DNA of 60,217 bases, from NCBI GenBank assembly GCA_027310725.1, contig DAIDAG010000077.1, positions 1 to 60,217 of the forward strand, read 5' to 3'. The position numbers and the translations under genes were made by a program. Numbering within the stretch: the stretch's first letter is position 1; every line of letters begins with the position of its first letter. Source of the DNA: Sideroxydans sp. (GTDB lineage: Bacteria; Pseudomonadota; Gammaproteobacteria; Burkholderiales; Gallionellaceae). The notes under the pieces were generated by a model. It was not told the origin of the DNA. It ran no database searches and was given only the letters and a program-made list of their open reading frames with translations. Of this stretch, positions 1 through 60,217 are shown piece by piece.

Positions 1-258
1 AAGGATCATCAGCGCTTTACCATGGCAACCGATATCAAAGTCTATTTCTGCGATCCACAAAGTCCATGGCAACGTGGCTCGAATGAGAATACCAATCGTT
101 TACTTCGGCAATATTTTCCAAAGGGAACAGACTTGTCGATACACTCTCAATCGAAACTCAATGCAGTAGCTCGTCAGTTAAATGAACGACCACGGAAGAC
201 ATTGGATTTTGAAACACCCGCCGAGAGATTTAACGCATGTGTTGCGTTGATCGGTTGA
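1..258 (+). CDS. IS30-family transposase, C-terminal part (5' end outside window)
   Basis: The reading frame is open from the first base, so this is the 3' end of a longer gene cut by the window edge, not an 85-residue protein. The fragment carries the end of the DDE integrase core of IS30-type transposases: a [19 protein letters not shown] segment whose glutamate is the expected last catalytic acid, followed by the [13 protein letters not shown] and LNxRPRKTLxFETPAE blocks typical of that family. It would cut and join DNA at the IS ends. Terminal inverted repeats cannot be assigned because only one side is visible. The next gene is a low-GC accessory lipoprotein, consistent with a mobile-element neighbourhood. 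Confidence 0.9.
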
Positions 259-555
259 GCTGACAGTTAGAGAAGCGGACATGTGCCGATGACATGACCG
301 AAGGACGCAAACCGGCCAATTACCGCCTTTCGCAACCGTCTCTTTTCATGTAATGAAATAGGGGAGTACTCTAAATTTTCATTCCAATAGTTGCAATTGG
401 CGTTGGAGTAAGGTTTGCAACACCGCGCCCGCAATTCTTGATATTTATATATGAGTAATTTACCTCGTTGATTTATCCACTGAAAGAAATACACTGCTTT
501 TGAATGTGGGTCTTATATTACCGTGACTTTTAACTTTCTGCGGCTGGAGGCTGTC
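259..555. other. Intergenic gap after the IS30 transposase
   Basis: About 300 bases without a convincing gene. The first part probably contains the outer end of the IS30 element, but I could not delimit an inverted repeat. A 75-codon minus-strand frame (267-494) has no ribosome site or recognisable family. A ribosome site, CTGGAGG at 544-550, lies just before the ATG of the next gene at 556. Confidence 0.5.
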
Positions 556-3261
556 ATGCAACTGCTCAGTGTAAATCGTCATTTAATCCGATACGGTAAA
601 AACCTAATCGCCTTCATCTGCTTGTTAATTCTCGGATGCGGGGGCGGGGGCGGCGGAAGTACTAATTCGACACCAGCTAGTCCTCCACAAGTTACTTCCG
701 TAGTTGCTTTGCCGGCCCCAATAGCTACCGGAATAACTTTTCTACCAAGTTCATATACTAGTTCAAACCAGCTACGTGCATCCTCAGTGTCAGTGGGGAG
801 TAATTTGTTTTTTACTGATACATCTAACTCGCCCCTCAAAAGCCTTTCCTTGAATAGTTTTGGTATTACAGCTTTGGCAAGCAAAATTGGCACCCCTGAA
901 AATCTGGTCGTCAATGGTCAATACATCTACTGGGTCGATGGTGGCAGATTAAATAAAACATCCATCAGTGGTGCGGTGACAACCGTATTACAGAATGGTA
1001 CTCGTGATCCCGTTGCCGGCTCGACCGCCGATATCGTGGTCGATGGTACATATGCATACTGGGTCAATACGGTCAGTAGTACCAGTTGCAGCCCATCATG
1101 TACTTGGACAATTCTACGTGTTCCTATTGCTGGTGGCACTCCTTCCCAGTTGGCGAGTACAAACAGTGAGATTGTAGCCCTCGCCAGCGACGCTAATAAT
1201 ATTTATTGGGAGGAACGAGGCATTGGTCCAGTCACGACAGGTTGCCAGTGTGGCAGTACGATAAAGGCAGTACCAAAAATTGGCGGAACCGTTGTTACTT
1301 TGGTAGATGGCTTGCTTAACGGACTTACGTCTGGCAGTTGGATACCTACCGGCGGAATCGCCGTCAGTGGTTCAGCAATTTTCTTTGCCGATTCCACATC
1401 CACTTCATATCAAATGTTGGAAATTCCAAATACAGGAGGAACCGTATCTATTCTTGCGACTGTGCCAACTAATATCGGTAATGCTCAGAATGCCATTAGA
1501 AGCATTACTGCGGGTTCGGCAAACGTGTACTGGTTGGATTCGGGCAATAGCGTTCTTGATTCAGTACCAATTGTAGGTGGTAGCGTTACAACACTAGCCA
1601 ATGGCCTAAATGGGCCTACTGATCTTGCAATCAACGCCAGCACCGCATATTGGGTTGAGTCCGGAGCGTCAAGTGGCTGTTGCTTGCAGATGGGAGCCGG
1701 TCAGATAAGGCAGGTTTCTCTCGCGGGTGGAACTGCCAGTACGTTGGTCAGTGGGATAGATGCCCCCAGCGCTTTGAGCACCGATACATCGAATGTCTAT
1801 TGGACAGAGCTTTGGAGGATTGCCGATGCACCTATTACGGGAGGATTGCCAACGACACTGGCAAGCGGCATCTCAAGTGATATGGCCAGAATTGCGGCCG
1901 ACCAGGTCAATATATATATTCTGGATGGCGATTTGGTGAAGAAATTGCCGATTAACGGTGGAACTGTCGAAAAATTGAGTGCTGCTCATGGAGGAAGCAT
2001 CGGAGATTTATCGGTAATCAATCAGGATATTGTCACGGACGGCGTCAATGTTTATTGGACAGTGGGCAGCGTCGGACCAACTCCTCCTATAGTTCAGAAG
2101 ATCGTGGTCGGCGGGGGTTCCCCTGCGACGCTCTCAACTGACACGTCGATTGTGAATCCACAGGATTGCTATTGGCGTGTCGCAGTAGATACGCAAAACG
2201 TCTATTGGAGTACCGGTTCTTCCTCCTTCCCTGTTGGTTGCAGTATAAAGAAAGTTCCTATTGCAGGTGGATCGACTACGACTATCGTTGATGCCGCGTA
2301 TCTTAGAGATTTTACCGTTGACGGAACCAATATTTACTTCTCGGAATTTTCGACTTCAATTCCGACTCTCAAGAAAATCTCCGTCAACGGCGGATCTACA
2401 TCAACTGTAGCAAGTAACGTCACACCCTGGGTACTTGCCAACGATAATGCAAATGTTTATTGGATTGATCCCACTCAGACGTTACCGAGCGGTATTGGCG
2501 AGATATCGAAGTCAGGCGGCACCGCAACATTTTTGGTGCAGAAAATTTTGGAGACCAATCCATCGCTTGCTGCCGAAGCCATCATCGCCGGAGCTAGTGG
2601 TGTCTATTGGACAGAAGCAGTCGGGGGCAAGATTTACACGCCTATAGCCGCTTCCACTTTAACCTTCCCGCTCTTGACTGGATTGAAAGCTTTTGAAATC
2701 AGCGGTGAATCACGAACGTTTACAGTTTCCAGTGGGTGCAGCGGAACAGGGACTCTCTCCAGTGTCCCCGCTACCACCCCCTCAACGTTTGAAGGGGTAT
2801 CAGGCTATTCTGCTGTTACCAGCATTTCGTGGTCTTTGACCAACTGCACTCCTGCCACGTACACAGATACTTCAATCGACTACTACGATTCCAATTACAT
2901 TCCGCTTGGATATGATGATACGGCCGGAGGGGGAAGCTATGCCGTATTCAATACCACACCAAATATACCCGCGTCTGTAACCGTTGGTAACGCCGGTTCA
3001 ATTGGCACGCGGACATTGTATACGAGTAGCACCAAGGCAACTGTGAATGGAAAAGAAGTCGTAAGCTACGTTGTGGAAGCCGATACTGCGAATTCCGCGA
3101 TAATAGACTTGATCACAAAGAGCTATAACCCTGCCGGAGCGTTGACGGCTACAACTCAGGATCGTTATCGAATTACTGCGTCAGGTGCGATTACAAGATT
3201 GTCTGAAGACAATCAGCAGTCAAATGGTTCGACCTTACATTTGGTTTTAACTTTTAATTAG
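556..3261 (+). CDS. Large outer-membrane-type lipoprotein with YW-motif beta-propeller repeats
   Basis: A predicted lipoprotein of about 900 residues. The ATG at 556 is preferred over an in-frame GTG at 523 because CTGGAGG sits just ahead of it. A short basic N-terminus, a hydrophobic stretch and the lipobox LILGC, followed by a run of glycines, indicate lipidation and export. From about residue 90 to 690 the protein is built of roughly 13 repeats of 45-60 residues, each with an aromatic-tryptophan or equivalent pair (YWVD, YWVN, YWLD, YWVES, YWTE, YWSTG) followed by a short GG turn and a TLA/LV strand. This is the pattern of one or two beta-propellers (DUF5050/LDL-receptor YWTD-like). The last 200 residues form a separate beta-rich domain. 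Function unknown. GC content is lower than in the housekeeping genes and an IS lies next to it, suggesting transfer. Confidence 0.8.
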   Translation: MQLLSVNRHLIRYGKNLIAFICLLILGCGGGGGGSTNSTPASPPQVTSVVALPAPIATGITFLPSSYTSSNQLRASSVSVGSNLFFTDTSNSPLKSLSLNSFGITALASKIGTPENLVVNGQYIYWVDGGRLNKTSISGAVTTVLQNGTRDPVAGSTADIVVDGTYAYWVNTVSSTSCSPSCTWTILRVPIAGGTPSQLASTNSEIVALASDANNIYWEERGIGPVTTGCQCGSTIKAVPKIGGTVVTLVDGLLNGLTSGSWIPTGGIAVSGSAIFFADSTSTSYQMLEIPNTGGTVSILATVPTNIGNAQNAIRSITAGSANVYWLDSGNSVLDSVPIVGGSVTTLANGLNGPTDLAINASTAYWVESGASSGCCLQMGAGQIRQVSLAGGTASTLVSGIDAPSALSTDTSNVYWTELWRIADAPITGGLPTTLASGISSDMARIAADQVNIYILDGDLVKKLPINGGTVEKLSAAHGGSIGDLSVINQDIVTDGVNVYWTVGSVGPTPPIVQKIVVGGGSPATLSTDTSIVNPQDCYWRVAVDTQNVYWSTGSSSFPVGCSIKKVPIAGGSTTTIVDAAYLRDFTVDGTNIYFSEFSTSIPTLKKISVNGGSTSTVASNVTPWVLANDNANVYWIDPTQTLPSGIGEISKSGGTATFLVQKILETNPSLAAEAIIAGASGVYWTEAVGGKIYTPIAASTLTFPLLTGLKAFEISGESRTFTVSSGCSGTGTLSSVPATTPSTFEGVSGYSAVTSISWSLTNCTPATYTDTSIDYYDSNYIPLGYDDTAGGGSYAVFNTTPNIPASVTVGNAGSIGTRTLYTSSTKATVNGKEVVSYVVEADTANSAIIDLITKSYNPAGALTATTQDRYRITASGAITRLSEDNQQSNGSTLHLVLTFN

Positions 3262-3567
3262 ATATGTGATATTCGCCCAATAGTAAATGGTCTGCGATAA
3301 CGTGAAAGTAGTTATTGTGGTTCTATCTGCTATTGTGATCGATTAATGTTGCCCCCAAACTATGACCGCTTTCAGGCAATGAATTGGGATGCATGAGCGT
3401 CGCTTTAGGGTTAAGAAGAGTCATTTAAGCTCACAAATTTTCATCGAATCAACGTCTCCTACCTGGCGTAAAGCGGTCATCCAGAGGTTCCACTTTGAGA
3501 GTCTGGTGTGGTCGATTTAAGACGCTCTTGGCAAATCTGAATCAACCACAGATTACGGATACCCGTA
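3262..3567. other. Intergenic gap, no gene seen
   Basis: About 300 bases between the lipoprotein and the convergently transcribed permease. A 66-codon plus-strand frame starts at 3495 but runs antisense into the permease and shows no family features. No strong terminator hairpin was found by eye. The base composition changes here from the low-GC accessory segment to the GC-rich housekeeping segment. Confidence 0.4.
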
Positions 3568-4473
3568 TTAGATGCCCTGCATCAGCCACCACCAGCCGGT
3601 CAGCGTGGCAAATGAAAGTATCAGCCCCACGGTCACCATCAGTGTCGCCAGCGGCGGATCGAGATCATGCTCGGTCGCCAGGATCGCGGCAGTGATCATC
3701 GGCGGCATGCCCGCCTGGAACAAGGTGATCTGTATAGCCTGACCATGCGCGCCCAGCAGCGGCACATACAGCAGGAACAAGACCAGCGGTACCAGCACCA
3801 GCTTGAAGCCCAGGCCTATGGCCAAATTCCTGCCATTGCCGGCGAGGTGGCCCAGCCGCAATTGGAAGCCGACCGCGAGCAAGGCCAGCGGCGCCATCGT
3901 ATCGCTCAGGCGCTTGAGCACGATCGTGAGCCATTCCGGATATTCGAAGGGGATCAGCACCAGCGCGACCAGCAATGCGATGAATGACGGGAAGCGGAAA
4001 ACGCGCCTCGCCATTTCAGCGACGCCGGGACGCCCGGACGAATAGATGCCGGCAAAGGAGATGCCCAGGGTGGACAGTGCCAGAAAGGAACCGAGCTGGT
4101 CGACGATGATGCCGCTGGCAAGTCCCCCGTGGCCGTAATAAGCCTCGATCATCGGCAGTCCGAAATAGGCGGTATTCCCCAGACCGCCCGTCAGTGTCAG
4201 TGCGCCTACGGTGGAACGCGGCAGATCCAGCCAGCGCCCGACCAGCCAGAAGAAACCGGCCGAGAACGCAAAGGTCAACCATCCCATCGCCGCCATCAGG
4301 CCGACGTCGCCGCTGATCTTCAGCCCGTGCACAGACAGCAGCGTCAGCGCGGGGAGAGAGACATGCAGAATGAAGGAGTTGAGCACGGCCGGCGTATTGA
4401 CCGGCATGCGCTTGAAGCGGTGCAGCAACATGCCTGCGACGAAGCAGAAAATGAGGAGGATGAGGTTATTCAT
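3568..4473 (-). CDS. AEC (auxin efflux carrier) family permease
   Basis: A 301-residue integral inner-membrane protein made almost wholly of hydrophobic helices (about ten) in the two-half arrangement of the AEC/bile-acid-type transporter superfamily. It starts MNNLILLIFCFVAGMLLHR and contains the expected NSFILHVSLPALTL segment in the first half and the glycine/proline-broken helix around LFQAGMPPMITAAI in the second. Substrates of bacterial members are usually small organic or amino acids and cannot be told from sequence. It lies 24 bases downstream of thrC on the same strand and is probably co-transcribed with it, which would fit export of a related amino acid; that is inference. A second AEC permease is at 47936-48832. 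Confidence 0.85.
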   Translation of the reverse strand: MNNLILLIFCFVAGMLLHRFKRMPVNTPAVLNSFILHVSLPALTLLSVHGLKISGDVGLMAAMGWLTFAFSAGFFWLVGRWLDLPRSTVGALTLTGGLGNTAYFGLPMIEAYYGHGGLASGIIVDQLGSFLALSTLGISFAGIYSSGRPGVAEMARRVFRFPSFIALLVALVLIPFEYPEWLTIVLKRLSDTMAPLALLAVGFQLRLGHLAGNGRNLAIGLGFKLVLVPLVLFLLYVPLLGAHGQAIQITLFQAGMPPMITAAILATEHDLDPPLATLMVTVGLILSFATLTGWWWLMQGI

Positions 4474-4497
4474 GCAGCCGCTGTGCGCAACGCGAGA

Positions 4498-5931
4498 TCA
4501 CTGCGGGATATTCGATGAAATGTACGCCTTCAATTTCGTCACATCCGCATCCATCACTTCGCAGCGCTGCGGCAGCTTCTCGATCCCTTCCATTGCCACA
4601 GGGCGTTCCGGCTGGCGCCCCAACGCTTCCTGGATGGTCTCGGCGAACTTGGCCGGCAGCGCGGTCTCCAGACAGATCAGCGGCAAGCTGGGACGGCGCT
4701 GCTCAAGGCCTACCTTCAGGCCATCGGCGGTATGCGTGTCGATCATCACGCCGTATTCCTGCCACACTTCGCGGATCGTCTTGAGGCGATCCTGATGCGA
4801 GCTCTTGCCGGAAGCAAAATCGAACTTCGGCAGGTCGTTCCAGTACGAAGTGCCCTTGATGTCGAATGAGTTCCCTGCATCCACCCTGCTCCAGAACTCG
4901 CGCACCTTGGCGCCGTCGCGACCGACCAGATCGAACACGAAGCGCTCGAAGTTGGATGCCTTGCTGATGTCCATCGACGGGCTGCTGGTCTCGTAGGTGT
5001 GGTCGGTGCCGCGCGGACGGTACACGCCGGTGCGGAAGAATTCGTCCAGCACGTCGTTCTCGTTGGTGGCGAGGATCAGCTGGCCGATGGGCAGGCCCAT
5101 CATGCGGGCGATGTGGCCGGCGCAGATGTTGCCGAAGTTGCCGGATGGCACAGAGAACGCCACCTGCTCATCGTTGGATTTGGTCGCCGCGAAGTATCCC
5201 TTGAAGTAGTAAACCACCTGCGCCGAGACGCGCGCCCAGTTGATCGAATTGACTGTGCCGATCTTGTACCTGGCTTTGAACGCATGATCATTGGACACCG
5301 CCTTCACCATATCCTGCGCATCGTCGAACATGCCGTTGATGGCGATGTTGTGGATATTCGGGTCCTGCAGCGAATACATCTGCGCGCGCTGGAATGCACT
5401 CATCTTACCGTTCGGCGACAGCATGAACACGCGAATGCCGCGCTTGCCGCGCATCGCGTATTCTGCGGCGGAACCGGTATCACCGGAAGTCGCGCCGAGG
5501 ATGTTCAGTTCCTCATTTTTCTTCGCCAATGCGTACTCGAACAGGTTGCCGAGCAACTGCATCGCCATGTCCTTGAAGGCCAGCGTCGGGCCGTTGGAGA
5601 GCTCGAGGATATGCACGCCGTCGGCCAGCTTGCGCAAGGGCGTGATCTGCGTGGCGTCGCTGTCGGCGCGGCCATTGCTGTAGACAGTCGCTGTGTATGT
5701 CTTATTGATAATCGCCTTGAGTTCAGCCGCAGGAATATCGGTGGCGAACTTGGACAGCACCACGTAAGCAAGATCGGCATACGACAGTTTGCGCCAGGCA
5801 TCCAGTTCGGCGCGTGTCACCTGTGGGTATTGTTCCGGCAGGTACAGCCCGCCGTCCGGCGCGAGGCCGCCCAGCAGGATCTCGGTGAAGGTCATGGCGG
5901 GCGCGTTGCCGCGGGTGGAGATGTATTTCAT
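4498..5931 (-). CDS. thrC: Threonine synthase
   Basis: Converts O-phosphohomoserine to threonine with pyridoxal phosphate, the last step of threonine synthesis. The 477-residue length is that of the longer class of threonine synthases. The PLP lysine is K120 in GPTLAFKDMAMQLLG, and the N-terminal MKYISTRG and the phosphate-binding NILGATSGDTGSAAEYAMRG are diagnostic. It follows hom on the same strand, separated by a palindromic repeat (5949-6039), so hom and thrC form a threonine operon with a repeat inserted between them. The AEC permease follows after 24 bases. Confidence 0.97.
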   Translation of the reverse strand: MKYISTRGNAPAMTFTEILLGGLAPDGGLYLPEQYPQVTRAELDAWRKLSYADLAYVVLSKFATDIPAAELKAIINKTYTATVYSNGRADSDATQITPLRKLADGVHILELSNGPTLAFKDMAMQLLGNLFEYALAKKNEELNILGATSGDTGSAAEYAMRGKRGIRVFMLSPNGKMSAFQRAQMYSLQDPNIHNIAINGMFDDAQDMVKAVSNDHAFKARYKIGTVNSINWARVSAQVVYYFKGYFAATKSNDEQVAFSVPSGNFGNICAGHIARMMGLPIGQLILATNENDVLDEFFRTGVYRPRGTDHTYETSSPSMDISKASNFERFVFDLVGRDGAKVREFWSRVDAGNSFDIKGTSYWNDLPKFDFASGKSSHQDRLKTIREVWQEYGVMIDTHTADGLKVGLEQRRPSLPLICLETALPAKFAETIQEALGRQPERPVAMEGIEKLPQRCEVMDADVTKLKAYISSNIPQ

Positions 5932-5948
5932 CGTAATTGCTCGCTTGA

Positions 5949-6039
5949 TGTAGGTTGGGTTAGCGCAGCGTAACCCAACATGATTGTAGTCGTCAGACAG
6001 CTTGTTGGGTTACGCCGCCAGCGGCTAACCCAACCTACA
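5949..6039. repeat. Palindromic repeat between hom and thrC
   Basis: The outer arms, beginning TGTAGGTTGGGTTA at 5949 and ending TAACCCAACCTACA at 6039, are perfect inverted copies. Each arm also folds on itself, because the core GTTGGGTTACGC recurs as its complement within each half. The roughly 90-base unit nearly fills the hom-thrC gap. It looks like a dispersed REP-type palindrome; a related TGTAGGGTGGG-type palindrome lies at 20746-20819. It lacks a T-run after the stem, so transcript processing or stabilisation is more likely than termination. Confidence 0.75.
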
Positions 6040-6048
6040 TAATTTGAT

Positions 6049-7362
6049 TTATTTTCCGAGTTCTTCCAACCGCAACTTCGTCACCTTGCCCGCCACCACA
6101 CCCAATGCCTCGATCTTCGCAATAGCCGCCTTGATGCGCTTCTCGCGAGTCTGGTGGGTGAGCATGATGAGGTCGGTCTGGTCTTCGCCTTCGCCGGGTT
6201 CCTTCTGGATCACGGCGTCGATGGATATCTGCTCGTCGGCCAGGATGCGCGTGATGTCGGCCAGCACGCCGGGTTTGTCCTGCACACGCAGGCGCAGGTA
6301 GTAGCTGGTGATCACGTCATCCATCGGCAGTATCTTCAGGTCGGCCATGGCGTTCGGCTGGAACGCGAGGTGCGGCACGCGGTTCAGCGGATCGGAGGTT
6401 GCCATGCGCGTCACGTCGACGAGGTCGGCGATCACCGCGCTGGCGGTCGGCTCCGCGCCTGCGCCCTTGCCGTAATACAGCGTCGCACCGACGGCATCGC
6501 CCTGTACCACGACCGCGTTCATCGCACCTTCCACGTTGGCGATCAGGCGCTTGGATGGGATCAGCGTCGGGTGCACGCGCAGCTCCACACCTTCCGGTGT
6601 GCGCTTGGTGATGCCCAGCAGCTTGATGCGATAGCCGAGCTGTTCGGCGTATTTGATGTCGGTCGCATCCAGCTTGGAGATGCCTTCGATATAGGCTTTG
6701 TCGAACTGCATCGGAATGCCGAACGCCAGTGCGGACAGGATGGTGATCTTGTGTGCCGCATCCACGCCCTCGATGTCGAAGGTCGGGTCGGCCTCGGCGT
6801 AGCCGAGACGCTGGGCTTCCTTCAGCACAGTATCAAAAGAGAGGCCTTTATCGCGCATCTCGGACAGGATGAAGTTGGTGGTACCGTTGATGATGCCCGC
6901 GATCCACTCGATGCGGTTCGCGGTGAGTCCTTCGCGCAGCGCCTTGATGATGGGAATGCCGCCCGCCACAGCGGCCTCGAACGCGACCATCACGCCCTTG
7001 TCCTGCGCCGCCTTGAATATCTCGTTGCCGTGCGTGGCCAGCAAGGCCTTGTTCGCGGTGACCACATGCTTGCCGTTGGCGATGGCTTTGAGCACCAGCT
7101 CTTTCGCGACGCCGTAACCGCCGATCAGTTCGATGACGATATCCACTTCCGGGTCGCTCACCACGGAAAAAGCATCGTCCGTCACGCGGCATGTGCCGCC
7201 GGTGACCTTCTTCGCCAGTTCCACATTCTTGTCCGCCACCACCGTGATGCGGATGGGGCGGCCGGCACGGCGGGTGATCTCTTCCGCGTTGCGTTGCAAT
7301 ACGGTGAAGGTGCCGCCGCCGACTGTGCCGATACCGAGTAGACCTACATTGATTGGTTTCAT
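6049..7362 (-). CDS. hom: Homoserine dehydrogenase
   Basis: Reduces aspartate semialdehyde to homoserine with NAD(P)H, feeding threonine and methionine synthesis. This is the 437-residue monofunctional form with three parts. An N-terminal Rossmann fold shows the GLLGIGTVGGGT nucleotide loop near residue 10. The catalytic domain carries the GIINGTTNFIL segment and the LGYAEADPTFDIEG substrate motif. A C-terminal ACT domain starts near residue 350 (YYLRLRVQDKPGVLADI), the usual site of threonine feedback. Its start overlaps the end of the GNAT gene by four bases. The operon order is alaA, GNAT, hom, thrC. Confidence 0.97.
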   Translation of the reverse strand: MKPINVGLLGIGTVGGGTFTVLQRNAEEITRRAGRPIRITVVADKNVELAKKVTGGTCRVTDDAFSVVSDPEVDIVIELIGGYGVAKELVLKAIANGKHVVTANKALLATHGNEIFKAAQDKGVMVAFEAAVAGGIPIIKALREGLTANRIEWIAGIINGTTNFILSEMRDKGLSFDTVLKEAQRLGYAEADPTFDIEGVDAAHKITILSALAFGIPMQFDKAYIEGISKLDATDIKYAEQLGYRIKLLGITKRTPEGVELRVHPTLIPSKRLIANVEGAMNAVVVQGDAVGATLYYGKGAGAEPTASAVIADLVDVTRMATSDPLNRVPHLAFQPNAMADLKILPMDDVITSYYLRLRVQDKPGVLADITRILADEQISIDAVIQKEPGEGEDQTDLIMLTHQTREKRIKAAIAKIEALGVVAGKVTKLRLEELGK

Positions 7363-7796
7363 GAGAATGATTTCTTAAAGTTAAAAGCGGGAATGACAAA
7401 ACCTTCGCGAAAATAGAACTTGTGCGCCTGCGTGCGTTGCGTGCCTGAATCCAGCGTCAGGCCGCTTGCACCCAGTTTCCTGGCAACCTCTTCCAGATGC
7501 GCGATCAAAAAATGACCTACGCCTTCCGATCGGCAGTCCTCGTCGGTGACGAGATCATCGACGTAGAACTTCAAGCCATCGGAAGTATTCTCGTGCCAGC
7601 GATAGACCGCCAGGCCCAGCACCGCATCGTCTTCAACCGCCAACGCCATGTGCGCATCTTTCAATACGCGCTCCATCTTTGCGGAATAGTCGGCTGGAAG
7701 ATGCGGACGCAACTGGCGATGCACGGGTTCTGCTCGCGCCAACCATTCAGCGCCGGCGACCCGGCCGCCTTCCGCAAATACCTCGACGACCCTCAT
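7359..7796 (-). CDS. GNAT-family N-acetyltransferase
   Basis: A 145-residue GNAT-fold protein. The acetyl-CoA loop is recognisable as CRSEGVGHFLIAHLEEVARKLG (the R/Q-x-x-G-x-G/A motif in slightly divergent form), preceded by the beta strand LKFYVDDLVTD and followed by a GLTLDSG strand and a HKFYFREGF helix-strand end. The substrate is unknown. It overlaps alaA upstream and hom downstream by four bases each, so it is translationally coupled inside the alaA-hom-thrC operon. A role linked to amino-acid metabolism is possible but not shown. Confidence 0.85.
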   Translation of the reverse strand: MRVVEVFAEGGRVAGAEWLARAEPVHRQLRPHLPADYSAKMERVLKDAHMALAVEDDAVLGLAVYRWHENTSDGLKFYVDDLVTDEDCRSEGVGHFLIAHLEEVARKLGASGLTLDSGTQRTQAHKFYFREGFVIPAFNFKKSFS

Positions 7797-9046
7797 GTCC
7801 CGTGCCGCTTGCGATAGCTCTCCAGGAAACGCGCTATACGCCCGATCGCTTCGGTCAAATCGTCGGAGTTGGGCAGGAACACCACGCGGAAGTGGTCGGT
7901 GTGCGGCCAGTTGAAGCCGCTGCCCTGCACGATCAGCACCTTCTCCTGTTCCAGCAGTTCGAGGATGAACTTCTGGTCGTCCTCGATCGGGTACATCGTG
8001 GGATCGAGTTTAGGAAACAGGTACAGCGCGGCCTTGGGCTTGACGCAGGTCACGCCGGGGATGGCGGTGAGCAGGTTGTAGGCGAGTTCGCGCTGCTTGT
8101 ACAGCCTGCCCCCGGGCGCGACCAGGTCGTTGATGCTCTGGTAGCCGCCCAGCGCGGTCTGGATCGCGTACTGCCCGGGCACGTTGGAGCACAAGCGCAT
8201 TGAGGCGAGGATATTCAGGCCGTCCAGATAGTCCTGCGCGGTCTTCTTTGCACCGGAGACGACCATCCAGCCCGAACGGTAACCGCAGGCGCGATAGTTC
8301 TTGGACAGACCGTTGAGCGTGACGAACAGCACATCGTCCGCCAGCGACGCGATGGACGTGTGCGTGATGCCGTCGTACAGCACCTTGTCGTAGATCTCGT
8401 CGGCGAAAATGATCAGTTGATGTTCGCGCGCAAGCTGGATGATCTCCCTGAGTATCTCGTCGGAATAGACGGCGCCCGTCGGGTTGTTCGGGTTGATCAC
8501 GACGATGGCGCGCGTATTCGGCGTGATCTTGCTGCGCATGTCCTTGAGGTCGGGGTTCCACTCATTGGCCTCATCGCAGATGTAATGGCGCGGCGTGCCG
8601 CCCGCCAGCGTCACCGCTGCCGTCCACAAGGGATAGTCAGGTGCGGGCACCAGCACCTCGTCTCCAGGATTGAGCAGACCCTGCATGCACATCACGATGA
8701 GCTCGGAGGCGCCGTTGCCGATGTAGATGTCGTCGATGGTGACGCCCGCGATCTTTTTCAGCTGGGTGTAATGCATGATCGCCTTGCGCGCGGCGAACAG
8801 GCCTTTGGAATCGGAATAGCCGGACGAGTTCGGCAGATTGAGGATCACGTCCTGCTGCACCTCTTCCGGCGCGTCGAAACCGAACGGGGCGAGATTTCCA
8901 ATGTTCAGCTTGATGATGCGCTGCCCCTCTTCTTCCATCTGCTTGGAGCGCGCCATCACCGGGCCGCGGATGTCGTAACAGACGTTGGCCAGCTTGGCGG
9001 ATTTCAATACCGGTTTGGCGATGGGAATATCTTTTTCGGATTTCAC
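7793..9046 (-). CDS. alaA: Alanine-synthesising aminotransferase, AlaA type
   Basis: A 417-residue class-I PLP aminotransferase resembling glutamate-pyruvate aminotransferase AlaA. Visible hallmarks are NPNNPTGA (about residues 185-192), the ADEIYDK block near 215-221, the PLP lysine K249 in GLSKNYRACGYRSGW, and the C-terminal FRVVFLP arginine that binds the substrate carboxylate. It likely forms alanine from pyruvate and glutamate. It heads the minus-strand operon with the GNAT, hom and thrC genes and is divergent from the Mth938-like gene, so the promoter should lie in 9047-9168. The AlaA call rests on family resemblance; a related aspartate-type specificity cannot be excluded. Confidence 0.88.
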   Translation of the reverse strand: MKSEKDIPIAKPVLKSAKLANVCYDIRGPVMARSKQMEEEGQRIIKLNIGNLAPFGFDAPEEVQQDVILNLPNSSGYSDSKGLFAARKAIMHYTQLKKIAGVTIDDIYIGNGASELIVMCMQGLLNPGDEVLVPAPDYPLWTAAVTLAGGTPRHYICDEANEWNPDLKDMRSKITPNTRAIVVINPNNPTGAVYSDEILREIIQLAREHQLIIFADEIYDKVLYDGITHTSIASLADDVLFVTLNGLSKNYRACGYRSGWMVVSGAKKTAQDYLDGLNILASMRLCSNVPGQYAIQTALGGYQSINDLVAPGGRLYKQRELAYNLLTAIPGVTCVKPKAALYLFPKLDPTMYPIEDDQKFILELLEQEKVLIVQGSGFNWPHTDHFRVVFLPNSDDLTEAIGRIARFLESYRKRHGT

Positions 9047-9168
9047 TTGAGTGCTTCCTAATCTGCCAGGCTGGCGCCGATGGTAGAATCACCGGCATAC
9101 AGACAAGGCGTTGCAAAGGCCGCGATTCTACCGCGCCGCCGCTGCCCGCCGCAAATGGAGGGATCCCT

Positions 9169-9537
9169 TTGGCACTGCATCTGGACACAAATACCAATCT
9201 CTACCTGTTCACCGGGCACGGCGAAGGTTATGTCGCGATCAACAATCACCGCTACCAGCAGCCCGTGGTCGTGATGGCCGGAGAAGTCCGTACCGACTGG
9301 GCCGCCGCGGATTTCACCGCGCTGACTGCGGCGCATTTCGAGTATTTTCTCGAACTCAAGCCTGAAGTACTGCTGCTCGGCACCGGTCCGAAGCAGCAGT
9401 TCGCCCATCCCAACCTGTACCGCGAACTCGTCAAAGCCCGCATCGGCGTCGAATTCATGGATACCCCCGCAGCCTGCCGCACCTACAACATCCTCGTCGC
9501 CGAAGACCGCAAAGTGGTTGCGGCGGTGCTGTTATAA
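9169..9537 (+). CDS. Mth938-like domain protein (DUF498)
   Basis: A 122-residue protein with the compact Mth938/DUF498 fold. The core signatures are the VLLLGTGPKQQFAHP loop and the VEFMDTPAACRTYNILVAEDRKVVAAVLL ending, where the T-x-x-A-x-x-T-x-N motif is characteristic. The start is the TTG at 9169, because a strong ribosome site (GGAGGGA at 9157-9163) lies just ahead and an ATG at 9155 is in another frame. Members relate to human NDUFAF3 and are often found near membrane or respiratory-assembly genes; the bacterial role is unclear. It lies nine bases ahead of the MoxR gene. Confidence 0.85.
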   Translation: MALHLDTNTNLYLFTGHGEGYVAINNHRYQQPVVVMAGEVRTDWAAADFTALTAAHFEYFLELKPEVLLLGTGPKQQFAHPNLYRELVKARIGVEFMDTPAACRTYNILVAEDRKVVAAVLL

Positions 9538-9546
9538 GGAAATCGA

Positions 9547-10464
9547 ATGTCCCACCCCCTGCACGCCGTCATCACCCAGACCGAACAAGTCATCCTCGGC
9601 AAGCCTCGCCAGATCAGGCTGGCGCTCACCTGCCTGCTGGCACGCGGGCACCTGCTGATCGAAGACCTGCCCGGTGTGGGCAAGACCATGCTGGCGCATG
9701 CTCTGGCCAGGACGCTCGGCCTGCAGTTTCAGCGCATTCAGTTCACCAGCGACATGCTGCCCGCCGACATCCTCGGCGTCTCGATCTACCAGCGCGACAG
9801 CGGCGAGTTCAGATTCCACGCGGGACCAATCTTCGCCCAGATGATCCTGGCCGACGAAGTGAACCGCGCCACGCCCAAAACGCAAAGCGCGCTGCTGGAA
9901 GCAATGGAAGAACACCAGGTCACCAGTGAGGGCGAGACGCGCCCGCTGCCGGTGCCGTTTTTTGTTATCGCCACGCAGAACCCGACCAACCAGATCGGCA
10001 CCTTTCCGTTGCCCGAATCGCAGCTCGACCGCTTTCTGATGCGCATCCAGCTGGGTTATCCGGATGCCCAGGCGGAACGCGGGCTGCTGGCCGGCGTGGA
10101 GAGGCGCGACCTCATCGCAAAGCTTGCGCCGCAAATGGAAACCGCCGAACTGATGGACTTGCAGCAACAGGTCAGGCAGGTGTTCGTCTCTCCCGCCCTG
10201 CTCGACTACGTGCAGTCCATCCTGCGCCACACCCGCGAATCGGCGCGATTCGTGCACGGACTTTCGCCGCGCGCCGGACTTTCGCTGCTGGCCGCCGCCC
10301 GTGCCTGGGCCTTGCTGGACGGGCGCAACGCCGTCATTCCGGAGGACATCCAGGCGGTATTGCCGGGTGTCGCCAGCCACCGTCTGCAAAGCGTGCAGGA
10401 TGTGCAAACCTCCGACGGCGACAAGCTGGCACGAGAGTTGATCGAGGCGGTAGCCATCCCCTAA
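9547..10464 (+). CDS. MoxR-family AAA+ ATPase
   Basis: A 305-residue MoxR-type chaperone ATPase. Walker A is LPGVGKT (residues 41-47), Walker B is MILADEVNRA, and the sensor segment PFFVIATQNPTNQIGTFPLPESQLDRF is typical of the family, as is the C-terminal lid with GLSPRAGLSLLAAARAWALLDGR. These proteins are thought to remodel or load partner proteins, often with VWA or DUF58 proteins. Here the partners are obvious: the DUF58 gene and the transglutaminase gene follow on the same strand, giving the common MoxR-DUF58-TgpA set. Confidence 0.95.
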   Translation: MSHPLHAVITQTEQVILGKPRQIRLALTCLLARGHLLIEDLPGVGKTMLAHALARTLGLQFQRIQFTSDMLPADILGVSIYQRDSGEFRFHAGPIFAQMILADEVNRATPKTQSALLEAMEEHQVTSEGETRPLPVPFFVIATQNPTNQIGTFPLPESQLDRFLMRIQLGYPDAQAERGLLAGVERRDLIAKLAPQMETAELMDLQQQVRQVFVSPALLDYVQSILRHTRESARFVHGLSPRAGLSLLAAARAWALLDGRNAVIPEDIQAVLPGVASHRLQSVQDVQTSDGDKLARELIEAVAIP

Positions 10465-10557
10465 CAGGCACGACAATTAGCCGTCATTCAATATGAAAAT
10501 TGCCGTGCCCGCCCCCTCACCACAATCCTCTGGTAGAACTACTAGCCAATCGACTAT

Positions 10558-10597
10558 GCCCGCAAGCGGGCAAGTCGCTGGTTATCCCGCTTGCGGG
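10558..10597. repeat. GC-rich palindromic element ahead of the DUF58 gene
   Basis: Two self-complementary blocks, GCCCGCAAGCGGGC (10558-10571) and CCCGCTTGCGGG (10586-10597), lie 14 bases apart, followed by purine-rich GAGAGCGAAGCGAGGGGGG. They fill much of the 197-base gap between the MoxR stop and the likely DUF58 start. A frame is open across them from a TTG at 10500, but the residues encoded look like translated repeat, so I treat it as a non-coding palindromic element. Confidence 0.5.
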
Positions 10598-10661
10598 GAG
10601 AGCGAAGCGAGGGGGGCGGAGCCAAGCGGCCGAACCGCTGCGCGGGATTCTCGTTAAAGCT

Positions 10662-11672
10662 GTGCTTGCCACTTTCAGAAAGCTATTCCGCAACTGGGCG
10701 TTCCGCCGCGGCGTCGAGACCGGCACGCTGGTATTGAACCAGCGCCGCATCTACATCGTTCCTTCCAGCCAGGGATTCGGCTTTGCCTTTGTGCTGGTGA
10801 TGATGCTGCTGGGCGACATCAATTACAACCTGAGTCTGGGTTACGTACTCACCTTCCTGCTGGCCACGACTGCCGGCATGTCCATGTTGCACGCCTTCCG
10901 CAACATGGCACAGCTGGAGATACATGCAGGCTATGTCGAATCGGTGTTCGCCGGGGAACAGGCAAAGTTCGTGTTCCATTTCAACAACCCCGGCAGGCTG
11001 GATCGCCACCATCTCCGTTTGCATGACGACGATGGGCACCACACGGTGTTCGATCTTCCCGCACAGCATTCCACCAGAGTCGAGCTCGTCATCCCCGCAC
11101 CCCGGCGCGGCTGGCTGGATAGCGGGCGTCTGACGCTGTACACCCGTTACCCGCTCGGGCTGTTTTATGCCTGGACATACATCCATTTCGACGTGCGCTG
11201 CCTGGTCTATCCCAGGCCGGCCGCACCGCAGCCGTTGCCTGCCGCATCTGTGCAGGATGGGGTCGGCAAGGTGACGGCAGCAGGCGACGAGGATTTCGCC
11301 GGCCTGCGCAACTATGCCGCTGGCGATGCCATGCCGCGCATCGCATGGAAAGCATTGGCGCGCGAACAGGGCCTGCAGGTGAAACAGTTCTCGGCTTTCC
11401 AGGGGAGGGAGCTATGGCTGGATTGGTCGCTGCTGCCGGACATCGGGCCGGAAGCAAAACTGGAACTGCTCACGCGCTGGGTGCTGGACGCCGATGCACT
11501 GGGCTTGATGTACGGCCTGCGCCTGCCGCAAAGCAAAGTGCCGCTCCGGCGCGGCGACGCGGAGTCTTCCGGTGCGGGATCTGCGCCGGGGCAATTGCTG
11601 CCGCAGCATAGTGCAGCACATCGCGCCGAATGCCTGCGCAGGCTGGCGTTATACGGACTGGGCGAAACATGA
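10662..11672 (+). CDS. DUF58 domain protein
   Basis: About 336 residues. Two hydrophobic helices (GFGFAFVLVMMLLGDINYNLSLGYVLTFLLATTAGMSM is the diagnostic N-terminal region) are followed by a cytoplasmic beta-rich part and the DUF58 core around GDEDFAGLRNYAAGDAMPRIAWKALAREQGLQVKQF, where the R-x-Y-x-x-G-D motif and the following IxWK block are family hallmarks. The frame is open upstream to a TTG at 10500 through a palindromic repeat; homologues usually begin just before the F-R-x-W-x-x-R-R segment, so the GTG at 10662 is preferred, with a weak ribosome site. It works with the MoxR ATPase upstream and overlaps the transglutaminase gene by four bases. Confidence 0.85.
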   Translation: MLATFRKLFRNWAFRRGVETGTLVLNQRRIYIVPSSQGFGFAFVLVMMLLGDINYNLSLGYVLTFLLATTAGMSMLHAFRNMAQLEIHAGYVESVFAGEQAKFVFHFNNPGRLDRHHLRLHDDDGHHTVFDLPAQHSTRVELVIPAPRRGWLDSGRLTLYTRYPLGLFYAWTYIHFDVRCLVYPRPAAPQPLPAASVQDGVGKVTAAGDEDFAGLRNYAAGDAMPRIAWKALAREQGLQVKQFSAFQGRELWLDWSLLPDIGPEAKLELLTRWVLDADALGLMYGLRLPQSKVPLRRGDAESSGAGSAPGQLLPQHSAAHRAECLRRLALYGLGET

Positions 11673-13603
11673 AACTCACCGCCCCGCTCATCTACGGGCT
11701 CATCGCATGCATCCTGCTGGTGAGTGCGCCCCACGCGGAGCATCTGCCGCTGTGGGTCAGCGCGATCTGTTCGGCATTGCTGGCTTGGCGCGCCTACCTC
11801 ACCTGGAGCGGCAACCCCCTGCCGCCGCGCTGGCTTTTGCTCGTCGTCACCCTCGCCTGCGTGCTTGCGATCGCCGCCACCTTTCGCACGCTGTTCGGGC
11901 GCGAAGTCGGCGTCACGCTGCTCATCCTGCTCGCTTCGCTCAAGTTGCTTGAGATGCGCGCGGTGCGCGATGTCACGGTACTGATCTATCTTTCCTGCTT
12001 CGTCATCATCACCAACTTCTTCTACTCGCAAAGCATCCCCACGGCGCTCTTCATGCTGCTCACCTTGCTGGTCATCATGGCAACCTGGGTGCACATGCAG
12101 ACAGGCGATCTCGCATTCAGGCCGCGCCTGCGCATCGCCGGGATATTGCTGCTGCAGGCCATTCCGCTTTCGCTCGTCATATTCGTGCTGTTCCCGCGCG
12201 TGCAGGGACCGCTGTGGGGAATGCCGCAGGATGCCTATGCCAGCAGCGGTCTGTCCGACTCGATGGCACCGGGCAGCTTGAGCAGGCTTTCCCTGTCCGA
12301 TGCAGTGGCGTTCCGCGTTGTTTTCAACGGCAGGGAACCGACTCGCGAGCAGTTGTACTGGCGCGGACCGGTGCTGTGGGACTTCGACGGCACAAGCTGG
12401 AAGCGCGGACGCAATGCGACGCTGCAACGTCCTGTACTTACCGATGCAACCGCACCGGTCGATTACACGGTGACGCTGGAGCCGCACAACAAGCCCTGGC
12501 TGTTCGTGCTGGACATGCCGGCGAAGATTTCCATCCCGGCCGATCTCGCACCGGACTTCCAGGTACTCAACAGAACGCCGGTGAATGCGCGCACACGCTA
12601 TAGCGCGACTTCGCTGCTTTCCTATCGCGCCAACCTCGGCGAACCGCCGCAACAACTCCAGCGCGCACTCGCCTTGCCGCAAGGATACAACCCGCAAGCC
12701 AGAAAGCTCGCCGCGGAATGGCGCACTCGCAGCGACAGCGATATGGCACTGGTACAGACCGCTCTCGGTTATTTCAACCGGAACGGTTTCGAGTACACGC
12801 TGGAACCGCCGTTGCTCGGCACCAACAGTGTGGATGATTTCATCTTCACCACAAAAAAAGGATTCTGCGAACACTACGCCGGCAGCTTCGTGTTCCTGAT
12901 GCGCGCGGCGGGCTTGCCGGCACGAGTGGTGACCGGATATCAGGGCGGTGAATATAACGACCTGGGCGGTTATTACATCCTGAGGCAGTACGATGCCCAT
13001 GCCTGGGCGGAAGTCTGGTTGCGGGACCGCGGCTGGGTGCGCATCGACCCGACTGCGGCGATTGCGCCGGCAAGGATACAAAGCGGCCTGAACGCCGCCC
13101 TGCCGGACAATGCCACCCTGCCTTTCCTCGCACGCACTCAGTCGCCGCTCCTGCTCAAGCTGCGCTTCAATCTCGACGCGCTGACGAACCAGTGGAACCA
13201 GTGGGTCCTGGGCTACAACACGGAACGCCAGTTCGCCTTCCTGACGCGCCTGGGCATGGAAGACATCACCTGGAAGAAGCTGGCGGTCGACATGTTGTCC
13301 GGCGTTGCCCTGCTGGTGGGCATCTTCACGCTCCTCATGCTGCGCCGCCTCTCCGTGCGCCAGGCGGATGCGGTACAGGCCTTATGGCTGAAAGCCTGCC
13401 GCAAACTCGAGAAAGCAGGCTTGCCGCGTGCGCCGCATGAGGGCGCGACGGATTACGCGGCACGCATCGCAGCCGCGCGGCCGGAACTGACTGAAGAAAT
13501 TTATGACCTTGCGGCACGCTATGCGTCGTTGCGCTATGGTGGGGAAGCCGAAAAGGATGGCCTGGCCGCTTTCAGGAATGCGGTGCGCGCCTTCAAGCTA
13601 TAA
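11669..13603 (+). CDS. Transglutaminase-like membrane protein, TgpA type (DUF3488)
   Basis: A 644-residue inner-membrane protein starting at the ATG that overlaps the DUF58 stop (ATGA). The first 180 residues hold about six transmembrane helices (DUF3488). A periplasmic domain follows with a transglutaminase/papain-like core: the cysteine in GFCEHYAGSFVFLMRAAGLPARVV (near residue 400), the histidine in YDAHAWAEVW (near 441) and an aspartate in RIDPTAA form the triad. One more helix near residue 555 leads to a short cytoplasmic C-terminal region. Members of this class are linked to cell-envelope maintenance; the substrate is unknown. It is the last gene of the MoxR-DUF58-TgpA set. Confidence 0.92.
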   Translation: MKLTAPLIYGLIACILLVSAPHAEHLPLWVSAICSALLAWRAYLTWSGNPLPPRWLLLVVTLACVLAIAATFRTLFGREVGVTLLILLASLKLLEMRAVRDVTVLIYLSCFVIITNFFYSQSIPTALFMLLTLLVIMATWVHMQTGDLAFRPRLRIAGILLLQAIPLSLVIFVLFPRVQGPLWGMPQDAYASSGLSDSMAPGSLSRLSLSDAVAFRVVFNGREPTREQLYWRGPVLWDFDGTSWKRGRNATLQRPVLTDATAPVDYTVTLEPHNKPWLFVLDMPAKISIPADLAPDFQVLNRTPVNARTRYSATSLLSYRANLGEPPQQLQRALALPQGYNPQARKLAAEWRTRSDSDMALVQTALGYFNRNGFEYTLEPPLLGTNSVDDFIFTTKKGFCEHYAGSFVFLMRAAGLPARVVTGYQGGEYNDLGGYYILRQYDAHAWAEVWLRDRGWVRIDPTAAIAPARIQSGLNAALPDNATLPFLARTQSPLLLKLRFNLDALTNQWNQWVLGYNTERQFAFLTRLGMEDITWKKLAVDMLSGVALLVGIFTLLMLRRLSVRQADAVQALWLKACRKLEKAGLPRAPHEGATDYAARIAAARPELTEEIYDLAARYASLRYGGEAEKDGLAAFRNAVRAFKL

Positions 13604-13633
13604 TCCGCGCCTCATACAATCAAGCAGCCTATC

Positions 13634-14074
13634 ATGCAGATCACCCGCCGCCTGGAATTCGATGCCGGACACCGCATTCCCAACCACAACAGCCAGTGCA
13701 AGCACTTGCACGGCCATCGCTATATCATGGACATCACACTGGCAGGCGATGTCATCACCGTCGAAGGCGTTTCGGAACAAGGCATGGTGATGGATTTCTC
13801 GGATGTGAAGCGCATTGCCAAGGAGCAGGTCGTGGACGCGTGGGACCACGCCTTTCTGGTCTATCGCGGGGACAAGGTCGTCCTGGATTTCCTGAACACC
13901 CTGCCCGGCCACAAGACCGTGGTGCTGGATGTCATCCCGACGGCGGAGAATCTGGCCAAGGTCGCTTTTGACTTGCTATCGAATGCCTACCGCGACACCT
14001 ACGGCAACCATCTGAAGCTGGAGCGCGTGCGTCTTTACGAAACGCCCAACAACTGGGCTGACTACACGCGCTAA
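13634..14074 (+). CDS. queD: 6-carboxy-5,6,7,8-tetrahydropterin synthase (QueD)
   Basis: Makes 6-carboxytetrahydropterin from dihydroneopterin triphosphate, the second step towards queuosine and other 7-deazaguanines. The 146-residue protein has the zinc ligands H13 (FDAGHRIPNHN), H26 and H28 (HLHGHRY), the catalytic cysteine C22 between them, and the VPTAENLA-like block VIPTAENLAKVAFDLL with a glutamate ahead of the C-terminal VRLYETPNNWADY. It starts 30 bases after the transglutaminase gene and converges with the response regulator on the other strand. Other queuosine genes are not in the window. Confidence 0.93.
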   Translation: MQITRRLEFDAGHRIPNHNSQCKHLHGHRYIMDITLAGDVITVEGVSEQGMVMDFSDVKRIAKEQVVDAWDHAFLVYRGDKVVLDFLNTLPGHKTVVLDVIPTAENLAKVAFDLLSNAYRDTYGNHLKLERVRLYETPNNWADYTR

Positions 14075-14077
14075 CAA

Positions 14078-15046
<969 letters not shown>

Positions 15047-15123
15047 GCCCGACCGTTCTGTTGTTTTCGGCCATTATAAAGCGGAAACACCGCGCTTCGC
15101 ATGTATGTATATGACGTCAGGGA

Positions 15124-18100
15124 CTAATCGGGGACCGCCAGGGGTTGTGTCTCCCAGTTTTGCTGCATCTGCGCGTCGTAAAAACGCACGTTATTGCGCC
15201 CCGCCTCTTTCGCCTGATACATCGCCGCGTCGGCCTGCCTGATCAAGGCGTCCATCGATTCTCCATTGCCGTGGTACAGGCTGATACCGATACTGGGCGA
15301 GCTATGGCATTCCTGCCCATTCAGGCGATAGGGTTGCGACAGCGACTCGCGTATCTTCTCTGCCACGCCTCCCGCCTTGTGGGATGCATCCAGCCCGTCC
15401 CCGCTGATATTCTCCAGCAGCACGACGAATTCGTCCCCGCCGAAGCGGGCCACCGTATCCACTTCGCGTACACACGACTTGATGCGCGCCGCGACTTCGA
15501 TCAGCAACAGGTCGCCGTAATCATGCCCGAGCGTATCGTTCAGATGCTTGAATCGGTCCAGGTCGACGAACAGGACCGCCCCATGCCCGCCGTAACGTGC
15601 CGAGGCTGCCAGCGCAGTCTGGAAACGCTCAATGAACAAGCGGCGGTTGGCCAATTGCGTCAGCGCATCGTAGAACGCCAGATTGCGTATCTCTTCCTCC
15701 GCCCGTTTGCGCTCCGTGATGTCGCTGAAGATCGCAACGTATTGCGTCGTCTCTCCGCGCTGGTTCTTCACGGCGGTGATGGTCATCCATTTCGGGTAGA
15801 TTTCGCCGTTCTTGCGCTTGTCCCAAATCTCTCCCGCCCAGGAACCGGTATCCAGTATCTGCTTCCACAGTGCGGCGTAGAACGCCTTGTCATGGCGACC
15901 GGAACTCATGATGCGCGGATTCCTGCCGATCACATCCTCGGATGAATAGCCGGTGATGTCGGTGAACGCGCTGTTGACGCGGACGATGTTGGCCTGGGCA
16001 TCGGTGATAAGGATGGCCTCGTGCATCTCGAATGTCGCGGCAGCCACGCGCAGTGCCTGCTCGGCCTGCTTGCGCAGGGTGATGTTGTGGCTGAACACAA
16101 AGAATTTCCCTGCTTCCGGCAGGAAGGTTACCGACACCTCCACATCGAACACGCGACCGTCCTTGCGCCGGTGCTGCGCCTCGAAGCGGCCGTATCCCTG
16201 CGCCATGAGCCTGTCGGTATGCACCCTGACTTCCGCCTCGTTTTCATTCGCATCCAACCGGCTGATGTGCATGCCCACCAGTTCCTGTATCGTATAGCCG
16301 GACATCTTGGCGTAAGCCTCGTTGACCTCTTCCAGGATGCCGTCCGTATTGACCATCCAGTAGCCATCCATCGCGGCTTCGATCACCTGCTTGTATCTCT
16401 GTTGAACGACCTGCAGCTTCTTGCGTTCGGTGATATCCCTGCTGGAAGCAAACAGGTATGCCTTGTCATCGATCACCACGCCATTGACGCAAATCTCGAC
16501 GTCGATCACGCTGCCGTCCTTGCGACGGTGCATCGTATCGAATATTTCGCTCCTTCCGATGAACGAACCGATCCGTGCACGCAATTCCTCCGCAGAGAAA
16601 TGAACGTCCCAGTTACACACATTCAGCTGCAGGATCTCATTCCGCGTGTAACCCAGCATGCTGCAGAACGCATCGTTGGCCTCGAGTATATTGCCGTCGA
16701 TATCCAGCACATGGATGCCTTCCATCGAGTTCCGCATCAGCGTCTGATTCCGCCGCAACTGGGTTTTGGCCTCGCGCAGATTCTCCCGTTGCTGGGTGAT
16801 ATCCAGACCCAGCCCGATCAGCACAGGCAACCCCTCCCGCTCCACGCGCCGTCCGGTCAAATGGTAGGGCGTCTTCGAGCCATCCTTCGATATCAGCTCC
16901 GCTTCCACTTCCCCGTCACCTTTTGCAAACACCTGACGGATCGTGTTCTCGATATTGGCTTTATCTTCCCCGTCAAAGAAATCCAGCGGGTGACTGGCTG
17001 ACATCTCTTCCGGCCCGAGTTGCAGCACCCGTTCCAGATTGTGGTTCCACAGCAGGAAACGTCCCTGCGCGTCAATCACATAGAAGACACCGGGTAGCGC
17101 TTCGATCAGTTCTTTGCGGAACACGCTCTCCTGTTTGATCTGATCGCTGTCCGACAACTTGTCCAGCATGGTATTCAACGCCCTGGCAAGTTTGCCGATC
17201 TCGCCCTTGCCCGTTTCGTTCAGGCGGACATTCCGGTCCCCGGCAGCAATCTCGCGCGCGACAACCGTTATGCGATCGAGCGGAGCGAAGGTGCGGCGCA
17301 ATACCAGCATGAACACGACGCCCACCAGCAACATGACCAGCACCGTATCCACCAGGTTGGGCTGCGACATCTCCTTGAATCCCTGGACGGCGGCGTTCAC
17401 GGGCAGATGACAGACCAACAACAGGAATCGGGAAGGATCGCTGACATCGAAGTACGCACGCTCGGCCGCCAGATAACCGCCTTTTCCATCGCTCATAGTC
17501 CGCGATGACGGGTCGTTCTGCTTGATCTGCGGTGCCAACATCGGCTTGAGCTGCGGGAAGTCCGCATCGATCTTGTCCTTGCCGCCCGACTCCGAAGACG
17601 TGGCATCGGGATGGAACAGATAGTGCCCGTATTGATCTGCCATATAACTCTGCACTGCAGACGGCAGCCCCTCCGAGACGGAGGCAAACAACGAGCGCAC
17701 ATCCTTGTCGATCACCACCATGCCGAATACGCGACCGCTCGCATCGAACACCGTCGTGACGGCATGCAAAACGAGACGATGCGGGTGCTGAACCCCTCCC
17801 CGGTCCAGATCGGGAGCAAAGTCGGAAAGATACACGCGACCGGCAGTCAGCATCAGCCCCGCTTTGAAATACTCCCGGTCACCCCTGGCTTGCAATGCGT
17901 CGCGCGGTGTCACCGCGACATGACCGTCGCGACTCTCCACACGCACCAGTTCCCGCCCCTCTCCTGCCGCACCGATATAACTCGCCTCATAATATTCCGG
18001 ATGCGCACGCAGAAAGGCGACAAGGATCTCTTGCAGGCGCACTTCCCATTGGGCATAAGTCGATTTGTCGCGGGGGTCGATCCCGTTGTTCGCGCTGGCG

Positions 18101-18348
18101 CGCACGATCCCCGAGACTGACGGCAGAGAAGCCAGGAACAGCACATCCTGACGCAGCGAGTCGATGGACTGGGTCAGGCGCACCTGCTCAAGATGAATGT
18201 CCATCTTGAGGTCGGCACTGCGCTCGCTGAGGTACGCCTCCCGATCGTTCTCCAGATCCTTGTTCATCCACAGCAACCCACCGGCCACCACGAGCAGCAA
18301 TGCCCAGAAGGTGATGCGCGCGGAAAGGCTGATGTCGCTGAATTTCAT
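15124..18348 (-). CDS. Membrane-bound diguanylate cyclase with Cache, HAMP and four PAS domains
   Basis: A 1,074-residue sensor. The start is the ATG at 18348 overlapping the udg stop (ATGA); an open extension to 18642 is only the shadow of udg. Order: a transmembrane helix near residues 9-29; a periplasmic double-Cache sensor to about 290; a second helix (VDTVLVMLLVGVVFMLVL); HAMP; then four PAS blocks beginning near KELIEALPGVFYVID, RNSMEGIHVLD, EAAMDGYWMVN and FEMHEAILITD; and a GGDEF domain with DALTQLANRR, active-site GGDEF near 967-971 and an intact RxxD site. There is no EAL domain. It probably turns an external small-molecule signal plus internal redox or ligand cues into cyclic di-GMP. 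Coupling to the DNA-repair gene udg is unusual. Confidence 0.93.
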   Translation of the reverse strand: MKFSDISLSARITFWALLLVVAGGLLWMNKDLENDREAYLSERSADLKMDIHLEQVRLTQSIDSLRQDVLFLASLPSVSGIVRASANNGIDPRDKSTYAQWEVRLQEILVAFLRAHPEYYEASYIGAAGEGRELVRVESRDGHVAVTPRDALQARGDREYFKAGLMLTAGRVYLSDFAPDLDRGGVQHPHRLVLHAVTTVFDASGRVFGMVVIDKDVRSLFASVSEGLPSAVQSYMADQYGHYLFHPDATSSESGGKDKIDADFPQLKPMLAPQIKQNDPSSRTMSDGKGGYLAAERAYFDVSDPSRFLLLVCHLPVNAAVQGFKEMSQPNLVDTVLVMLLVGVVFMLVLRRTFAPLDRITVVAREIAAGDRNVRLNETGKGEIGKLARALNTMLDKLSDSDQIKQESVFRKELIEALPGVFYVIDAQGRFLLWNHNLERVLQLGPEEMSASHPLDFFDGEDKANIENTIRQVFAKGDGEVEAELISKDGSKTPYHLTGRRVEREGLPVLIGLGLDITQQRENLREAKTQLRRNQTLMRNSMEGIHVLDIDGNILEANDAFCSMLGYTRNEILQLNVCNWDVHFSAEELRARIGSFIGRSEIFDTMHRRKDGSVIDVEICVNGVVIDDKAYLFASSRDITERKKLQVVQQRYKQVIEAAMDGYWMVNTDGILEEVNEAYAKMSGYTIQELVGMHISRLDANENEAEVRVHTDRLMAQGYGRFEAQHRRKDGRVFDVEVSVTFLPEAGKFFVFSHNITLRKQAEQALRVAAATFEMHEAILITDAQANIVRVNSAFTDITGYSSEDVIGRNPRIMSSGRHDKAFYAALWKQILDTGSWAGEIWDKRKNGEIYPKWMTITAVKNQRGETTQYVAIFSDITERKRAEEEIRNLAFYDALTQLANRRLFIERFQTALAASARYGGHGAVLFVDLDRFKHLNDTLGHDYGDLLLIEVAARIKSCVREVDTVARFGGDEFVVLLENISGDGLDASHKAGGVAEKIRESLSQPYRLNGQECHSSPSIGISLYHGNGESMDALIRQADAAMYQAKEAGRNNVRFYDAQMQQNWETQPLAVPD

Positions 18349-19115
18349 GTCGCCATCCTCTGTCGCGCAAAACACAGATCCTGCCATGCCTTGGCTTTTT
18401 CGGCCGGACTGCGCAGCAGGTAAGCAGGATGATAAGTGACGATGAGGGGCGTTCCATGGTAGTCGTGGATTGTGCCGCGCAGCGAACCCAGTGTCGCCTC
18501 GCGTCCGAGCAGCGAAGTGGCCGCAGTCTTGCCGAGTGCCACGATGAGCGTTGGCTTGATCAGGGTGATCTGCTGTTGCAGATAGGGCAGGCAGGTCGCG
18601 ATCTCGTCCGGCTCCGGGGTGCGGTTGCCGGGCGGACGGCATTTGACGACATTCGCGATGTACACGTTGCTGCCGCGTTTCAACTTGATCGCCGAGAGCA
18701 TGTTGTCGAGCAACTTGCCAGCCTGCCCAACGAACGGCTCACCCTGTGCATCCTCGTCCGCGCCGGGGCCTTCGCCGACGAACAGCCAGTCGGCATGCTC
18801 ATCGCCCACCCCGAATACGGTCTGCGAGCAACCGGCGCGCAGCTTGCATGCAGTACAGTCGCGTACCTTTTGCTTGAGCTCAGGCCAATCCAGGGAGCTT
18901 GTGCCCGGCAGGCTGGGTGCAACGAAACCTGTCTCCGCAGACTGTGGCGCATCGGCCGTCCTGCTCATTTCATCGGAAACCTGCGCTGGCGGTTGAGACT
19001 CCATCGCGGGTGGGAATGCGACGGGTACGGATTCAACCGTTGCAGGTATCCCGCGCCGTACCCACAGCGGGTAAAGATTGAGCTCGCGCAGAACAGCTTC
19101 ATCTCGAATATTCAC
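18345..19115 (-). CDS. udg: Uracil-DNA glycosylase, iron-sulfur family 4/5 type
   Basis: Removes uracil from DNA to begin base-excision repair. The 256-residue protein starts at GTG 19115, which overlaps the rimI stop (GTGA); upstream open frame is shadow of rimI. After a variable N-terminal linker ([11 protein letters not shown] then about 60 residues), the catalytic core has [11 protein letters not shown] and later [18 protein letters not shown] supplying the four cysteines of a 4Fe-4S cluster, the GEGPGADED motif that polarises the water, and the C-terminal HPAYLLR loop that grips DNA. It depends on iron-sulfur clusters, which the isc operon at the window end would supply. Coupled to rimI upstream and the PAS-GGDEF gene downstream. 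Confidence 0.93.
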
Positions 19116-19552
19116 AGTTCCCGCCCCATCAGAATCGCATCTTCGCGCCCATTCTGCGCCTGGTAATAGTCCCGGCGCAATCCGATATCGCCAAATCCGG
19201 CCTTGCGATAAAGCGCGATCGCCGCCTTGTTGCTTGCACGCACTTCCAGCACCATGCGACGCATGCCAAAGTGGCGCGCCAGCACCATCATCTCGTCCAA
19301 TAATTTTCGCCCCCAGCCCTGGCGCTGGTGCCCGGCATCGATCGCGATGTCGAGCAGCTCGGATTCGTCCACCGCCAACATCAGCACCGCATAGCCGAGC
19401 ATGACCCCGTCCGCTTCGAAGACTTTGCACTGATATTTGCTGCGCAAGGCATCGCTGAAATTTCCCGGTGTCCAGGGATGCGTATGCACCTCGCGCTCGA
19501 TGCGCAGCACGGCATCCAGATCGGCCCCGGTCATGTCGCGCAGAATCATCAA
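19112..19552 (-). CDS. rimI: Ribosomal protein S18 alanine N-acetyltransferase
   Basis: Acetylates the N-terminal alanine of ribosomal protein S18. This 146-residue GNAT enzyme has the acetyl-CoA motif HQRQGWGRKLLDEM (Q-x-x-G-x-G/A), the LLDIAIDAGHQ strand, a glutamate in VLEVRASNKAAIALYRKAGF (E-V-R-x-S-N is typical of RimI) and the YYQAQNGREDAILM ending. It overlaps tsaB and udg by four bases on either side. The tsaB-rimI pair is widely conserved in bacteria, which supports the assignment over other GNAT proteins. Confidence 0.95.
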   Translation of the reverse strand: MMILRDMTGADLDAVLRIEREVHTHPWTPGNFSDALRSKYQCKVFEADGVMLGYAVLMLAVDESELLDIAIDAGHQRQGWGRKLLDEMMVLARHFGMRRMVLEVRASNKAAIALYRKAGFGDIGLRRDYYQAQNGREDAILMGREL

Positions 19553-20262
19553 AGACCCGTCCGCACCGCAGCCGCCCCGGCACGCGCTTCCTCGCGCTCC
19601 CTGGTCTTCAGCGCGACCTTGTCGCGCAGGTAGAGCGGCAGCGCCAGCGCCGCATCCACCGCATTGCCCTTGGCGAATTCGACGGCCGCGATCTGCGCGA
19701 CGGCGCCGGCCCGGGGCACTAGCTGCATATCCATGCCGGACAACTGCCTGCCGTAACGTACCGATAAAGCTGTGTCATTCACCGCAAATCCGCTGCCTGC
19801 GCCGAACCAGCCATCCCCGGCGATATCCGGGGCCGTGTCCGCCCTGCACAGGCGGGGCGCAATCACCTCGATCCATCCGTCGTTTCGCTTCTCATACGCG
19901 GCGAGATACAGCTCGCCCATGCGCGCATCCAACGCCGCGATGACTTTGTCCCGTCCACTGGCCTGGGCCAGCGCTTCCAGCGTGCACACCCCGACAACTT
20001 TCACATCGGCCCCGAATGCCAGACCTTGAGCAACACCGCAGGCGATACGCACCCCGGTAAAGGATCCCGGCCCCTTGCCGAAGGCGATGCCATCTATATC
20101 CTGAATCCTGAATCCTGCATCCTGCAGTACTGCATCGATCATCGCCATCAGGACTTCGGAGTGTTTCTGCCCCACCAGTTCGCAGCGTTCGCTCACCTTG
20201 CCGTCCCGCCACAGCGCGGCCGAGCAATACTCGGTGGAAGTTTCGATCGCGAGGATATCCAT
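19549..20262 (-). CDS. tsaB: tRNA threonylcarbamoyladenosine biosynthesis protein TsaB
   Basis: Partner of TsaD and TsaE in making t6A at position 37 of tRNAs that read ANN codons. The 237-residue protein has the ASKHA-fold start [17 protein letters not shown], the HSEVLMAMID helix and the IDGIAFGKGPGSFTGVRI loop that identify TsaB. Its ATG overlaps the ispF stop by one base (TGATG), and its end overlaps rimI by four. Codons for LQDAGFRIQDIDG form a near-tandem repeat of GGATTCA (about 20095-20122), a spot prone to slippage, yet the protein there matches the family. Confidence 0.95.
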   Translation of the reverse strand: MDILAIETSTEYCSAALWRDGKVSERCELVGQKHSEVLMAMIDAVLQDAGFRIQDIDGIAFGKGPGSFTGVRIACGVAQGLAFGADVKVVGVCTLEALAQASGRDKVIAALDARMGELYLAAYEKRNDGWIEVIAPRLCRADTAPDIAGDGWFGAGSGFAVNDTALSVRYGRQLSGMDMQLVPRAGAVAQIAAVEFAKGNAVDAALALPLYLRDKVALKTREREEARAGAAAVRTGL

Positions 20263-20732
20263 CAGACCAGCAGCAGCGCCACTGCCTGTGCAGCGATCCC
20301 TTCACCGCGCCCGGTGTAACCGAGATGCTCGGTCGTCGTCGCCTTTACGTTCACCGCGTTATGCGCGATACCGAGATCGGCAGCGATATTGGTGATCATC
20401 TGCGGGATATGTGGTGCCATCTTCGGCGCCTGCGCGATGATGGTGGCGTCCACGTTGCCGATGCGAAAACCTGACGCCTCGATCTTGCGCGCGACGTCGC
20501 GCAACAGAAGCCGGCTGTCGATGTCCTTGTACCTGGCATCGGTATCGGCGAAGTGCTTGCCGATATCGCCCAGCGCCGCCGCGCCAAGCAGCGCGTCGCA
20601 GATGGCATGCAGCAACACGTCGGCATCGGAATGGCCGAGCAGCCCTTTGTCATAAGGGATATCCACCCCGCCGATAATGAGTTTGCGTTCCGCAACCAGT
20701 TGGTGAACGTCAAAGCCCTGTCCGATACGCAT
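20262..20732 (-). CDS. ispF: 2-C-methyl-D-erythritol 2,4-cyclodiphosphate synthase
   Basis: Cyclises CDP-methylerythritol phosphate in the MEP isoprenoid pathway. The 156-residue enzyme begins [12 protein letters not shown] with the metal ligands D8 and H10. [32 protein letters not shown] contains the third ligand histidine and the DALLGA signature, and the C-terminal [20 protein letters not shown] block is typical. I start it at 20732; an open extension to 20813 is translation of the palindromic repeat between ispD and ispF. The pair ispD-ispF is on one strand, followed without a gap by tsaB. Confidence 0.97.
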
Positions 20733-20745
20733 ATTGCTTTCCTCC

Positions 20746-20819
20746 TGTAGGGTGGGCGCGACTCTGTGCCCACGCGGTACTGAACTCAGCGTGGGCACAA
20801 AAAACGTACCCACCCTACC
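20746..20819. repeat. Palindromic repeat between ispD and ispF
   Basis: The outer arms TGTAGGGTGGG and CCCACCCTAC enclose an inner perfect pair, GTGCCCACGC (20766-20775) and GCGTGGGCAC (20789-20798). The unit of about 74 bases forms a long two-step hairpin. Its outline (TGTAGG-T/GGG ends, self-complementary halves) matches the repeat at 5949-6039, so both probably belong to one dispersed palindrome family. It occupies the whole ispD-ispF gap and touches the last codons of ispD. Confidence 0.75.
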
Positions 20820-21495
20820 TGTTTGTGTTTAACAACAATTCCGCCAGTTCGATGTCCTGCGGATAGGTCACCTTGAAATTGCTGGTATCGCTCGCCACCA
20901 GCTTCGGCTGCAGGCCCATCGCTTCGATGGCCGAGGCGTCGTCGGTGACATTGTTACTGTGCGCCAGCGCTTCCGTCAGCAATCCGGCACGGAACATCTG
21001 CGGCGTTTGCGCCTGCCACAGGCCTTCGCGCGGCTCGGTGTGGGCGATGCGCTGCTGGGCATCGGCACGCTTCAGGGTATCTGCCACCGGCACCGCAAGG
21101 ATGCCGCCGACCGGATCGTCGCGCAGTTCGCTGATCATGCGCGCCAGCAGATGCGCGCTCAGGCAGGGGCGTGCGGCATCGTGCACCAGCACCCAGTCGT
21201 CCGGTTCCAGCTCCGAGACCAACAGGCCGTTCGCCACGCTCTCGGCACGCGTCTTTCCGCCGCAATACAGCGGTGCCAGCTTGCCCGCGCAATGCGACCA
21301 GTCATAGCGCGCGAAATATTCGTCGTCCGGCGCCAGAACCACGAACACGGTCTTGATATTGGTGTTGGCGCACAAAGTGGATAGCGCGTGCCAGATCATG
21401 GGCCGACCGGCCAGATCGAGATATTGCTTGGGCAACTCGTTACCCATGCGTGCGCCGAAACCGGCAGCGGGGACTAAAGCGTGGAATTCAGACAT
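20815..21495 (-). CDS. ispD: 2-C-methyl-D-erythritol 4-phosphate cytidylyltransferase
   Basis: Joins CTP to methylerythritol phosphate, the third step of the MEP pathway. The 226-residue protein shows the nucleotide loop [20 protein letters not shown], the [13 protein letters not shown] block, [10 protein letters not shown] for the metal-cytidine site and TLKR near the substrate site, with [17 protein letters not shown] at the end. It is divergent from mfd, with about 70 bases between the two starts, and is followed by ispF after a palindromic repeat. Confidence 0.97.
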
Positions 21496-21532
21496 AAGCG
21501 AATTGTAAAACAGGAATGCTGGCCGGGTGGCT

Positions 21533-21538
21533 TATAAT
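21533..21538 (+). promoter_or_regulatory. Probable -10 box for mfd
   Basis: A perfect TATAAT lies 28 bases ahead of the mfd ATG at 21566, in the ispD-mfd divergent gap. No good -35 is found at the normal spacing (TTGTAA at 21503-21508 is too far), so the promoter may be weak or activator-dependent. The box also argues against the in-frame GTG at 21527 as start of mfd. Confidence 0.5.
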
Positions 21539-21565
21539 GCGCGCCTTTGTTTCAGGCCTGTTTCA

Positions 21566-24500
21566 ATGCTGTTCACCTCCAAAAATTCCCGCCCGCGCTA
21601 CGCCAACCTCCAGGGTTCATCCGACGCGCTGGCCCTGGCGCAATACGCCGCGCTGCACTCCCCTCTGGTGGTGATCGCCGCGAATGCGCTGGAAGCGCAA
21701 CGGCTGATGGAAGAGATTCCGTTCTTTGATCCCAAGCTGCGCGTGCACCTTCTCCCGGACTGGGAAACGCTGCCCTACGACCACTTCTCGCCGCATCAGG
21801 ACCTGATCTCCGAGCGTCTCGCCACGCTGCACCATATCCGCAGCCATGCCAGCGACGTGGTCATCGTACCCATCACCACCGCGCTATATCCGCTGCCGCC
21901 GGTCGAACATCTGGCCGCCTATACCTTCTTCCTCAAACGCGGCGAAAAACTGAATGTTGCCCAACTGCGCGAACAAATGACGTTCGCCGGTTATAACCAT
22001 GTACAGCAGGTACTCACCCCCGGTGAATACTGCGTGCGCGGCGGCATCATCGACCTGTTCGCCATGGGCAGTGTGCTGCCCTACCGCATCGACCTGTTCG
22101 ACGACGAGATCGAGACCATCGCCACCTTCGATGTGGATACCCAGCGCACCTTGTATCCCGTGCCGGAGATACGCATGTTGCCCGCGCGCGAGTTTCCGAT
22201 GGACGAGAAAGGCCAGGCGACCTTTCGCCAGAACTTCCGCGACCGTTTCGAGGGCGATCCATCCAAGTCGCGCATATATAAAGATGTGAGCAAAGGCATC
22301 GCCCCGGCAGGCATCGAGTATTACCTGCCGCTGTTCTTCGACAAGACCGCGACACTGTTCGACTACCTGCCGAAGAACGCGACGCTGTGCCTGCACCACA
22401 ACGTGGACGAGGCAATCGCCACTTTCGGCAAAGATGCGGCTTCGCGCTACAACCTGCTGCGCGGCGATCCGCAACACCCGCTGCTGGAAACGAAGGAATT
22501 GTTTCTGGATGGGGAGCAGTTCTTTATCCGGGCGAAGGAATTTGCGCGGCTGGATATTCTTCCCTCTACCACCGGGGGAGGGACTGAGGGAGGGGGAAAT
22601 CTCTTCGCGGAAAGCGCCCCCTCCCTACCCCTCCCCCGGGGGGAGAGGGAACCAAAAACACTCACGCCCTGCGCTACTTCGCCCATCCCGCCCATCGCCG
22701 TAGACCGCAAGGCCGAAGTCCCCACCCACGCCTTCCAGAATTTCCTGCAAACCTACACCGGACGCACCCTGCTGCTCGCCGACAGCCTCGGCCGCCGCGA
22801 GATCATGTCAGGCTACCTGAAGGAGTACGGCCTGCTGCCCGCCGTGTGCGAAGACTACGCATCTTTCCTCTCCAGCAAAGAGAAATTCATGCTCGGCGTC
22901 GGCCCCATCCAGATCGGCTTCGCACTGCCGAATGACAAGCTCGCCATCGTCACCGAAACCGAGCTTTATGCCGCCCAGCCCAGAAGCCGCGCCGCGCGCG
23001 CTGCGAAGAAGAGCAACGTGGAAGGCATGCTGCGCGACCTGTCCGAGCTCAAGCCGGGCGATCCGGTGGTGCACGAGCAGCACGGCATCGCGCGTTACCG
23101 GGGACTGGTAAATCTCGATCTCGGCGAGGGTGAAAACGAATTCCTGCTGCTGGAATATGCGGGAGAAGACAAACTCTACGTTCCCGTATCGCAACTGCAT
23201 GTCATCAGCCGTTACAGCGGCGGCTCACCGGAGGCTGCACCGCTGCACAAACTCGGAACGGGCACCTGGGACAAAGCCAAGCGCCGCGCCATGCAGCAGG
23301 TGCGCGACACCGCCGCCGAACTGCTGAACATCTACGCCCAGCGCGCCACGCGCAAAGGGCACGCCTTCAAGCTCACCTATCACGACTACGAAGCCTTCGC
23401 CGCCGGTTTCGGTTTCGAAGAGACCGCCGATCAGGCCGCCGCCATCGAAGCCGTGCTGCTCGACCTGCAATCCGGCAAGCCGATGGACCGCCTCATCTGC
23501 GGCGATGTGGGCTTCGGCAAAACCGAAGTCGCCTTGCGCGCAGCCTTTGTCGCGGTGATGGATGGCAAGCAGGTGGCGGTGCTGGTGCCCACCACTCTCT
23601 TGGCCGAACAACACTTCCAGAATTTTTCAGACAGATTCGCCGACTGGCCGATCAAGATCGCCGAGTTGTCGCGCTTCCGCTCTGCCAAGGAGGTGACGCA
23701 GGCGCTGAAGGACCTGGCCGACGGCAAGCTGGACATCGTCATCGGCACGCACAAGCTGATCCAGAAGGACGTGAAGTTCCACAACTTGGGCTTGGTCATC
23801 CTCGACGAGGAACATCGCTTCGGCGTGCAACAGAAAGAACGTCTCAAGGCGCTACGCGCCGAAGTGGACGTACTCACGCTCACCGCCACGCCGATCCCGC
23901 GCACGCTGGCGATGTCGCTGGAAGGCCTGCGCGATTTCTCGGTGATTGCCACCGCACCGCAACGCCGCCTTTCCATCAAGACCTTCGTCAGCAGCTTCAG
24001 CCAGGGCATCATCCGCGAAGCCGTGCTGCGCGAACTCAAACGCGGCGGGCAGGTGTACTTCCTGCACAACGAAGTCGACACCATCAACAACATGCTGGAA
24101 AAACTGGAGGCCCTGCTGCCGGAAGCGCGCATCCGCGTGGCCCACGGGCAGATGGGAGAACGCGACCTGGAAGCGGTGATGCGCGACTTCACCCACCAGC
24201 GCTTCAACGTGCTGCTGTGCTCCACGATTATTGAAACCGGAATTGACGTTCCGACCGCCAACACCATCATCATGAACCGCGCCGACCGTTTCGGCCTCGC
24301 GCAACTGCACCAGTTGCGCGGCCGCGTCGGGCGTTCGCACCACCAGGCCTATGCATATCTCTTGGTAGACAGCATGGACGGCCTCACCGCACAGGCAAAG
24401 AAACGCCTCGAAGCGATCCAGGCCATGGAACAACTGGGCAGCGGCTTTTTCCTCGCCATGCACGACCTGGAGATACGCGGCGCGGGCGAAGTCTTGGGTG

Positions 24501-25048
24501 AATCGCAAAGCGGCGAAATGCAAGAGATCGGCTTCAGCCTCTACAACGACATGCTGAGTGCCGCCATCTCCTCGCTCCGGCAAGGCCACGAGCCGGACAT
24601 GGCGCACCCGCTGGGGGTGACCACCGAGATCAATCTTCACACGCCGGCACTGCTGCCCAACGACTACTGCGGCGACATTCACCAGCGCCTCGTCATCTAC
24701 AAGCGATTGGCAAACTGCAATACACAGGAAGACCTGGACGACATGCAGCAGGAGCTCATCGACCGCTTCGGCCTGTTGCCAGAACCGGCCCAGATTCTGC
24801 TCGACAGCCACCGCCTGCGCATCCTTGCCAAGCCGCTGGGCATCAGCAAGGTGGATGCGTCATCGGAAGCCATCGTTATCCAGTTCGTGCCGAATCCGCC
24901 CATCGACCCGATGAAAGTCATCACCATGATCCAGAGCAAGCGGCACATCAAGATGGCGGGGCCGGACAAACTGAAGATTGATTTGAAGTATGGGGATTTG
25001 GGGCAGAGAGTGTTGGCGGTTAAAAACTTTTTCAACGAATTGAAGTGA
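21566..25048 (+). CDS. mfd: Transcription-repair coupling factor Mfd, with in-frame palindromic insertion
   Basis: Displaces stalled RNA polymerase and recruits UvrA to lesions. About 1,160 residues: N-terminal UvrB-like domains (LPDWETLPYDHFSPHQDLISERL, then the YCVRGGIIDLF region); the RNA-polymerase interaction domain (LKPGDPVVHEQHGIARYRGL); a RecG-like motor with Walker A GDVGFGKTE, DEEH box (ILDEEHRFGV), TATPIPRTLAMSL and QLRGRVGRS; and a C-terminal TRCF domain. The start is ATG 21566, since the GTG at 21527 lies upstream of the -10. Around residues 330-375 (nt 22560-22690) the protein has a Gly/Pro/Ser-rich insert encoded by a palindromic repeat, in a region expected to be a linker. The frame is intact, so Mfd is probably functional. 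Confidence 0.95.
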   Translation: MLFTSKNSRPRYANLQGSSDALALAQYAALHSPLVVIAANALEAQRLMEEIPFFDPKLRVHLLPDWETLPYDHFSPHQDLISERLATLHHIRSHASDVVIVPITTALYPLPPVEHLAAYTFFLKRGEKLNVAQLREQMTFAGYNHVQQVLTPGEYCVRGGIIDLFAMGSVLPYRIDLFDDEIETIATFDVDTQRTLYPVPEIRMLPAREFPMDEKGQATFRQNFRDRFEGDPSKSRIYKDVSKGIAPAGIEYYLPLFFDKTATLFDYLPKNATLCLHHNVDEAIATFGKDAASRYNLLRGDPQHPLLETKELFLDGEQFFIRAKEFARLDILPSTTGGGTEGGGNLFAESAPSLPLPRGEREPKTLTPCATSPIPPIAVDRKAEVPTHAFQNFLQTYTGRTLLLADSLGRREIMSGYLKEYGLLPAVCEDYASFLSSKEKFMLGVGPIQIGFALPNDKLAIVTETELYAAQPRSRAARAAKKSNVEGMLRDLSELKPGDPVVHEQHGIARYRGLVNLDLGEGENEFLLLEYAGEDKLYVPVSQLHVISRYSGGSPEAAPLHKLGTGTWDKAKRRAMQQVRDTAAELLNIYAQRATRKGHAFKLTYHDYEAFAAGFGFEETADQAAAIEAVLLDLQSGKPMDRLICGDVGFGKTEVALRAAFVAVMDGKQVAVLVPTTLLAEQHFQNFSDRFADWPIKIAELSRFRSAKEVTQALKDLADGKLDIVIGTHKLIQKDVKFHNLGLVILDEEHRFGVQQKERLKALRAEVDVLTLTATPIPRTLAMSLEGLRDFSVIATAPQRRLSIKTFVSSFSQGIIREAVLRELKRGGQVYFLHNEVDTINNMLEKLEALLPEARIRVAHGQMGERDLEAVMRDFTHQRFNVLLCSTIIETGIDVPTANTIIMNRADRFGLAQLHQLRGRVGRSHHQAYAYLLVDSMDGLTAQAKKRLEAIQAMEQLGSGFFLAMHDLEIRGAGEVLGESQSGEMQEIGFSLYNDMLSAAISSLRQGHEPDMAHPLGVTTEINLHTPALLPNDYCGDIHQRLVIYKRLANCNTQEDLDDMQQELIDRFGLLPEPAQILLDSHRLRILAKPLGISKVDASSEAIVIQFVPNPPIDPMKVITMIQSKRHIKMAGPDKLKIDLKYGDLGQRVLAVKNFFNELK
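22560..22651. repeat. Palindromic repeat inside the mfd coding sequence
   Basis: The arm starting TTCCCTCTACCACCGGGGGA at 22560 is complemented by the arm ending CCCCCGGGGGGAGAGGGAA at 22651, with an inner GAGGGAGGGGG/CCCCCTCCCT pairing around a short AT-containing loop. The roughly 92-base unit is read through in frame as a low-complexity TGGGTEGGG...SLPLPRGERE segment. Elements of this form are normally intergenic, so its presence inside an essential-type repair gene without a frameshift is noteworthy. Confidence 0.8.
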
Positions 25049-25079
25049 ACGTGCTACCGTCAGATCAAAGGGAGTTGAG

Positions 25080-26684
25080 ATGAGTACTCAAGGGAAGCTA
25101 ACACTGCGAAACTACCGCTGTTTCGACTGGGAAAACCCAGCTGTCTTAGAGTTTGGCAATGGTTTTACCGCATTCGTTGGGCCAAATAATTCGGGCAAAT
25201 CTGCCGCATTGCGATCCGTTTATGAATTGCGCAATTTATTTGGTAATTTTATTGGACTAGTCGGTCAAAACGCAGGCTTTCAGCCACAAGGAACTACTGA
25301 TGTCGCGGAACTAAGCAACGATAGTGATCCAACTAAATTTCAATGCGAAATTGAAATCACAGAATATGAACGTCCACAGCCAAATCATGCATCCATTGCC
25401 ATTGCAGTAACTCTTGAATGTCGCAACCAATTAGTAACCATCATAAAAATTAAAGCAATTTCTCATACCGGTGAATTTGTTCAATATGATGGGCCACCAA
25501 CACAACAAGGTATAGTCAGCATAAATGCGACAAGAGTTGGATGGCCGTACCCGAATGGACCTATTGACCTAACTGACCTAAACAATTTTGCAGGTGAGTT
25601 ATATCGATCGAAATATTTTCCAGCTTTTAGGAACGCTATCAACGAGGGGGCAAGCAATTACTATGACCTTCCTGTTGGAACCGCCTTGGTTGCAACTTGG
25701 GATCAATGGAAGGCAGGCAGCTTGCGCTCTCAAAAAATCGCGATTAGTCGCGTTGAAGATGAAATTGCAGCGTTGCTTGGTTTCAAGTCGCTACAAATTA
25801 ACGCAGACCAGTCTGGAAAAACGCTGGACATTAACATTGATGGCCGACCACAGAAACTGTATGAGGTGGGCGCTGGCGTAGCACAACTCATTATCGTTCT
25901 CGCAGCCGCTCTCGTGCACAAACCACCGTACATCTTAATTGATGAGCCTGAACTGAGTTTGCATCCTGCTTTGCAACTCAGTTTTTTAGCAACACTTGGC
26001 TCTTACGCCACTAAAGGTCTTCTCTATTCAACACATTCAATCAGCTTAGCCCGAAGCACAGCACAGCGAATATACGCGGTTAAGAAAATCAAGAATGGTT
26101 CATCAAAGATGCACCCATTCGGTGATAACGTCATCAATTTTGGCAGTTGGCTTGGCGAGTTAAGTTATTCCAGCAGAGTTGATCTTGGCTGCGAAGGACT
26201 GCTTCTTGTTGAGGGCCCTACGGACGTTTTGTTTTTCCAAGAATTCTTACGAAAGATACAGAAAGATCACAAGTATGTCCTAATGCAGCTTGGTGGCTCA
26301 TCACTTATTAACGCAGGTGTAGCGCAACATCTTTCAGAACTTCATAGAATTATCGATCCATCAAAGATTCGAGTATTCATCGACAGTGAAAAGGAATCTG
26401 TCGATGCCCCACTCGCAGCAGACCGTGTAGCTTTCGTAAATGAATGCAACAAGATTGGAATCAAAGTTCAGGTCTCGGAAAGGCGAGCGACAGAAAATTA
26501 TTTCGAACGCAACGGAATTCAGAAAGCGTTGATGAGCACAGAATATAAACCACTTGAGCATTATCAAAAATTAAAAGACGCCCCTAAACACTGGCACAAA
26601 TCAAACAACTGGCGCATTGCTCGCGAAACCGAATTCAAAGACATCGAAAAAACAGATCTAGGTCAGTTTCTACTTTCGCTCTGA
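25080..26684 (+). CDS. OLD-family ATP-dependent nuclease (AAA ATPase plus TOPRIM)
   Basis: A 534-residue protein with an SMC/ABC-type ATPase: Walker A GPNNSGKS at 34-41 and Walker B ILIDEPELSLHP near 284-295, with the H-loop in LLYSTHSISLARS. A C-terminal TOPRIM-like domain follows, with the glutamate motif LLLVEGPTDVLFFQEFL near 373-390 and the acidic FIDSE near 431 in place of a canonical DxD. This is the layout of overcoming-lysogenisation-defect nucleases, many of which act in phage defence. No helicase (GajB-like) or second effector lies beside it, so it would be a stand-alone class-1 type. Codon use is much more AT-rich than mfd upstream, and it sits as a single-gene islet. Ribosome site AAAGGGAG at 25068-25074. 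Confidence 0.85.
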   Translation: MSTQGKLTLRNYRCFDWENPAVLEFGNGFTAFVGPNNSGKSAALRSVYELRNLFGNFIGLVGQNAGFQPQGTTDVAELSNDSDPTKFQCEIEITEYERPQPNHASIAIAVTLECRNQLVTIIKIKAISHTGEFVQYDGPPTQQGIVSINATRVGWPYPNGPIDLTDLNNFAGELYRSKYFPAFRNAINEGASNYYDLPVGTALVATWDQWKAGSLRSQKIAISRVEDEIAALLGFKSLQINADQSGKTLDINIDGRPQKLYEVGAGVAQLIIVLAAALVHKPPYILIDEPELSLHPALQLSFLATLGSYATKGLLYSTHSISLARSTAQRIYAVKKIKNGSSKMHPFGDNVINFGSWLGELSYSSRVDLGCEGLLLVEGPTDVLFFQEFLRKIQKDHKYVLMQLGGSSLINAGVAQHLSELHRIIDPSKIRVFIDSEKESVDAPLAADRVAFVNECNKIGIKVQVSERRATENYFERNGIQKALMSTEYKPLEHYQKLKDAPKHWHKSNNWRIARETEFKDIEKTDLGQFLLSL

Positions 26685-26782
26685 CTCTCCAACTCGCGTA
26701 AGACTTTAAAGCAGGGTGGCAATAAGCCTGCTACCGATGTTTTTCTTGCTCATGTTCGTCTCCTAAACATGCAGCCCTAAAA

Positions 26783-27283
26783 TCAGGCCGTTGCATTGAT
26801 CTCCTCAATGATCTTCAGGAGTATGGACAAACGGTCCGGACTGTTCGCTTCGGTAGCCGCGTAGATATTTTTCAGGCAAAGCTGAAGGTTCTTTTCGTTC
26901 TTGCATCCGCCGAGTTCATCCACAAATGTTTGCGACTGCGTTCCAAAGCTGTCCACACAGAAATCGACCAGCAGGAATTTTGCCTCGGAAATGATGATGC
27001 CTTCCAGCAGCTGGATATTGCTGCCGGAGGAGAGTGAAGCTGCAGCGCGCGCAACGGTTCCGCCGTTTATGTCAACAAATCCTTCGCCGGCGAGTTCATT
27101 GACGATCTGGATGACTTCATCCCGATTGAAAAGTTGTTGTTGCTTTTGCAGGACGTACTCGACCGTTTGCGGTTTCCCCAGCAGAATGAGCACGCTTCTT
27201 TGGCGGATATTCACCTTGTATGTTCGATTCAACGCTTCATCCACCCCCTTGGGGGTGAGGGACAAGGTATCCGATAAATTCAT
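26783..27283 (-). CDS. Small protein with winged-helix-like N-terminus, unknown function
   Basis: A 166-residue soluble protein. Residues 1-75 (LSLTPKGVDEALNRTYKVNIRQRSVLILLGKPQTVEYVL, then FNRDEVIQIVNELAGEGFVD) look like a winged-helix module seen at the start of various betaproteobacterial regulators. The rest is alpha-helical, with no enzymatic motif, and ends in KIIEEINATA. No DNA-binding role is proven. It lies on the same strand as the Cache-HAMP protein, about 58 bases downstream of it, and the two may form a small signalling pair. A weak GCAGG/CCTGC hairpin lies beyond its 3' end, near 26712-26735. Confidence 0.65.
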   Translation of the reverse strand: MNLSDTLSLTPKGVDEALNRTYKVNIRQRSVLILLGKPQTVEYVLQKQQQLFNRDEVIQIVNELAGEGFVDINGGTVARAAASLSSGSNIQLLEGIIISEAKFLLVDFCVDSFGTQSQTFVDELGGCKNEKNLQLCLKNIYAATEANSPDRLSILLKIIEEINATA

Positions 27284-27341
27284 ATTTATCTCTCAAACAT
27301 TCATGAAATAAACGTCAGGGCCAGCTTATTCTCGACGGCGA

Positions 27342-28304
27342 TTACGACTTGAACCGAGACACCGATTTCCCGAGGATATCCGCGATCTTCCACAATTTCT
27401 GGATGGACTTGAGCATATTGTTCAAGTCGTCGTCCGATTTTGACTGTGCGTAGGTTTTGGTGCTGGCATTGAAGATTTGAATCTGCTCATCCAGGGAGGC
27501 CGTGTTTTCCTGGATCGCCGAAGTGATGTTTTTGAGTTTCATCTGCATCAACTTCAGGGATGCCATCAGACTGCTGCTGTCATCTTCTTTCAGCTTGATT
27601 TCCACCGCCAGATCGCCATTGGCGATCTTTCTCATGGATTCAGCCGCATCATGCGGTTCGCCACCCAATTGCCTGAGAATGCCGCGCGCCAGCACAACCG
27701 CCAGGGCTATCACGGCCAGCAGGACGATGCCGCCGATGACGAGGAATTGTATGAGGTGATGCCAATAAGCCCGGTCGATGTCGTCGACAAAATCGCCGCT
27801 GCCTATCACCCAGTTCCAGTCGGGAACACGCTGGATCGCACTGAGCTTCGGCACCATGACGTCGCCGTTGGGACGTTTGGTATATATCGAGACGAATGCG
27901 AAGTTGGTATTGTGCAGTGCCTGCAAATAGACATCCGTAACAGCCTGACCGTCGGGCAGCGTGCCGCCGTCGCTTTCCTTGTTCTCCTTGCGCGGATCGG
28001 GATGCACAAGAGACATCCTCAGATTGTCGCCGGTACGGACAAAAACATAGTTCTCGCCGTCGCGCATCGCACGCATGGCATCCTTGGCCGCCGTCTGTGC
28101 ATCATCCCGTGAGAGCTTGCCGGATCTTTCCAGGTCCTGATAATGCTCCACTTGCCTGGTTGCCATTTTCACCAGCAATTGCATCGATTGTTGTCGCTCC
28201 TGCAACATCGTGCTGCGCAAGGACGTCACGGCAAAGCCACCCAATAGCACCATGCCGGTTACCGCACCGAAAACGATCAACAGCAGCTTGGTTAACAGTT
28301 TCAT
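27342..28304 (-). CDS. Cache-HAMP membrane sensor lacking an output domain
   Basis: A 320-residue protein. A first helix (residues 5-28) is followed by a periplasmic single-Cache sensor (YVFVRTGDNLRMSLVHP, then DWNWVIGSGDFVDDI, the typical sCache_2 pattern), a second helix around 185-208 (FLVIGGIVLLAVIALAVVLA) and a HAMP domain. After HAMP there is only a short helical tail; the long coiled-coil signalling hairpin of chemotaxis receptors is missing, as are kinase and cyclase domains. It may modulate a partner or be a receptor that lost its output. The downstream small winged-helix-like protein is a candidate partner by position only. Confidence 0.8.
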   Translation of the reverse strand: MKLLTKLLLIVFGAVTGMVLLGGFAVTSLRSTMLQERQQSMQLLVKMATRQVEHYQDLERSGKLSRDDAQTAAKDAMRAMRDGENYVFVRTGDNLRMSLVHPDPRKENKESDGGTLPDGQAVTDVYLQALHNTNFAFVSIYTKRPNGDVMVPKLSAIQRVPDWNWVIGSGDFVDDIDRAYWHHLIQFLVIGGIVLLAVIALAVVLARGILRQLGGEPHDAAESMRKIANGDLAVEIKLKEDDSSSLMASLKLMQMKLKNITSAIQENTASLDEQIQIFNASTKTYAQSKSDDDLNNMLKSIQKLWKIADILGKSVSRFKS

Positions 28305-28395
28305 TCAGCACTCCCTTATGAATTAATTTCGACATGCAACAACAATAATCGGGACAGTATATTTTCAATCCGTTACAACTGCAGCTATATCTTTA

Positions 28396-29604
28396 TTACC
28401 GGTACCGACCGAGTGCTTCTTTGATCCGCCCCAGCGCATCTGCAAGTACATGACGCGGCGACGCAATATTCAGCCGCATGAAACCGCTGCCGTTTTTGCC
28501 GAACGCAGTGCCCGGATTCATCCCCACTTTGGCCTCGCGTACAAAAAATTCGCGCAATCGTACATCACTCATACCAAGGTTGCAGCAGTCCAGCCAGAGC
28601 AAATAAGTGCCTTCGGAACGTATCACTTTGATGGCAGGCAAATTTCTCGCGACATAGTCGCAAACGAAATTGTGGTTATCCTGCAAATAGGCCAGAAGAC
28701 TGTCCAGCCAGGCTTCACCGCCGCGATAGGCCGCTTCAAAGGCAGCGATGCTGAACGGGTTGGTGTTGCCGACATGCAGCGTGTCGAAAGCTTGCTGGAT
28801 GGCATGACGGTGGGCCGCATGCGGCGCGATGACACAGGACAGGCCGAGGCCCGGGATGTTGAAAGTCTTGCTCGGGGCGACGGTGGTGATGACCTTGTCG
28901 GATTCTTCCGCCAGCGTGGCCAGCGGGATGTGCTTTTCGCCGGGATAGACGAGGTCGGCGTGTATCTCGTCCGCCAGGATGGCGATGTCGTAACGGCGTG
29001 CGATGCGCAACAGTTCGGCGAGTTCTTCCTTGCTCCAAACTCTTCCCACCGGATTGTGCGGCGAACAGAACAGCATGAGCCGCGCGCTGCCGGCGGCACA
29101 CTGTTCGAGATGTTCGAAGTCGATCTCGTAACGGTCGCCCGCGAGGCGCAACGGATTTTCGATGAGTTGCCGGCGATTGGCGGTCACCGCCGAGAAGAAC
29201 GGAAAATAGACCGGCGGCTGGACGATGACTCCCTCGCCTTCCTTGGCGAATGCCATGACGCTGGCGAACAGGGAAGGCACGACGCCGGGTGCCATGATTA
29301 TCCACTCGCGCTGCACTTCCCACCCGTGGCGCTTCTTTAGCCAGGCGATGAGCGCCTCATAGGCGCTTTCCGGGTACAGGGTGTAGCCGTAGACTGGATG
29401 CGCGGCCCGTTCCTGCAGCGCGCGTGTCACCGCCTCGGGCGAGGCGAAGTCCATATCGGCCACCCACAACGGCAGCACGTCCGCGACACCGAAATAGGCG
29501 ATCCGTCCGTCATGCTTGACGGAGCTTGTTCCGTTGCGCGATATCTCCTTGTCGAAATCCACAGTCAATGGAAGCTCCGAATGAGCGAGGCCGTTTTGAC
29601 ACAC
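28396..29604 (-). CDS. patB: PatB/MalY-type C-S lyase (PLP aminotransferase fold)
   Basis: Up to 402 residues, a PLP enzyme of the MalY/PatB group that splits cystathionine or related thioethers to homocysteine or thiols, pyruvate and ammonia. Hallmarks are LPLWVADMDFASPEAV, the HNPVGRVW block, ADEIHADLVYPG, the PLP lysine in APSKTFNIPGLGLS and the C-terminal FMRLNIASPR arginine. Two starts are possible: GTG 29604 with a weak ribosome site, or GTG 29562 just before DFDKEISRNGTSSVKHDG, where homologues usually begin; the shorter protein is quite plausible. It is divergent from serB. Confidence 0.88.
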   Translation of the reverse strand: MCQNGLAHSELPLTVDFDKEISRNGTSSVKHDGRIAYFGVADVLPLWVADMDFASPEAVTRALQERAAHPVYGYTLYPESAYEALIAWLKKRHGWEVQREWIIMAPGVVPSLFASVMAFAKEGEGVIVQPPVYFPFFSAVTANRRQLIENPLRLAGDRYEIDFEHLEQCAAGSARLMLFCSPHNPVGRVWSKEELAELLRIARRYDIAILADEIHADLVYPGEKHIPLATLAEESDKVITTVAPSKTFNIPGLGLSCVIAPHAAHRHAIQQAFDTLHVGNTNPFSIAAFEAAYRGGEAWLDSLLAYLQDNHNFVCDYVARNLPAIKVIRSEGTYLLWLDCCNLGMSDVRLREFFVREAKVGMNPGTAFGKNGSGFMRLNIASPRHVLADALGRIKEALGRYR

Positions 29605-29743
29605 GAATTATCCATCACAATCCCGCTCCGCATCTGTGCAAGAACATTCTTGTGCCGGATTTGGGATTTCACCCCCGGCTTGAATTAAAATGCACCGCTT
29701 TCGATCTTGATTGAACCGCTCCCGCCAGGGAAACCATTTGAAC

Positions 29744-30580
29744 ATGAACCTTATCCTTCAAGCCCTCCATGAAATTCCTTCCATCCAGGTCGAGCATCTC
29801 GCCAAACTTTCCAATGCCTCGCGCGTCGAACTGCTCACGCCGCATCTGTATCGCCTGCGTGACGCAAAACCGCATGCCGATATCGCCGCCTATTGTTTCA
29901 AAAACCGGCTTGACTATGGATTCGTGGCTAGTGACAAGCACTTGTCCGATTTCGGCTTGATGGTGATGGATATGGATTCGACACTGATCAGCATCGAATG
30001 CATAGACGAGATCGCCGACATGCAGGGATTGAAGCCGCAAGTGGCCGCGATCACCGAATCGGCGATGCGCGGCGAGATCGATTTCGCCGAGAGCTTGCGC
30101 CGCCGCGTGGGCTTGCTGAAGGGGTTGGACGAAGGCGCTTTGCTGCGCGTGTATGACGAGCGATTGAAACTCAACCCCGGCGCGGAGATCATGCTGGCGG
30201 AATTGAAAAAGCACGGCGTCAAGACCCTGCTGGTTTCCGGCGGATTCGTGTTCTTCACCGAGCGCCTGAAGGCGCTGCTCGGCCTCGATTTTGCCCATGC
30301 CAACGAACTTGAGATCGTGAACGGCAAGCTTGCCGGCAAGGTGTGCGGCAAGATCGTGGACGCACAAGGCAAGGCGGACTGGCTGAACCGCGTGCGCGAA
30401 GAGCTGGGATTGAAGCGGGAACAGGTCATCGCAATGGGCGACGGTGCGAACGATTTGAAGATGATGGCACAAGCGGGTGTCAGCATTGCCTACCACGCAA
30501 AACCCGTGGTGCGCGAACAGGCCAGCTACTCGCTGAATTTCGTGGGGCTGGACGGATTGGTCAATCTGCTGGGTCACTAG
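29744..30580 (+). CDS. serB: Phosphoserine phosphatase
   Basis: Hydrolyses phosphoserine in the final step of serine synthesis. About 278 residues. An N-terminal region of some 70 residues precedes the HAD-family core: the nucleophile motif DMDSTLI with two aspartates, motif II in LLVSGGFVFFTERL, and motif III in VIAMGDGANDLKMMAQAGVSIAYHAKP. The ATG at 29744 is used; an in-frame TTG at 29738 has better spacing from AGGG at 29727, so two extra residues are possible. Serine made here would feed CysE at the far end of the window. Confidence 0.96.
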   Translation: MNLILQALHEIPSIQVEHLAKLSNASRVELLTPHLYRLRDAKPHADIAAYCFKNRLDYGFVASDKHLSDFGLMVMDMDSTLISIECIDEIADMQGLKPQVAAITESAMRGEIDFAESLRRRVGLLKGLDEGALLRVYDERLKLNPGAEIMLAELKKHGVKTLLVSGGFVFFTERLKALLGLDFAHANELEIVNGKLAGKVCGKIVDAQGKADWLNRVREELGLKREQVIAMGDGANDLKMMAQAGVSIAYHAKPVVREQASYSLNFVGLDGLVNLLGH

Positions 30581-30662
30581 ACCGCATGGGTCGCACGATT
30601 TCAACCGGGTTTCGGTGTGCTAAAGTGCAAGCGGATTTTCAAACTGGGTAGAAAGGATAGTC

Positions 30663-31229
30663 ATGCAGGATGTCATCTTGAAGCTGGTGGACGTACCCAT
30701 GGTGCGCATGTTCGTTCTGGCCGGCATCATCTTCCTGATGATCGCGGTGCTGGGCAAGATCGAGGGCAAGATCGAACCGGGCAGCATCGGCCGCATCGGT
30801 TCGGCGATCCTTGGCGTTGTCCTGATCGCGATCGGGATCATGATGCAATACAGCGAAACTCACGATGTGTATGCCAAGCTTCCGCCGAACATGATCACGG
30901 CGTTTCCTTCGCAAACTGTCGTTGCCGCCTCTCCCTCCAGCGCTCCCGCCAATACTGAAGCAGTCTCCATCAAGGTTGTTTCCGGCACCTATGGCCGTAA
31001 CTGCAATGCCAAGGCAGGCAATGCGACTGCTCTGCTATCCAGGGCATGCGACGGCCGCGGCAGTTGCGATTTCAACATCGACACTTCTGTACTGGAAGAC
31101 CCCGCCCCGAATTGCAGCAAGGACTTCGCTGCCGAATGGAAATGCAGCAACGGGAATGCGGTCTATTCTGCAGCCCTGTCCAGCCTCAGCGGCAAGAATG
31201 ACAAGCTGCGCCTGAACTGCGTCAACTAA
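30663..31229 (+). CDS. Membrane protein with C-terminal SUEL-type lectin-like domain
   Basis: A 188-residue protein. Two hydrophobic helices (residues about 14-30 and 45-63) are separated by a short basic/acidic loop. An Ala/Pro/Ser-rich linker and a C-terminal domain of about 90 residues follow, starting ISIKVV-like and containing GTYGRNC, ACDGRGSCDFNI, DPAPNC and AEWKC. The YGR and the spaced cysteines match the galactose/rhamnose-binding (SUEL) lectin pattern. It may present a carbohydrate-binding domain outside the membrane; ligand unknown. It starts 82 bases after serB, with ribosome site GAAAGGA near 30650. Confidence 0.7.
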   Translation: MQDVILKLVDVPMVRMFVLAGIIFLMIAVLGKIEGKIEPGSIGRIGSAILGVVLIAIGIMMQYSETHDVYAKLPPNMITAFPSQTVVAASPSSAPANTEAVSIKVVSGTYGRNCNAKAGNATALLSRACDGRGSCDFNIDTSVLEDPAPNCSKDFAAEWKCSNGNAVYSAALSSLSGKNDKLRLNCVN

Positions 31230-31269
31230 GAATTTAGCCCATCGCGGCATAAGCCTGTATTGCTCATAG

Positions 31270-31479
31270 CTGGCCTGTACGAGCGAGATCCTCTCGCGTA
31301 CCGAACAACGTTTCTGCCCGATCAAACACGCACGCAAGGTACTTGCCTCGCACTCCCGTTACGACGATTTTCTGGATTATGGCGATGGACAGGACTTCCA
31401 CCGCAAACTTGAGGAATTTCGTACAGCACTCGCCGGGGAAGAAATCGGCCAGGCTGCACCGGCCGAACCCAAACCTTGA
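31270..31479 (+). pseudogene. Remnant of a gene 3' end, family not recognised
   Basis: In the 500-base gap before nrdJ one frame between stop codons (TAG at 31267, TGA at 31477) reads like the ordered, charged C-terminus of a real protein (RFCPIKHARKVLASHSRYDD, then FLDYGDG and a KLEEFRTALAGEE helix) but has no start codon or ribosome site. Composition and codon use look native. I take it as the surviving tail of a deleted gene, without naming the family. The rest of the gap, up to the NrdR boxes, shows no gene; a 100-codon frame at 31343-31645 looks random. Confidence 0.35.
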
Positions 31480-31632
31480 TACAGGCGAAGTGCCTGATAT
31501 GGATGGCCTAAGTGCGCTTTTAACCATCTCAAGTTCACGGTTATTGGCGCAACAGCGACCCCACTTCCGACTCAAGTCAAGACATTGCTGCAATGTTTCC
31601 CTGAATATTCCACTTGAAAAAAATCCCCCAGA

Positions 31633-31680
31633 GCACTACAGTTAGTCACAAATCAGACGACCAGCTACTAGATATAGTGG
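31633..31680 (+). promoter_or_regulatory. Pair of NrdR-box-like sites upstream of nrdJ
   Basis: GCACTACAGTTAGTCA (31633-31648) and CTACTAGATATAGTGG (31665-31680) match the NrdR consensus ACACTATATATAGTGT at 10 and 12 of 16 positions. Their starts are 32 bases apart, the three-helical-turn spacing typical of paired NrdR boxes. The second box contains a TATAGT that could be the -10. They lie 48 bases ahead of the nrdJ ATG. NrdR represses ribonucleotide reductase genes when dATP is high, so this predicts nucleotide-responsive control. No cobalamin riboswitch was recognised. Confidence 0.65.
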
Positions 31681-31728
31681 TTTTGTTTTTCCTGCCAAAC
31701 AGGCAGCGACATCAAAGGGAGTAATATA

Positions 31729-34700
31729 ATGTTCGATACCGAAAGCGTTTCGCCTTCAACCTCTTCCCAGAACGATCCCGAGCAAAACACAAATTCCAGT
31801 CATAATCCGGAGCGACACAAGCACAAACCGGCTCAAGCCGAGGCCGAACATGCTTCCAAGAGCGGACAAGATTCGCACAATAAACTGGCCAAAGGCTCGA
31901 AAAATGATCCGGCTTTTGAAGAAAGCACAGCAATGACACAAGAGATCAGCACCGAAGTGCTGCTGGAAAAATACGCGGAAGCCGACGAGAAATCGGTACA
32001 GGACGTGCGTCGTCGTGTAGCCCGCGGTCTGGCGCAAGCCGAAAAAGCCGATCAACGAGCCAAATGGGAACAGGCTTTTTTTGAAGCACAGGAAAATGGT
32101 TTCGTTCCGGCCGGCCGCATCAACTCGGCCGCCGGCTTGAAGATACAAGCCACGCTGATCAATTGTTTCGTACAACCGGTGGGCGATGCCATTTCCGGTA
32201 CCAACGACGGCAAGCCCGGCATCTATGATGCCTTGCAGCAAGCAGCCGAGACCATGCGCCGCGGCGGCGGCGTCGGTTACGACTTCTCTTCCATCCGTCC
32301 CGAAGGCGCACACGTCAAAGGCACCAACTCGCGCGCCAGCGGCCCCATCTCTTACATGCGCGTATTCGACCGTTCCTGCGAGACCGTGGAGTCCGCCGGA
32401 GCGCGCCGCGGCGCCCAGATGGGCGTGTTGCGTTGCGACCACCCGGATATCGAGAAATTCATCAGCGCCAAGGACCAGGGCGACCTGCGCAATTTCAACA
32501 TCTCCGTGGGCGTGACCGATGCCTTGATGCAGGCAGTGGAAAAAGACCAGGATTTCGAGCTCGTGCACATGGCCGAGCCTTCTCTAGCGATCAAGGAAGC
32601 GGGGGCGACGCGACGCGACGACGGCAAGTGGGTATACCGCAAGGTACGCGCGGCCGATCTGTGGAAACAGATCATCGCCAGTACATACGACCATGCCGAG
32701 CCGGGTGTGCTGTTCATCGACCTGATGAACCGCGACAACAACCTGTCCTATTGCGAAATCATCGAGGCGACCAATCCCTGTGCCGAACAACCGCTTCCGC
32801 CTTATGGCTGCTGCTGCCTCGGCTCGATCGACCTGACGCGCATGGTGAAGAACCCGTTCTCGACGCATGCCGGCTTCGACTACGAGCCTTTCAAGCAGAT
32901 CGTGCGCGTCGCGGTGCGCATGCTGGACAACGTGCTGGACGTGACCGCCTGGCCGCTGCCTGAGCAGCAAAAGGAAGCGCAAAACAAACGTCGCGTCGGT
33001 TTGGGTTTCACCGGGCTGGGCGATGCGCTGGTGATGCTGGGCTTGCGTTACGATACCGACGAGGCTCGCAACTTTGCTGCCGACATTTCGCGCATCATGC
33101 GCGACGAGTCGTATCTCGCCTCGGTGGACCTGGCGATCGAGCGGGGCGCTTTCCCTCTGCTGGATGCCGACAAGTATCTTGCCGCGCCGCGCTTCGCATC
33201 GCGCCTGCCGGACGAGATCAAGAACAGGATACGCAAGCACGGCATCCGCAACAGCCACCTGCTTTCCATCGCCCCCACCGGCACCATCTCCCTGGCTTTT
33301 GCAGACAATGCTTCCAACGGCATCGAACCGGCCTTCTCTTGGTTCTACACGCGCAAGAAGCGCATGATGGACGGCTCGACCAAGGATTACTCGGTGGAGG
33401 ATCACGCGTGGCGCGTGTTCAAGCAACAGGGAGGCGACGTCTCGAAGCTGCCGCCCTCCTTCGTCACTGCGCTGGAGATCTCCGCGATCGACCACATGAA
33501 AATGGTCGCAGCCGTCGCCCCGTTCATCGACACCTCGATCAGCAAGACCGTCAACGTCCCCGCCGATTATCCGTACGAGGATTTCAAGGATCTCTACACC
33601 GAAGCGTGGAAAGCCGGACTGAAGGGGCTGGCGACCTATCGCCCCAACAGCGTGCTGGGCTCGGTACTTTCAGTCACGCCCGAGAAAAAAGAAGAACAGC
33701 CGCAGGATTTCGTGTTCGACCAGGACCGGCGCATCGTGCTGGAAGCAGCGCCTAACCCCGCTCTCGCCTCGTTACGCTGGCCGGGTCGGCCTTCGCTCAC
33801 AGCAGGCAGTTCCGGCTGGGTGTCGCAAGTGGTGAAGCATCCGCTCGGCAGTTTTGTGACATTCGTATCGCATACGACCAACGGCCGCAACCATCCGTTC
33901 GAGGTGTGGGTGAACGGTTCCGAGCAGCCGCGCGGCCTCGGTGCATTGGCCAAATCATTGTCGATGGACATGCGCACGCGCGATCCGGTGTGGGTACGCA
34001 TGAAACTCGAGATGCTGATGAAAACAACCGGCGACGACGCCTTCGACATGCCGATGCCGCCCGATGGCGAAGTGAAACGCATGCCGAGCCTGGTCGCCGC
34101 GTTCGCGCACTTGCTCAAGTATCGCATTGAAGAATTGGGCGCTCTGGAAGTTTCGGAAGGCGAAACGACACCGATGATGGACGCGCTTTTTGCCAAGAAA
34201 GAACCGAAGACCGGCACCGACGGCACCATGAGCTGGACAGTGGATATTTCAAATGCAGGCAGCGGCGACGACTTCGTGCTCGGCTTGAAAGAACTGGTGC
34301 TGCCGGACGGGCAGCGTCGTCCCTACTCGATGTGGCTGTCCGGCGTGTATCCGCGCGCACTCGACGGACTGTGCAAGGTGCTGAGCCTGGATATGCGAGT
34401 CATCGACCCGGCGTGGATCGGCATGAAGCTGCGCAAGCTGCTCAACTTCGGCGAACCGCTGGGCGATTTCATGGCGCGCGTGCCGGGCGGCAACAAGATG
34501 GAGAGCTACCCGTCGACCGTTTCCTACGTCGCCAAGCTCATCATCCACCGCTACGCGATGCTGGGCATCCTCGACGAACACGGCTACCCGGTGCAGCAGA
34601 TGGGCGTGCTGGAGATTCCGGAAGGACAGATCAAGCCTACCGGAATCAAATCGATCGTCGGCAAAATGTGCAAGGAATGCGGCAACGCCACATTGATCAA

Positions 34701-34755
34701 GAAGGACGGCTGCGAATTCTGTACCAGTTGCGGAGCGATAGGAGCGTGCGGTTAA
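31729..34755 (+). CDS. nrdJ: Adenosylcobalamin-dependent (class II) ribonucleotide reductase
   Basis: Reduces ribonucleotides to deoxyribonucleotides with coenzyme B12, with or without oxygen. The ATG at 31729 follows a strong AAAGGGAG site, giving 1,008 residues with a polar, low-complexity N-terminal extension of about 67 residues; an internal ATG at 31932 ([11 protein letters not shown]) is where shorter homologues start. The core shows [58 protein letters not shown], active-site [14 protein letters not shown] and [12 protein letters not shown]. Two TSCPD-type repeats (about 680-810 and 820-960) and a cysteine tail, CKECGNATL to [14 protein letters not shown], finish the protein, the tail being a zinc ribbon or thiol relay. 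A Tn7-like end begins 28 bases after the stop. Confidence 0.95.
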
Positions 34756-34783
34756 GCGTGCGCTATGCAGCTGGATGCCAGAC

Positions 34784-34852
34784 TGTGGGGTACACCATAA
34801 AGCGCTAGTTGGACATTATAAGACGCTAGCAACTACATCATAAGTTGCAGTT
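34784..34852 (+). repeat. Nrd-proximal end array of the Tn7-like element (three close sites)
   Basis: From the terminal TGT at 34784: site 1 CACCATAAAGCGCTAGTT (34793-34810), site 2 CATTATAAGACGCTAG (34814-34829, 12 of 16 matches to site 1) and site 3 CATCATAAGTTGCAGTT (34836-34852, weaker). Start-to-start spacings are 21 and 22 bases, as in overlapping TnsB sites of a Tn7 right end. All read in the same direction, inward from the terminus. Confidence 0.65.
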
Positions 34853-34929
34853 GGTTTCCACGCTTAAGCGTTTCTTACTATCAGCATTTGTAGAGCTTAC
34901 AGCAAGGCCTTCACGAACCAATCAAACTC

Positions 34930-34975
34930 ACCCCCTTCGAAGCAATTCGAAGGGGGTTTATTTCTTTGTTTTGTA
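34930..34975 (+). terminator. Rho-independent terminator downstream of nrdJ, inside the element
   Basis: A perfect 11-base stem, CCCCCTTCGAA (34931-34941) with TTCGAAGGGGG (34946-34956), has a GCAA loop followed by a T-rich tail. It would end transcripts arriving from nrdJ. It lies inside the proposed transposon end, so the original nrdJ terminator may have been displaced. Confidence 0.85.
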
Positions 34976-34993
34976 ATTTTTAGAAACCATAGC

Positions 34994-35296
34994 ATGCAGC
35001 ATTTCAAACTTCATCTGACAGGCGTTGACCGATGCTCGGCCTTAGGAGACATTGGCGGTTTGCTGAAATGGCTGTCTGCTAGCCCTGTTGATCTTCTTCT
35101 TCAGCGGGAACAGATAGAACAGTTTCTGCGTGACAAACGTGCTGAATCCGAAAATGATACGTTGTCATTAAGCGAGGCAGCCAAATATCTTTATTGTGAC
35201 CCAATGGTTTTGCCTACAATTATTGATGAAGGACTATTGGAATCTGTTGAGGTCGTAACCGGTACCGTGTCTGCAGCAGTCACGACAGTGCTGTAG
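34994..35296 (+). CDS. Small HTH protein, first gene in the element
   Basis: A 100-residue protein. The C-terminal half, TLSLSEAAKYLYCDPMVLPTI followed by IDEGLLESVEV, has the pattern of an excisionase/MerR-type helix-turn-helix (SEAAxxL then a recognition helix and a GLL turn). The N-terminal half (LGDIGGLLKWLSASPVDLLL) resembles no family I can name. Position next to the transposon end and the HTH recall the C-terminal part of TniQ/TnsD target selectors, but this is only a suggestion; an excisionase-like accessory factor is equally possible. No strong ribosome site is seen. A good terminator follows at 35330. Confidence 0.55.
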   Translation: MQHFKLHLTGVDRCSALGDIGGLLKWLSASPVDLLLQREQIEQFLRDKRAESENDTLSLSEAAKYLYCDPMVLPTIIDEGLLESVEVVTGTVSAAVTTVL

Positions 35297-35329
35297 AGCG
35301 TCACCCAGCTTTTTTATAGCCAGACAACG

Positions 35330-35357
35330 GCCTGCTCCTTGGGGAGCAGGCTTTTTC
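35330..35357 (+). terminator. Rho-independent terminator after the HTH gene
   Basis: Nine-base stem GCCTGCTCC (35330-35338) with GGAGCAGGC (35343-35351), a four-base TTGG loop and a TTTTTC tail, 34 bases past the HTH gene stop. This strong terminator isolates the HTH gene as its own transcript and supports its being real. Confidence 0.9.
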
Positions 35358-35518
35358 TTGAGCTCCACGCCATTGAAGATTTGCAAGGATGTTAAGGGAC
35401 CTGTTTGTTATCTGGCAAGAGAAAGATCGCTCTTATAACGTTAATACAGTTAATATTCATTGTATTCGACAACGCCACAGGGATATCTACGCGGATGCAA
35501 GCGTCTGCTCCCATATTG

Positions 35519-35974
35519 TTAACGGCGAATCTTACGTTTCCGTCTAACAACAACCGCCCCAAGCAAAAAAATAGAGTAGATAGAGATACGAATGAAGTCA
35601 TTTCGGCCAATGTTCTGAAATGCGGTTAGCGTTGCAGTTTGAGAATTCACCGCGACCCAGTCGGTCACTATTGTGTAGTACAAGTATCCGTGAAGGAACA
35701 ACAGTAAAGCAAGAACGATGTTGTAGATAGTCATAAATATGAAATCAGCTCGGCAGGTGATCCTCATCGCCACCGAGAAGGCAAGCGCGTATGCGAATGC
35801 AAGCAGCGAATAAAACAACAATTCCAAAGGCCACAAATCTCTGACATCCTGACTATCTGGGCTATGACGCAACTCAAACAAGATTTCCAGACAGTTAGAT
35901 AAAGAGAGTACTGCAAAAACAAAAATAACAACTGTCCAAAAGCGAACCATTTGAGAGCGCGAATTATCTCTCAT
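35519..35974 (-). CDS. Four-helix membrane protein, unknown function
   Basis: A hydrophobic protein of about 151 residues from the ATG at 35974 (MRDNSRSQMVRFWTVVIFVF), with four predicted membrane helices: around residues 11-28, 48-70 (LELLFYSLLAFAYALAFSVAM), 77-100 (FIFMTIYNIVLALLLFLHGYLYY) and near the C-terminus before RRKRKIRR. The frame is open to 36097 (192 residues), but that extension has no membrane or signal character and the ribosome site is no better. No family recognised. The AT-rich codon use fits the accessory element around it. It is separated from the radical SAM gene by 287 bases. Confidence 0.6.
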   Translation of the reverse strand: MRDNSRSQMVRFWTVVIFVFAVLSLSNCLEILFELRHSPDSQDVRDLWPLELLFYSLLAFAYALAFSVAMRITCRADFIFMTIYNIVLALLLFLHGYLYYTIVTDWVAVNSQTATLTAFQNIGRNDFIRISIYSIFLLGAVVVRRKRKIRR

Positions 35975-36260
35975 ACCGCGCTTTCTCTTTTCCGATAATG
36001 AAAAGTAGAGGCTAAATGTATCTGATAAGCGCGCAAGTTGGAGTTCATCTTGATTGCATGTGGCTAACCTCAACCCCTTGTTCAGGATCATGCACAATGA
36101 CTGCTTCTATACTGGCCATCATAAGTAGATGGTTGAATTTTGAATGCAGTTTTGAGTAACGCAAGTCAAGTGGGTGAAATGAAGTAGCATCCATGCCATT
36201 TTGGCCTATCATTCGCAATTGCGAAGACGGTAAGATAGACTATTTAGTCGGCCGGCTTTA

Positions 36261-37439
36261 TTACGGCATGATCTCGACATACTCGTAGACCTCCGCATCG
36301 ATCAGTTCCTTCCTCACCGGCAGCGCAGCCTCGGCGAACCATGCGCGGGGATCATGCCTGTCGATCTCACGCCCCATAAAACGGACTAATTCGCAAATCG
36401 GCTCGACTACGTTGATACGGTAGCGTTCGTCCTTCTTCACGTACCCCAAGTAGAGATTCTTCATGCAGTTACCGCGACACCAAGAATACGCTTCGCAGGC
36501 GGCGCATGGCATATCGGGATGCAATTGCAAAGGGCTTTTGTTAAGCCAGTTACCCTGTATCTCCCCCATCTGCATACTCGGCACGTATGTCATATCGGGA
36601 CAGGGAAATATCTTGCCGTCCGGCATGACGTTGATGATGTGTGTCGAGACGCGGCACTGTGTTTGTCCGGCGTAGAGCTCCTTGGCGCGATTCGGCAATA
36701 CCTTGTTGCGCACGATGCCCATGATTGGGATCAATGGGTATAGCTTGTCCGTGCGAAGGAAAAATTTGTCAATAAGTTGGATCAATACTGCTTTGCGCTT
36801 GTCCAGCGAATCGCCGAAATATTGTTCGTCAGCGACGAACTGCCAGTACAAGTAATCGAACGATTCCGCGAGGTCATCGAGTTCCCCAAAGCCAGTATCG
36901 GAACTCCCCCAAGTCACGCGTGCGGTGACACTGCCACCCAGCCGGTCACGCACATGGTTCACGTTTTTGTGCACTTGACGCCATACGCCCCGCCCCCGGT
37001 AACCGTCCGTGGTTTGTTCCCCACCATCAACAGAGACAAGAACATTGGACAACTTGTGTAGCATCCAGTTAGGCAAGTTATCCAGCAACGTACCGTTTGT
37101 CTGCAACTGGTAGCGGAAGGATGGGAAACGGCGCATCACCGTTTCCATCATCTCCCGGTTAAGCGTTGGTTCGCCACCATAGAACGTGACATAGATTTCC
37201 TTGCCGCCGAGGTTCCGCTCAATGAAGGCGGCAAGTTGATCGATGCCGTATTTCAGCTCGGTCTGTGAGCCCAGCACTTCACCCACGCTCATCGAACAGT
37301 AGCTACATTTCAGATTGCACTTGAGCGTGGTGAGAAGTTGTAGTTCGACGCGACCGCCAACGATGGCGTGGTCGGCATCGGTCATAGGTAATTGTGTTGT
37401 CACAGGAGACAAGGAAATGGTTCGGGTGGTCATGTACAT
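36261..37439 (-). CDS. Radical SAM/SPASM peptide-modifying-type enzyme
   Basis: About 390 residues. The radical SAM cluster motif is CNLKCSYC (C-x3-C-x2-C) near residue 41, followed by FYGGEPTLN, the LQTNGTLL strand and a VLVSVDGGEQTTDGYRGRGVW segment like that in the AF1577/Mhun_1560-type putative peptide maturases. The C-terminal SPASM-like region has cysteines in QCRVSTHIINVMPDGKIFPCPD, MPCAACEAYSWCRGNC and EPICEL, enough for auxiliary 4Fe-4S clusters. It probably modifies a peptide or protein side chain by radical chemistry; the substrate is unknown. Two starts are possible, 37439 and 37433; the latter overlaps a 26-codon ORF by ATGA. It is the best-preserved cargo gene of the element. 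Confidence 0.85.
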   Translation of the reverse strand: MYMTTRTISLSPVTTQLPMTDADHAIVGGRVELQLLTTLKCNLKCSYCSMSVGEVLGSQTELKYGIDQLAAFIERNLGGKEIYVTFYGGEPTLNREMMETVMRRFPSFRYQLQTNGTLLDNLPNWMLHKLSNVLVSVDGGEQTTDGYRGRGVWRQVHKNVNHVRDRLGGSVTARVTWGSSDTGFGELDDLAESFDYLYWQFVADEQYFGDSLDKRKAVLIQLIDKFFLRTDKLYPLIPIMGIVRNKVLPNRAKELYAGQTQCRVSTHIINVMPDGKIFPCPDMTYVPSMQMGEIQGNWLNKSPLQLHPDMPCAACEAYSWCRGNCMKNLYLGYVKKDERYRINVVEPICELVRFMGREIDRHDPRAWFAEAALPVRKELIDAEVYEYVEIMP

Positions 37440-37510
37440 TCTTTATCTTTGAGATGGATGGAACAGTCACCGTAATTCAGCTCAAAAATAGAATGAGTGT
37501 TGAATTGCAT
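37430..37510 (-). CDS. Candidate 26-residue leader or substrate peptide
   Basis: A short frame, beginning MQFNTHSIFELNYGDCSIH and ending LKDKECT, runs directly into the radical SAM gene. Its TGA overlaps the ATG at 37433 as ATGA, the usual sign of translational coupling. It contains two cysteines and several acidic and basic residues, as some modified-peptide precursors do, but it has no clear ribosome site of its own and is short enough to occur by chance. I list it because radical SAM/SPASM maturases are often encoded next to their substrate. Confidence 0.3.
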   Translation of the reverse strand: MQFNTHSIFELNYGDCSIHLKDKECT

Positions 37511-37564
37511 TACTGATTGGGCCACTTTACCCAAAGTAATCCATTTAACTTTGATCCTCGTCAA

Positions 37565-37801
37565 TTAAAACATATCCACTTGAATTTTTTCCTTCATTGG
37601 AAGGTGGAAGGCCATCCGAATCGCAAATTGGGAAGCTAAGCGTTTAGTCAGCATGTCCACCTGCTGGCGCACACGGGTCATGTTGCCCGCGTCAAGTGGA
37701 TTGTCCAGTACGTCGGCAATCGGATTGCCAACTTGGCGAGCTTCATCTTCGCGGAAGCCGCGCGTGGTCATGGCCGGCGAACCAAGGCGGATGCCCGACA
37801 A
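37565..37801 (-). pseudogene. 3'-end fragment of serine hydroxymethyltransferase gene
   Basis: The first 54 residues ([20 protein letters not shown], then [13 protein letters not shown] and [12 protein letters not shown]) match the last domain of GlyA, just past where TSGIRLG normally occurs. The terminal 20 or so residues ([18 protein letters not shown]) diverge from the family, so both ends are broken: about seven eighths of glyA is missing and the natural C-terminus is replaced. The GC-rich codon use resembles the host's own genes. It cannot make an enzyme and is probably a piece carried in by recombination. Confidence 0.75.
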
Positions 37802-37995
37802 GATTCCAATTCAAACCCATTTTGTTAACTGATATGTAGTCGTTCTGCCCTTCTTAAGTGCGATTCTGAGTCATAGGCAGTTACCAATCAGGGTTGTCAT
37901 CCGCCAGCAAATAAGGTTATTTACATCTTGTGGGTAAATACGCCTAATTGAGAAACTGCCTGTTACACGGGAATAAGCTATGCCAGGCTATGTGA

Positions 37996-38238
37996 TTGAA
38001 AATCATTCTTCTCGGTGCACCTGGACGATTCAAGAATGCCGATGAAGAAATGAGTTTTCTGAAAGCGTTCTCTGAAGCGAGCTACTACCTGTGGCGCAGC
38101 AAGTTTGGTGGCATGAGCGTACCTGATGCGAAACGCCTGAAAGAGCTTGAGAGCGAGAATGCGCGCCTGAAGAAGCTACTTGCTGAGTCGATGCTGGAGG
38201 ACGAAGCTGTGCGCGAGGTGCTCCGAAAAAAGTGGTAA
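37996..38238 (+). pseudogene. Broken IS3-family orfA fused to an adk-like start
   Basis: The frame opens with KIILLGAPG, identical to the start of adenylate kinase (nt 37999-38023) but without the rest of the P-loop, then joins RFKNADEEMSFLK and, after an apparent deletion of the helix-turn-helix, FSEASYYLWRSKFGGMSVPD and the leucine-zipper part (LKELESENARLKKLLAES) of an IS3 OrfA, ending LRKKW. The A6G slip run near 38225 for IS3 frameshifting is preserved, and orfB overlaps the end. Loss of the DNA-binding part means it is almost surely inactive. Confidence 0.75.
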
Positions 38239-38912
38239 AGGCACCGGCACGCCGCGAAGCGGTGCGCGCTCTGGCGAATCGCGGATTGAGTGAGCGCCAT
38301 GCCCTGCGCATCATCGGCATGAGTGCCAGTGCCTATCGTTACCAACCAGCTCCTGACCGCAATCATGCCCTGCGGGAGCAGATCGTTGCTTTGGCACATC
38401 GGCACCGCCGTTATGGCGCCGGCATGATCTACCTGAAATTGCGCCAAGCAGGACAGCAGGTCAATCACAAGCGGGTCGATCGGCTCTATGCCGAGGCTGG
38501 CCTTCAGGTACGGCGGCGCAAACGCAAGAAAGTGCCGGTATCGGATCGGCAACGCCCAGTGCAGTTCGAGTTAACGGAGCAGACACGTGATGCCGTGGCT
38601 ACCTGGATTGCGAAAGCGAGCCTCAGCGCAGAACAGTACCTTTTCCCAAGTCGGCAGAAGGAATCTCCTCACATTACTACTCGGCAATATGCCCGAATCG
38701 TGCATCGATGGGTTCAGGCAGTCGGTCTGGATACGTCAGATTATGGGACACATACGATGCGACGCACTAAGGCCACTTTGATATACCGCCAAACGAAGAA
38801 CTTGAGGGCAATTCAGCTGCTGCTCGGCCATAGCAAACTTGAGAGTACCGTCAGATATTTGGGCATTGAAGTTGATGATGCCCTAGAGATTGCTGAGCAA
38901 ACTGAAATCTAG
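38232..38912 (+). pseudogene. Chimera: IS3 OrfB N-terminus fused to tyrosine-recombinase C-terminus
   Basis: Residues 1 to about 110 (APARREAVRALANRGLSERH, then MSASAYRYQP, HRRYGAGMIYLKLRQAGQ and RRRKRKKVPVSDRQ) are the helix-turn-helix start of an IS3-group transposase, before its DDE core. From about residue 112 (RPVQFELTEQTRDAVATWI) the protein is instead the catalytic C-terminus of a tyrosine recombinase: SPHITTRQYARIVHRW, the H-x-x-R box HTMRRTKATLIYR, LLGHSKLESTVRYLG with the catalytic histidine and tyrosine, and a DDALEIAEQTEI tail. The join near 38545-38560 is in frame. The recombinase N-terminal core-binding domain and first catalytic arginine are missing, so neither activity is expected. 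Confidence 0.85.
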
Positions 38913-39104
38913 CCATTTTTAGATAGTGCGACTGACTTTACGGTCGGTCGCACTCGACGGCTTGGATAATATGAGCACTGACCGTCAGGTTGGAAAACAA
39001 AGCAGACTGTTTTATGGTAATTTTCCCACCAGATGAAGGGCCGCTATGCGACAACACGGCTGAGCGCGTACTTTCGGCCACAAGCAGCCGATCGAGGATG
39101 TGCC

Positions 39105-39776
39105 ATGCAATATATAAAGATAATCGTCATTAGTTTGCTTCTTTCGGGATGTGTGGGAGTTGGTATCACCTCCACCAACTTAAAGGATGAAACCACCCAG
39201 ACGGATGAATCTAGATTGCTAAAGTCTGCAGCCTATATCATTCACAGTACTCTCGATCAGAAATCATGGAGCGATGCATTATCCGGTTTTACGAATAGTG
39301 AAAATATTATTTTCGTAAATAAGGAAGATGCTACGGACAAATTATCTTCCTTTATCAACCGAACCAGGCCTCTTCCTATAATTCAAGTCTATTTTGAACC
39401 GGTAAATAAAGAGCCAAAGTTTGTAGATAAGGCGATTTTTGTAGAGTCCATGCTTTCACTATTTACATTGTCTGTCATACCAGGATTGATAGATGAGCCG
39501 TATACATATGAAGCATCTTTCAGCGTCTCGAAACCCGGGGTGGAAAATTCACCACAACCAAACTGGGAGTATTCGTCGAGAAGGCGAATGTTTATGTGGC
39601 TGCCGCTTCTTCCTATAGCAGATACTATTTGGCTATTTGGTGCGGATATCAAGCTTGATGAAAAATGGAAGATTGAGGAAAAGCGGCGTTTTATACTGAG
39701 TTTTCTAAAAGATGCCGAATCAATATTGAGAGAATTGGAACTAAACGCTTCGCCGTCGTTTGATGGCAAAAAATGA
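39105..39776 (+). CDS. Lipoprotein of unknown function
   Basis: A 223-residue lipoprotein starting at ATG 39105, behind GAGG at 39094-39097; the open extension to 39033 has no export signal. The signal is MQYIKIIVISLLLSGCVGVG with lipobox LLSGC. The mature part is mixed alpha/beta with a hydrophobic helix around LSLFTLSVIPGLIDEP and a second hydrophobic stretch near MFMWLPLLPIADTIWLFG, suggesting close membrane contact, and ends in a charged helix. No family recognised. It is AT-rich like the rest of the element and is the last gene before the distal end array. Confidence 0.7.
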   Translation: MQYIKIIVISLLLSGCVGVGITSTNLKDETTQTDESRLLKSAAYIIHSTLDQKSWSDALSGFTNSENIIFVNKEDATDKLSSFINRTRPLPIIQVYFEPVNKEPKFVDKAIFVESMLSLFTLSVIPGLIDEPYTYEASFSVSKPGVENSPQPNWEYSSRRRMFMWLPLLPIADTIWLFGADIKLDEKWKIEEKRRFILSFLKDAESILRELELNASPSFDGKK

Positions 39777-40053
39777 GGCCAGATCAAAAGTCGAGGAGTG
39801 ACTGAACTGATTCTCAGTTGTACGAACGAACAGATTATCTATCAGTTAATTTTCTAAGGAGCATCCGATTTGGGGCAACTGCTATGTCCGTTGTGGGTTA
39901 CGAAGTGACCTTCGAGCACCTTCAAAGCACAGGTTTTGAGCGACTGCTTCGGAGTGTATTTCGGACACCCCACTTCTGAATTAAGCGCAATAAGTTACTA
40001 GAATCCAAGAAATCACTATCATGAATTATTATTTATAATACATGCAGTTAGGA

Positions 40054-40192
40054 AGCTAGCACTTTATGCGTCTTTTCATGTGGAAAATAGCGCTATATGG
40101 GGTTTGCTAGTAGCGCAATTTGGTGTTCTCTAACCTGTTAACATATTAACTATGTTGCTCGTGAACTAGCGCTTTATGGTGCAACGCATACA
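40054..40192 (-). repeat. Distal end array of the Tn7-like element (four spaced sites)
   Basis: Read on the minus strand from the terminal TGT (complement of ACA 40190-40192): an exact copy of CACCATAAAGCGCTAGTT at 40164-40181, then degenerate copies at 40108-40125 (13 of 18), 40085-40102 (15 of 18) and 40054-40071 (13 of 18). Spacing is irregular and wide, like the separated TnsB sites of a Tn7 left end. The orientation is inverted relative to the array at 34784. Confidence 0.65.
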
Positions 40193-40250
40193 GTCGGCAC
40201 ACCGATGGTTGGTGGCTGATCAACAACTAAAGTCATTTCAGAATGTTTCA

Positions 40251-40286
40251 AAAATAAGGGAGCCAAATTGGCTCCCTTATTTTTTC
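40251..40286 (+). terminator. Strong palindromic terminator just outside the distal end
   Basis: Stem AATAAGGGAGCCAA with TTGGCTCCCTTATT around a minimal loop, then a T-run (TTTTTT) on the plus strand. The symmetric AT ends would also work on the minus strand. It lies 60 bases outside the transposon boundary, with no gene close upstream on the plus strand, so it may mark the end of the original transcript that the element interrupted. Confidence 0.8.
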
Positions 40287-40477
40287 CCCTGATAGCAGCA
40301 TAGAGCTCGCGTTCGAAGCCCACCTGTAGATCGGGGCATCGTTACGAGATACCAGAACATGAACCCGGGAAATGAATTTTTATTAATACAGCATTGACAC
40401 GGCATTGATTATATTACCCATGTCGCATGCGAGCAGTCTGGAGACGATCAATTCTCTTTTTAATTGCGGGAGCCTAA

Positions 40478-40702
40478 ATGAACAAATTGATATTGATAAG
40501 CGCCTTGATACTGGCATTAGCGGGCTGCGAAGGCATGCCCATGGGTGATGATTACGGCGACCATGAATCCGGCTACAGGAATTTCGAAGGAATGGGATTC
40601 GGTGGCATGGGTTTTGGCGGTTTTGGTTTCGGCGGGATGGATGACGGAGGTTTCGGTGGCTTCGGCGATGGCGGTTTCGGCGGCATGGGCGATGACGATT
40701 GA
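40478..40702 (+). CDS. Small glycine/phenylalanine-rich lipoprotein
   Basis: A 74-residue secreted peptide: signal MNKLILISALILALAGC with lipobox LALAGC, then a short acidic part and a tail of GFGGMGFGG-type repeats with interspersed aspartates. Such Gly-Phe repeats are flexible and possibly metal- or surface-associated. Function unknown. It is 71 bases ahead of the Spy-like gene and may be co-transcribed with it. Confidence 0.65.
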   Translation: MNKLILISALILALAGCEGMPMGDDYGDHESGYRNFEGMGFGGMGFGGFGFGGMDDGGFGGFGDGGFGGMGDDD

Positions 40703-40773
40703 ATCGAAACCGGGATCATTGGTGACGGCTCGGGGTACAGGCCGCCACTTAATCAATACTTGAGGGGGTATTC

Positions 40774-41217
40774 ATGAAGAAAAATCAGCACATGATCTTG
40801 CTAGCGTCCGCTTTGTTTCTGGCAAACGTGACCGCACCTGTATATGCAGATGATCATGTTTCAAATAGCGAATCTGACTACAAAACGCGTCAACATTCCG
40901 ATCCCGTTGCAAATTCGGAGAAACATCTTTTGGCTTTCAAAAGAGAATTGAAGATCACAAATGATCAAGAGCAAGCCTGGAATACTTATGCCGAGAAAAC
41001 CAGGAGCAATGTCAAAGACATAAGGGATCGCACGAATGAAGCGATGCATGACCAGCCCCAGACTGCGCCTGAGCGTTTCGACCGCCATATCGCATTGATG
41101 AAGGAACGTCTGGCAAGCTTCGAAAAGATGGACGAGGCGCTCAAGCAGCTTTACGCGGCGCTGACCCCAGAACAGAAAGCCATAGCCGATCGGCATTTCT
41201 CAAGACTGCGTCATTGA
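40774..41217 (+). CDS. Periplasmic Spy/CpxP-like LTxxQ-motif protein
   Basis: A 147-residue periplasmic protein with a cleavable signal ending at VYADD. The mature part is all helical, with a typical Spy/CpxP repeat: LKITNDQEQAWNTY near residue 65 and LTPEQKAIADRHF near 133 are the two LTxxQ-like motifs. Such proteins act as ATP-independent periplasmic chaperones or stress sensors, often in metal or envelope stress. The start has GAGGGGG at 40762-40768 ahead of it. It converges with opgD. Confidence 0.8.
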   Translation: MKKNQHMILLASALFLANVTAPVYADDHVSNSESDYKTRQHSDPVANSEKHLLAFKRELKITNDQEQAWNTYAEKTRSNVKDIRDRTNEAMHDQPQTAPERFDRHIALMKERLASFEKMDEALKQLYAALTPEQKAIADRHFSRLRH

Positions 41218-41241
41218 ATCGAACCTGAGCCGTGCCGGAGT

Positions 41242-42861
41242 TCAGGCGGGCTGAAACTGGTATAGCCACGTTTCGGTGATCGTCTGTTCTCCGCTACGCA
41301 GGAAAAGACGTATTTCAACCGGCTCTTTTGTCGGCCCCAACTCGCCGAGGTCAAAAAATGTGCGCCAATGCCCCGGGATACCGTCGGGCACAGCCTCGGC
41401 CGCTATCCTGCTTATTTTTCCGCGTGAGGCCGACACGACCACTTCGGGAATGACACCTGAGGCAAGCTGATCGAGTGTTCCACCCTTGAATTCGACCACG
41501 AATTTAGGCACTCCCGGCGGACGCTTCGCCGGCTCGCCGCCCCGTCCGATGCGGGTCGCCACGCAACGCGCCAGGGAAGTCTTGAACGGCTCCTCGGCCG
41601 TCCAGTGCAAACGATAGCGCAAACGGTAACTGGAGCCTGCGGTCGCTTTTTCACGCGGCACCCACATCGCGGCAACGTTGTCGTAAAGTTCCTCGTCGGT
41701 AGGTTGTTCGACCAGTTGCACCGTGCCCTCGCCCCAGTTTTCGAGCGGCTCGACCCACAAGCCGGGGCGGCGCTCGTAATGAACGGCATCAAGGTATTCG
41801 CCGAAATCGCGCTCGCGCTGCATCAGGCCGAATCCGCGGGGGTTGTTGTCGGCAAAGGCCGATACCATGATCCCGTCGGGCTCGTTGAGGGGACGCCAGA
41901 TATGTTCGTTGGCGCCGGTCCACAGTGCAAGACCGTCCGAATCGTGAACTTCGGGCCTCCAGTCTGTCTGCTTTGTCTTGTCTTTCCCGGAAAACCAGTA
42001 CATCGACGTGGCGGGCGCGATGCCGAAGCGGGAAACGTCGCGCCGCATGAACAAGTTTGCTTCGACGTCCATCACCACGCCCTTTTCTCTGGTCAGGACG
42101 AAGCGATAGGCGCCGGTGACGCTTGGGCCGTCAAGAAAAGCATAGACGACAACCGTATTGGATCTGTCGCCGGCGGATTCAAAATAGAAGCGGGTGAAAG
42201 CCGGAAATTCTTCTGTCTTCCCAAATTCCACCGTATCGATGGCAATACCGCGTGCCGAAAGGCCGTATTGGTACTCGTCGCCGATGGCACGGAAATAGGA
42301 GGCTCCCAGAAACGCGGCCCAGTCGTTGTGCTGCCAATCAAGGCGCGACTGATCGCCGAGACGGCTTTCCTGGATGCGAAAGCCAGCGAAGTGCGCCTGC
42401 GGCCCGAGGCGATGCGCGGGGCTGTCGTCGGGCATCTCGAAATGGCTTTTGTCGAATAGGATCTCGCGCGCCAGGCTGTGGTCCTGTTTTGCGCTTGATG
42501 GCCTGTCCAGCCGGTACATCCTGACCGAGTTCTGAAAGAAGCATCCCGGATGAAAGAATTGGACGGGGTACTGCCCGGGGCCGCTGGCAAAGAGCGCATC
42601 ATCGGGCTTGAAGTGGATCTTACCGTGAGCCTCCCAATCGATCTGTTCCAGAATATCCTGATTCGGTTGCAGCTCCGGCTGGAAGGGTTGTGTCGACAGG
42701 CGCCTGGCCTCCTCGATCAGGCCGTCCCAGGAAAATACGGCAGCCTTGCCCAGTGCCAATCCCGATTCGGCAGCCATGACGCTGGTCCAGGGAAATGCGG
42801 CAGAGGCGGCTGCGGTGGCCAGCAGGCCAAGGAATTTTCTACGATCGAATTCTGACGACAT
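41242..42861 (-). CDS. opgD: Periplasmic glucan biosynthesis protein, OpgD type
   Basis: A 539-residue periplasmic protein of the OpgG/OpgD family, which shapes the backbone of osmoregulated periplasmic glucans made by OpgH. The N-terminus SSEFDRRKFLGLLATAAASAAF carries a twin-arginine signal, which points to OpgD rather than the Sec-exported OpgG. Family blocks include FSWDGLIEEARRLS, FHPGCFFQNSVRMY, ASYFRAIGDEYQYGLSARGIAIDT, and ANEHIWRPLNEPDGIMVSAFADNNPRGFGLMQRERDF. It lies downstream of opgH on the same strand with a hairpin between them. Confidence 0.93.
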   Translation of the reverse strand: MSSEFDRRKFLGLLATAAASAAFPWTSVMAAESGLALGKAAVFSWDGLIEEARRLSTQPFQPELQPNQDILEQIDWEAHGKIHFKPDDALFASGPGQYPVQFFHPGCFFQNSVRMYRLDRPSSAKQDHSLAREILFDKSHFEMPDDSPAHRLGPQAHFAGFRIQESRLGDQSRLDWQHNDWAAFLGASYFRAIGDEYQYGLSARGIAIDTVEFGKTEEFPAFTRFYFESAGDRSNTVVVYAFLDGPSVTGAYRFVLTREKGVVMDVEANLFMRRDVSRFGIAPATSMYWFSGKDKTKQTDWRPEVHDSDGLALWTGANEHIWRPLNEPDGIMVSAFADNNPRGFGLMQRERDFGEYLDAVHYERRPGLWVEPLENWGEGTVQLVEQPTDEELYDNVAAMWVPREKATAGSSYRLRYRLHWTAEEPFKTSLARCVATRIGRGGEPAKRPPGVPKFVVEFKGGTLDQLASGVIPEVVVSASRGKISRIAAEAVPDGIPGHWRTFFDLGELGPTKEPVEIRLFLRSGEQTITETWLYQFQPA

Positions 42862-42884
42862 GGGGATCTCGCTGCTTGTTCGGA

Positions 42885-42909
42885 AATGCCGGTCTTGGAG
42901 ACCGGCATT
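42885..42909 (-). other. Perfect hairpin between opgH and opgD
   Basis: AATGCCGGTCT (42885-42895) pairs perfectly with AGACCGGCATT (42899-42909) over a three-base loop. It starts five bases after the opgH stop and ends 23 bases before the opgD start, without a T-run. This suggests an RNA-processing or stability element that adjusts the ratio of the two proteins rather than a full terminator. Confidence 0.6.
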
Positions 42910-42914
42910 CTAGC

Positions 42915-44804
42915 TTATGCCCAGGCACGCACCAGTATGTTGGGAACGGTACGCTCCTCGGGAGTGAGCAGCCAGAGTTTGCGTCTCAGCGTAAGTCCCA
43001 AACCCGATTCGCTCGTCAGCACTGTGATTGGAACCGCAAGCAGCAACGGCACACCTACCGGCAACAACCACCATACCGCATTGCGATAGGATAAAAATAT
43101 CGTTAGCAGCGTCACTGCAACCGCAGCCATGATGGGCATGAAACGGTGCAGCGCATCGCGCCAACGAATCGATTGGGCCTCGCGCATCGGGGACTTCCAT
43201 TCCAGGCCCAGCCCGGTCAGCGCGGTGACGACGAACAGGGTATGGGCCACCATGCGGATCGGGGCCTGCAGGGCAGAAAGGATGGCTTCGAACGCGGCAC
43301 TTTTGATCAATGCAGCAGCACCGCCATATGCCGCCTGTTCGCCGTGCCTCAAGATTGCCACCACTGCCATGGCCCTGGGCAAAAACAACAGGGTCAGCGT
43401 CAGAGCCCACAGCAATTCAAGCGTGGAAGATATACCCAGCCAGGGGAACATCAGTGCAGCAGAGGTCTGTGGTTCCAGCAGCCGCAGGCTCAAGCTGACT
43501 AGCAGGAAACCGAGCCACAAAGGAGCGGATATATAAGACATGGCGCCCGTGAACAACATGGCTCGGTGGACGGCCTGGAAACCCGGCTCGGTGATCAGGC
43601 GGAAGTTCATCAGGTTGCCCTGGCACCAGCGGCGGTCGCGCTGCAGTTCCTCCACCAGGTTGGACGGTTGCTGCTCGTAACTGCCTTCCAGGTCGGTCGT
43701 GAGCCAGACGTGGTAACCCGCCCGGCGCATCAAAGCGGCTTCCACAAAATCGTGCGAAAGAATCTCGCCCGAGAGCCCGCCCTGGCCCGGCAACAGATCC
43801 AGCGCGCAATGTTTCATGAACGGTTCGACACGGATGATGGCGTTATGCCCCCAGTAATGGGATTCGCCCAATTGCCAGAACTGCATGCCGGCAGTGAACA
43901 GGCGTCCAGCCACCCGTCCGGCAAATTGCTGCAATCTGGCATGCAACGTTTGCACGCCGCAAGCGCGGGGCGCAGTCTGGATGATCCCGGACTTAGGATT
44001 CGCTTCCATCATGCATACCAGCGTGGTGATCGATTCGCCGGTCATCACGCTGTCGGCATCGAGCACCACCATGTAGCGGTAGTTACGCCCCCAGCGGCGG
44101 CAAAAGTCCGCCACATTCCCCGCCTTGCGGCGCGTGCGGCGCTGGCGCAGCCGGTAATAGAGACGGCAGCGATCCCCCAGTTGTTCGCGCAAGGTCGACC
44201 ACGCGGCCAACTCCTGCAGGCGCAGATCCGGATCGTAGGTATCGGAGAGTACATAGACGTCGAACAGGCCGGCCGCTTCGCTCTTTGCCAGCGACTCGCA
44301 GGTCGCGCGCAATCCGGCGAACACGGAAGTGACCGGCTCATTGCAGATCGGCATGATGATGGCGGTACGCGCGTCGGGATCCAATGTCTTGGGATCGAGC
44401 GCAGCGAGAGGCAGTGCATGCGGATCCGGATGCAATTGCACCCAGAATCCCATCATGGCGGTCACAAAACCGGCCGTTACCCAGCCGAACAGTACGACGA
44501 ATATGACCAGCTGGATGAGATGCAGGGCCGGATGAAGGCTGTTCGCAGCTTGGGTGTGAAAAAGCAGACCTGCTGCCACGGCTGTACTCGCGAACACGAT
44601 GGTCACCAAAGCAGCCCGCCTTCTGGAAGCGGCAGCTTTCCACGCGGGTGCGTTTATATCCGGCCGTAAAACAGCGGTACCGGACAGCGCCAGCCAAAGG
44701 CCGCGCCAGAATCCTGTCCAAGGGCGCGACACCATGCTGCCACGGCGGATCGGAGGGGCAGTCTTCGTTGATCTGATTACGTTCGGGATGTCGCAAGGTT
44801 TCAT
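42915..44804 (-). CDS. opgH: Glucans biosynthesis glucosyltransferase H
   Basis: A 629-residue inner-membrane glycosyltransferase (GT2 family) that polymerises beta-1,2-linked glucose from UDP-glucose for osmoregulated periplasmic glucans. The catalytic loop contains AIIMPICNEPV, VYVLSDTYDPDLR, YMVVLDADSVMTGE (the DxD) and QRDRRWCQGNL (the Q-x-x-R-W box). Two N-terminal helices and several C-terminal helices give about eight in all. It is shorter at the N-terminus than the E. coli protein, which has a cytoplasmic extension. The divergent partner is the ABC importer beyond a 485-base gap. Confidence 0.95.
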   Translation of the reverse strand: MKPCDIPNVIRSTKTAPPIRRGSMVSRPWTGFWRGLWLALSGTAVLRPDINAPAWKAAASRRRAALVTIVFASTAVAAGLLFHTQAANSLHPALHLIQLVIFVVLFGWVTAGFVTAMMGFWVQLHPDPHALPLAALDPKTLDPDARTAIIMPICNEPVTSVFAGLRATCESLAKSEAAGLFDVYVLSDTYDPDLRLQELAAWSTLREQLGDRCRLYYRLRQRRTRRKAGNVADFCRRWGRNYRYMVVLDADSVMTGESITTLVCMMEANPKSGIIQTAPRACGVQTLHARLQQFAGRVAGRLFTAGMQFWQLGESHYWGHNAIIRVEPFMKHCALDLLPGQGGLSGEILSHDFVEAALMRRAGYHVWLTTDLEGSYEQQPSNLVEELQRDRRWCQGNLMNFRLITEPGFQAVHRAMLFTGAMSYISAPLWLGFLLVSLSLRLLEPQTSAALMFPWLGISSTLELLWALTLTLLFLPRAMAVVAILRHGEQAAYGGAAALIKSAAFEAILSALQAPIRMVAHTLFVVTALTGLGLEWKSPMREAQSIRWRDALHRFMPIMAAVAVTLLTIFLSYRNAVWWLLPVGVPLLLAVPITVLTSESGLGLTLRRKLWLLTPEERTVPNILVRAWA

Positions 44805-45289
44805 CTGTAAGGTGACGCAGTCATTATCATGACCTCAAGGCGAGCAACTATCATGCCGCATCCAGACTGAATCCACTTTCTGTTGATTTATATAATTATT
44901 ATTTCTATTCATCAAAAGAATCGGTCCTGATTTTCTTGCATTCCAAAATCATCTGTCTCCGCCAGGCGACACCAGAATCAAACATATTCACAGTTTCAAT
45001 ATAAGCAAATGAAAATTAACGGAATTGCAATGTCGCCCGGAAGAGACGGTTAAATGAAGTGGAAGAAGACAGGAGCGTGTGGCGATCGATTCTCAATCAG
45101 CTCCCATGCGTTTCGCCAAGACCAATTGGCGATACCCGCATCCAGCAAGGCTCACATTGCTTCGAGGTAATGACCTTGGACGGAAAAGGCCGTATATCTC
45201 CAAAGGAACACCGCTCCCGCAATCCGGGACCGCACTGAAGGTATAATTTTCAATCGGGGAGCGGTGCGCTTCTTTTACCAGGGGGTTAC
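44805..45289. other. Divergent regulatory gap between opgH and the ABC operon
   Basis: A 485-base AT-rich stretch with no supported gene. A TATAAT at 45242-45247 lies 43 bases ahead of the ABC operon start but lacks a clear -35. Minus-strand promoter elements for opgH were not resolved. A 47-codon frame at 45106-45249 and an 87-codon minus-strand frame at 45093-45356 have no ribosome site or family features. Confidence 0.45.
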
Positions 45290-46261
45290 ATGAAGTCTTC
45301 AAAAAGCATTCTAATGGCATGTGCTTTGTTTTTTTCGATTGGCGCACAGGCCGCACCGGATGTCGTCAGGCTGGGCAATCTGAAGTTCGCCCATTACGGC
45401 GCGGTTTCTTATATGAAAGAGATCGCTTCCAAATACAACCTGGTGATCGAGGAAAGAGTCTTTGCCAAAGGTCTCGACATCCTTCCGGCAACTATAGCGG
45501 GCGAGATCGACATCGCCGCCAGTGCGCTTGATGCCGCTGTCGCGGGGCGAGCCAACGGAGTACCTATCTATGTGGTCGCAGGCTTTGCCAAAGGCGGCGC
45601 ACGCATTGTCGGCCGCTCCGATCTGAACATCAAATCGGTAGCCGATCTCAAGGGCAAGAAGGTAGGCGTGGCGCGCGGAGGTGCGCAAGAATTGTTGCTA
45701 GCTGCGGAACTGTCCAAGAATAACCTGACCTGGTCCGATCAGCCGGGCAAGGACGTGCAGATCTTCTTCATGCCGTTTGCAGACTTGAACCAGGCGTTGA
45801 TGCAAAAGAATATCGATGCCATGTGCCAGTCCGAGCCGCAATCTTCGCAGGCGATCAACAAGGGTTACGGCGTTGAAGTGGTGAAACCCTACGACACGCC
45901 GATCGGCGAGCCGGTACGGGTGCTGGTGATGACGGAAAAGATGTATAACGAAAAACGCGATGTCGCCGAACGTGTGCTCAAGCTGTTCGTGGAGGCTTCC
46001 AAGACCTTCCAGGACAATCCCAAGCTGGCGGAAAAATATGTACGCGAGCAGATGTTCAAAAATCAGATCTCCCATGAAGACTATCAGGATGCCATGAGCA
46101 ACGCGTCATTCACTTATGACGTCAGTCTCGAACATGTGCAAGTCACTGCCGACCTGATGAAGAAATACGGCGTTGGCAAACTGGCGGTCGCGCCTGTGGC
46201 GAAAGACTGGGTACGCCTCGATCTGCTCGACAAGGCAAAAAAAGAAATGAAGATCAAGTAG
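45290..46261 (+). CDS. ABC transporter substrate-binding protein, NitT/TauT type
   Basis: A 323-residue periplasmic binding protein with a signal peptide ending near IGAQAAP. The fold is that of SsuA/TauA/NMT1-type proteins: FAHYGAVSYMKEIASKYNL, AGEIDIAASALDAAVAGRANGVPIYVV, VADLKGKKVGVARGGAQELLLAAEL, and MPFADLNQALMQKNIDAMCQSEPQ. It would deliver an organic sulfonate, nitrate-like anion, pyrimidine or similar ligand to the permease encoded next; the ligand cannot be told. GGGGG ahead of the ATG serves as ribosome site. First gene of a three-gene import operon. Confidence 0.9.
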   Translation: MKSSKSILMACALFFSIGAQAAPDVVRLGNLKFAHYGAVSYMKEIASKYNLVIEERVFAKGLDILPATIAGEIDIAASALDAAVAGRANGVPIYVVAGFAKGGARIVGRSDLNIKSVADLKGKKVGVARGGAQELLLAAELSKNNLTWSDQPGKDVQIFFMPFADLNQALMQKNIDAMCQSEPQSSQAINKGYGVEVVKPYDTPIGEPVRVLVMTEKMYNEKRDVAERVLKLFVEASKTFQDNPKLAEKYVREQMFKNQISHEDYQDAMSNASFTYDVSLEHVQVTADLMKKYGVGKLAVAPVAKDWVRLDLLDKAKKEMKIK

Positions 46262-46277
46262 CGCGGCGGAGCCACCG

Positions 46278-47108
46278 ATGAAAAATATTCCGGCAAGACT
46301 ATATGCATCCCTGCAGGGACTTCTGCTGCCCTTTGTTTTGCTGGCGATCTGGCAGTACCTGTCTGCGCACGCCATCGTCAATCCGCAGATACTGCCTGCA
46401 CCCACGGCAGTGATCGCGAAGTGGTGGGAATATCTGCTGCCGACGGAAGCGTTCGATCCATCCCGATCCGGCTATCTGGCCTGGCTGTTTTCCGGCGAGA
46501 TGATCCACGATGCCTATGCCAGCATGTATCGCGTCGTCGTGGGCTTTCTGGTTGGTACTGCCCTGGCATTGCCACTGGGTCTGCTGATGGGAGCGAACGA
46601 TCGCATCTATAAGCTGTTCAACCCCTTGATCCAGATCCTGCGCCCGATCCCGCCCATCGCTTTCATCCCGCTGTCGATACTCTGGTTCGGATTGGGCAAC
46701 CCGCCCGCGATCTTCCTGATCGTGATCGGCGCGTTCTTTCCCGTGCTGATGAACACCATCGCCGGCGTGCGCCACGTCGACGGCATCTACATCCGCGCCG
46801 CCCGGAGCCTGGGAGCGAGCCAGACCACCATGTTCCTGCGCGTGATGCTGCCTGCCGCGACCCCCTATATCCTGACGGGTGCGCGCATCGGCATCGGCAC
46901 CGCCTTCATCGTGGTGATCGTGGCCGAAATGATCGCGGTCAACAACGGCCTCGGCTACCGCATCCTGGAGGCGCGAGAGTTCTTCTGGTCGGACAAGATC
47001 ATCGCCGGCATGTTCACGATCGGCTTGCTCGGTTTGGCCATCGATTCAGGCATGAACCGTCTCAACAACTATCTGCTCAAGTGGCACAGAGGAATCGAAA
47101 GCAATTGA
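46278..47108 (+). CDS. ABC transporter permease, NitT/TauT (SsuC-like) type
   Basis: A 276-residue inner-membrane permease with about six helices. The EAA-type cytoplasmic loop that docks the ATPase reads VDGIYIRAARSLGASQTTMFLRVMLPAATPYILTGARIGIG, as in SsuC/TauC proteins; LRPIPPIAFIPLSILWFGLGN is the other family signature. It is 16 bases after the binding-protein gene and two bases before the ATPase start. Confidence 0.93.
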   Translation: MKNIPARLYASLQGLLLPFVLLAIWQYLSAHAIVNPQILPAPTAVIAKWWEYLLPTEAFDPSRSGYLAWLFSGEMIHDAYASMYRVVVGFLVGTALALPLGLLMGANDRIYKLFNPLIQILRPIPPIAFIPLSILWFGLGNPPAIFLIVIGAFFPVLMNTIAGVRHVDGIYIRAARSLGASQTTMFLRVMLPAATPYILTGARIGIGTAFIVVIVAEMIAVNNGLGYRILEAREFFWSDKIIAGMFTIGLLGLAIDSGMNRLNNYLLKWHRGIESN

Positions 47109-47110
47109 CC

Positions 47111-47905
47111 ATGCAGCCACAAATCCATATCAGCAAAGTAGGCAAAGTATTCAGCACAAGCGGTCGCGAAGTCGTTGCACTGGATGACATCAATCTGGAA
47201 GTCATGCCCGGAGAATTCATCTGCCTGCTCGGCCCCTCCGGTTGCGGCAAATCCACCCTGCTCAATGCGATCGCGGGCTTCTCGCTGCCCACTGCCGGCA
47301 GCGTCATCGTCGACGGCAGGCCGGTGCAAGCGCCGGGGCCGGACCGCGGCATGGTGTTTCAGGAATATGCCCTGTTCCCGTGGATGACAGTGGAGAAGAA
47401 CATCGCCTTCGGTCTGGAGATCAAGAAGCAGCCCAAAGCCCGGATCAAAGAGAAAGTGAGCGCTTTGCTCGAAATGCTCAACCTGCAGGACTTTCGCGAC
47501 CGCTACCCGAAAGACCTGTCCGGCGGCATGCGCCAGCGCGTGGCGATCGCCCGAGTGCTGGCACTGGATTCCCCGATCCTGCTGATGGACGAACCCTTCG
47601 GCGCGCTCGACTCGCTCACCCGGCGCAACCTGCAGGACGAACTGTTGCGCATCTGGACGGAATTCAGGAAGACCATCATCTTTGTCACGCACAGCATCGA
47701 AGAATCCATCTACCTTGCCGATCGCATCGTCGTGATGACCTATCGCCCCGGTACGATCAAGAAGATCGTGAGCGTCTCGATGCCGCGCCAGCGCGACCCG
47801 AGTTCAGTCGAGTTCAACAACCTCAAGAAGGAACTTGCGTTGCTGGTGATGGAAGAACAGACCCGACACAACCAGAACGAGATCAAGGTGCCTGCCGCAG
47901 ACTGA
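47111..47905 (+). CDS. ABC transporter ATP-binding protein, NitT/TauT (SsuB-like) type
   Basis: A 264-residue ATPase with Walker A LLGPSGCGKST, Q-loop MVFQEYALFPW, signature LSGGMRQRVAIARVLA, Walker B PILLMDEPFGALD and the H-loop in IFVTHSIEE. The FPWMTVEKNIAFGL segment and the C-terminal IVVMTYRPGTIKKIVSVSMPRQRDP are typical of the nitrate/sulfonate/taurine branch. The ATG at 47111 is preferred to an in-frame TTG at 47105. Last gene of the import operon. Confidence 0.94.
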   Translation: MQPQIHISKVGKVFSTSGREVVALDDINLEVMPGEFICLLGPSGCGKSTLLNAIAGFSLPTAGSVIVDGRPVQAPGPDRGMVFQEYALFPWMTVEKNIAFGLEIKKQPKARIKEKVSALLEMLNLQDFRDRYPKDLSGGMRQRVAIARVLALDSPILLMDEPFGALDSLTRRNLQDELLRIWTEFRKTIIFVTHSIEESIYLADRIVVMTYRPGTIKKIVSVSMPRQRDPSSVEFNNLKKELALLVMEEQTRHNQNEIKVPAAD

Positions 47906-47935
47906 AACGCTGTTGCTTTGCCCGGAATTTCTTGC

Positions 47936-48832
47936 TCACAACCCCATCAGCAGCAACCACAGCGGCAGGGTCAATGCGGCCAGCAATGTGCTGAGCATCA
48001 CCTGGGCGGCGATAGTATCTCCGTCGCCGCCCATGCGCCTTGCCAGCACATAGGATACGGTGGATACCGGCAGTGCAGCCATCAATACCGCGATATTGAA
48101 ATACACGCCGCTCAACCCGAACGCCCTGGCCAATCCCCAGGCGATGGCGGGCAACACCAGCAGTTTGATCGCCACGCCATACCACAAGGTACCAAGATGA
48201 CTGTGCAAGCCCTGCAAACGCAGACCTGCGCCGACGGCGATCAGCCCCATCGGCAGCGAGGCCTGCGACAACAGACCCAGCGCGGCGTTGAGCAGCGCCG
48301 GCAACTCCAGACCTGAAAAACTCAGGGCGATACCGCTTGCGGTGGAGAGGATCAAGGGATTGCTCAATATCTCCTTGAGCCAGTGGCTTTCACTGTGACG
48401 TGCCAACGCCAACACCGCTGCGACATTGGCGACAGGGACCATGAAACCCATCAGCAGGCCGATAGCGGCGAGACCGTCTTGTCCGTGCATGCCTCCCGCG
48501 ATGGCGAGACCGACGTAGCTATTGAAACGAAATGACGACTGGAAAGTTGCAGAGAATACTTTGGACGGCGCATGAAACAGGAATTTCGCGGCGTAACCCA
48601 ACGCGATACCCGCAAGCATGTACAGCATGGCAACGATCAGCATCGGCGTCGCAGCGCCCAGATCGATCTTGAAATGAGAGAGGGAATTGAACAGCAGTGC
48701 GGGAAAGAACACGTAGTAGATCAGGCGATCCAGCTGCGGCCAGAAATCCTCGCGCATGCCGAACCAGCGGCGCATCGCAACGCCGAGCAGGATCAGCAAA
48801 AATATCGGAATGATGGTTTGTGCGACGGACAT
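47936..48832 (-). CDS. AEC-family permease (second copy)
   Basis: A 298-residue membrane protein with about ten helices, related in form to the AEC permease at 3568-4473 but clearly diverged. The first half has LDRLIYYVFFPALLFNSLS, the second SQASLPMGLIAVGAGLRLQGL and ALPVSTVSYVLARRMGGD, where the family's inverted-repeat break points lie. Substrate unknown. It converges with the ABC operon and lies 15 bases beyond the helicase gene on the same strand. Confidence 0.88.
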   Translation of the reverse strand: MSVAQTIIPIFLLILLGVAMRRWFGMREDFWPQLDRLIYYVFFPALLFNSLSHFKIDLGAATPMLIVAMLYMLAGIALGYAAKFLFHAPSKVFSATFQSSFRFNSYVGLAIAGGMHGQDGLAAIGLLMGFMVPVANVAAVLALARHSESHWLKEILSNPLILSTASGIALSFSGLELPALLNAALGLLSQASLPMGLIAVGAGLRLQGLHSHLGTLWYGVAIKLLVLPAIAWGLARAFGLSGVYFNIAVLMAALPVSTVSYVLARRMGGDGDTIAAQVMLSTLLAALTLPLWLLLMGL

Positions 48833-48847
48833 TCCAGCAGCGGAGTA

Positions 48848-50212
48848 TCAGCTGGAACGGCGCACAAATAACGCGGGGATCTGCGCTTTGGGTTTGCTTG
48901 CCGCCGGTTCGGCAGGCTTCGTTACGGGTGCAGGTGCACTGGTACTCGGTTCGTAAGGCTTGTCGAACCAGGGGTCATGACTTGGCTTCTTAGGCGCCGG
49001 AGCATGGTGTTCGCGGCTGCGCTCCGCGGGTTCTGCACGTGCGGCCCGGTGCGGCTTTGCGGCATGCTCGGGAAAATCGGCGCGTTCTCTCTTGATATCG
49101 GTCTTGATCAGTTTTTCGATATCCGCCAGGTATTTTTCTTCTTCCGGCGAAACCAGCGAGATCGCGGTGCCGGATGCGCCCGCCCGGCCGGTACGGCCGA
49201 TGCGGTGCACATAATCTTCGGCAGCATGCGGTATCTCGTAGTTGATCACCATCGGCAGGCTGTCGATATCCAACCCGCGCGCGGCCACATCGGTGGCGAT
49301 CAGCACGGCGATCTTGCCCTGCTTGAACGCATCCAGCGCCTGCATGCGCTCCAGCTGGCTCTTGTCGCCGTGGATGGCGTCGGCAGACACGCCTTCGCGC
49401 TGCAACTGCTTGGCAAGGCGGCTGGCAGTGATTTTGGTCTTGGTGAACACGATGGCTTGTTTCGCATCGTCGCCGCGCAACAATTGCGCCAGCAGTTGAT
49501 GCTTGTCGGCGTGAGCGACCAGATAGACTTTTTGCGTGATGTTCTCGGCCGAAGCGTTGCTGCGCGCGACTTCGATCAAGGTCGGGTAGTTCATGAAATC
49601 TTCAGAGAGCTTCTTGATCTCGTTCGAGAATGTGGCGGAGAACATCAGGCTCTGGCGCTGCCTGGGCAGCAAGGCCAGGATGCGCTTCAGCGCCGGCATG
49701 AAACCCATGTCCAGCATGCGGTCCGCCTCGTCCAGCACCAGCATCTGCACCAGATTCAGTTGCACCGTCTTTTGCTCGATGTGATCCAGCAAGCGCCCCG
49801 GTGTCGCCACCAGGATCTCCACGCCGGTTTTCAGATGCGGCGTCTGCGTTTTTATATCCACACCGCCGAACACCACCAGCGAACGCAGGTTGGTATGCTT
49901 CGCGTAAGTTTTGACGCTCTCTTCCACCTGGATCGCCAGCTCGCGCGTCGGCACCAGGATGAGTGCACGCACCGGATGCTTCGCGGGTGACGTGCTGGAA
50001 CTGGCATGGGGCAGCAATTTTTGCAACATGGGCAGCGCAAACGCCGCGGTCTTGCCCGTGCCCGTCTGCGCACCCGCCATCAGGTCGTGGCCTTCCAGCA
50101 CCACTGGGATGGCTTGCGCTTGAACCGGGGTAGGTATGGTGTAACCGGATTCGGTGAGTGCCCTGAGGATTTCGGGCGCCAGCTTCAGATCGGCAAAACT
50201 AACGGTGTTCAA
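48848..50212 (-). CDS. rhlE: DEAD-box RNA helicase, RhlE type
   Basis: A 454-residue RNA helicase. Motifs: Q-motif GYTIPTPVQAQAIP, motif I AQTGTGKT, Ia PTRELAIQ, II VLDEADRMLD, III SATF, IV AIVFTKTK, V ATDVAARGLDID, VI HRIGRTGRAG. The basic, Pro/Ala-rich tail of about 75 residues (HAAKPHRAARAEPAERSREH and onwards) is the variable RNA-binding extension typical of RhlE proteins. It starts at a TTG (50212) behind GAAGAGAA; no in-frame ATG fits. Probably acts in ribosome assembly or mRNA turnover, especially in the cold. Divergent from the flavoprotein gene. Confidence 0.93.
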   Translation of the reverse strand: MNTVSFADLKLAPEILRALTESGYTIPTPVQAQAIPVVLEGHDLMAGAQTGTGKTAAFALPMLQKLLPHASSSTSPAKHPVRALILVPTRELAIQVEESVKTYAKHTNLRSLVVFGGVDIKTQTPHLKTGVEILVATPGRLLDHIEQKTVQLNLVQMLVLDEADRMLDMGFMPALKRILALLPRQRQSLMFSATFSNEIKKLSEDFMNYPTLIEVARSNASAENITQKVYLVAHADKHQLLAQLLRGDDAKQAIVFTKTKITASRLAKQLQREGVSADAIHGDKSQLERMQALDAFKQGKIAVLIATDVAARGLDIDSLPMVINYEIPHAAEDYVHRIGRTGRAGASGTAISLVSPEEEKYLADIEKLIKTDIKRERADFPEHAAKPHRAARAEPAERSREHHAPAPKKPSHDPWFDKPYEPSTSAPAPVTKPAEPAASKPKAQIPALFVRRSS

Positions 50213-50333
50213 TATATCGTTCTCTTCGTATTATTCGGGGCTTTGATTAGTACATTATACGCTCCTGCGCCAATACGGGCCGGAGCAGCCGCAAAGCCCT
50301 ATAATCGCCTGCCATAACAAGACCTTCCCTTAC

Positions 50334-51569
50334 ATGACTTCCGAAAATCCCTTGCCTGCCCCCGTAGTCGCCGTCATAGGCGGCGGCCCCGCCGGATTGA
50401 TGGCGGCGGAAGTATTGGCTCAAGGCGGAGCGCGCGTCGGCGTATATGACGCGATGCCCAGCCTGGGGCGCAAGTTCCTGATGGCAGGCAAAGGCGGAAT
50501 GAACATCACCCATGCCGAACCGTTTGATGTATTCCTTACCCGCTACGGCACACGTCGCGCAGACATCGAACCGCTATTGCTCGACTTCCCTCCCGATGCA
50601 TTGCGCGAATGGATACACGGTCTCGGCATCGACACTTTCGTCGGCACGTCCAACCGCGTCTTTCCCGCCGACATGAAAGCCGCGCCTCTGCTGCGCGCCT
50701 GGCTGCATCGTTTGCGCGAGAGCGGCGTGCATTTTCATGTCCGGCATCGCTGGTGCGGATGGAATGATAGTGGTGCGTTGCGTTTTGCCACACCGGACGG
50801 CGAATACACTGTAAATGCAGATGCCGTGGTATTGGCCTTGGGCGGGGGCAGCTGGCCGCAACTCGGTTCGGACGGGGCATGGGTGCCCCTGCTGGCACAA
50901 CGCGATATTCCCGTCGCACCGCTGCGCCCGGCCAACTGCGGCTTCGATGTCGAGTGGAGCCCCTACTTCCGCGAACACTTTGTCGGCGAACCTCTCAAGT
51001 CCGTCGCCGCCGCCGTCGGTGATTCCCGCAAACAGGGCGAATGCGTCATCACCGAACACGGTATCGAAGGCGGTTTGATCTATGCGCACTCGGCCGCACT
51101 GCGCAACGAGATCGAACGCACCGGCCATGCGACATTGCATCTCGATCTGTTACCGGATTGGCCGCTGCAAAGAGTGCAAATCGAAGTGTCGCATCCGCGC
51201 GGCTCGCGCTCGCTTTCCAGCCATCTGCAAAGCCGCCTTGGATTGAAAGGCGTGAAGGCAAACTTGCTGCGCGAAATATTGAATGCCGAGCAAATGCACG
51301 ATCCGGTATTGCTGGCAAACACCATTAAAGACTTGCCGCTCCGCCTCATTTCAGCGCGTCCGTTGAGCGAGGCCATCAGCACTGCCGGCGGCATCACTTT
51401 TGCAGCATTGGATGAAAAGATGATGCTAAAGAACTTGCCCGGCGTTTTCTGCGCGGGAGAAATGCTGGATTGGGAAGCACCCACGGGAGGCTATTTGCTC
51501 AGTGCCTGTTTTGCAAGCGGCTTCGCCGCCGGCAAAGGCGTTTTGGATTGGTTGCGGCAATCCGGCTAA
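50334..51569 (+). CDS. FAD-dependent oxidoreductase of the BaiN/HI0933 (YhiN) group, PP_4765 type
   Basis: A 411-residue flavoprotein. The N-terminal dinucleotide loop is VAVIGGGPAGLMAAEVLAQGG, followed by GRKFLMAGKGGMNITHAEP, the signature of the HI0933-like family. The internal GDSRKQGECVITEHGIEGGLIYAHSA and the C-terminal TAGGITFAALDEKMMLKNLPGVFCAGEMLDWEAPTGGYLLSACFASGFAAG close the FAD site. The reaction of this subgroup is not established. It is divergent from rhlE. Confidence 0.9.
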   Translation: MTSENPLPAPVVAVIGGGPAGLMAAEVLAQGGARVGVYDAMPSLGRKFLMAGKGGMNITHAEPFDVFLTRYGTRRADIEPLLLDFPPDALREWIHGLGIDTFVGTSNRVFPADMKAAPLLRAWLHRLRESGVHFHVRHRWCGWNDSGALRFATPDGEYTVNADAVVLALGGGSWPQLGSDGAWVPLLAQRDIPVAPLRPANCGFDVEWSPYFREHFVGEPLKSVAAAVGDSRKQGECVITEHGIEGGLIYAHSAALRNEIERTGHATLHLDLLPDWPLQRVQIEVSHPRGSRSLSSHLQSRLGLKGVKANLLREILNAEQMHDPVLLANTIKDLPLRLISARPLSEAISTAGGITFAALDEKMMLKNLPGVFCAGEMLDWEAPTGGYLLSACFASGFAAGKGVLDWLRQSG

Positions 51570-51655
51570 ATGCAAAGGCGGCGCCTGAAGAATTTTGCAA
51601 GTCTTGTCCATGCGCTACAATGCGAAAGACGATTCCACACAACAAGGACAGAATC

Positions 51656-52171
51656 ATGAAGCAATACAGCAAACGCACTGCCTTCATCCATTGGCTGATC
51701 TTTCTGCTTGTGATAGCGGCCTTCTATCTCGGCCATGATCTGGATGAAAGCAAGAACACCGCGCAGAAGCTTGCGATGTTTCCGGTGCACTTCCTGATCG
51801 GCGACCTGGTATTGCTGCTTGTCCTGCTGCGCATCTATTTCAGGAAAAAGGACGGCGAACCCGCTCCAGCCAACGCAAATCCCTTGCTGAACAAGATCGC
51901 TGCGGGTACCCATGTGCTGTTGAACCTTTCGCTTATTTCCGTTGCGGTCTCAGGCGTTGCAACTGCCGCGACTTCCGGTGTGATCGAAGCGCTGAAGAAG
52001 GGCGACCCCAATCTGATCCCGGATTTCGACAAGGTCTATGCCAAGGAATTCCACGAGCTGTTCATCGGCATCATGCTGTTGCTGGTGGCATTCCATGTCG
52101 CCGCCGCGCTGTATCACCAGTTCATCGTAAAAGACAAACTGCTGCGCCGCATCATGGTCAGGCGCTTCTAG
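51656..52171 (+). CDS. Cytochrome b561-like membrane protein
   Basis: A 171-residue protein with four membrane helices in the cytochrome b561/Ni-hydrogenase b-type fold: histidines in FIHWLIFLLVIAAFYLGHD, PVHFLIGDLVLLLVLLR, AAGTHVLLNLSLISVAVSG and HELFIGIMLLLVAFHVAAALYHQF are placed to hold two b hemes. It would pass electrons in the inner membrane, for example from quinol. The start is ATG 51656 behind AAGGAC; the frame is open upstream but without membrane character. Confidence 0.88.
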   Translation: MKQYSKRTAFIHWLIFLLVIAAFYLGHDLDESKNTAQKLAMFPVHFLIGDLVLLLVLLRIYFRKKDGEPAPANANPLLNKIAAGTHVLLNLSLISVAVSGVATAATSGVIEALKKGDPNLIPDFDKVYAKEFHELFIGIMLLLVAFHVAAALYHQFIVKDKLLRRIMVRRF

Positions 52172-52237
52172 GAACCGTTATTGCTCAATTGACACAGGGC
52201 GGAATGATCGCCGCCCTTCTGTAATTTGGATACCTCA

Positions 52238-52612
52238 ATGCTCAAACACATCCACATCACATGTGTGGCTCTCAGTTACTCGCTGTTTTTTCTGCGCGGA
52301 ATATGGATGTTGCGCGACTCTTCCTTGCTGCAACAGCGATGGGTCAAGATCGCACCGCATATGGTCGACACCTTGCTGCTGGCAAGCGCTATTGCACTTG
52401 CGTGGCAGCTCGGCATTTCGCCGCTCTCCAACCCGTGGCTGGGTGCCAAGATCATCGCCCTGCTGTTTTATATCGTCATCGGTGCGTACGCGCTGAAATA
52501 CGGCAAAACGAAGCGCATCCGGCTCCTTGCCTGGCTGGCGGCGCAAATGGCATTCTTTTACATCGTGGGCGTGGCCGTGACACACAACCCGGCACCCTGG
52601 CAAGCACTATAG
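52238..52612 (+). CDS. SirB2-family membrane protein
   Basis: About 124 residues with four helices, starting MLKHIHITCVALSYSLFFLRGIWML; this opening and the central PHMVDTLLLASAIALAW plus KIIALLFYIVIGAYALKYGKTKRIRLLAW match the SirB/SirB2 family of small inner-membrane proteins. Their role is unclear in spite of the historical 'invasion regulator' name. A TTG at 52226 could add four residues. It follows the cytochrome b561 gene on the same strand and precedes the DUF2798 gene by ten bases. Confidence 0.85.
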   Translation: MLKHIHITCVALSYSLFFLRGIWMLRDSSLLQQRWVKIAPHMVDTLLLASAIALAWQLGISPLSNPWLGAKIIALLFYIVIGAYALKYGKTKRIRLLAWLAAQMAFFYIVGVAVTHNPAPWQAL

Positions 52613-52622
52613 GAAGTCTTAG

Positions 52623-52847
52623 ATGAAAATACCGGCGCGTTACAGCAATCTGCTTTTCGGGGGCATGCTCTCCATCATCATGGTCACCATCATTTCGGGC
52701 ACGGTGACACTCATCAATCAGGGGTATGACCCGCAATTTTTCGCGCGCTGGTTCAGGGGGTTCATCACGGCGTGGCCTGTCGCCTTTCCTTCCGTGCTGG
52801 TGGTCGCGCCGTTCGTACGGCGCGTGGTAGGCAGGATCACCGCGTGA
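52623..52847 (+). CDS. DUF2798 small membrane protein
   Basis: A 74-residue two-helix protein (LLFGGMLSIIMVTIISGTVTLIN and WPVAFPSVLVVAPFVRRVV), with the GYDPQFFARWFRGFITAWPVAFP block that defines DUF2798. Function unknown. Its stop codon abuts the convergent dsbB stop codon directly (52847/52848). Confidence 0.85.
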   Translation: MKIPARYSNLLFGGMLSIIMVTIISGTVTLINQGYDPQFFARWFRGFITAWPVAFPSVLVVAPFVRRVVGRITA

Positions 52848-53351
52848 TCAGCGTTTTTTCCAGCCCGCCAGAATGGCAAACACGCCCAGCAACACGAACC
52901 AGACCAGCGACCATTCCGGGATGCCGAGGGTCAGGAATGTCCAGCCCTTCGCGGCACATTCGCCGGAGCCGTGCATCAACTCCTGCCATACTTCGGACAT
53001 CGGGAAGTGCTTCAGCATGAAATCCAGGCCGGGACCGCAGGCCGGAACCTGATCTGCGGGCAGGTGTTGTATCCAGATGTGACGCGAGGCGACTCCAACC
53101 CCGCCCAGCGCAACAAGCGCGATCAATACCGAATAGACTTTTGCGCCGACGCGTTTTGCATTGTGCAAAGCCGCAATAAAGAACAGCGCACCGATGGCGA
53201 TGAATATGACACGCTGCACCATGCACAACGGACACGGATCCTGGCGCAGCACATATTGCAGATAAAGCGCCGAGCAGAACAGGATGGCCACGATCAATGC
53301 GCCAGCCAGATACAGCCAGCGTTTGGAAATGCTGTCCCAGATTTTCAGCAT
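52848..53351 (-). CDS. dsbB: Disulfide bond formation protein B
   Basis: Reoxidises periplasmic DsbA and passes electrons to quinones. The 167-residue protein has four helices; the first periplasmic loop carries the redox pair in QDPCPLCMVQR, the second loop carries ACGPGLDFML and HGSGECAAKGW with the second cysteine pair. WVI-like WIQHLPADQVPACGPG and the final GIPEWSLVWFVLLGVFAIL helix complete the family pattern. Its upstream region is wholly occupied by a long inverted repeat. Confidence 0.94.
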   Translation of the reverse strand: MLKIWDSISKRWLYLAGALIVAILFCSALYLQYVLRQDPCPLCMVQRVIFIAIGALFFIAALHNAKRVGAKVYSVLIALVALGGVGVASRHIWIQHLPADQVPACGPGLDFMLKHFPMSEVWQELMHGSGECAAKGWTFLTLGIPEWSLVWFVLLGVFAILAGWKKR

Positions 53352-53592
53352 GGATACCTCGAAAAATTCAAAGTTCTAAGCAAGATAAGGCGTGAACAAA
53401 AAATTACGACGCGGCATATGCGGTCATGACACGGTGCGGCGGAGCCGTCTGGTGCGGGAATGACCGCGTGCGCCATCTCCCGCAAACGGCTGCTTCGCAG
53501 TAACGTGTCAATGGCGCATATGTAAGGAGTGATTTTTTGTGAGCAACGCAGTATTGCGACGAAATTTGGATTTTGCGAGGTATCCAGCATGT
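53346..53592. repeat. Long imperfect inverted repeat filling the dsbB-iscX gap
   Basis: The left outer segment GGATACCTCGAAAAATTCAA (from 53351) is mirrored by the complement ending near 53589 (TTGGATTTTGCGAGGTATCC). Further in, GTGAACAAAAAATTAC pairs with GTGATTTTTTGTGAGC, GCATATGCGGTCATGACACG with CGTGTCAATGGCGCATATG, and GAGCCGTCT/GCGGGA with TCCCGC/AACGGCT. Together they make a hairpin with arms of about 115 bases around a short loop. No coding frame fits. It resembles a MITE-type non-autonomous element and spans exactly from the dsbB start codon to the iscX stop. Confidence 0.7.
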
Positions 53593-53786
53593 CATTCCGC
53601 CTCGTCCATCCACGCAGTCTGAATGGCTTCCAGCACCTTCTCGCCGCCGCGGCTGTGATCGTCATCGAACCCGTCGAGATCGACGACAAAGTTATGCAGG
53701 TCGACAAAGCGCACCTTGCTCGGGTCGATGTCCGGATGTTTCTCAACCAGTGCGATCGCGATGTCGCGCACGTCTATCCATTTCAT
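53592..53786 (-). CDS. iscX: Fe-S assembly protein IscX
   Basis: A 64-residue acidic protein that binds IscS and may act as an iron-dependent regulator or adaptor in cluster assembly. It begins MKWIDVRDIAIALVEKHPDIDP and has the typical FVDLHNFVVDLDGFDDD and AWMDEAE ending. It overlaps fdx by four bases and is the last gene of the isc operon. Confidence 0.96.
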   Translation of the reverse strand: MKWIDVRDIAIALVEKHPDIDPSKVRFVDLHNFVVDLDGFDDDHSRGGEKVLEAIQTAWMDEAE

Positions 53787-54127
53787 TTCGAATGCCCCTC
53801 CTTCGCCATGTTGATGGTGTATTTGGGTATCTCGATCACCATATCCTCATTGCCGACGATGGCCTGGCAACTCAGTCGCGAGTTGGATTCCAGCCCCCAA
53901 GCCTTATCCAGCAGATCTTCCTCCTGGTCCGTTGCTTCCACCAGACTCTTGAAGCCTTCGCGCACGATGACGTGACAGGTGGTGCAGGCGCAGGATTTTT
54001 CGCAGGCGTGTTCGATCTCGATATTGTGCGCCAGCAACGCATCGCAGATGGACGTGCCGGGTTCGGCCTCGAACAACGCGCCCTTGGGGCACAACTCCAC
54101 ATGCGGCAAGACAATGATCTGGGTCAT
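53783..54127 (-). CDS. fdx: ISC-system 2Fe-2S ferredoxin
   Basis: A 114-residue adrenodoxin-type ferredoxin that supplies electrons for cluster assembly. Ligand cysteines are in HACEKSCACTTCHVIV (C-x5-C-x2-C pattern) and LSCQAIV, with a glutamate-rich helix EATDQEEDLLDKAWGLE between them. The ATG at 54127 follows the hscA stop at once; an open extension to 54169 lies within hscA. It overlaps iscX by four bases. Confidence 0.97.
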   Translation of the reverse strand: MTQIIVLPHVELCPKGALFEAEPGTSICDALLAHNIEIEHACEKSCACTTCHVIVREGFKSLVEATDQEEDLLDKAWGLESNSRLSCQAIVGNEDMVIEIPKYTINMAKEGHSK

Positions 54128-54128
54128 A

Positions 54129-55997
54129 TCAGTCCTCAAGCTCCGATAGTTTGTGCCCGGCCAGGGCATGTTTCACGCTTTTATCCATACGGAGTTGTGC
54201 GAATTCGGTGGAAGCCGAGTTTAATGCCTCTACAGCACGTTTGATAGTCTGCTGATCGTCTCTCTCAAGCACCTCGCGCAATGCATCCATGCTGCTGCGG
54301 ATGCGCGCCTGCGAGACTTCATCCAGCAACGCGTCGCCATCCTCTTGCAGGGCGTTTCCCACAGCCTCCAGCAATTGTGCCGCTTCGGTCTGCAATTCGC
54401 GCAATGCGCGGGCGACCATGTCATCGCGTGCATGCCGGGTTGAGTCCTGCAGCATGCGGGTGATTTCCTCATCGCTCAGACCATAGGAGGGTTTCACCAC
54501 GATGCCAGCTTCCGTTCCGCTGGCCATCTCCCGCGCCGAGACGCTGAGCAGACCGTCGGCATCCACCTGGAAGGTGACACGGATGCGTGCCGAACCGGCC
54601 ACCATGGGCGGGATGCCACGCAGCTCGAATTTCGCCAGAGAACGGCAATCGCTCACCAGTTCGCGCTCACCCTGCACCACGTGGATGCTCATCGCGGTCT
54701 GTCCGTCCTTGTAGGTCGTGAATTCCTGCGCGCGCGCATTGGGTATCGTGCTGTTGCGCGGGATGATCTTCTCCACCAGCCCGCCCATGGTTTCGATGCC
54801 CAGGCTGAGCGGGATCACATCCAGCAACAGCCACTCGTCCGCACTGCGATTACCGGCCAGCACGTTCGCCTGAATGGCGGCACCCAAGGCCACGACTTTA
54901 TCAGGATCCAGATTGTTCAGCGGTGCCTGTCCGAAGAACTCGCCCACCGCATGTTGCACCTGCGGCATGCGGGTGGAGCCGCCCACCATGACGACACCCT
55001 TGATGTCCTCGACTTTCAGTTTTGCATCGCGCAAAGCGCGGCGTGTCGCCTGCAGGGTGCGGGCAACGAGATTCTGCGTCATATCGTAGAACGCCTCGCG
55101 CTTGAGCGTCAGGTCGACCAGGTCGCCGCCGCCCAATATCGCGGTGATCTTCGCCTGCGGATACTCGGTAAGTTGCTCTTTGGCGGTGCGTGCATTCGTG
55201 AGCAACAGGCGCGTGTCATGCGCGCTCAGGGCAGATATGCCGCCGTTTTCCAGCATCCAGCAGTAGATGCGGTGGTCGAAGTCGTCGCCGCCCAGCGCCG
55301 AATCGCCATTGGTGGACAGCACTTCGAACACGCCTTTGGAAAGCCGCAGGATGGAAATATCAAAGGTGCCGCCGCCCAGGTCGAACACCGCATAAACGCC
55401 TTCGGCGGCATTATCCAGGCCGTATGCGATGGCTGCGGCGGTGGGTTCGTTCAGGAGGCGCAGCACGTTGAGTCCGGCAAGTCTGGCGGCATCCTTGGTG
55501 GCCTGGCGCTGCGCATCGTCAAAATAGGCGGGCACGGTGATCACGGCACCGACCAGTTCGCCGCCCAGCGAAAGTTCCGCGCGCTCGCGCAATACCTTGA
55601 GTATCTCGGCCGAGACTTCTACCGGGCTCTTGGCACCCGAGACGGTGCGCAATTGCAGCATGCCGGGCGCATCGACGAAGCGATAGGGCAGGTTGCCGAC
55701 TTCGCCGACATCTTTCAGCCCGCGCCCCATGAAGCGCTTTACCGAAACGATCGTGTTTTGCGGGTCTTCACTCTGCACGGCCTGCGCCGCATGGCCGACC
55801 TGGACGCTGCCGTCAGCCGTGTACCGCACTACCGAGGGCAGCAATGCGCAACCTTCGATATCATTCAGCACGGTACTGATGCCGTTTCGCACGGTTGCCA
55901 CCAGGGAATTGGTCGTGCCGAGGTCAATACCGACCGCCAGCCGGTGTTCGTGGGGAGCGGCGCTGAGGCCGGGTTCTGCGATCTGCAACAGTGCCAT
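54129..55997 (-). CDS. hscA: Fe-S assembly chaperone HscA
   Basis: A specialised Hsp70 of 622 residues that releases clusters from IscU with the help of HscB. The ATPase domain has [13 protein letters not shown], the phosphate-2 segment [15 protein letters not shown] and the adenosine motif [14 protein letters not shown]. The substrate domain follows ([24 protein letters not shown], then the [24 protein letters not shown] strand set), and a helical lid ends in [14 protein letters not shown]. One base separates it from fdx; it follows hscB after two bases. Confidence 0.97.
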
Positions 55998-55999
55998 TT

Positions 56000-56542
56000 T
56001 TAAGAATCTAATTCGTCGAATGCGGAGCCGATTTCTTCCGCCAGTTTCTCAAGAAATTTGAGCTTGCGCACTATACCGGAAGCCGCCGCGTAATCGCGAG
56101 TGTCGTCGATATCAATGCTGAGTTGTTGTTGCAAAATCCGCACTTCATGCTGCATGCGCTGTTCCAGCTCATCCAGCGCCGAGGTGTCCTTTGCCTGTTT
56201 CGCGGCTTCCAGCGCTTCGCGCCATTCCATCTGCTGCATCAGGAAATCGACAGGCATCGCGGTATTGCTTTCTTCCTGCGTATCCACCCCATGCTGAAGC
56301 AACAGGTAGCGCGCGCGATTCAGGGGGCTGCGCAGAGTCTGATACCCTTCATTCACGCGCGTCGCCCATTGCATGGAAAGGCGGCGCTCCGCATCGGAGA
56401 GATGGGCGAATTTATCCGGATGGACTTGCGCCTGCAGCCCAAGGAAACTCCGCTCCAGCGCGGCGCTATCGATTTTGAATACTGCTGGAAGGTTGAAGAG
56501 CTGGAAGAAGTCCTGCTGAAAATCCGAGTTAAGGATATCCAT
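56000..56542 (-). CDS. hscB: Fe-S assembly co-chaperone HscB
   Basis: A 180-residue J-domain protein that stimulates HscA and brings IscU to it. The J-domain (residues about 1-75) has [15 protein letters not shown] and the HPDKF motif, followed by [34 protein letters not shown]. The C-terminal three-helix part binds IscU. The ATG at 56542 shares one base with the iscA stop (TGATG); an open extension to 56572 lies within iscA. Confidence 0.96.
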
Positions 56543-56865
56543 CAAACCTTGAAACTTTCCCCGCAACCGCAAGCATCCTTGACATTCGGATTGTTGAACT
56601 TGAAGCCTTCGTTCAAACCCTCGCGTGTGTAATCCAGCTCCATGCCGTCGATGTAAGGCAGGCTGTGCTGATCCACCAGGACCGTTACACCATTGCTGAC
56701 GAATTTCAAGTCTTCGCTATCCACGGCATCGGCGAACTCCAGCTTGTAAGCCATGCCGGAGCAACCGCTGGTGCGCACGCCTAGGCGCAGTCCGACGCCT
56801 TTGCCGCGCTTGGCCAGGAAATTCTGCACATGTTTCGCCGCATTTTCTGTCAACGAGATCGTCAT
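56542..56865 (-). CDS. iscA: A-type Fe-S carrier IscA
   Basis: A 107-residue carrier that binds iron or clusters through three conserved cysteines: one in [15 protein letters not shown] (near 35) and two in DACGCGESF close to the C-terminus. The [13 protein letters not shown]-like segment [33 protein letters not shown] is typical. It follows iscU after 13 bases. Confidence 0.96.
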
Positions 56866-56878
56866 TTCGTTTCCCTAT

Positions 56879-57295
56879 TTATTTATTGCCGTTACAAGCC
56901 GCGGTCTCCACCGTTGCGCCATGTTTGGCTTTGTAGTCCGCCACGGCCGCCTTGATCGCATCTTCAGCCAGAATGGAGCAGTGTATCTTCACCGGCGGCA
57001 ACGCCAATTCTTCGGCGATGTGCGTGTTCTTGATCCCCAATGCTTGGTCCACCGTCTTGCCCTTGACCCATTCGGTGACCAGCGAACTGGAAGCGATCGC
57101 GGAACCGCAACCGTATGTCTTGAACTTCGCATCTTCGATGATGCCGTCCTTGCCCACTTTGATCTGCAGCTTCATCACGTCGCCGCATGCCGGAGCGCCA
57201 ACCATGCCGGTGCCCACGTAGTCGTCTTCCTTGTCCAGGGAACCAACGTTGCGGGGATTTTCGTAGTGATCCAATACCTTATTGCTGTAAGCCAT
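56879..57295 (-). CDS. iscU: Fe-S cluster scaffold IscU
   Basis: The scaffold on which IscS builds 2Fe-2S clusters. At 138 residues it is about ten longer than the usual IscU, because of a C-terminal tail (AKHGATVETAACNGNK). The ligands are in GAPACGDVM, FKTYGCGSAIASSSLVTEW and KIHCSILAEDAI; the HscA recognition motif LPPVK is present near residue 100. The acidic residue after the first cysteine (C-G-D) is intact. It follows iscS after 89 bases that hold a GGATxC-rich repeat. Confidence 0.97.
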   Translation of the reverse strand: MAYSNKVLDHYENPRNVGSLDKEDDYVGTGMVGAPACGDVMKLQIKVGKDGIIEDAKFKTYGCGSAIASSSLVTEWVKGKTVDQALGIKNTHIAEELALPPVKIHCSILAEDAIKAAVADYKAKHGATVETAACNGNK

Positions 57296-57384
57296 AAATT
57301 TCTCCTAGGATTCAGGATACTGGATAAAGGATTCGGTAATACCAGCTTGGCTGTATCCCGTATCCTGCATCCCGCAACCTGCTT

Positions 57385-58599
57385 TTAATGTGCGGCCCAT
57401 TGCACTGAATTCAAATCCACTCCGTCTTTGAACATCTCCCACAAAGGAGAGAGGTCGCGAAGTTTGGCAATCTTTTCCTGCAATAGTTTCACTGCAAAAT
57501 CCACCTCTTCTACAGTGGTGAATCTCCCCACAGTGAAACGAATGGAGCTGTGCGCCAGTTCGTCGTTGCGTCCCAAGGCGCGCAATACGTATGATGGCTC
57601 CAGGCTGGCGGAAGTACAAGCCGAGCCGCTGGAGACCGCGATGTCTTTCACCGCCATGATGAGCGATTCGCCTTCGACGAAGTTGAAGCTCACATTGAGG
57701 TTGTGCGGCACACGCTGCTCCATGTCGCCGTTGAGGTAAACCTCTTCCATGCCGGACAGGCCTTTCCACAACCGGTCGCGCAACATGCGCACGCGTTCGT
57801 TCTCGGTCGCCATCTCCATTTTGGCGATGTGGAATGCCTCGCCCATGCCGACGATCTGGTGAGTCGCCAGCGTGCCCGAGCGGAAACCGCGTTCGTGCCC
57901 GCCGCCGTGCATCTGGGCTTCCAGACGGACGCGTGGTTTGCGGCGCACATACAGCGCACCGATGCCTTTCGGGCCGTAGGTCTTGTGTGCCGAAAAGCTC
58001 ATCAGGTCTACCTTGAGCTTTTGCAGATCGATCACCACTTTGCCGGTCGCCTGCGCCGCGTCGACATGGAACAGGATGCCGCGCTCGCGGCATATCTCGC
58101 CGATTGCGGCGATGTCCTGGATCACGCCGATCTCGTTGTTCACATACATCACCGAAACGATGACGGTGTCGGGACGCAATGCAGCCTTGAGCTTCTCCAG
58201 ATCGATCAGGCCGTTCGGTTCCGGATCGAGGTAGGTAGCGCTAAAACCCTGACGTTCCAGTTCACGCACCGTATCCAGCACAGCCTTGTGTTCGGTCTGC
58301 ACCGTGACGATATGCTTGCCTTTGTCCGCGTAGAAGTTCGCCGCGCCCTTGAGGGCAAGATTGTTGGATTCGGTCGCACCCGATGTCCACACGATCTCTT
58401 TCGGATCGGCGTTGACCAGCGCCGCAACCTGGTCGCGGGCCCGTTCCACCGCCTCGTCCGCGACCCAGCCAAAGGAATGCGAGCGCGAAGCGGGATTGCC
58501 GAATTTCTCGGTCAGATACGGAATCATCGCCGCGGCCACGCGCGGATCGACCGGCGTGGTTGCGGAATAATCCATGTAGATAGGCAGGTGCAACGTCAT
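57385..58599 (-). CDS. iscS: Cysteine desulfurase IscS
   Basis: A 404-residue PLP enzyme that takes sulfur from cysteine for clusters and thio-modified tRNAs. It begins with [15 protein letters not shown], has TSGATESNN for the cofactor phosphate, the PLP lysine in [23 protein letters not shown], and the mobile active-site cysteine in [21 protein letters not shown]. The C-terminal region [19 protein letters not shown] and the closing [21 protein letters not shown], which binds IscU, are complete. It follows iscR by 122 bases. Confidence 0.98.
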
Positions 58600-58721
58600 T
58601 TCATCTTCTCCTAATAACCAGCTACTAGCCCGGCGTTAACCAACGACTTGTTGGCGCAGTTTGCCAACTTGATCAGATGGCGATGCAAAACCTTTGCCGG
58701 GCAGTCAGACAACCTGTTGTT

Positions 58722-59195
58722 TCAAGCGGTCACGCGCGATGAGGTATCGCTTTTCGCCATCATGATGGGAGACACATCGGAAGCACCGGCTTTGCTCTGT
58801 CCATCCACCAGTTGCTGCAGATTGATCTTGCCCAGATATTCATGGATCGACTCGTTCAGGCCGAACCACAAGTCATGTGTCATACAAGGTTTGCCGTTAT
58901 CGCAATTGCCTTTCGTTCCGCAACTTGTGGCATCCAGCGCCTCATCCACGGCAGTGATGATATCAACCATGGAGATCTTGTTCGCGGGACGCGCCAGACA
59001 ATAGCCGCCGCCCGGGCCGCGCACACTGGCCACCACATTATTCCTGCGCAACTTGCCGAACAACTGCTCCAGATAAGAGAGCGATATCTTCTGGCGCTCG
59101 CTGATGCCTGCCAATGTCACAGGACCTTTTCCGCCACGCATTGCCAGATCGACCATTGCCGTTACTGCAAACCGCCCTTTGGTTGTGAGTCTCAT
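58722..59195 (-). CDS. iscR: Fe-S cluster-sensing repressor IscR
   Basis: A 157-residue Rrf2-family regulator. The winged helix (MRLTTKGRFAVTAMVDLAM, then KISLSYLEQLFGKLRRNNVVASVRGPGGGYCLAR) binds DNA, and C92, C98 and C104 with H107 hold the 2Fe-2S cluster. With a cluster it represses the isc operon; without one it activates other targets. It heads iscRSUA-hscBA-fdx-iscX, and a matching binding site is found just upstream, overlapping the cysE end. Confidence 0.97.
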   Translation of the reverse strand: MRLTTKGRFAVTAMVDLAMRGGKGPVTLAGISERQKISLSYLEQLFGKLRRNNVVASVRGPGGGYCLARPANKISMVDIITAVDEALDATSCGTKGNCDNGKPCMTHDLWFGLNESIHEYLGKINLQQLVDGQSKAGASDVSPIMMAKSDTSSRVTA

Positions 59196-59271
59196 AACTT
59201 TCCCCTATTTTCAAATATTCAAACAAGACGGACGAACAGCTGTCCCCTTAATCCCTGTAAAACTTACGGAC

Positions 59272-59304
59272 ATCATAGAATACCCGATTCTTTTAATCAA
59301 CAAT
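59272..59304 (-). promoter_or_regulatory. isc operon promoter with IscR type-1-like site
   Basis: Read on the minus strand, TTGATT (59295-59300) and TATGAT (59272-59277) are 17 bases apart, a good sigma-70 promoter 77-82 bases ahead of iscR. A 25-base element (59280-59304), ATTGTTGATTAAAA followed by GAATCGGGTAT, matches the E. coli IscR type-1 consensus at 21 of 25 positions by my count and covers the -35 and spacer, as expected for repression by cluster-bound IscR. The site runs into the last four codons of cysE (stop at 59293). Confidence 0.75.
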
Positions 59305-60024
59305 TTTATTCAAATGTCTCGGATCGAACTTTTCGGCGGTCGCCCGCTCTTCTTCCACGCGCACACCCATCTTTTCCAGTTGCTGCAGGATAAACTCTAT
59401 GCGCTGATCCACCGTGACGCTATGTCCCAGCAGACCATGGATAGCTTTTGAAAGCGGGTCATCCTTGTCGTTTCCTACACCGTAGGCATTGAATCCAGAG
59501 GAAATTTTCTTTTCCTCATCCAGGATTCGGGCCGGAATACCCGCAGCCGTGGCACCTGCCGGCACATCCTTCACCACCACCGCGTTGGAACCGATCTTCG
59601 CCCCGTTGCCGATATGGATGGGGCCGAGCACCTTCGCTCCCGCCCCGATCACCACGCCATTACCCAGGGTCGGATGGCGTTTCCCTTCCTTCCACGAGGT
59701 CCCTCCCAGGGTCACGCCGTGATACATGGTCACGTCGTCGCCGATCTCGGCGGTCTCGCCGATCACCACGCCCATGCCATGATCGATGAAGAACCGCCGC
59801 CCGATGGTCGCGCCCGGATGGATCTCGATGCCGGTGAGCCAGCGCGCGAAATGCGAGATGAAACGTGCCAGCCATTTCAGCCCCATGTGCCACAGCGTGT
59901 TGGACAGGCGATGGAATATGCGTGCGTGCAGGCCGGGGTAGCAGGTGATCACCTCGAAGGTGGTGCGTGCCGCGGGATCGCGGTCGAATACGCTGCTGAT
60001 ATCTTCTCTAATGTTTTTGAACAT
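59293..60024 (-). CDS. cysE: Serine O-acetyltransferase
   Basis: Acetylates serine to start cysteine synthesis. About 243 residues: an N-terminal helical domain ([32 protein letters not shown]) and a left-handed beta-helix of hexapeptide repeats ([43 protein letters not shown]) with the catalytic D-H pair in FIDHG and YHGVTLGG. The start is taken as ATG 60024 behind GGAAGAG rather than 60042. It overlaps the trmJ 3' end by 17 bases. Cysteine made here is the substrate of IscS, so the neighbourhood is metabolically coherent. Confidence 0.95.
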
Positions 60025-60217
60025 CTGGATGCTCTTCCGCATAGCGTCTTTTCAGACGGGCATTGTACTCGGTTGCCACAGTCAGCATACCGCGCAGGAT
60101 GTTGATCTCCTCATCCTCCAGACGGGTACGCGAGTACAGGCGGCGCAGGCGCTGCATCAGCCGCGCCGGGTTCTGCGTGGTGAAGAAACCGATCTCGAAC
60201 AGGGTCTTTTCCAGATG
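60008..60217 (-). CDS. trmJ: tRNA (cytidine/uridine-2'-O-)-methyltransferase TrmJ, C-terminal part
   Basis: The frame is open from the window edge and ends TAG at 60008-60010, giving the last 69 residues. They read [20 protein letters not shown], then [20 protein letters not shown] and [20 protein letters not shown], which is the C-terminal helical tail of TrmJ (dimerisation and tRNA contact). The SPOUT catalytic domain lies outside. The order trmJ-cysE-iscR is common in Betaproteobacteria and supports the call. It overlaps cysE by 17 bases. Confidence 0.9.

Follow-up and report, generated by a model that had tools for sequence, protein, structure and literature searches.

The segment at 34784-40190 of the 60,217-nucleotide stretch of Sideroxydans sp. 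DNA analyzed here (the window) is, judging from its sequence, probably a Tn7-type transposable element, with a tight R-type end towards nrdJ, 28 bp past the stop codon of this gene. The best reading of the segment is a decayed, non-autonomous element of this type that homed to nrdJ, given its paired asymmetric arrays of end sites, the recurrence of its nrdJ-side end in ten genomes, an element-free counterpart locus, a 5-bp flanking repeat that is perfect in a related element (genome G118) and imperfect in the window, and the lack of a recognisable tnsABC inside it.

Ends and boundaries of the element

The 18-mer CACCATAAAGCGCTAGTT occurs as exact copies in opposite orientation at 34793-34810 (+) and 40164-40181 (-), as the first-pass annotation of the window had noted. 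It is no ordinary scattered genomic repeat: neither the window nor the 3.03-Mb MAG to which it belongs has any further exact copy, the whole MAG yields just the same two when ≤2 mismatches are allowed, and the window holds 4 matches at ≤3 mismatches (shuffle mean of 0.01). The spacing first described also agrees, with three tight sites on the nrdJ side (spacings of 21 and 22) and four spread sites on the distal side (Table 1). A weight matrix, a check proposed with the annotation, was trained on 13 sites from other genomes only and compared with a background of 30 simulated windows. Both exact 18-mer sites (28.9) exceeded all simulated windows, whose maxima averaged 14.0 and reached 20.2, while two distal sites were intermediate (17.8 and 17.3; above the mean of the maxima and below the highest). 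The remaining three (13.8, 10.2, and 9.4) are individually within noise and therefore count through position and orientation only.

Terminal TGT and ACA had also been proposed. The intact TGT at 34784 stands, and an ACA is present at 40190-40192; however, the distal terminus is more likely at 40190 (TATGCGTTGCACCATAA) than at 40192, given that the distance from the terminus to the end of CATAA is 17 bases in every other end read. At 40190 the terminus reads TAT in place of TGT, and the Tn7-like combination of TGT...ACA with asymmetric arrays of ~20-bp inverted sites is thus seen with one decayed terminus. The earlier statement that no 5-base duplication remains (CAGAC versus GTCGG) is modified by this shift: the flanks become CAGAC and CAGTC, a near duplication alike in 4/5 bases (chance of ≥4/5 about 1.6%).

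Related ends were found in other genomes. In G118, both ends lie on two contigs, each flanked by AGTTG (5/5), with the second end in the same terminal register as other ends; as the contigs do not overlap, we infer that the two ends belong to one element. Two ends with unlike flanks, GGGCC and AAAAC (1/5), are present in G144. The distal ends of the window, G118, and G144 align, with the IHF-like sequence of the window at the same place in G118 (1 mismatch) and G144 (0 mismatches). No opposite-strand end (≤2 mismatches) was found within 59 kb of the end in G579, and the viral contigs scanned gave no match.

Table 1. Features of the putative element and its surroundings in the window.
Feature	Coordinates	Strand	Basis or remark
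nrdJ, target gene ahead of the element	31729..34755	+	Pfam ribonucleotide reductase domains
CAGAC, left copy of putative imperfect 5-bp target duplication	34779..34783	.	Flank sequence
R-type end: TGTGGGGTACACC terminus and three sites (34793, 34814, 34836)	34784..34853	+	Similar ends in L035 and L036
Terminator-like hairpin (-21.6 kcal/mol), then T-rich run, just inside R-type end	34930..34957	+	
Fragment of large DNA-binding protein	34994..35296	+	Match to protein of the G118 element
Membrane protein (cargo)	35519..36097	-	ORF; weak, sub-cut-off match to four-helix membrane protein family
Radical SAM/SPASM protein (cargo)	36261..37439	-	PF04055 over cut-off
Open fragment	37561..37810	-	Translation
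IS3-type orfA fragment and chimeric ORF (IS3 transposase start fused to tyrosine recombinase end)	37996..38912	+	
Lipoprotein-like ORF (cargo)	39033..39776	+	ORF; no Pfam match
L-type (distal) end: more likely terminus 40190 and four spread sites (40164, 40108, 40085, 40054)	40054..40190	-	Aligned with G118 and G144 distal ends
IHF-like sequence between first two distal sites	40139..40151	-	2 mismatches, alone not significant
CAGTC, right copy of putative imperfect 5-bp target duplication	40191..40195	.	Flank sequence
Chromosomal flank	40367..41671	+	Found 175 bp behind nrdJ stop in congener G004

Recurrence behind nrdJ

The gene ahead of the element is presumably the B12-dependent ribonucleotide reductase gene, nrdJ. 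Ten genomes from two families carry the end type TGTGGGNNACACCATAA... at 4-31 bp past the stop codon of nrdJ, in two distance groups, with one of the ten ends damaged and one divergent. TGT starts 9/10 of these ends, and the R-type end faces nrdJ in all ten genomes; insertion at a constant position past a conserved gene, with the same end facing it each time, is a Tn7-like trait. Core offsets of 12, 33, and 55 are common to the window, G118, G067, and G115.

Scans pointed to the same gene. The exact 18-mer gave three loci, two behind nrdJ and one an archaeal chance match, and a 24-mer allowing ≤3 mismatches was found in 3/158 family genomes, each time exact and behind nrdJ. Across 399 genomes of the order, a looser pattern matched at 6 places, four with 2 mismatches and two with ≤1 mismatch, the latter both behind nrdJ, and in the second family 2/117 genomes matched, again both behind nrdJ. 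With a spaced end pattern at ≤1 mismatch, 15 places were found in 10 genomes, versus 10 for the reversed control, and these include 9 nrdJ-side ends and 2 distal ends (G144 and contig C21 of G118); a further pattern scan gave 16 places, 10 of them known ends, versus 21 for the reversed control. The G118 distal end is therefore called from its three further sites, alignment, and flank, and not from the pattern match. One of the 16 places, on contig C112 of G182, looks like chance on reading. The gene nrdJ appears to serve as a landing site for mobile DNA of this kind.

In the congener G004, the nrdJ locus is present without the element. In this empty-site comparison, which the first-pass annotation had suggested, the breakpoints fall in the nrdJ intergenic stretch, where the divergence is too great to place them to the base.

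If the repeats were instead a conserved regulatory region at the nrdJ 3′ end, with no mobile element, the constant position of the R-type end directly behind the gene and the strong terminator-like hairpin that follows it in 7/10 would be natural. We consider this highly improbable, given that the end signature is present in only 8/109 nrdJ 3′ ends of the family, that 24 end bases are identical across three genera despite just 67% identity of the NrdJ C-terminal 308 aa (window versus G067), and that the array recurs in inverted orientation, 5.4 kb away within the window and on a separate contig in G118. A composite, in which the nrdJ-side and distal ends derive from two neighbouring elements with the intervening DNA deleted, would fit the unlike flanks of the G144 ends and the presence of more than one end in succession behind nrdJ in G118 and G138. 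The identical 18-base first site at both window ends and the likeness of the window flanks make this origin very unlikely.

Gene content and candidate transposition proteins

The cargo of the window element is listed in Table 1; the open fragment at 37561..37810 presumably corresponds to the C-terminal part of serine hydroxymethyltransferase (glyA). No recognisable tnsA, tnsB, or tnsC gene was found among the ORFs of the element, and no CRISPR-Cas genes were seen in it or in the read parts of the G118 element. Close to the R-type end, positions 35108-35284 match a large DNA-binding protein encoded by the G118 element (61% identity over 59 aa, E 2e-17). This truncated gene fragment suggests that the transposition genes were deleted rather than never present, which favours the first half of the earlier wording that the element "lost, or never had" them.

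The search for a transposase was extended to other genomes. Searches of weak sensitivity found no TnsA, TniQ, or Mu-type transposase (PF09299) domains in the window MAG (65% complete). TnsA (PF08722) was found in 23/158 family genomes at 26 places, and these regions lacked both an nrdJ 3′ end and any end site at ≤3 mismatches, with single 4-mismatch matches in five. The sole TnsA-like match in G118 (contig C55) is weak, and we take it for a restriction-enzyme domain. TniQ (PF06527) was detected in 0/3 genomes and also in 0/14 control genomes, though the model detects the TniQ of a tnsABC-tniQ operon in G014; no similar ends were found upstream of tnsA in this operon. PF09299 matched in 3/12 genomes, and the regions read around these matches showed no ends of this type, at a low sensitivity (the TnsB-like protein of the G014 operon scores just 0.007). 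No genome searched had an element with these ends plus its own tns genes. The annotation's claim of a Tn7-family element moved in trans is supported in the asymmetric ends, the lack of recognisable tnsABC, and a real insertion, and is tentative in the family membership and the movement in trans.

The large DNA-binding protein of G118 is a candidate target selector. It matched a TniQ at E 2e-5 among 438 ORFs, with a contig end cutting off its N-terminal part, where a TniQ domain would lie; in the reverse search of 3380 ORFs with that TniQ as query, it was not recovered even at an E of 1. Plasmids held just partial relatives, and a PDB search gave no match better than E 0.16.

This protein also bears on another origin, a tyrosine-recombinase element of the type carried by Vibrio, Shewanella, and Salmonella plasmids, in which two large proteins and a small one accompany an integrase (operons that we take to be those named gamma-mobile-trio). 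Recombinases would then bind the end sites, and the 5-bp repeats would be a recombination core or coincidence. In the 3380-ORF search, the N-terminal part of the G118 protein matched a TniQ (0.019) less well than it matched the third gene in these operons (E 4e-4 to 4e-3), the repeats at its C-terminus match a small protein that neighbours two annotated integrases on a plasmid of Bradyrhizobium, and the window holds an integrase fragment. We nonetheless consider this origin unlikely: the ends are inverted and mostly start with TGT, the terminus-to-first-site distance is fixed at both ends as in Tn7-type elements, and inspection by eye of the sequence preceding the integrase in four of these plasmid operons showed no similar ends. 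In the window, the integrase is represented by just its end, joined to an IS3 piece, and the stretches of the G118 element that were read showed no integrase and partner genes. These operons resemble the nrdJ-linked elements in a third gene weakly similar to the G118 protein, and differ in their ends.

Proposed mechanism and known systems

Under the Tn7-type reading, a TnsB-like transposase would bind the repeated end sites and cut at TGT/ACA, and a target selector may read the conserved 3′ coding end of nrdJ and so fix the insertion distance. Insertion would leave nrdJ intact, with the element usually supplying a terminator. Having apparently lost its own transposition genes except for a fragment of the large DNA-binding gene, the window copy would be mobilisable at most by an enzyme from elsewhere; given this loss and the decayed distal TGT, it is probably immobile. 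More tentatively, and with considerable doubt, the ends in the window's family and a second family of its order may represent an nrdJ-homing Tn7-type lineage of mostly transposase-free cargo carriers (e.g., of defence genes) with their own selector and a borrowed transposase.

If the selector does read the nrdJ coding end, this would be another safe-site specificity among Tn7-type systems. Because tnsABC-less copies recur at a single fixed site, they offer a way to test for dependent satellite forms of Tn7-type elements, as simpler transposons have, and the ends and site combined make a precise query with which to look for the missing autonomous partner. The literature searched contained no paper that describes nrdJ as an attachment site for Tn7, though papers beyond it may do so; the main texts of PMC10293859 and PMC8649781 hold no word beginning with nrd, ribonucleotide reductase and ribonucleoside were likewise absent as terms from the papers listed that were checked for each, and a search for Tn7 in Gallionella gave nothing related.

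Tn7 and Tn7-like elements with TnsD/TniQ homing share with the nrdJ-linked elements the TGT terminus, arrays of ~20-bp sites that are closely packed at one end and widely spaced at the other, an apparent 5-bp duplication (perfect in G118), and a set insertion place behind a conserved gene. A CCATAAA-like core is a feature of the sites in VchCAST (Tn6677), a type I-F CRISPR-associated transposon. The window element differs from Tn7 in its site, nrdJ instead of glmS, the end of which is bound by TnsD (PMC2918618), and in carrying three R-side and four L-side sites with no tnsABC found, whereas Tn7 has three left and four right sites (PMC8649781). In Tn6022 and Tsy, a dedicated DNA-binding protein, the selector TnsF with its ties to tyrosine recombinases, chooses the target, as a selector may do here; they differ in inserting in comM, with no TnsF identified here, and for Tsy the authors report no canonical ends (PMC10293859). 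In VchCAST (PMC10201428), the first site is preceded by an 8-bp terminus, and the terminal TnsB sites of the left end have an IHF site between them, the same arrangement as in the window element with its IHF-like sequence.

Structure and boundaries of the segment behind nrdJ

In the window, the ribonucleotide reductase gene nrdJ is followed by a 5.4-kb segment of low GC content (47.4% vs 57.2%) and then by chromosomal DNA. The exact 18-base repeat ("18-mer") from which the first-pass annotation recognised a Tn7-type element was confirmed in both copies, with no further match in the whole MAG at up to 2 mismatches; at up to 1 mismatch, it had no match in 60 relatives. With a weight matrix trained on sites from other genomes, these two sites outscored all 30 simulated windows, but the weaker sites were distinguishable only by position and orientation.

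In the congener G004, a homologue (79%) of window 40367-41671 begins 175 bp 3' of the nrdJ stop; with the element removed, the window stretch sits 28 bp + 176 bp from nrdJ. Judged by this sequence comparison, the segment is an insertion. The G004 locus provides a counterpart without the element, but its intergenic sequence is too diverged to yield base-exact breakpoints.

Features in the window and in fetched loci (L) of compared genomes (G)
Feature	Location	Basis
nrdJ, ribonucleotide reductase gene	31729-34755	Pfam
18-mer, nrdJ side	34793 (+)	exact copy
18-mer, distal side	40164 (-)	exact copy
Chimeric reading frame, IS3-type transposase start and tyrosine recombinase end	37996-38912	
G118 protein	L233:3118-4761 (-)	
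NrdJ with long insert, G067 and G138	L005:356-4312 (-), L184:2024-6076 (-)	
TAGGTTC.CAAAATA, G151	L183, ~15468	
TAGGTTC.CAAAATA, G179	L182, ~1300-1325	
Last ~26 nrdJ codons, duplicated	L134 (G076:C1:70455-70532 and 71444-71740)	

At the nrdJ-side end, site cores lie at common offsets (12, 33, 55) in the window, G118, G067 and G115. A terminator-like hairpin (-11.7 kcal/mol or lower) then follows in 7 of the 10 ends, the only ends scored, and the hairpins of G245, G144 and G179 are weaker. Contig C21 carries the distal end of the G118 element (TGTCGGTTATACC..., with four widely spaced sites), which aligns with that of the window. Both G118 ends are flanked by AGTTG, and we infer that they belong to one element whose ends fall on non-overlapping contigs; this element is the second insertion at the G118 locus and lies within an older end. 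The G144 flanks are unlike (GGGCC vs AAAAC).

Because 17 bases run from the terminus through CATAA in the other ends, we placed the distal terminus of the window element at 40190, leaving CAGAC and CAGTC outside; the original observation is confirmed, with this terminus shifted by 2 bp. The placement is consistent with a VchCAST study, which reported that lengthening the gap between terminus and first site by 2 bp abolished transposition (PMC10201428). An IHF-like sequence lies equally far from the first site in all three known distal ends; the window copy has 2 mismatches (shuffle P 0.44), the G118 copy 1 (0.07) and the G144 copy none (0.007).

Recurrence of the ends at nrdJ

An exact scan of the genome collection for the 18-mer returned 3 loci, two of them in Gallionella/Nitrosomonadales MAGs with the end directly behind nrdJ; the third, archaeal, was taken as a chance match. 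A 24-mer, allowing up to 3 mismatches, matched in 3 of 158 family genomes, every time exactly and at nrdJ. The nrdJ 3' region was found in 111 of the 158, and the sequence downstream was examined: the end signature occurs within 100 nt of nrdJ in 8 of the 109 distinct 3' ends having at least 60 nt. These 8 include a damaged G144 end and a divergent G179 end; the signature was widened for the G179 end alone, once that end was known. Unwidened, it occurs 10 times in the family nrdJ loci, 9 at these ends (including one locus fetched twice and both ends of G144) and once elsewhere. An order-wide pattern search (399 genomes) found 6 places; both with up to 1 mismatch lie at nrdJ, one of them in a second family, whose 117 genomes gave 2 matches, both at nrdJ. 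The ten ends lie 4, 5, 6 or 10 bp (four ends) or 27-31 bp (six) behind the nrdJ stop. In G118 and G138, nrdJ is followed first by an older partial end and then by the younger one.

Other features were noted at these loci. The motif TAGGTTC.CAAAATA, directly behind nrdJ in G151 (where it is present twice) and G179, may mark another element type at the same site. In G076, the end of nrdJ is duplicated ~1 kb downstream of the full-length gene, suggestive of an element that carried in its own gene end. In G067 and G138, NrdJ contains a long insert resembling an intein, and some further family members have nrdJ frames of at least 1300 codons.

Gene content and a candidate target selector

The cargo of the window element comprises a radical SAM/SPASM gene, a membrane protein, the IS3/integrase chimera, a lipoprotein-like gene and a fragment that we take to be glyA-like; none of its ORFs is tnsA-, tnsB- or tnsC-like. 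A 100-aa ORF adjoining the nrdJ-side end is a fragment (61% over 59 aa) of a protein of the related G118 element, and the two reading frames have matching orientations with respect to the element ends. This G118 protein (at least 548 aa, with HTH matches) is a candidate target selector. It aligned over 372 aa with a G014 TniQ encoded in a tnsA-tnsB-like-tniQ operon (2e-5 among 438 ORFs), and the reverse search with that TniQ did not recover it; its N-terminal part matched the third gene of plasmid integrase operons (4e-4) better than TniQ (0.019), and any TniQ-domain region would fall past the contig end. The protein ends in tandem repeats; a Bradyrhizobium plasmid encodes such repeats as a small protein of their own, next to annotated integrases. 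The G118 element also encodes defence-type GmrSD-like and KAP-NTPase genes.

Proposed mechanism and relation to known elements

No transposase with these ends was found in a search whose sensitivity was limited by incomplete MAGs, contigs breaking inside elements and models missing some members, so the class was assigned from the ends, the duplications and the use of the site. A TnsB-like enzyme most likely acted on the site arrays, with the insertion point probably set by recognition of the nrdJ coding end, which is conserved; nrdJ stays intact. With its genes gone and its distal TGT mutated, the copy in the window appears to be either dead or dependent. The interpretation given in the first-pass annotation is supported in part; the movement in trans that it proposed may have occurred. 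The proposed recognition of the nrdJ coding end would resemble that of glmS by TnsD of Tn7. What is new is where the element attaches and that it is free of a transposase, rather than the kind of element.
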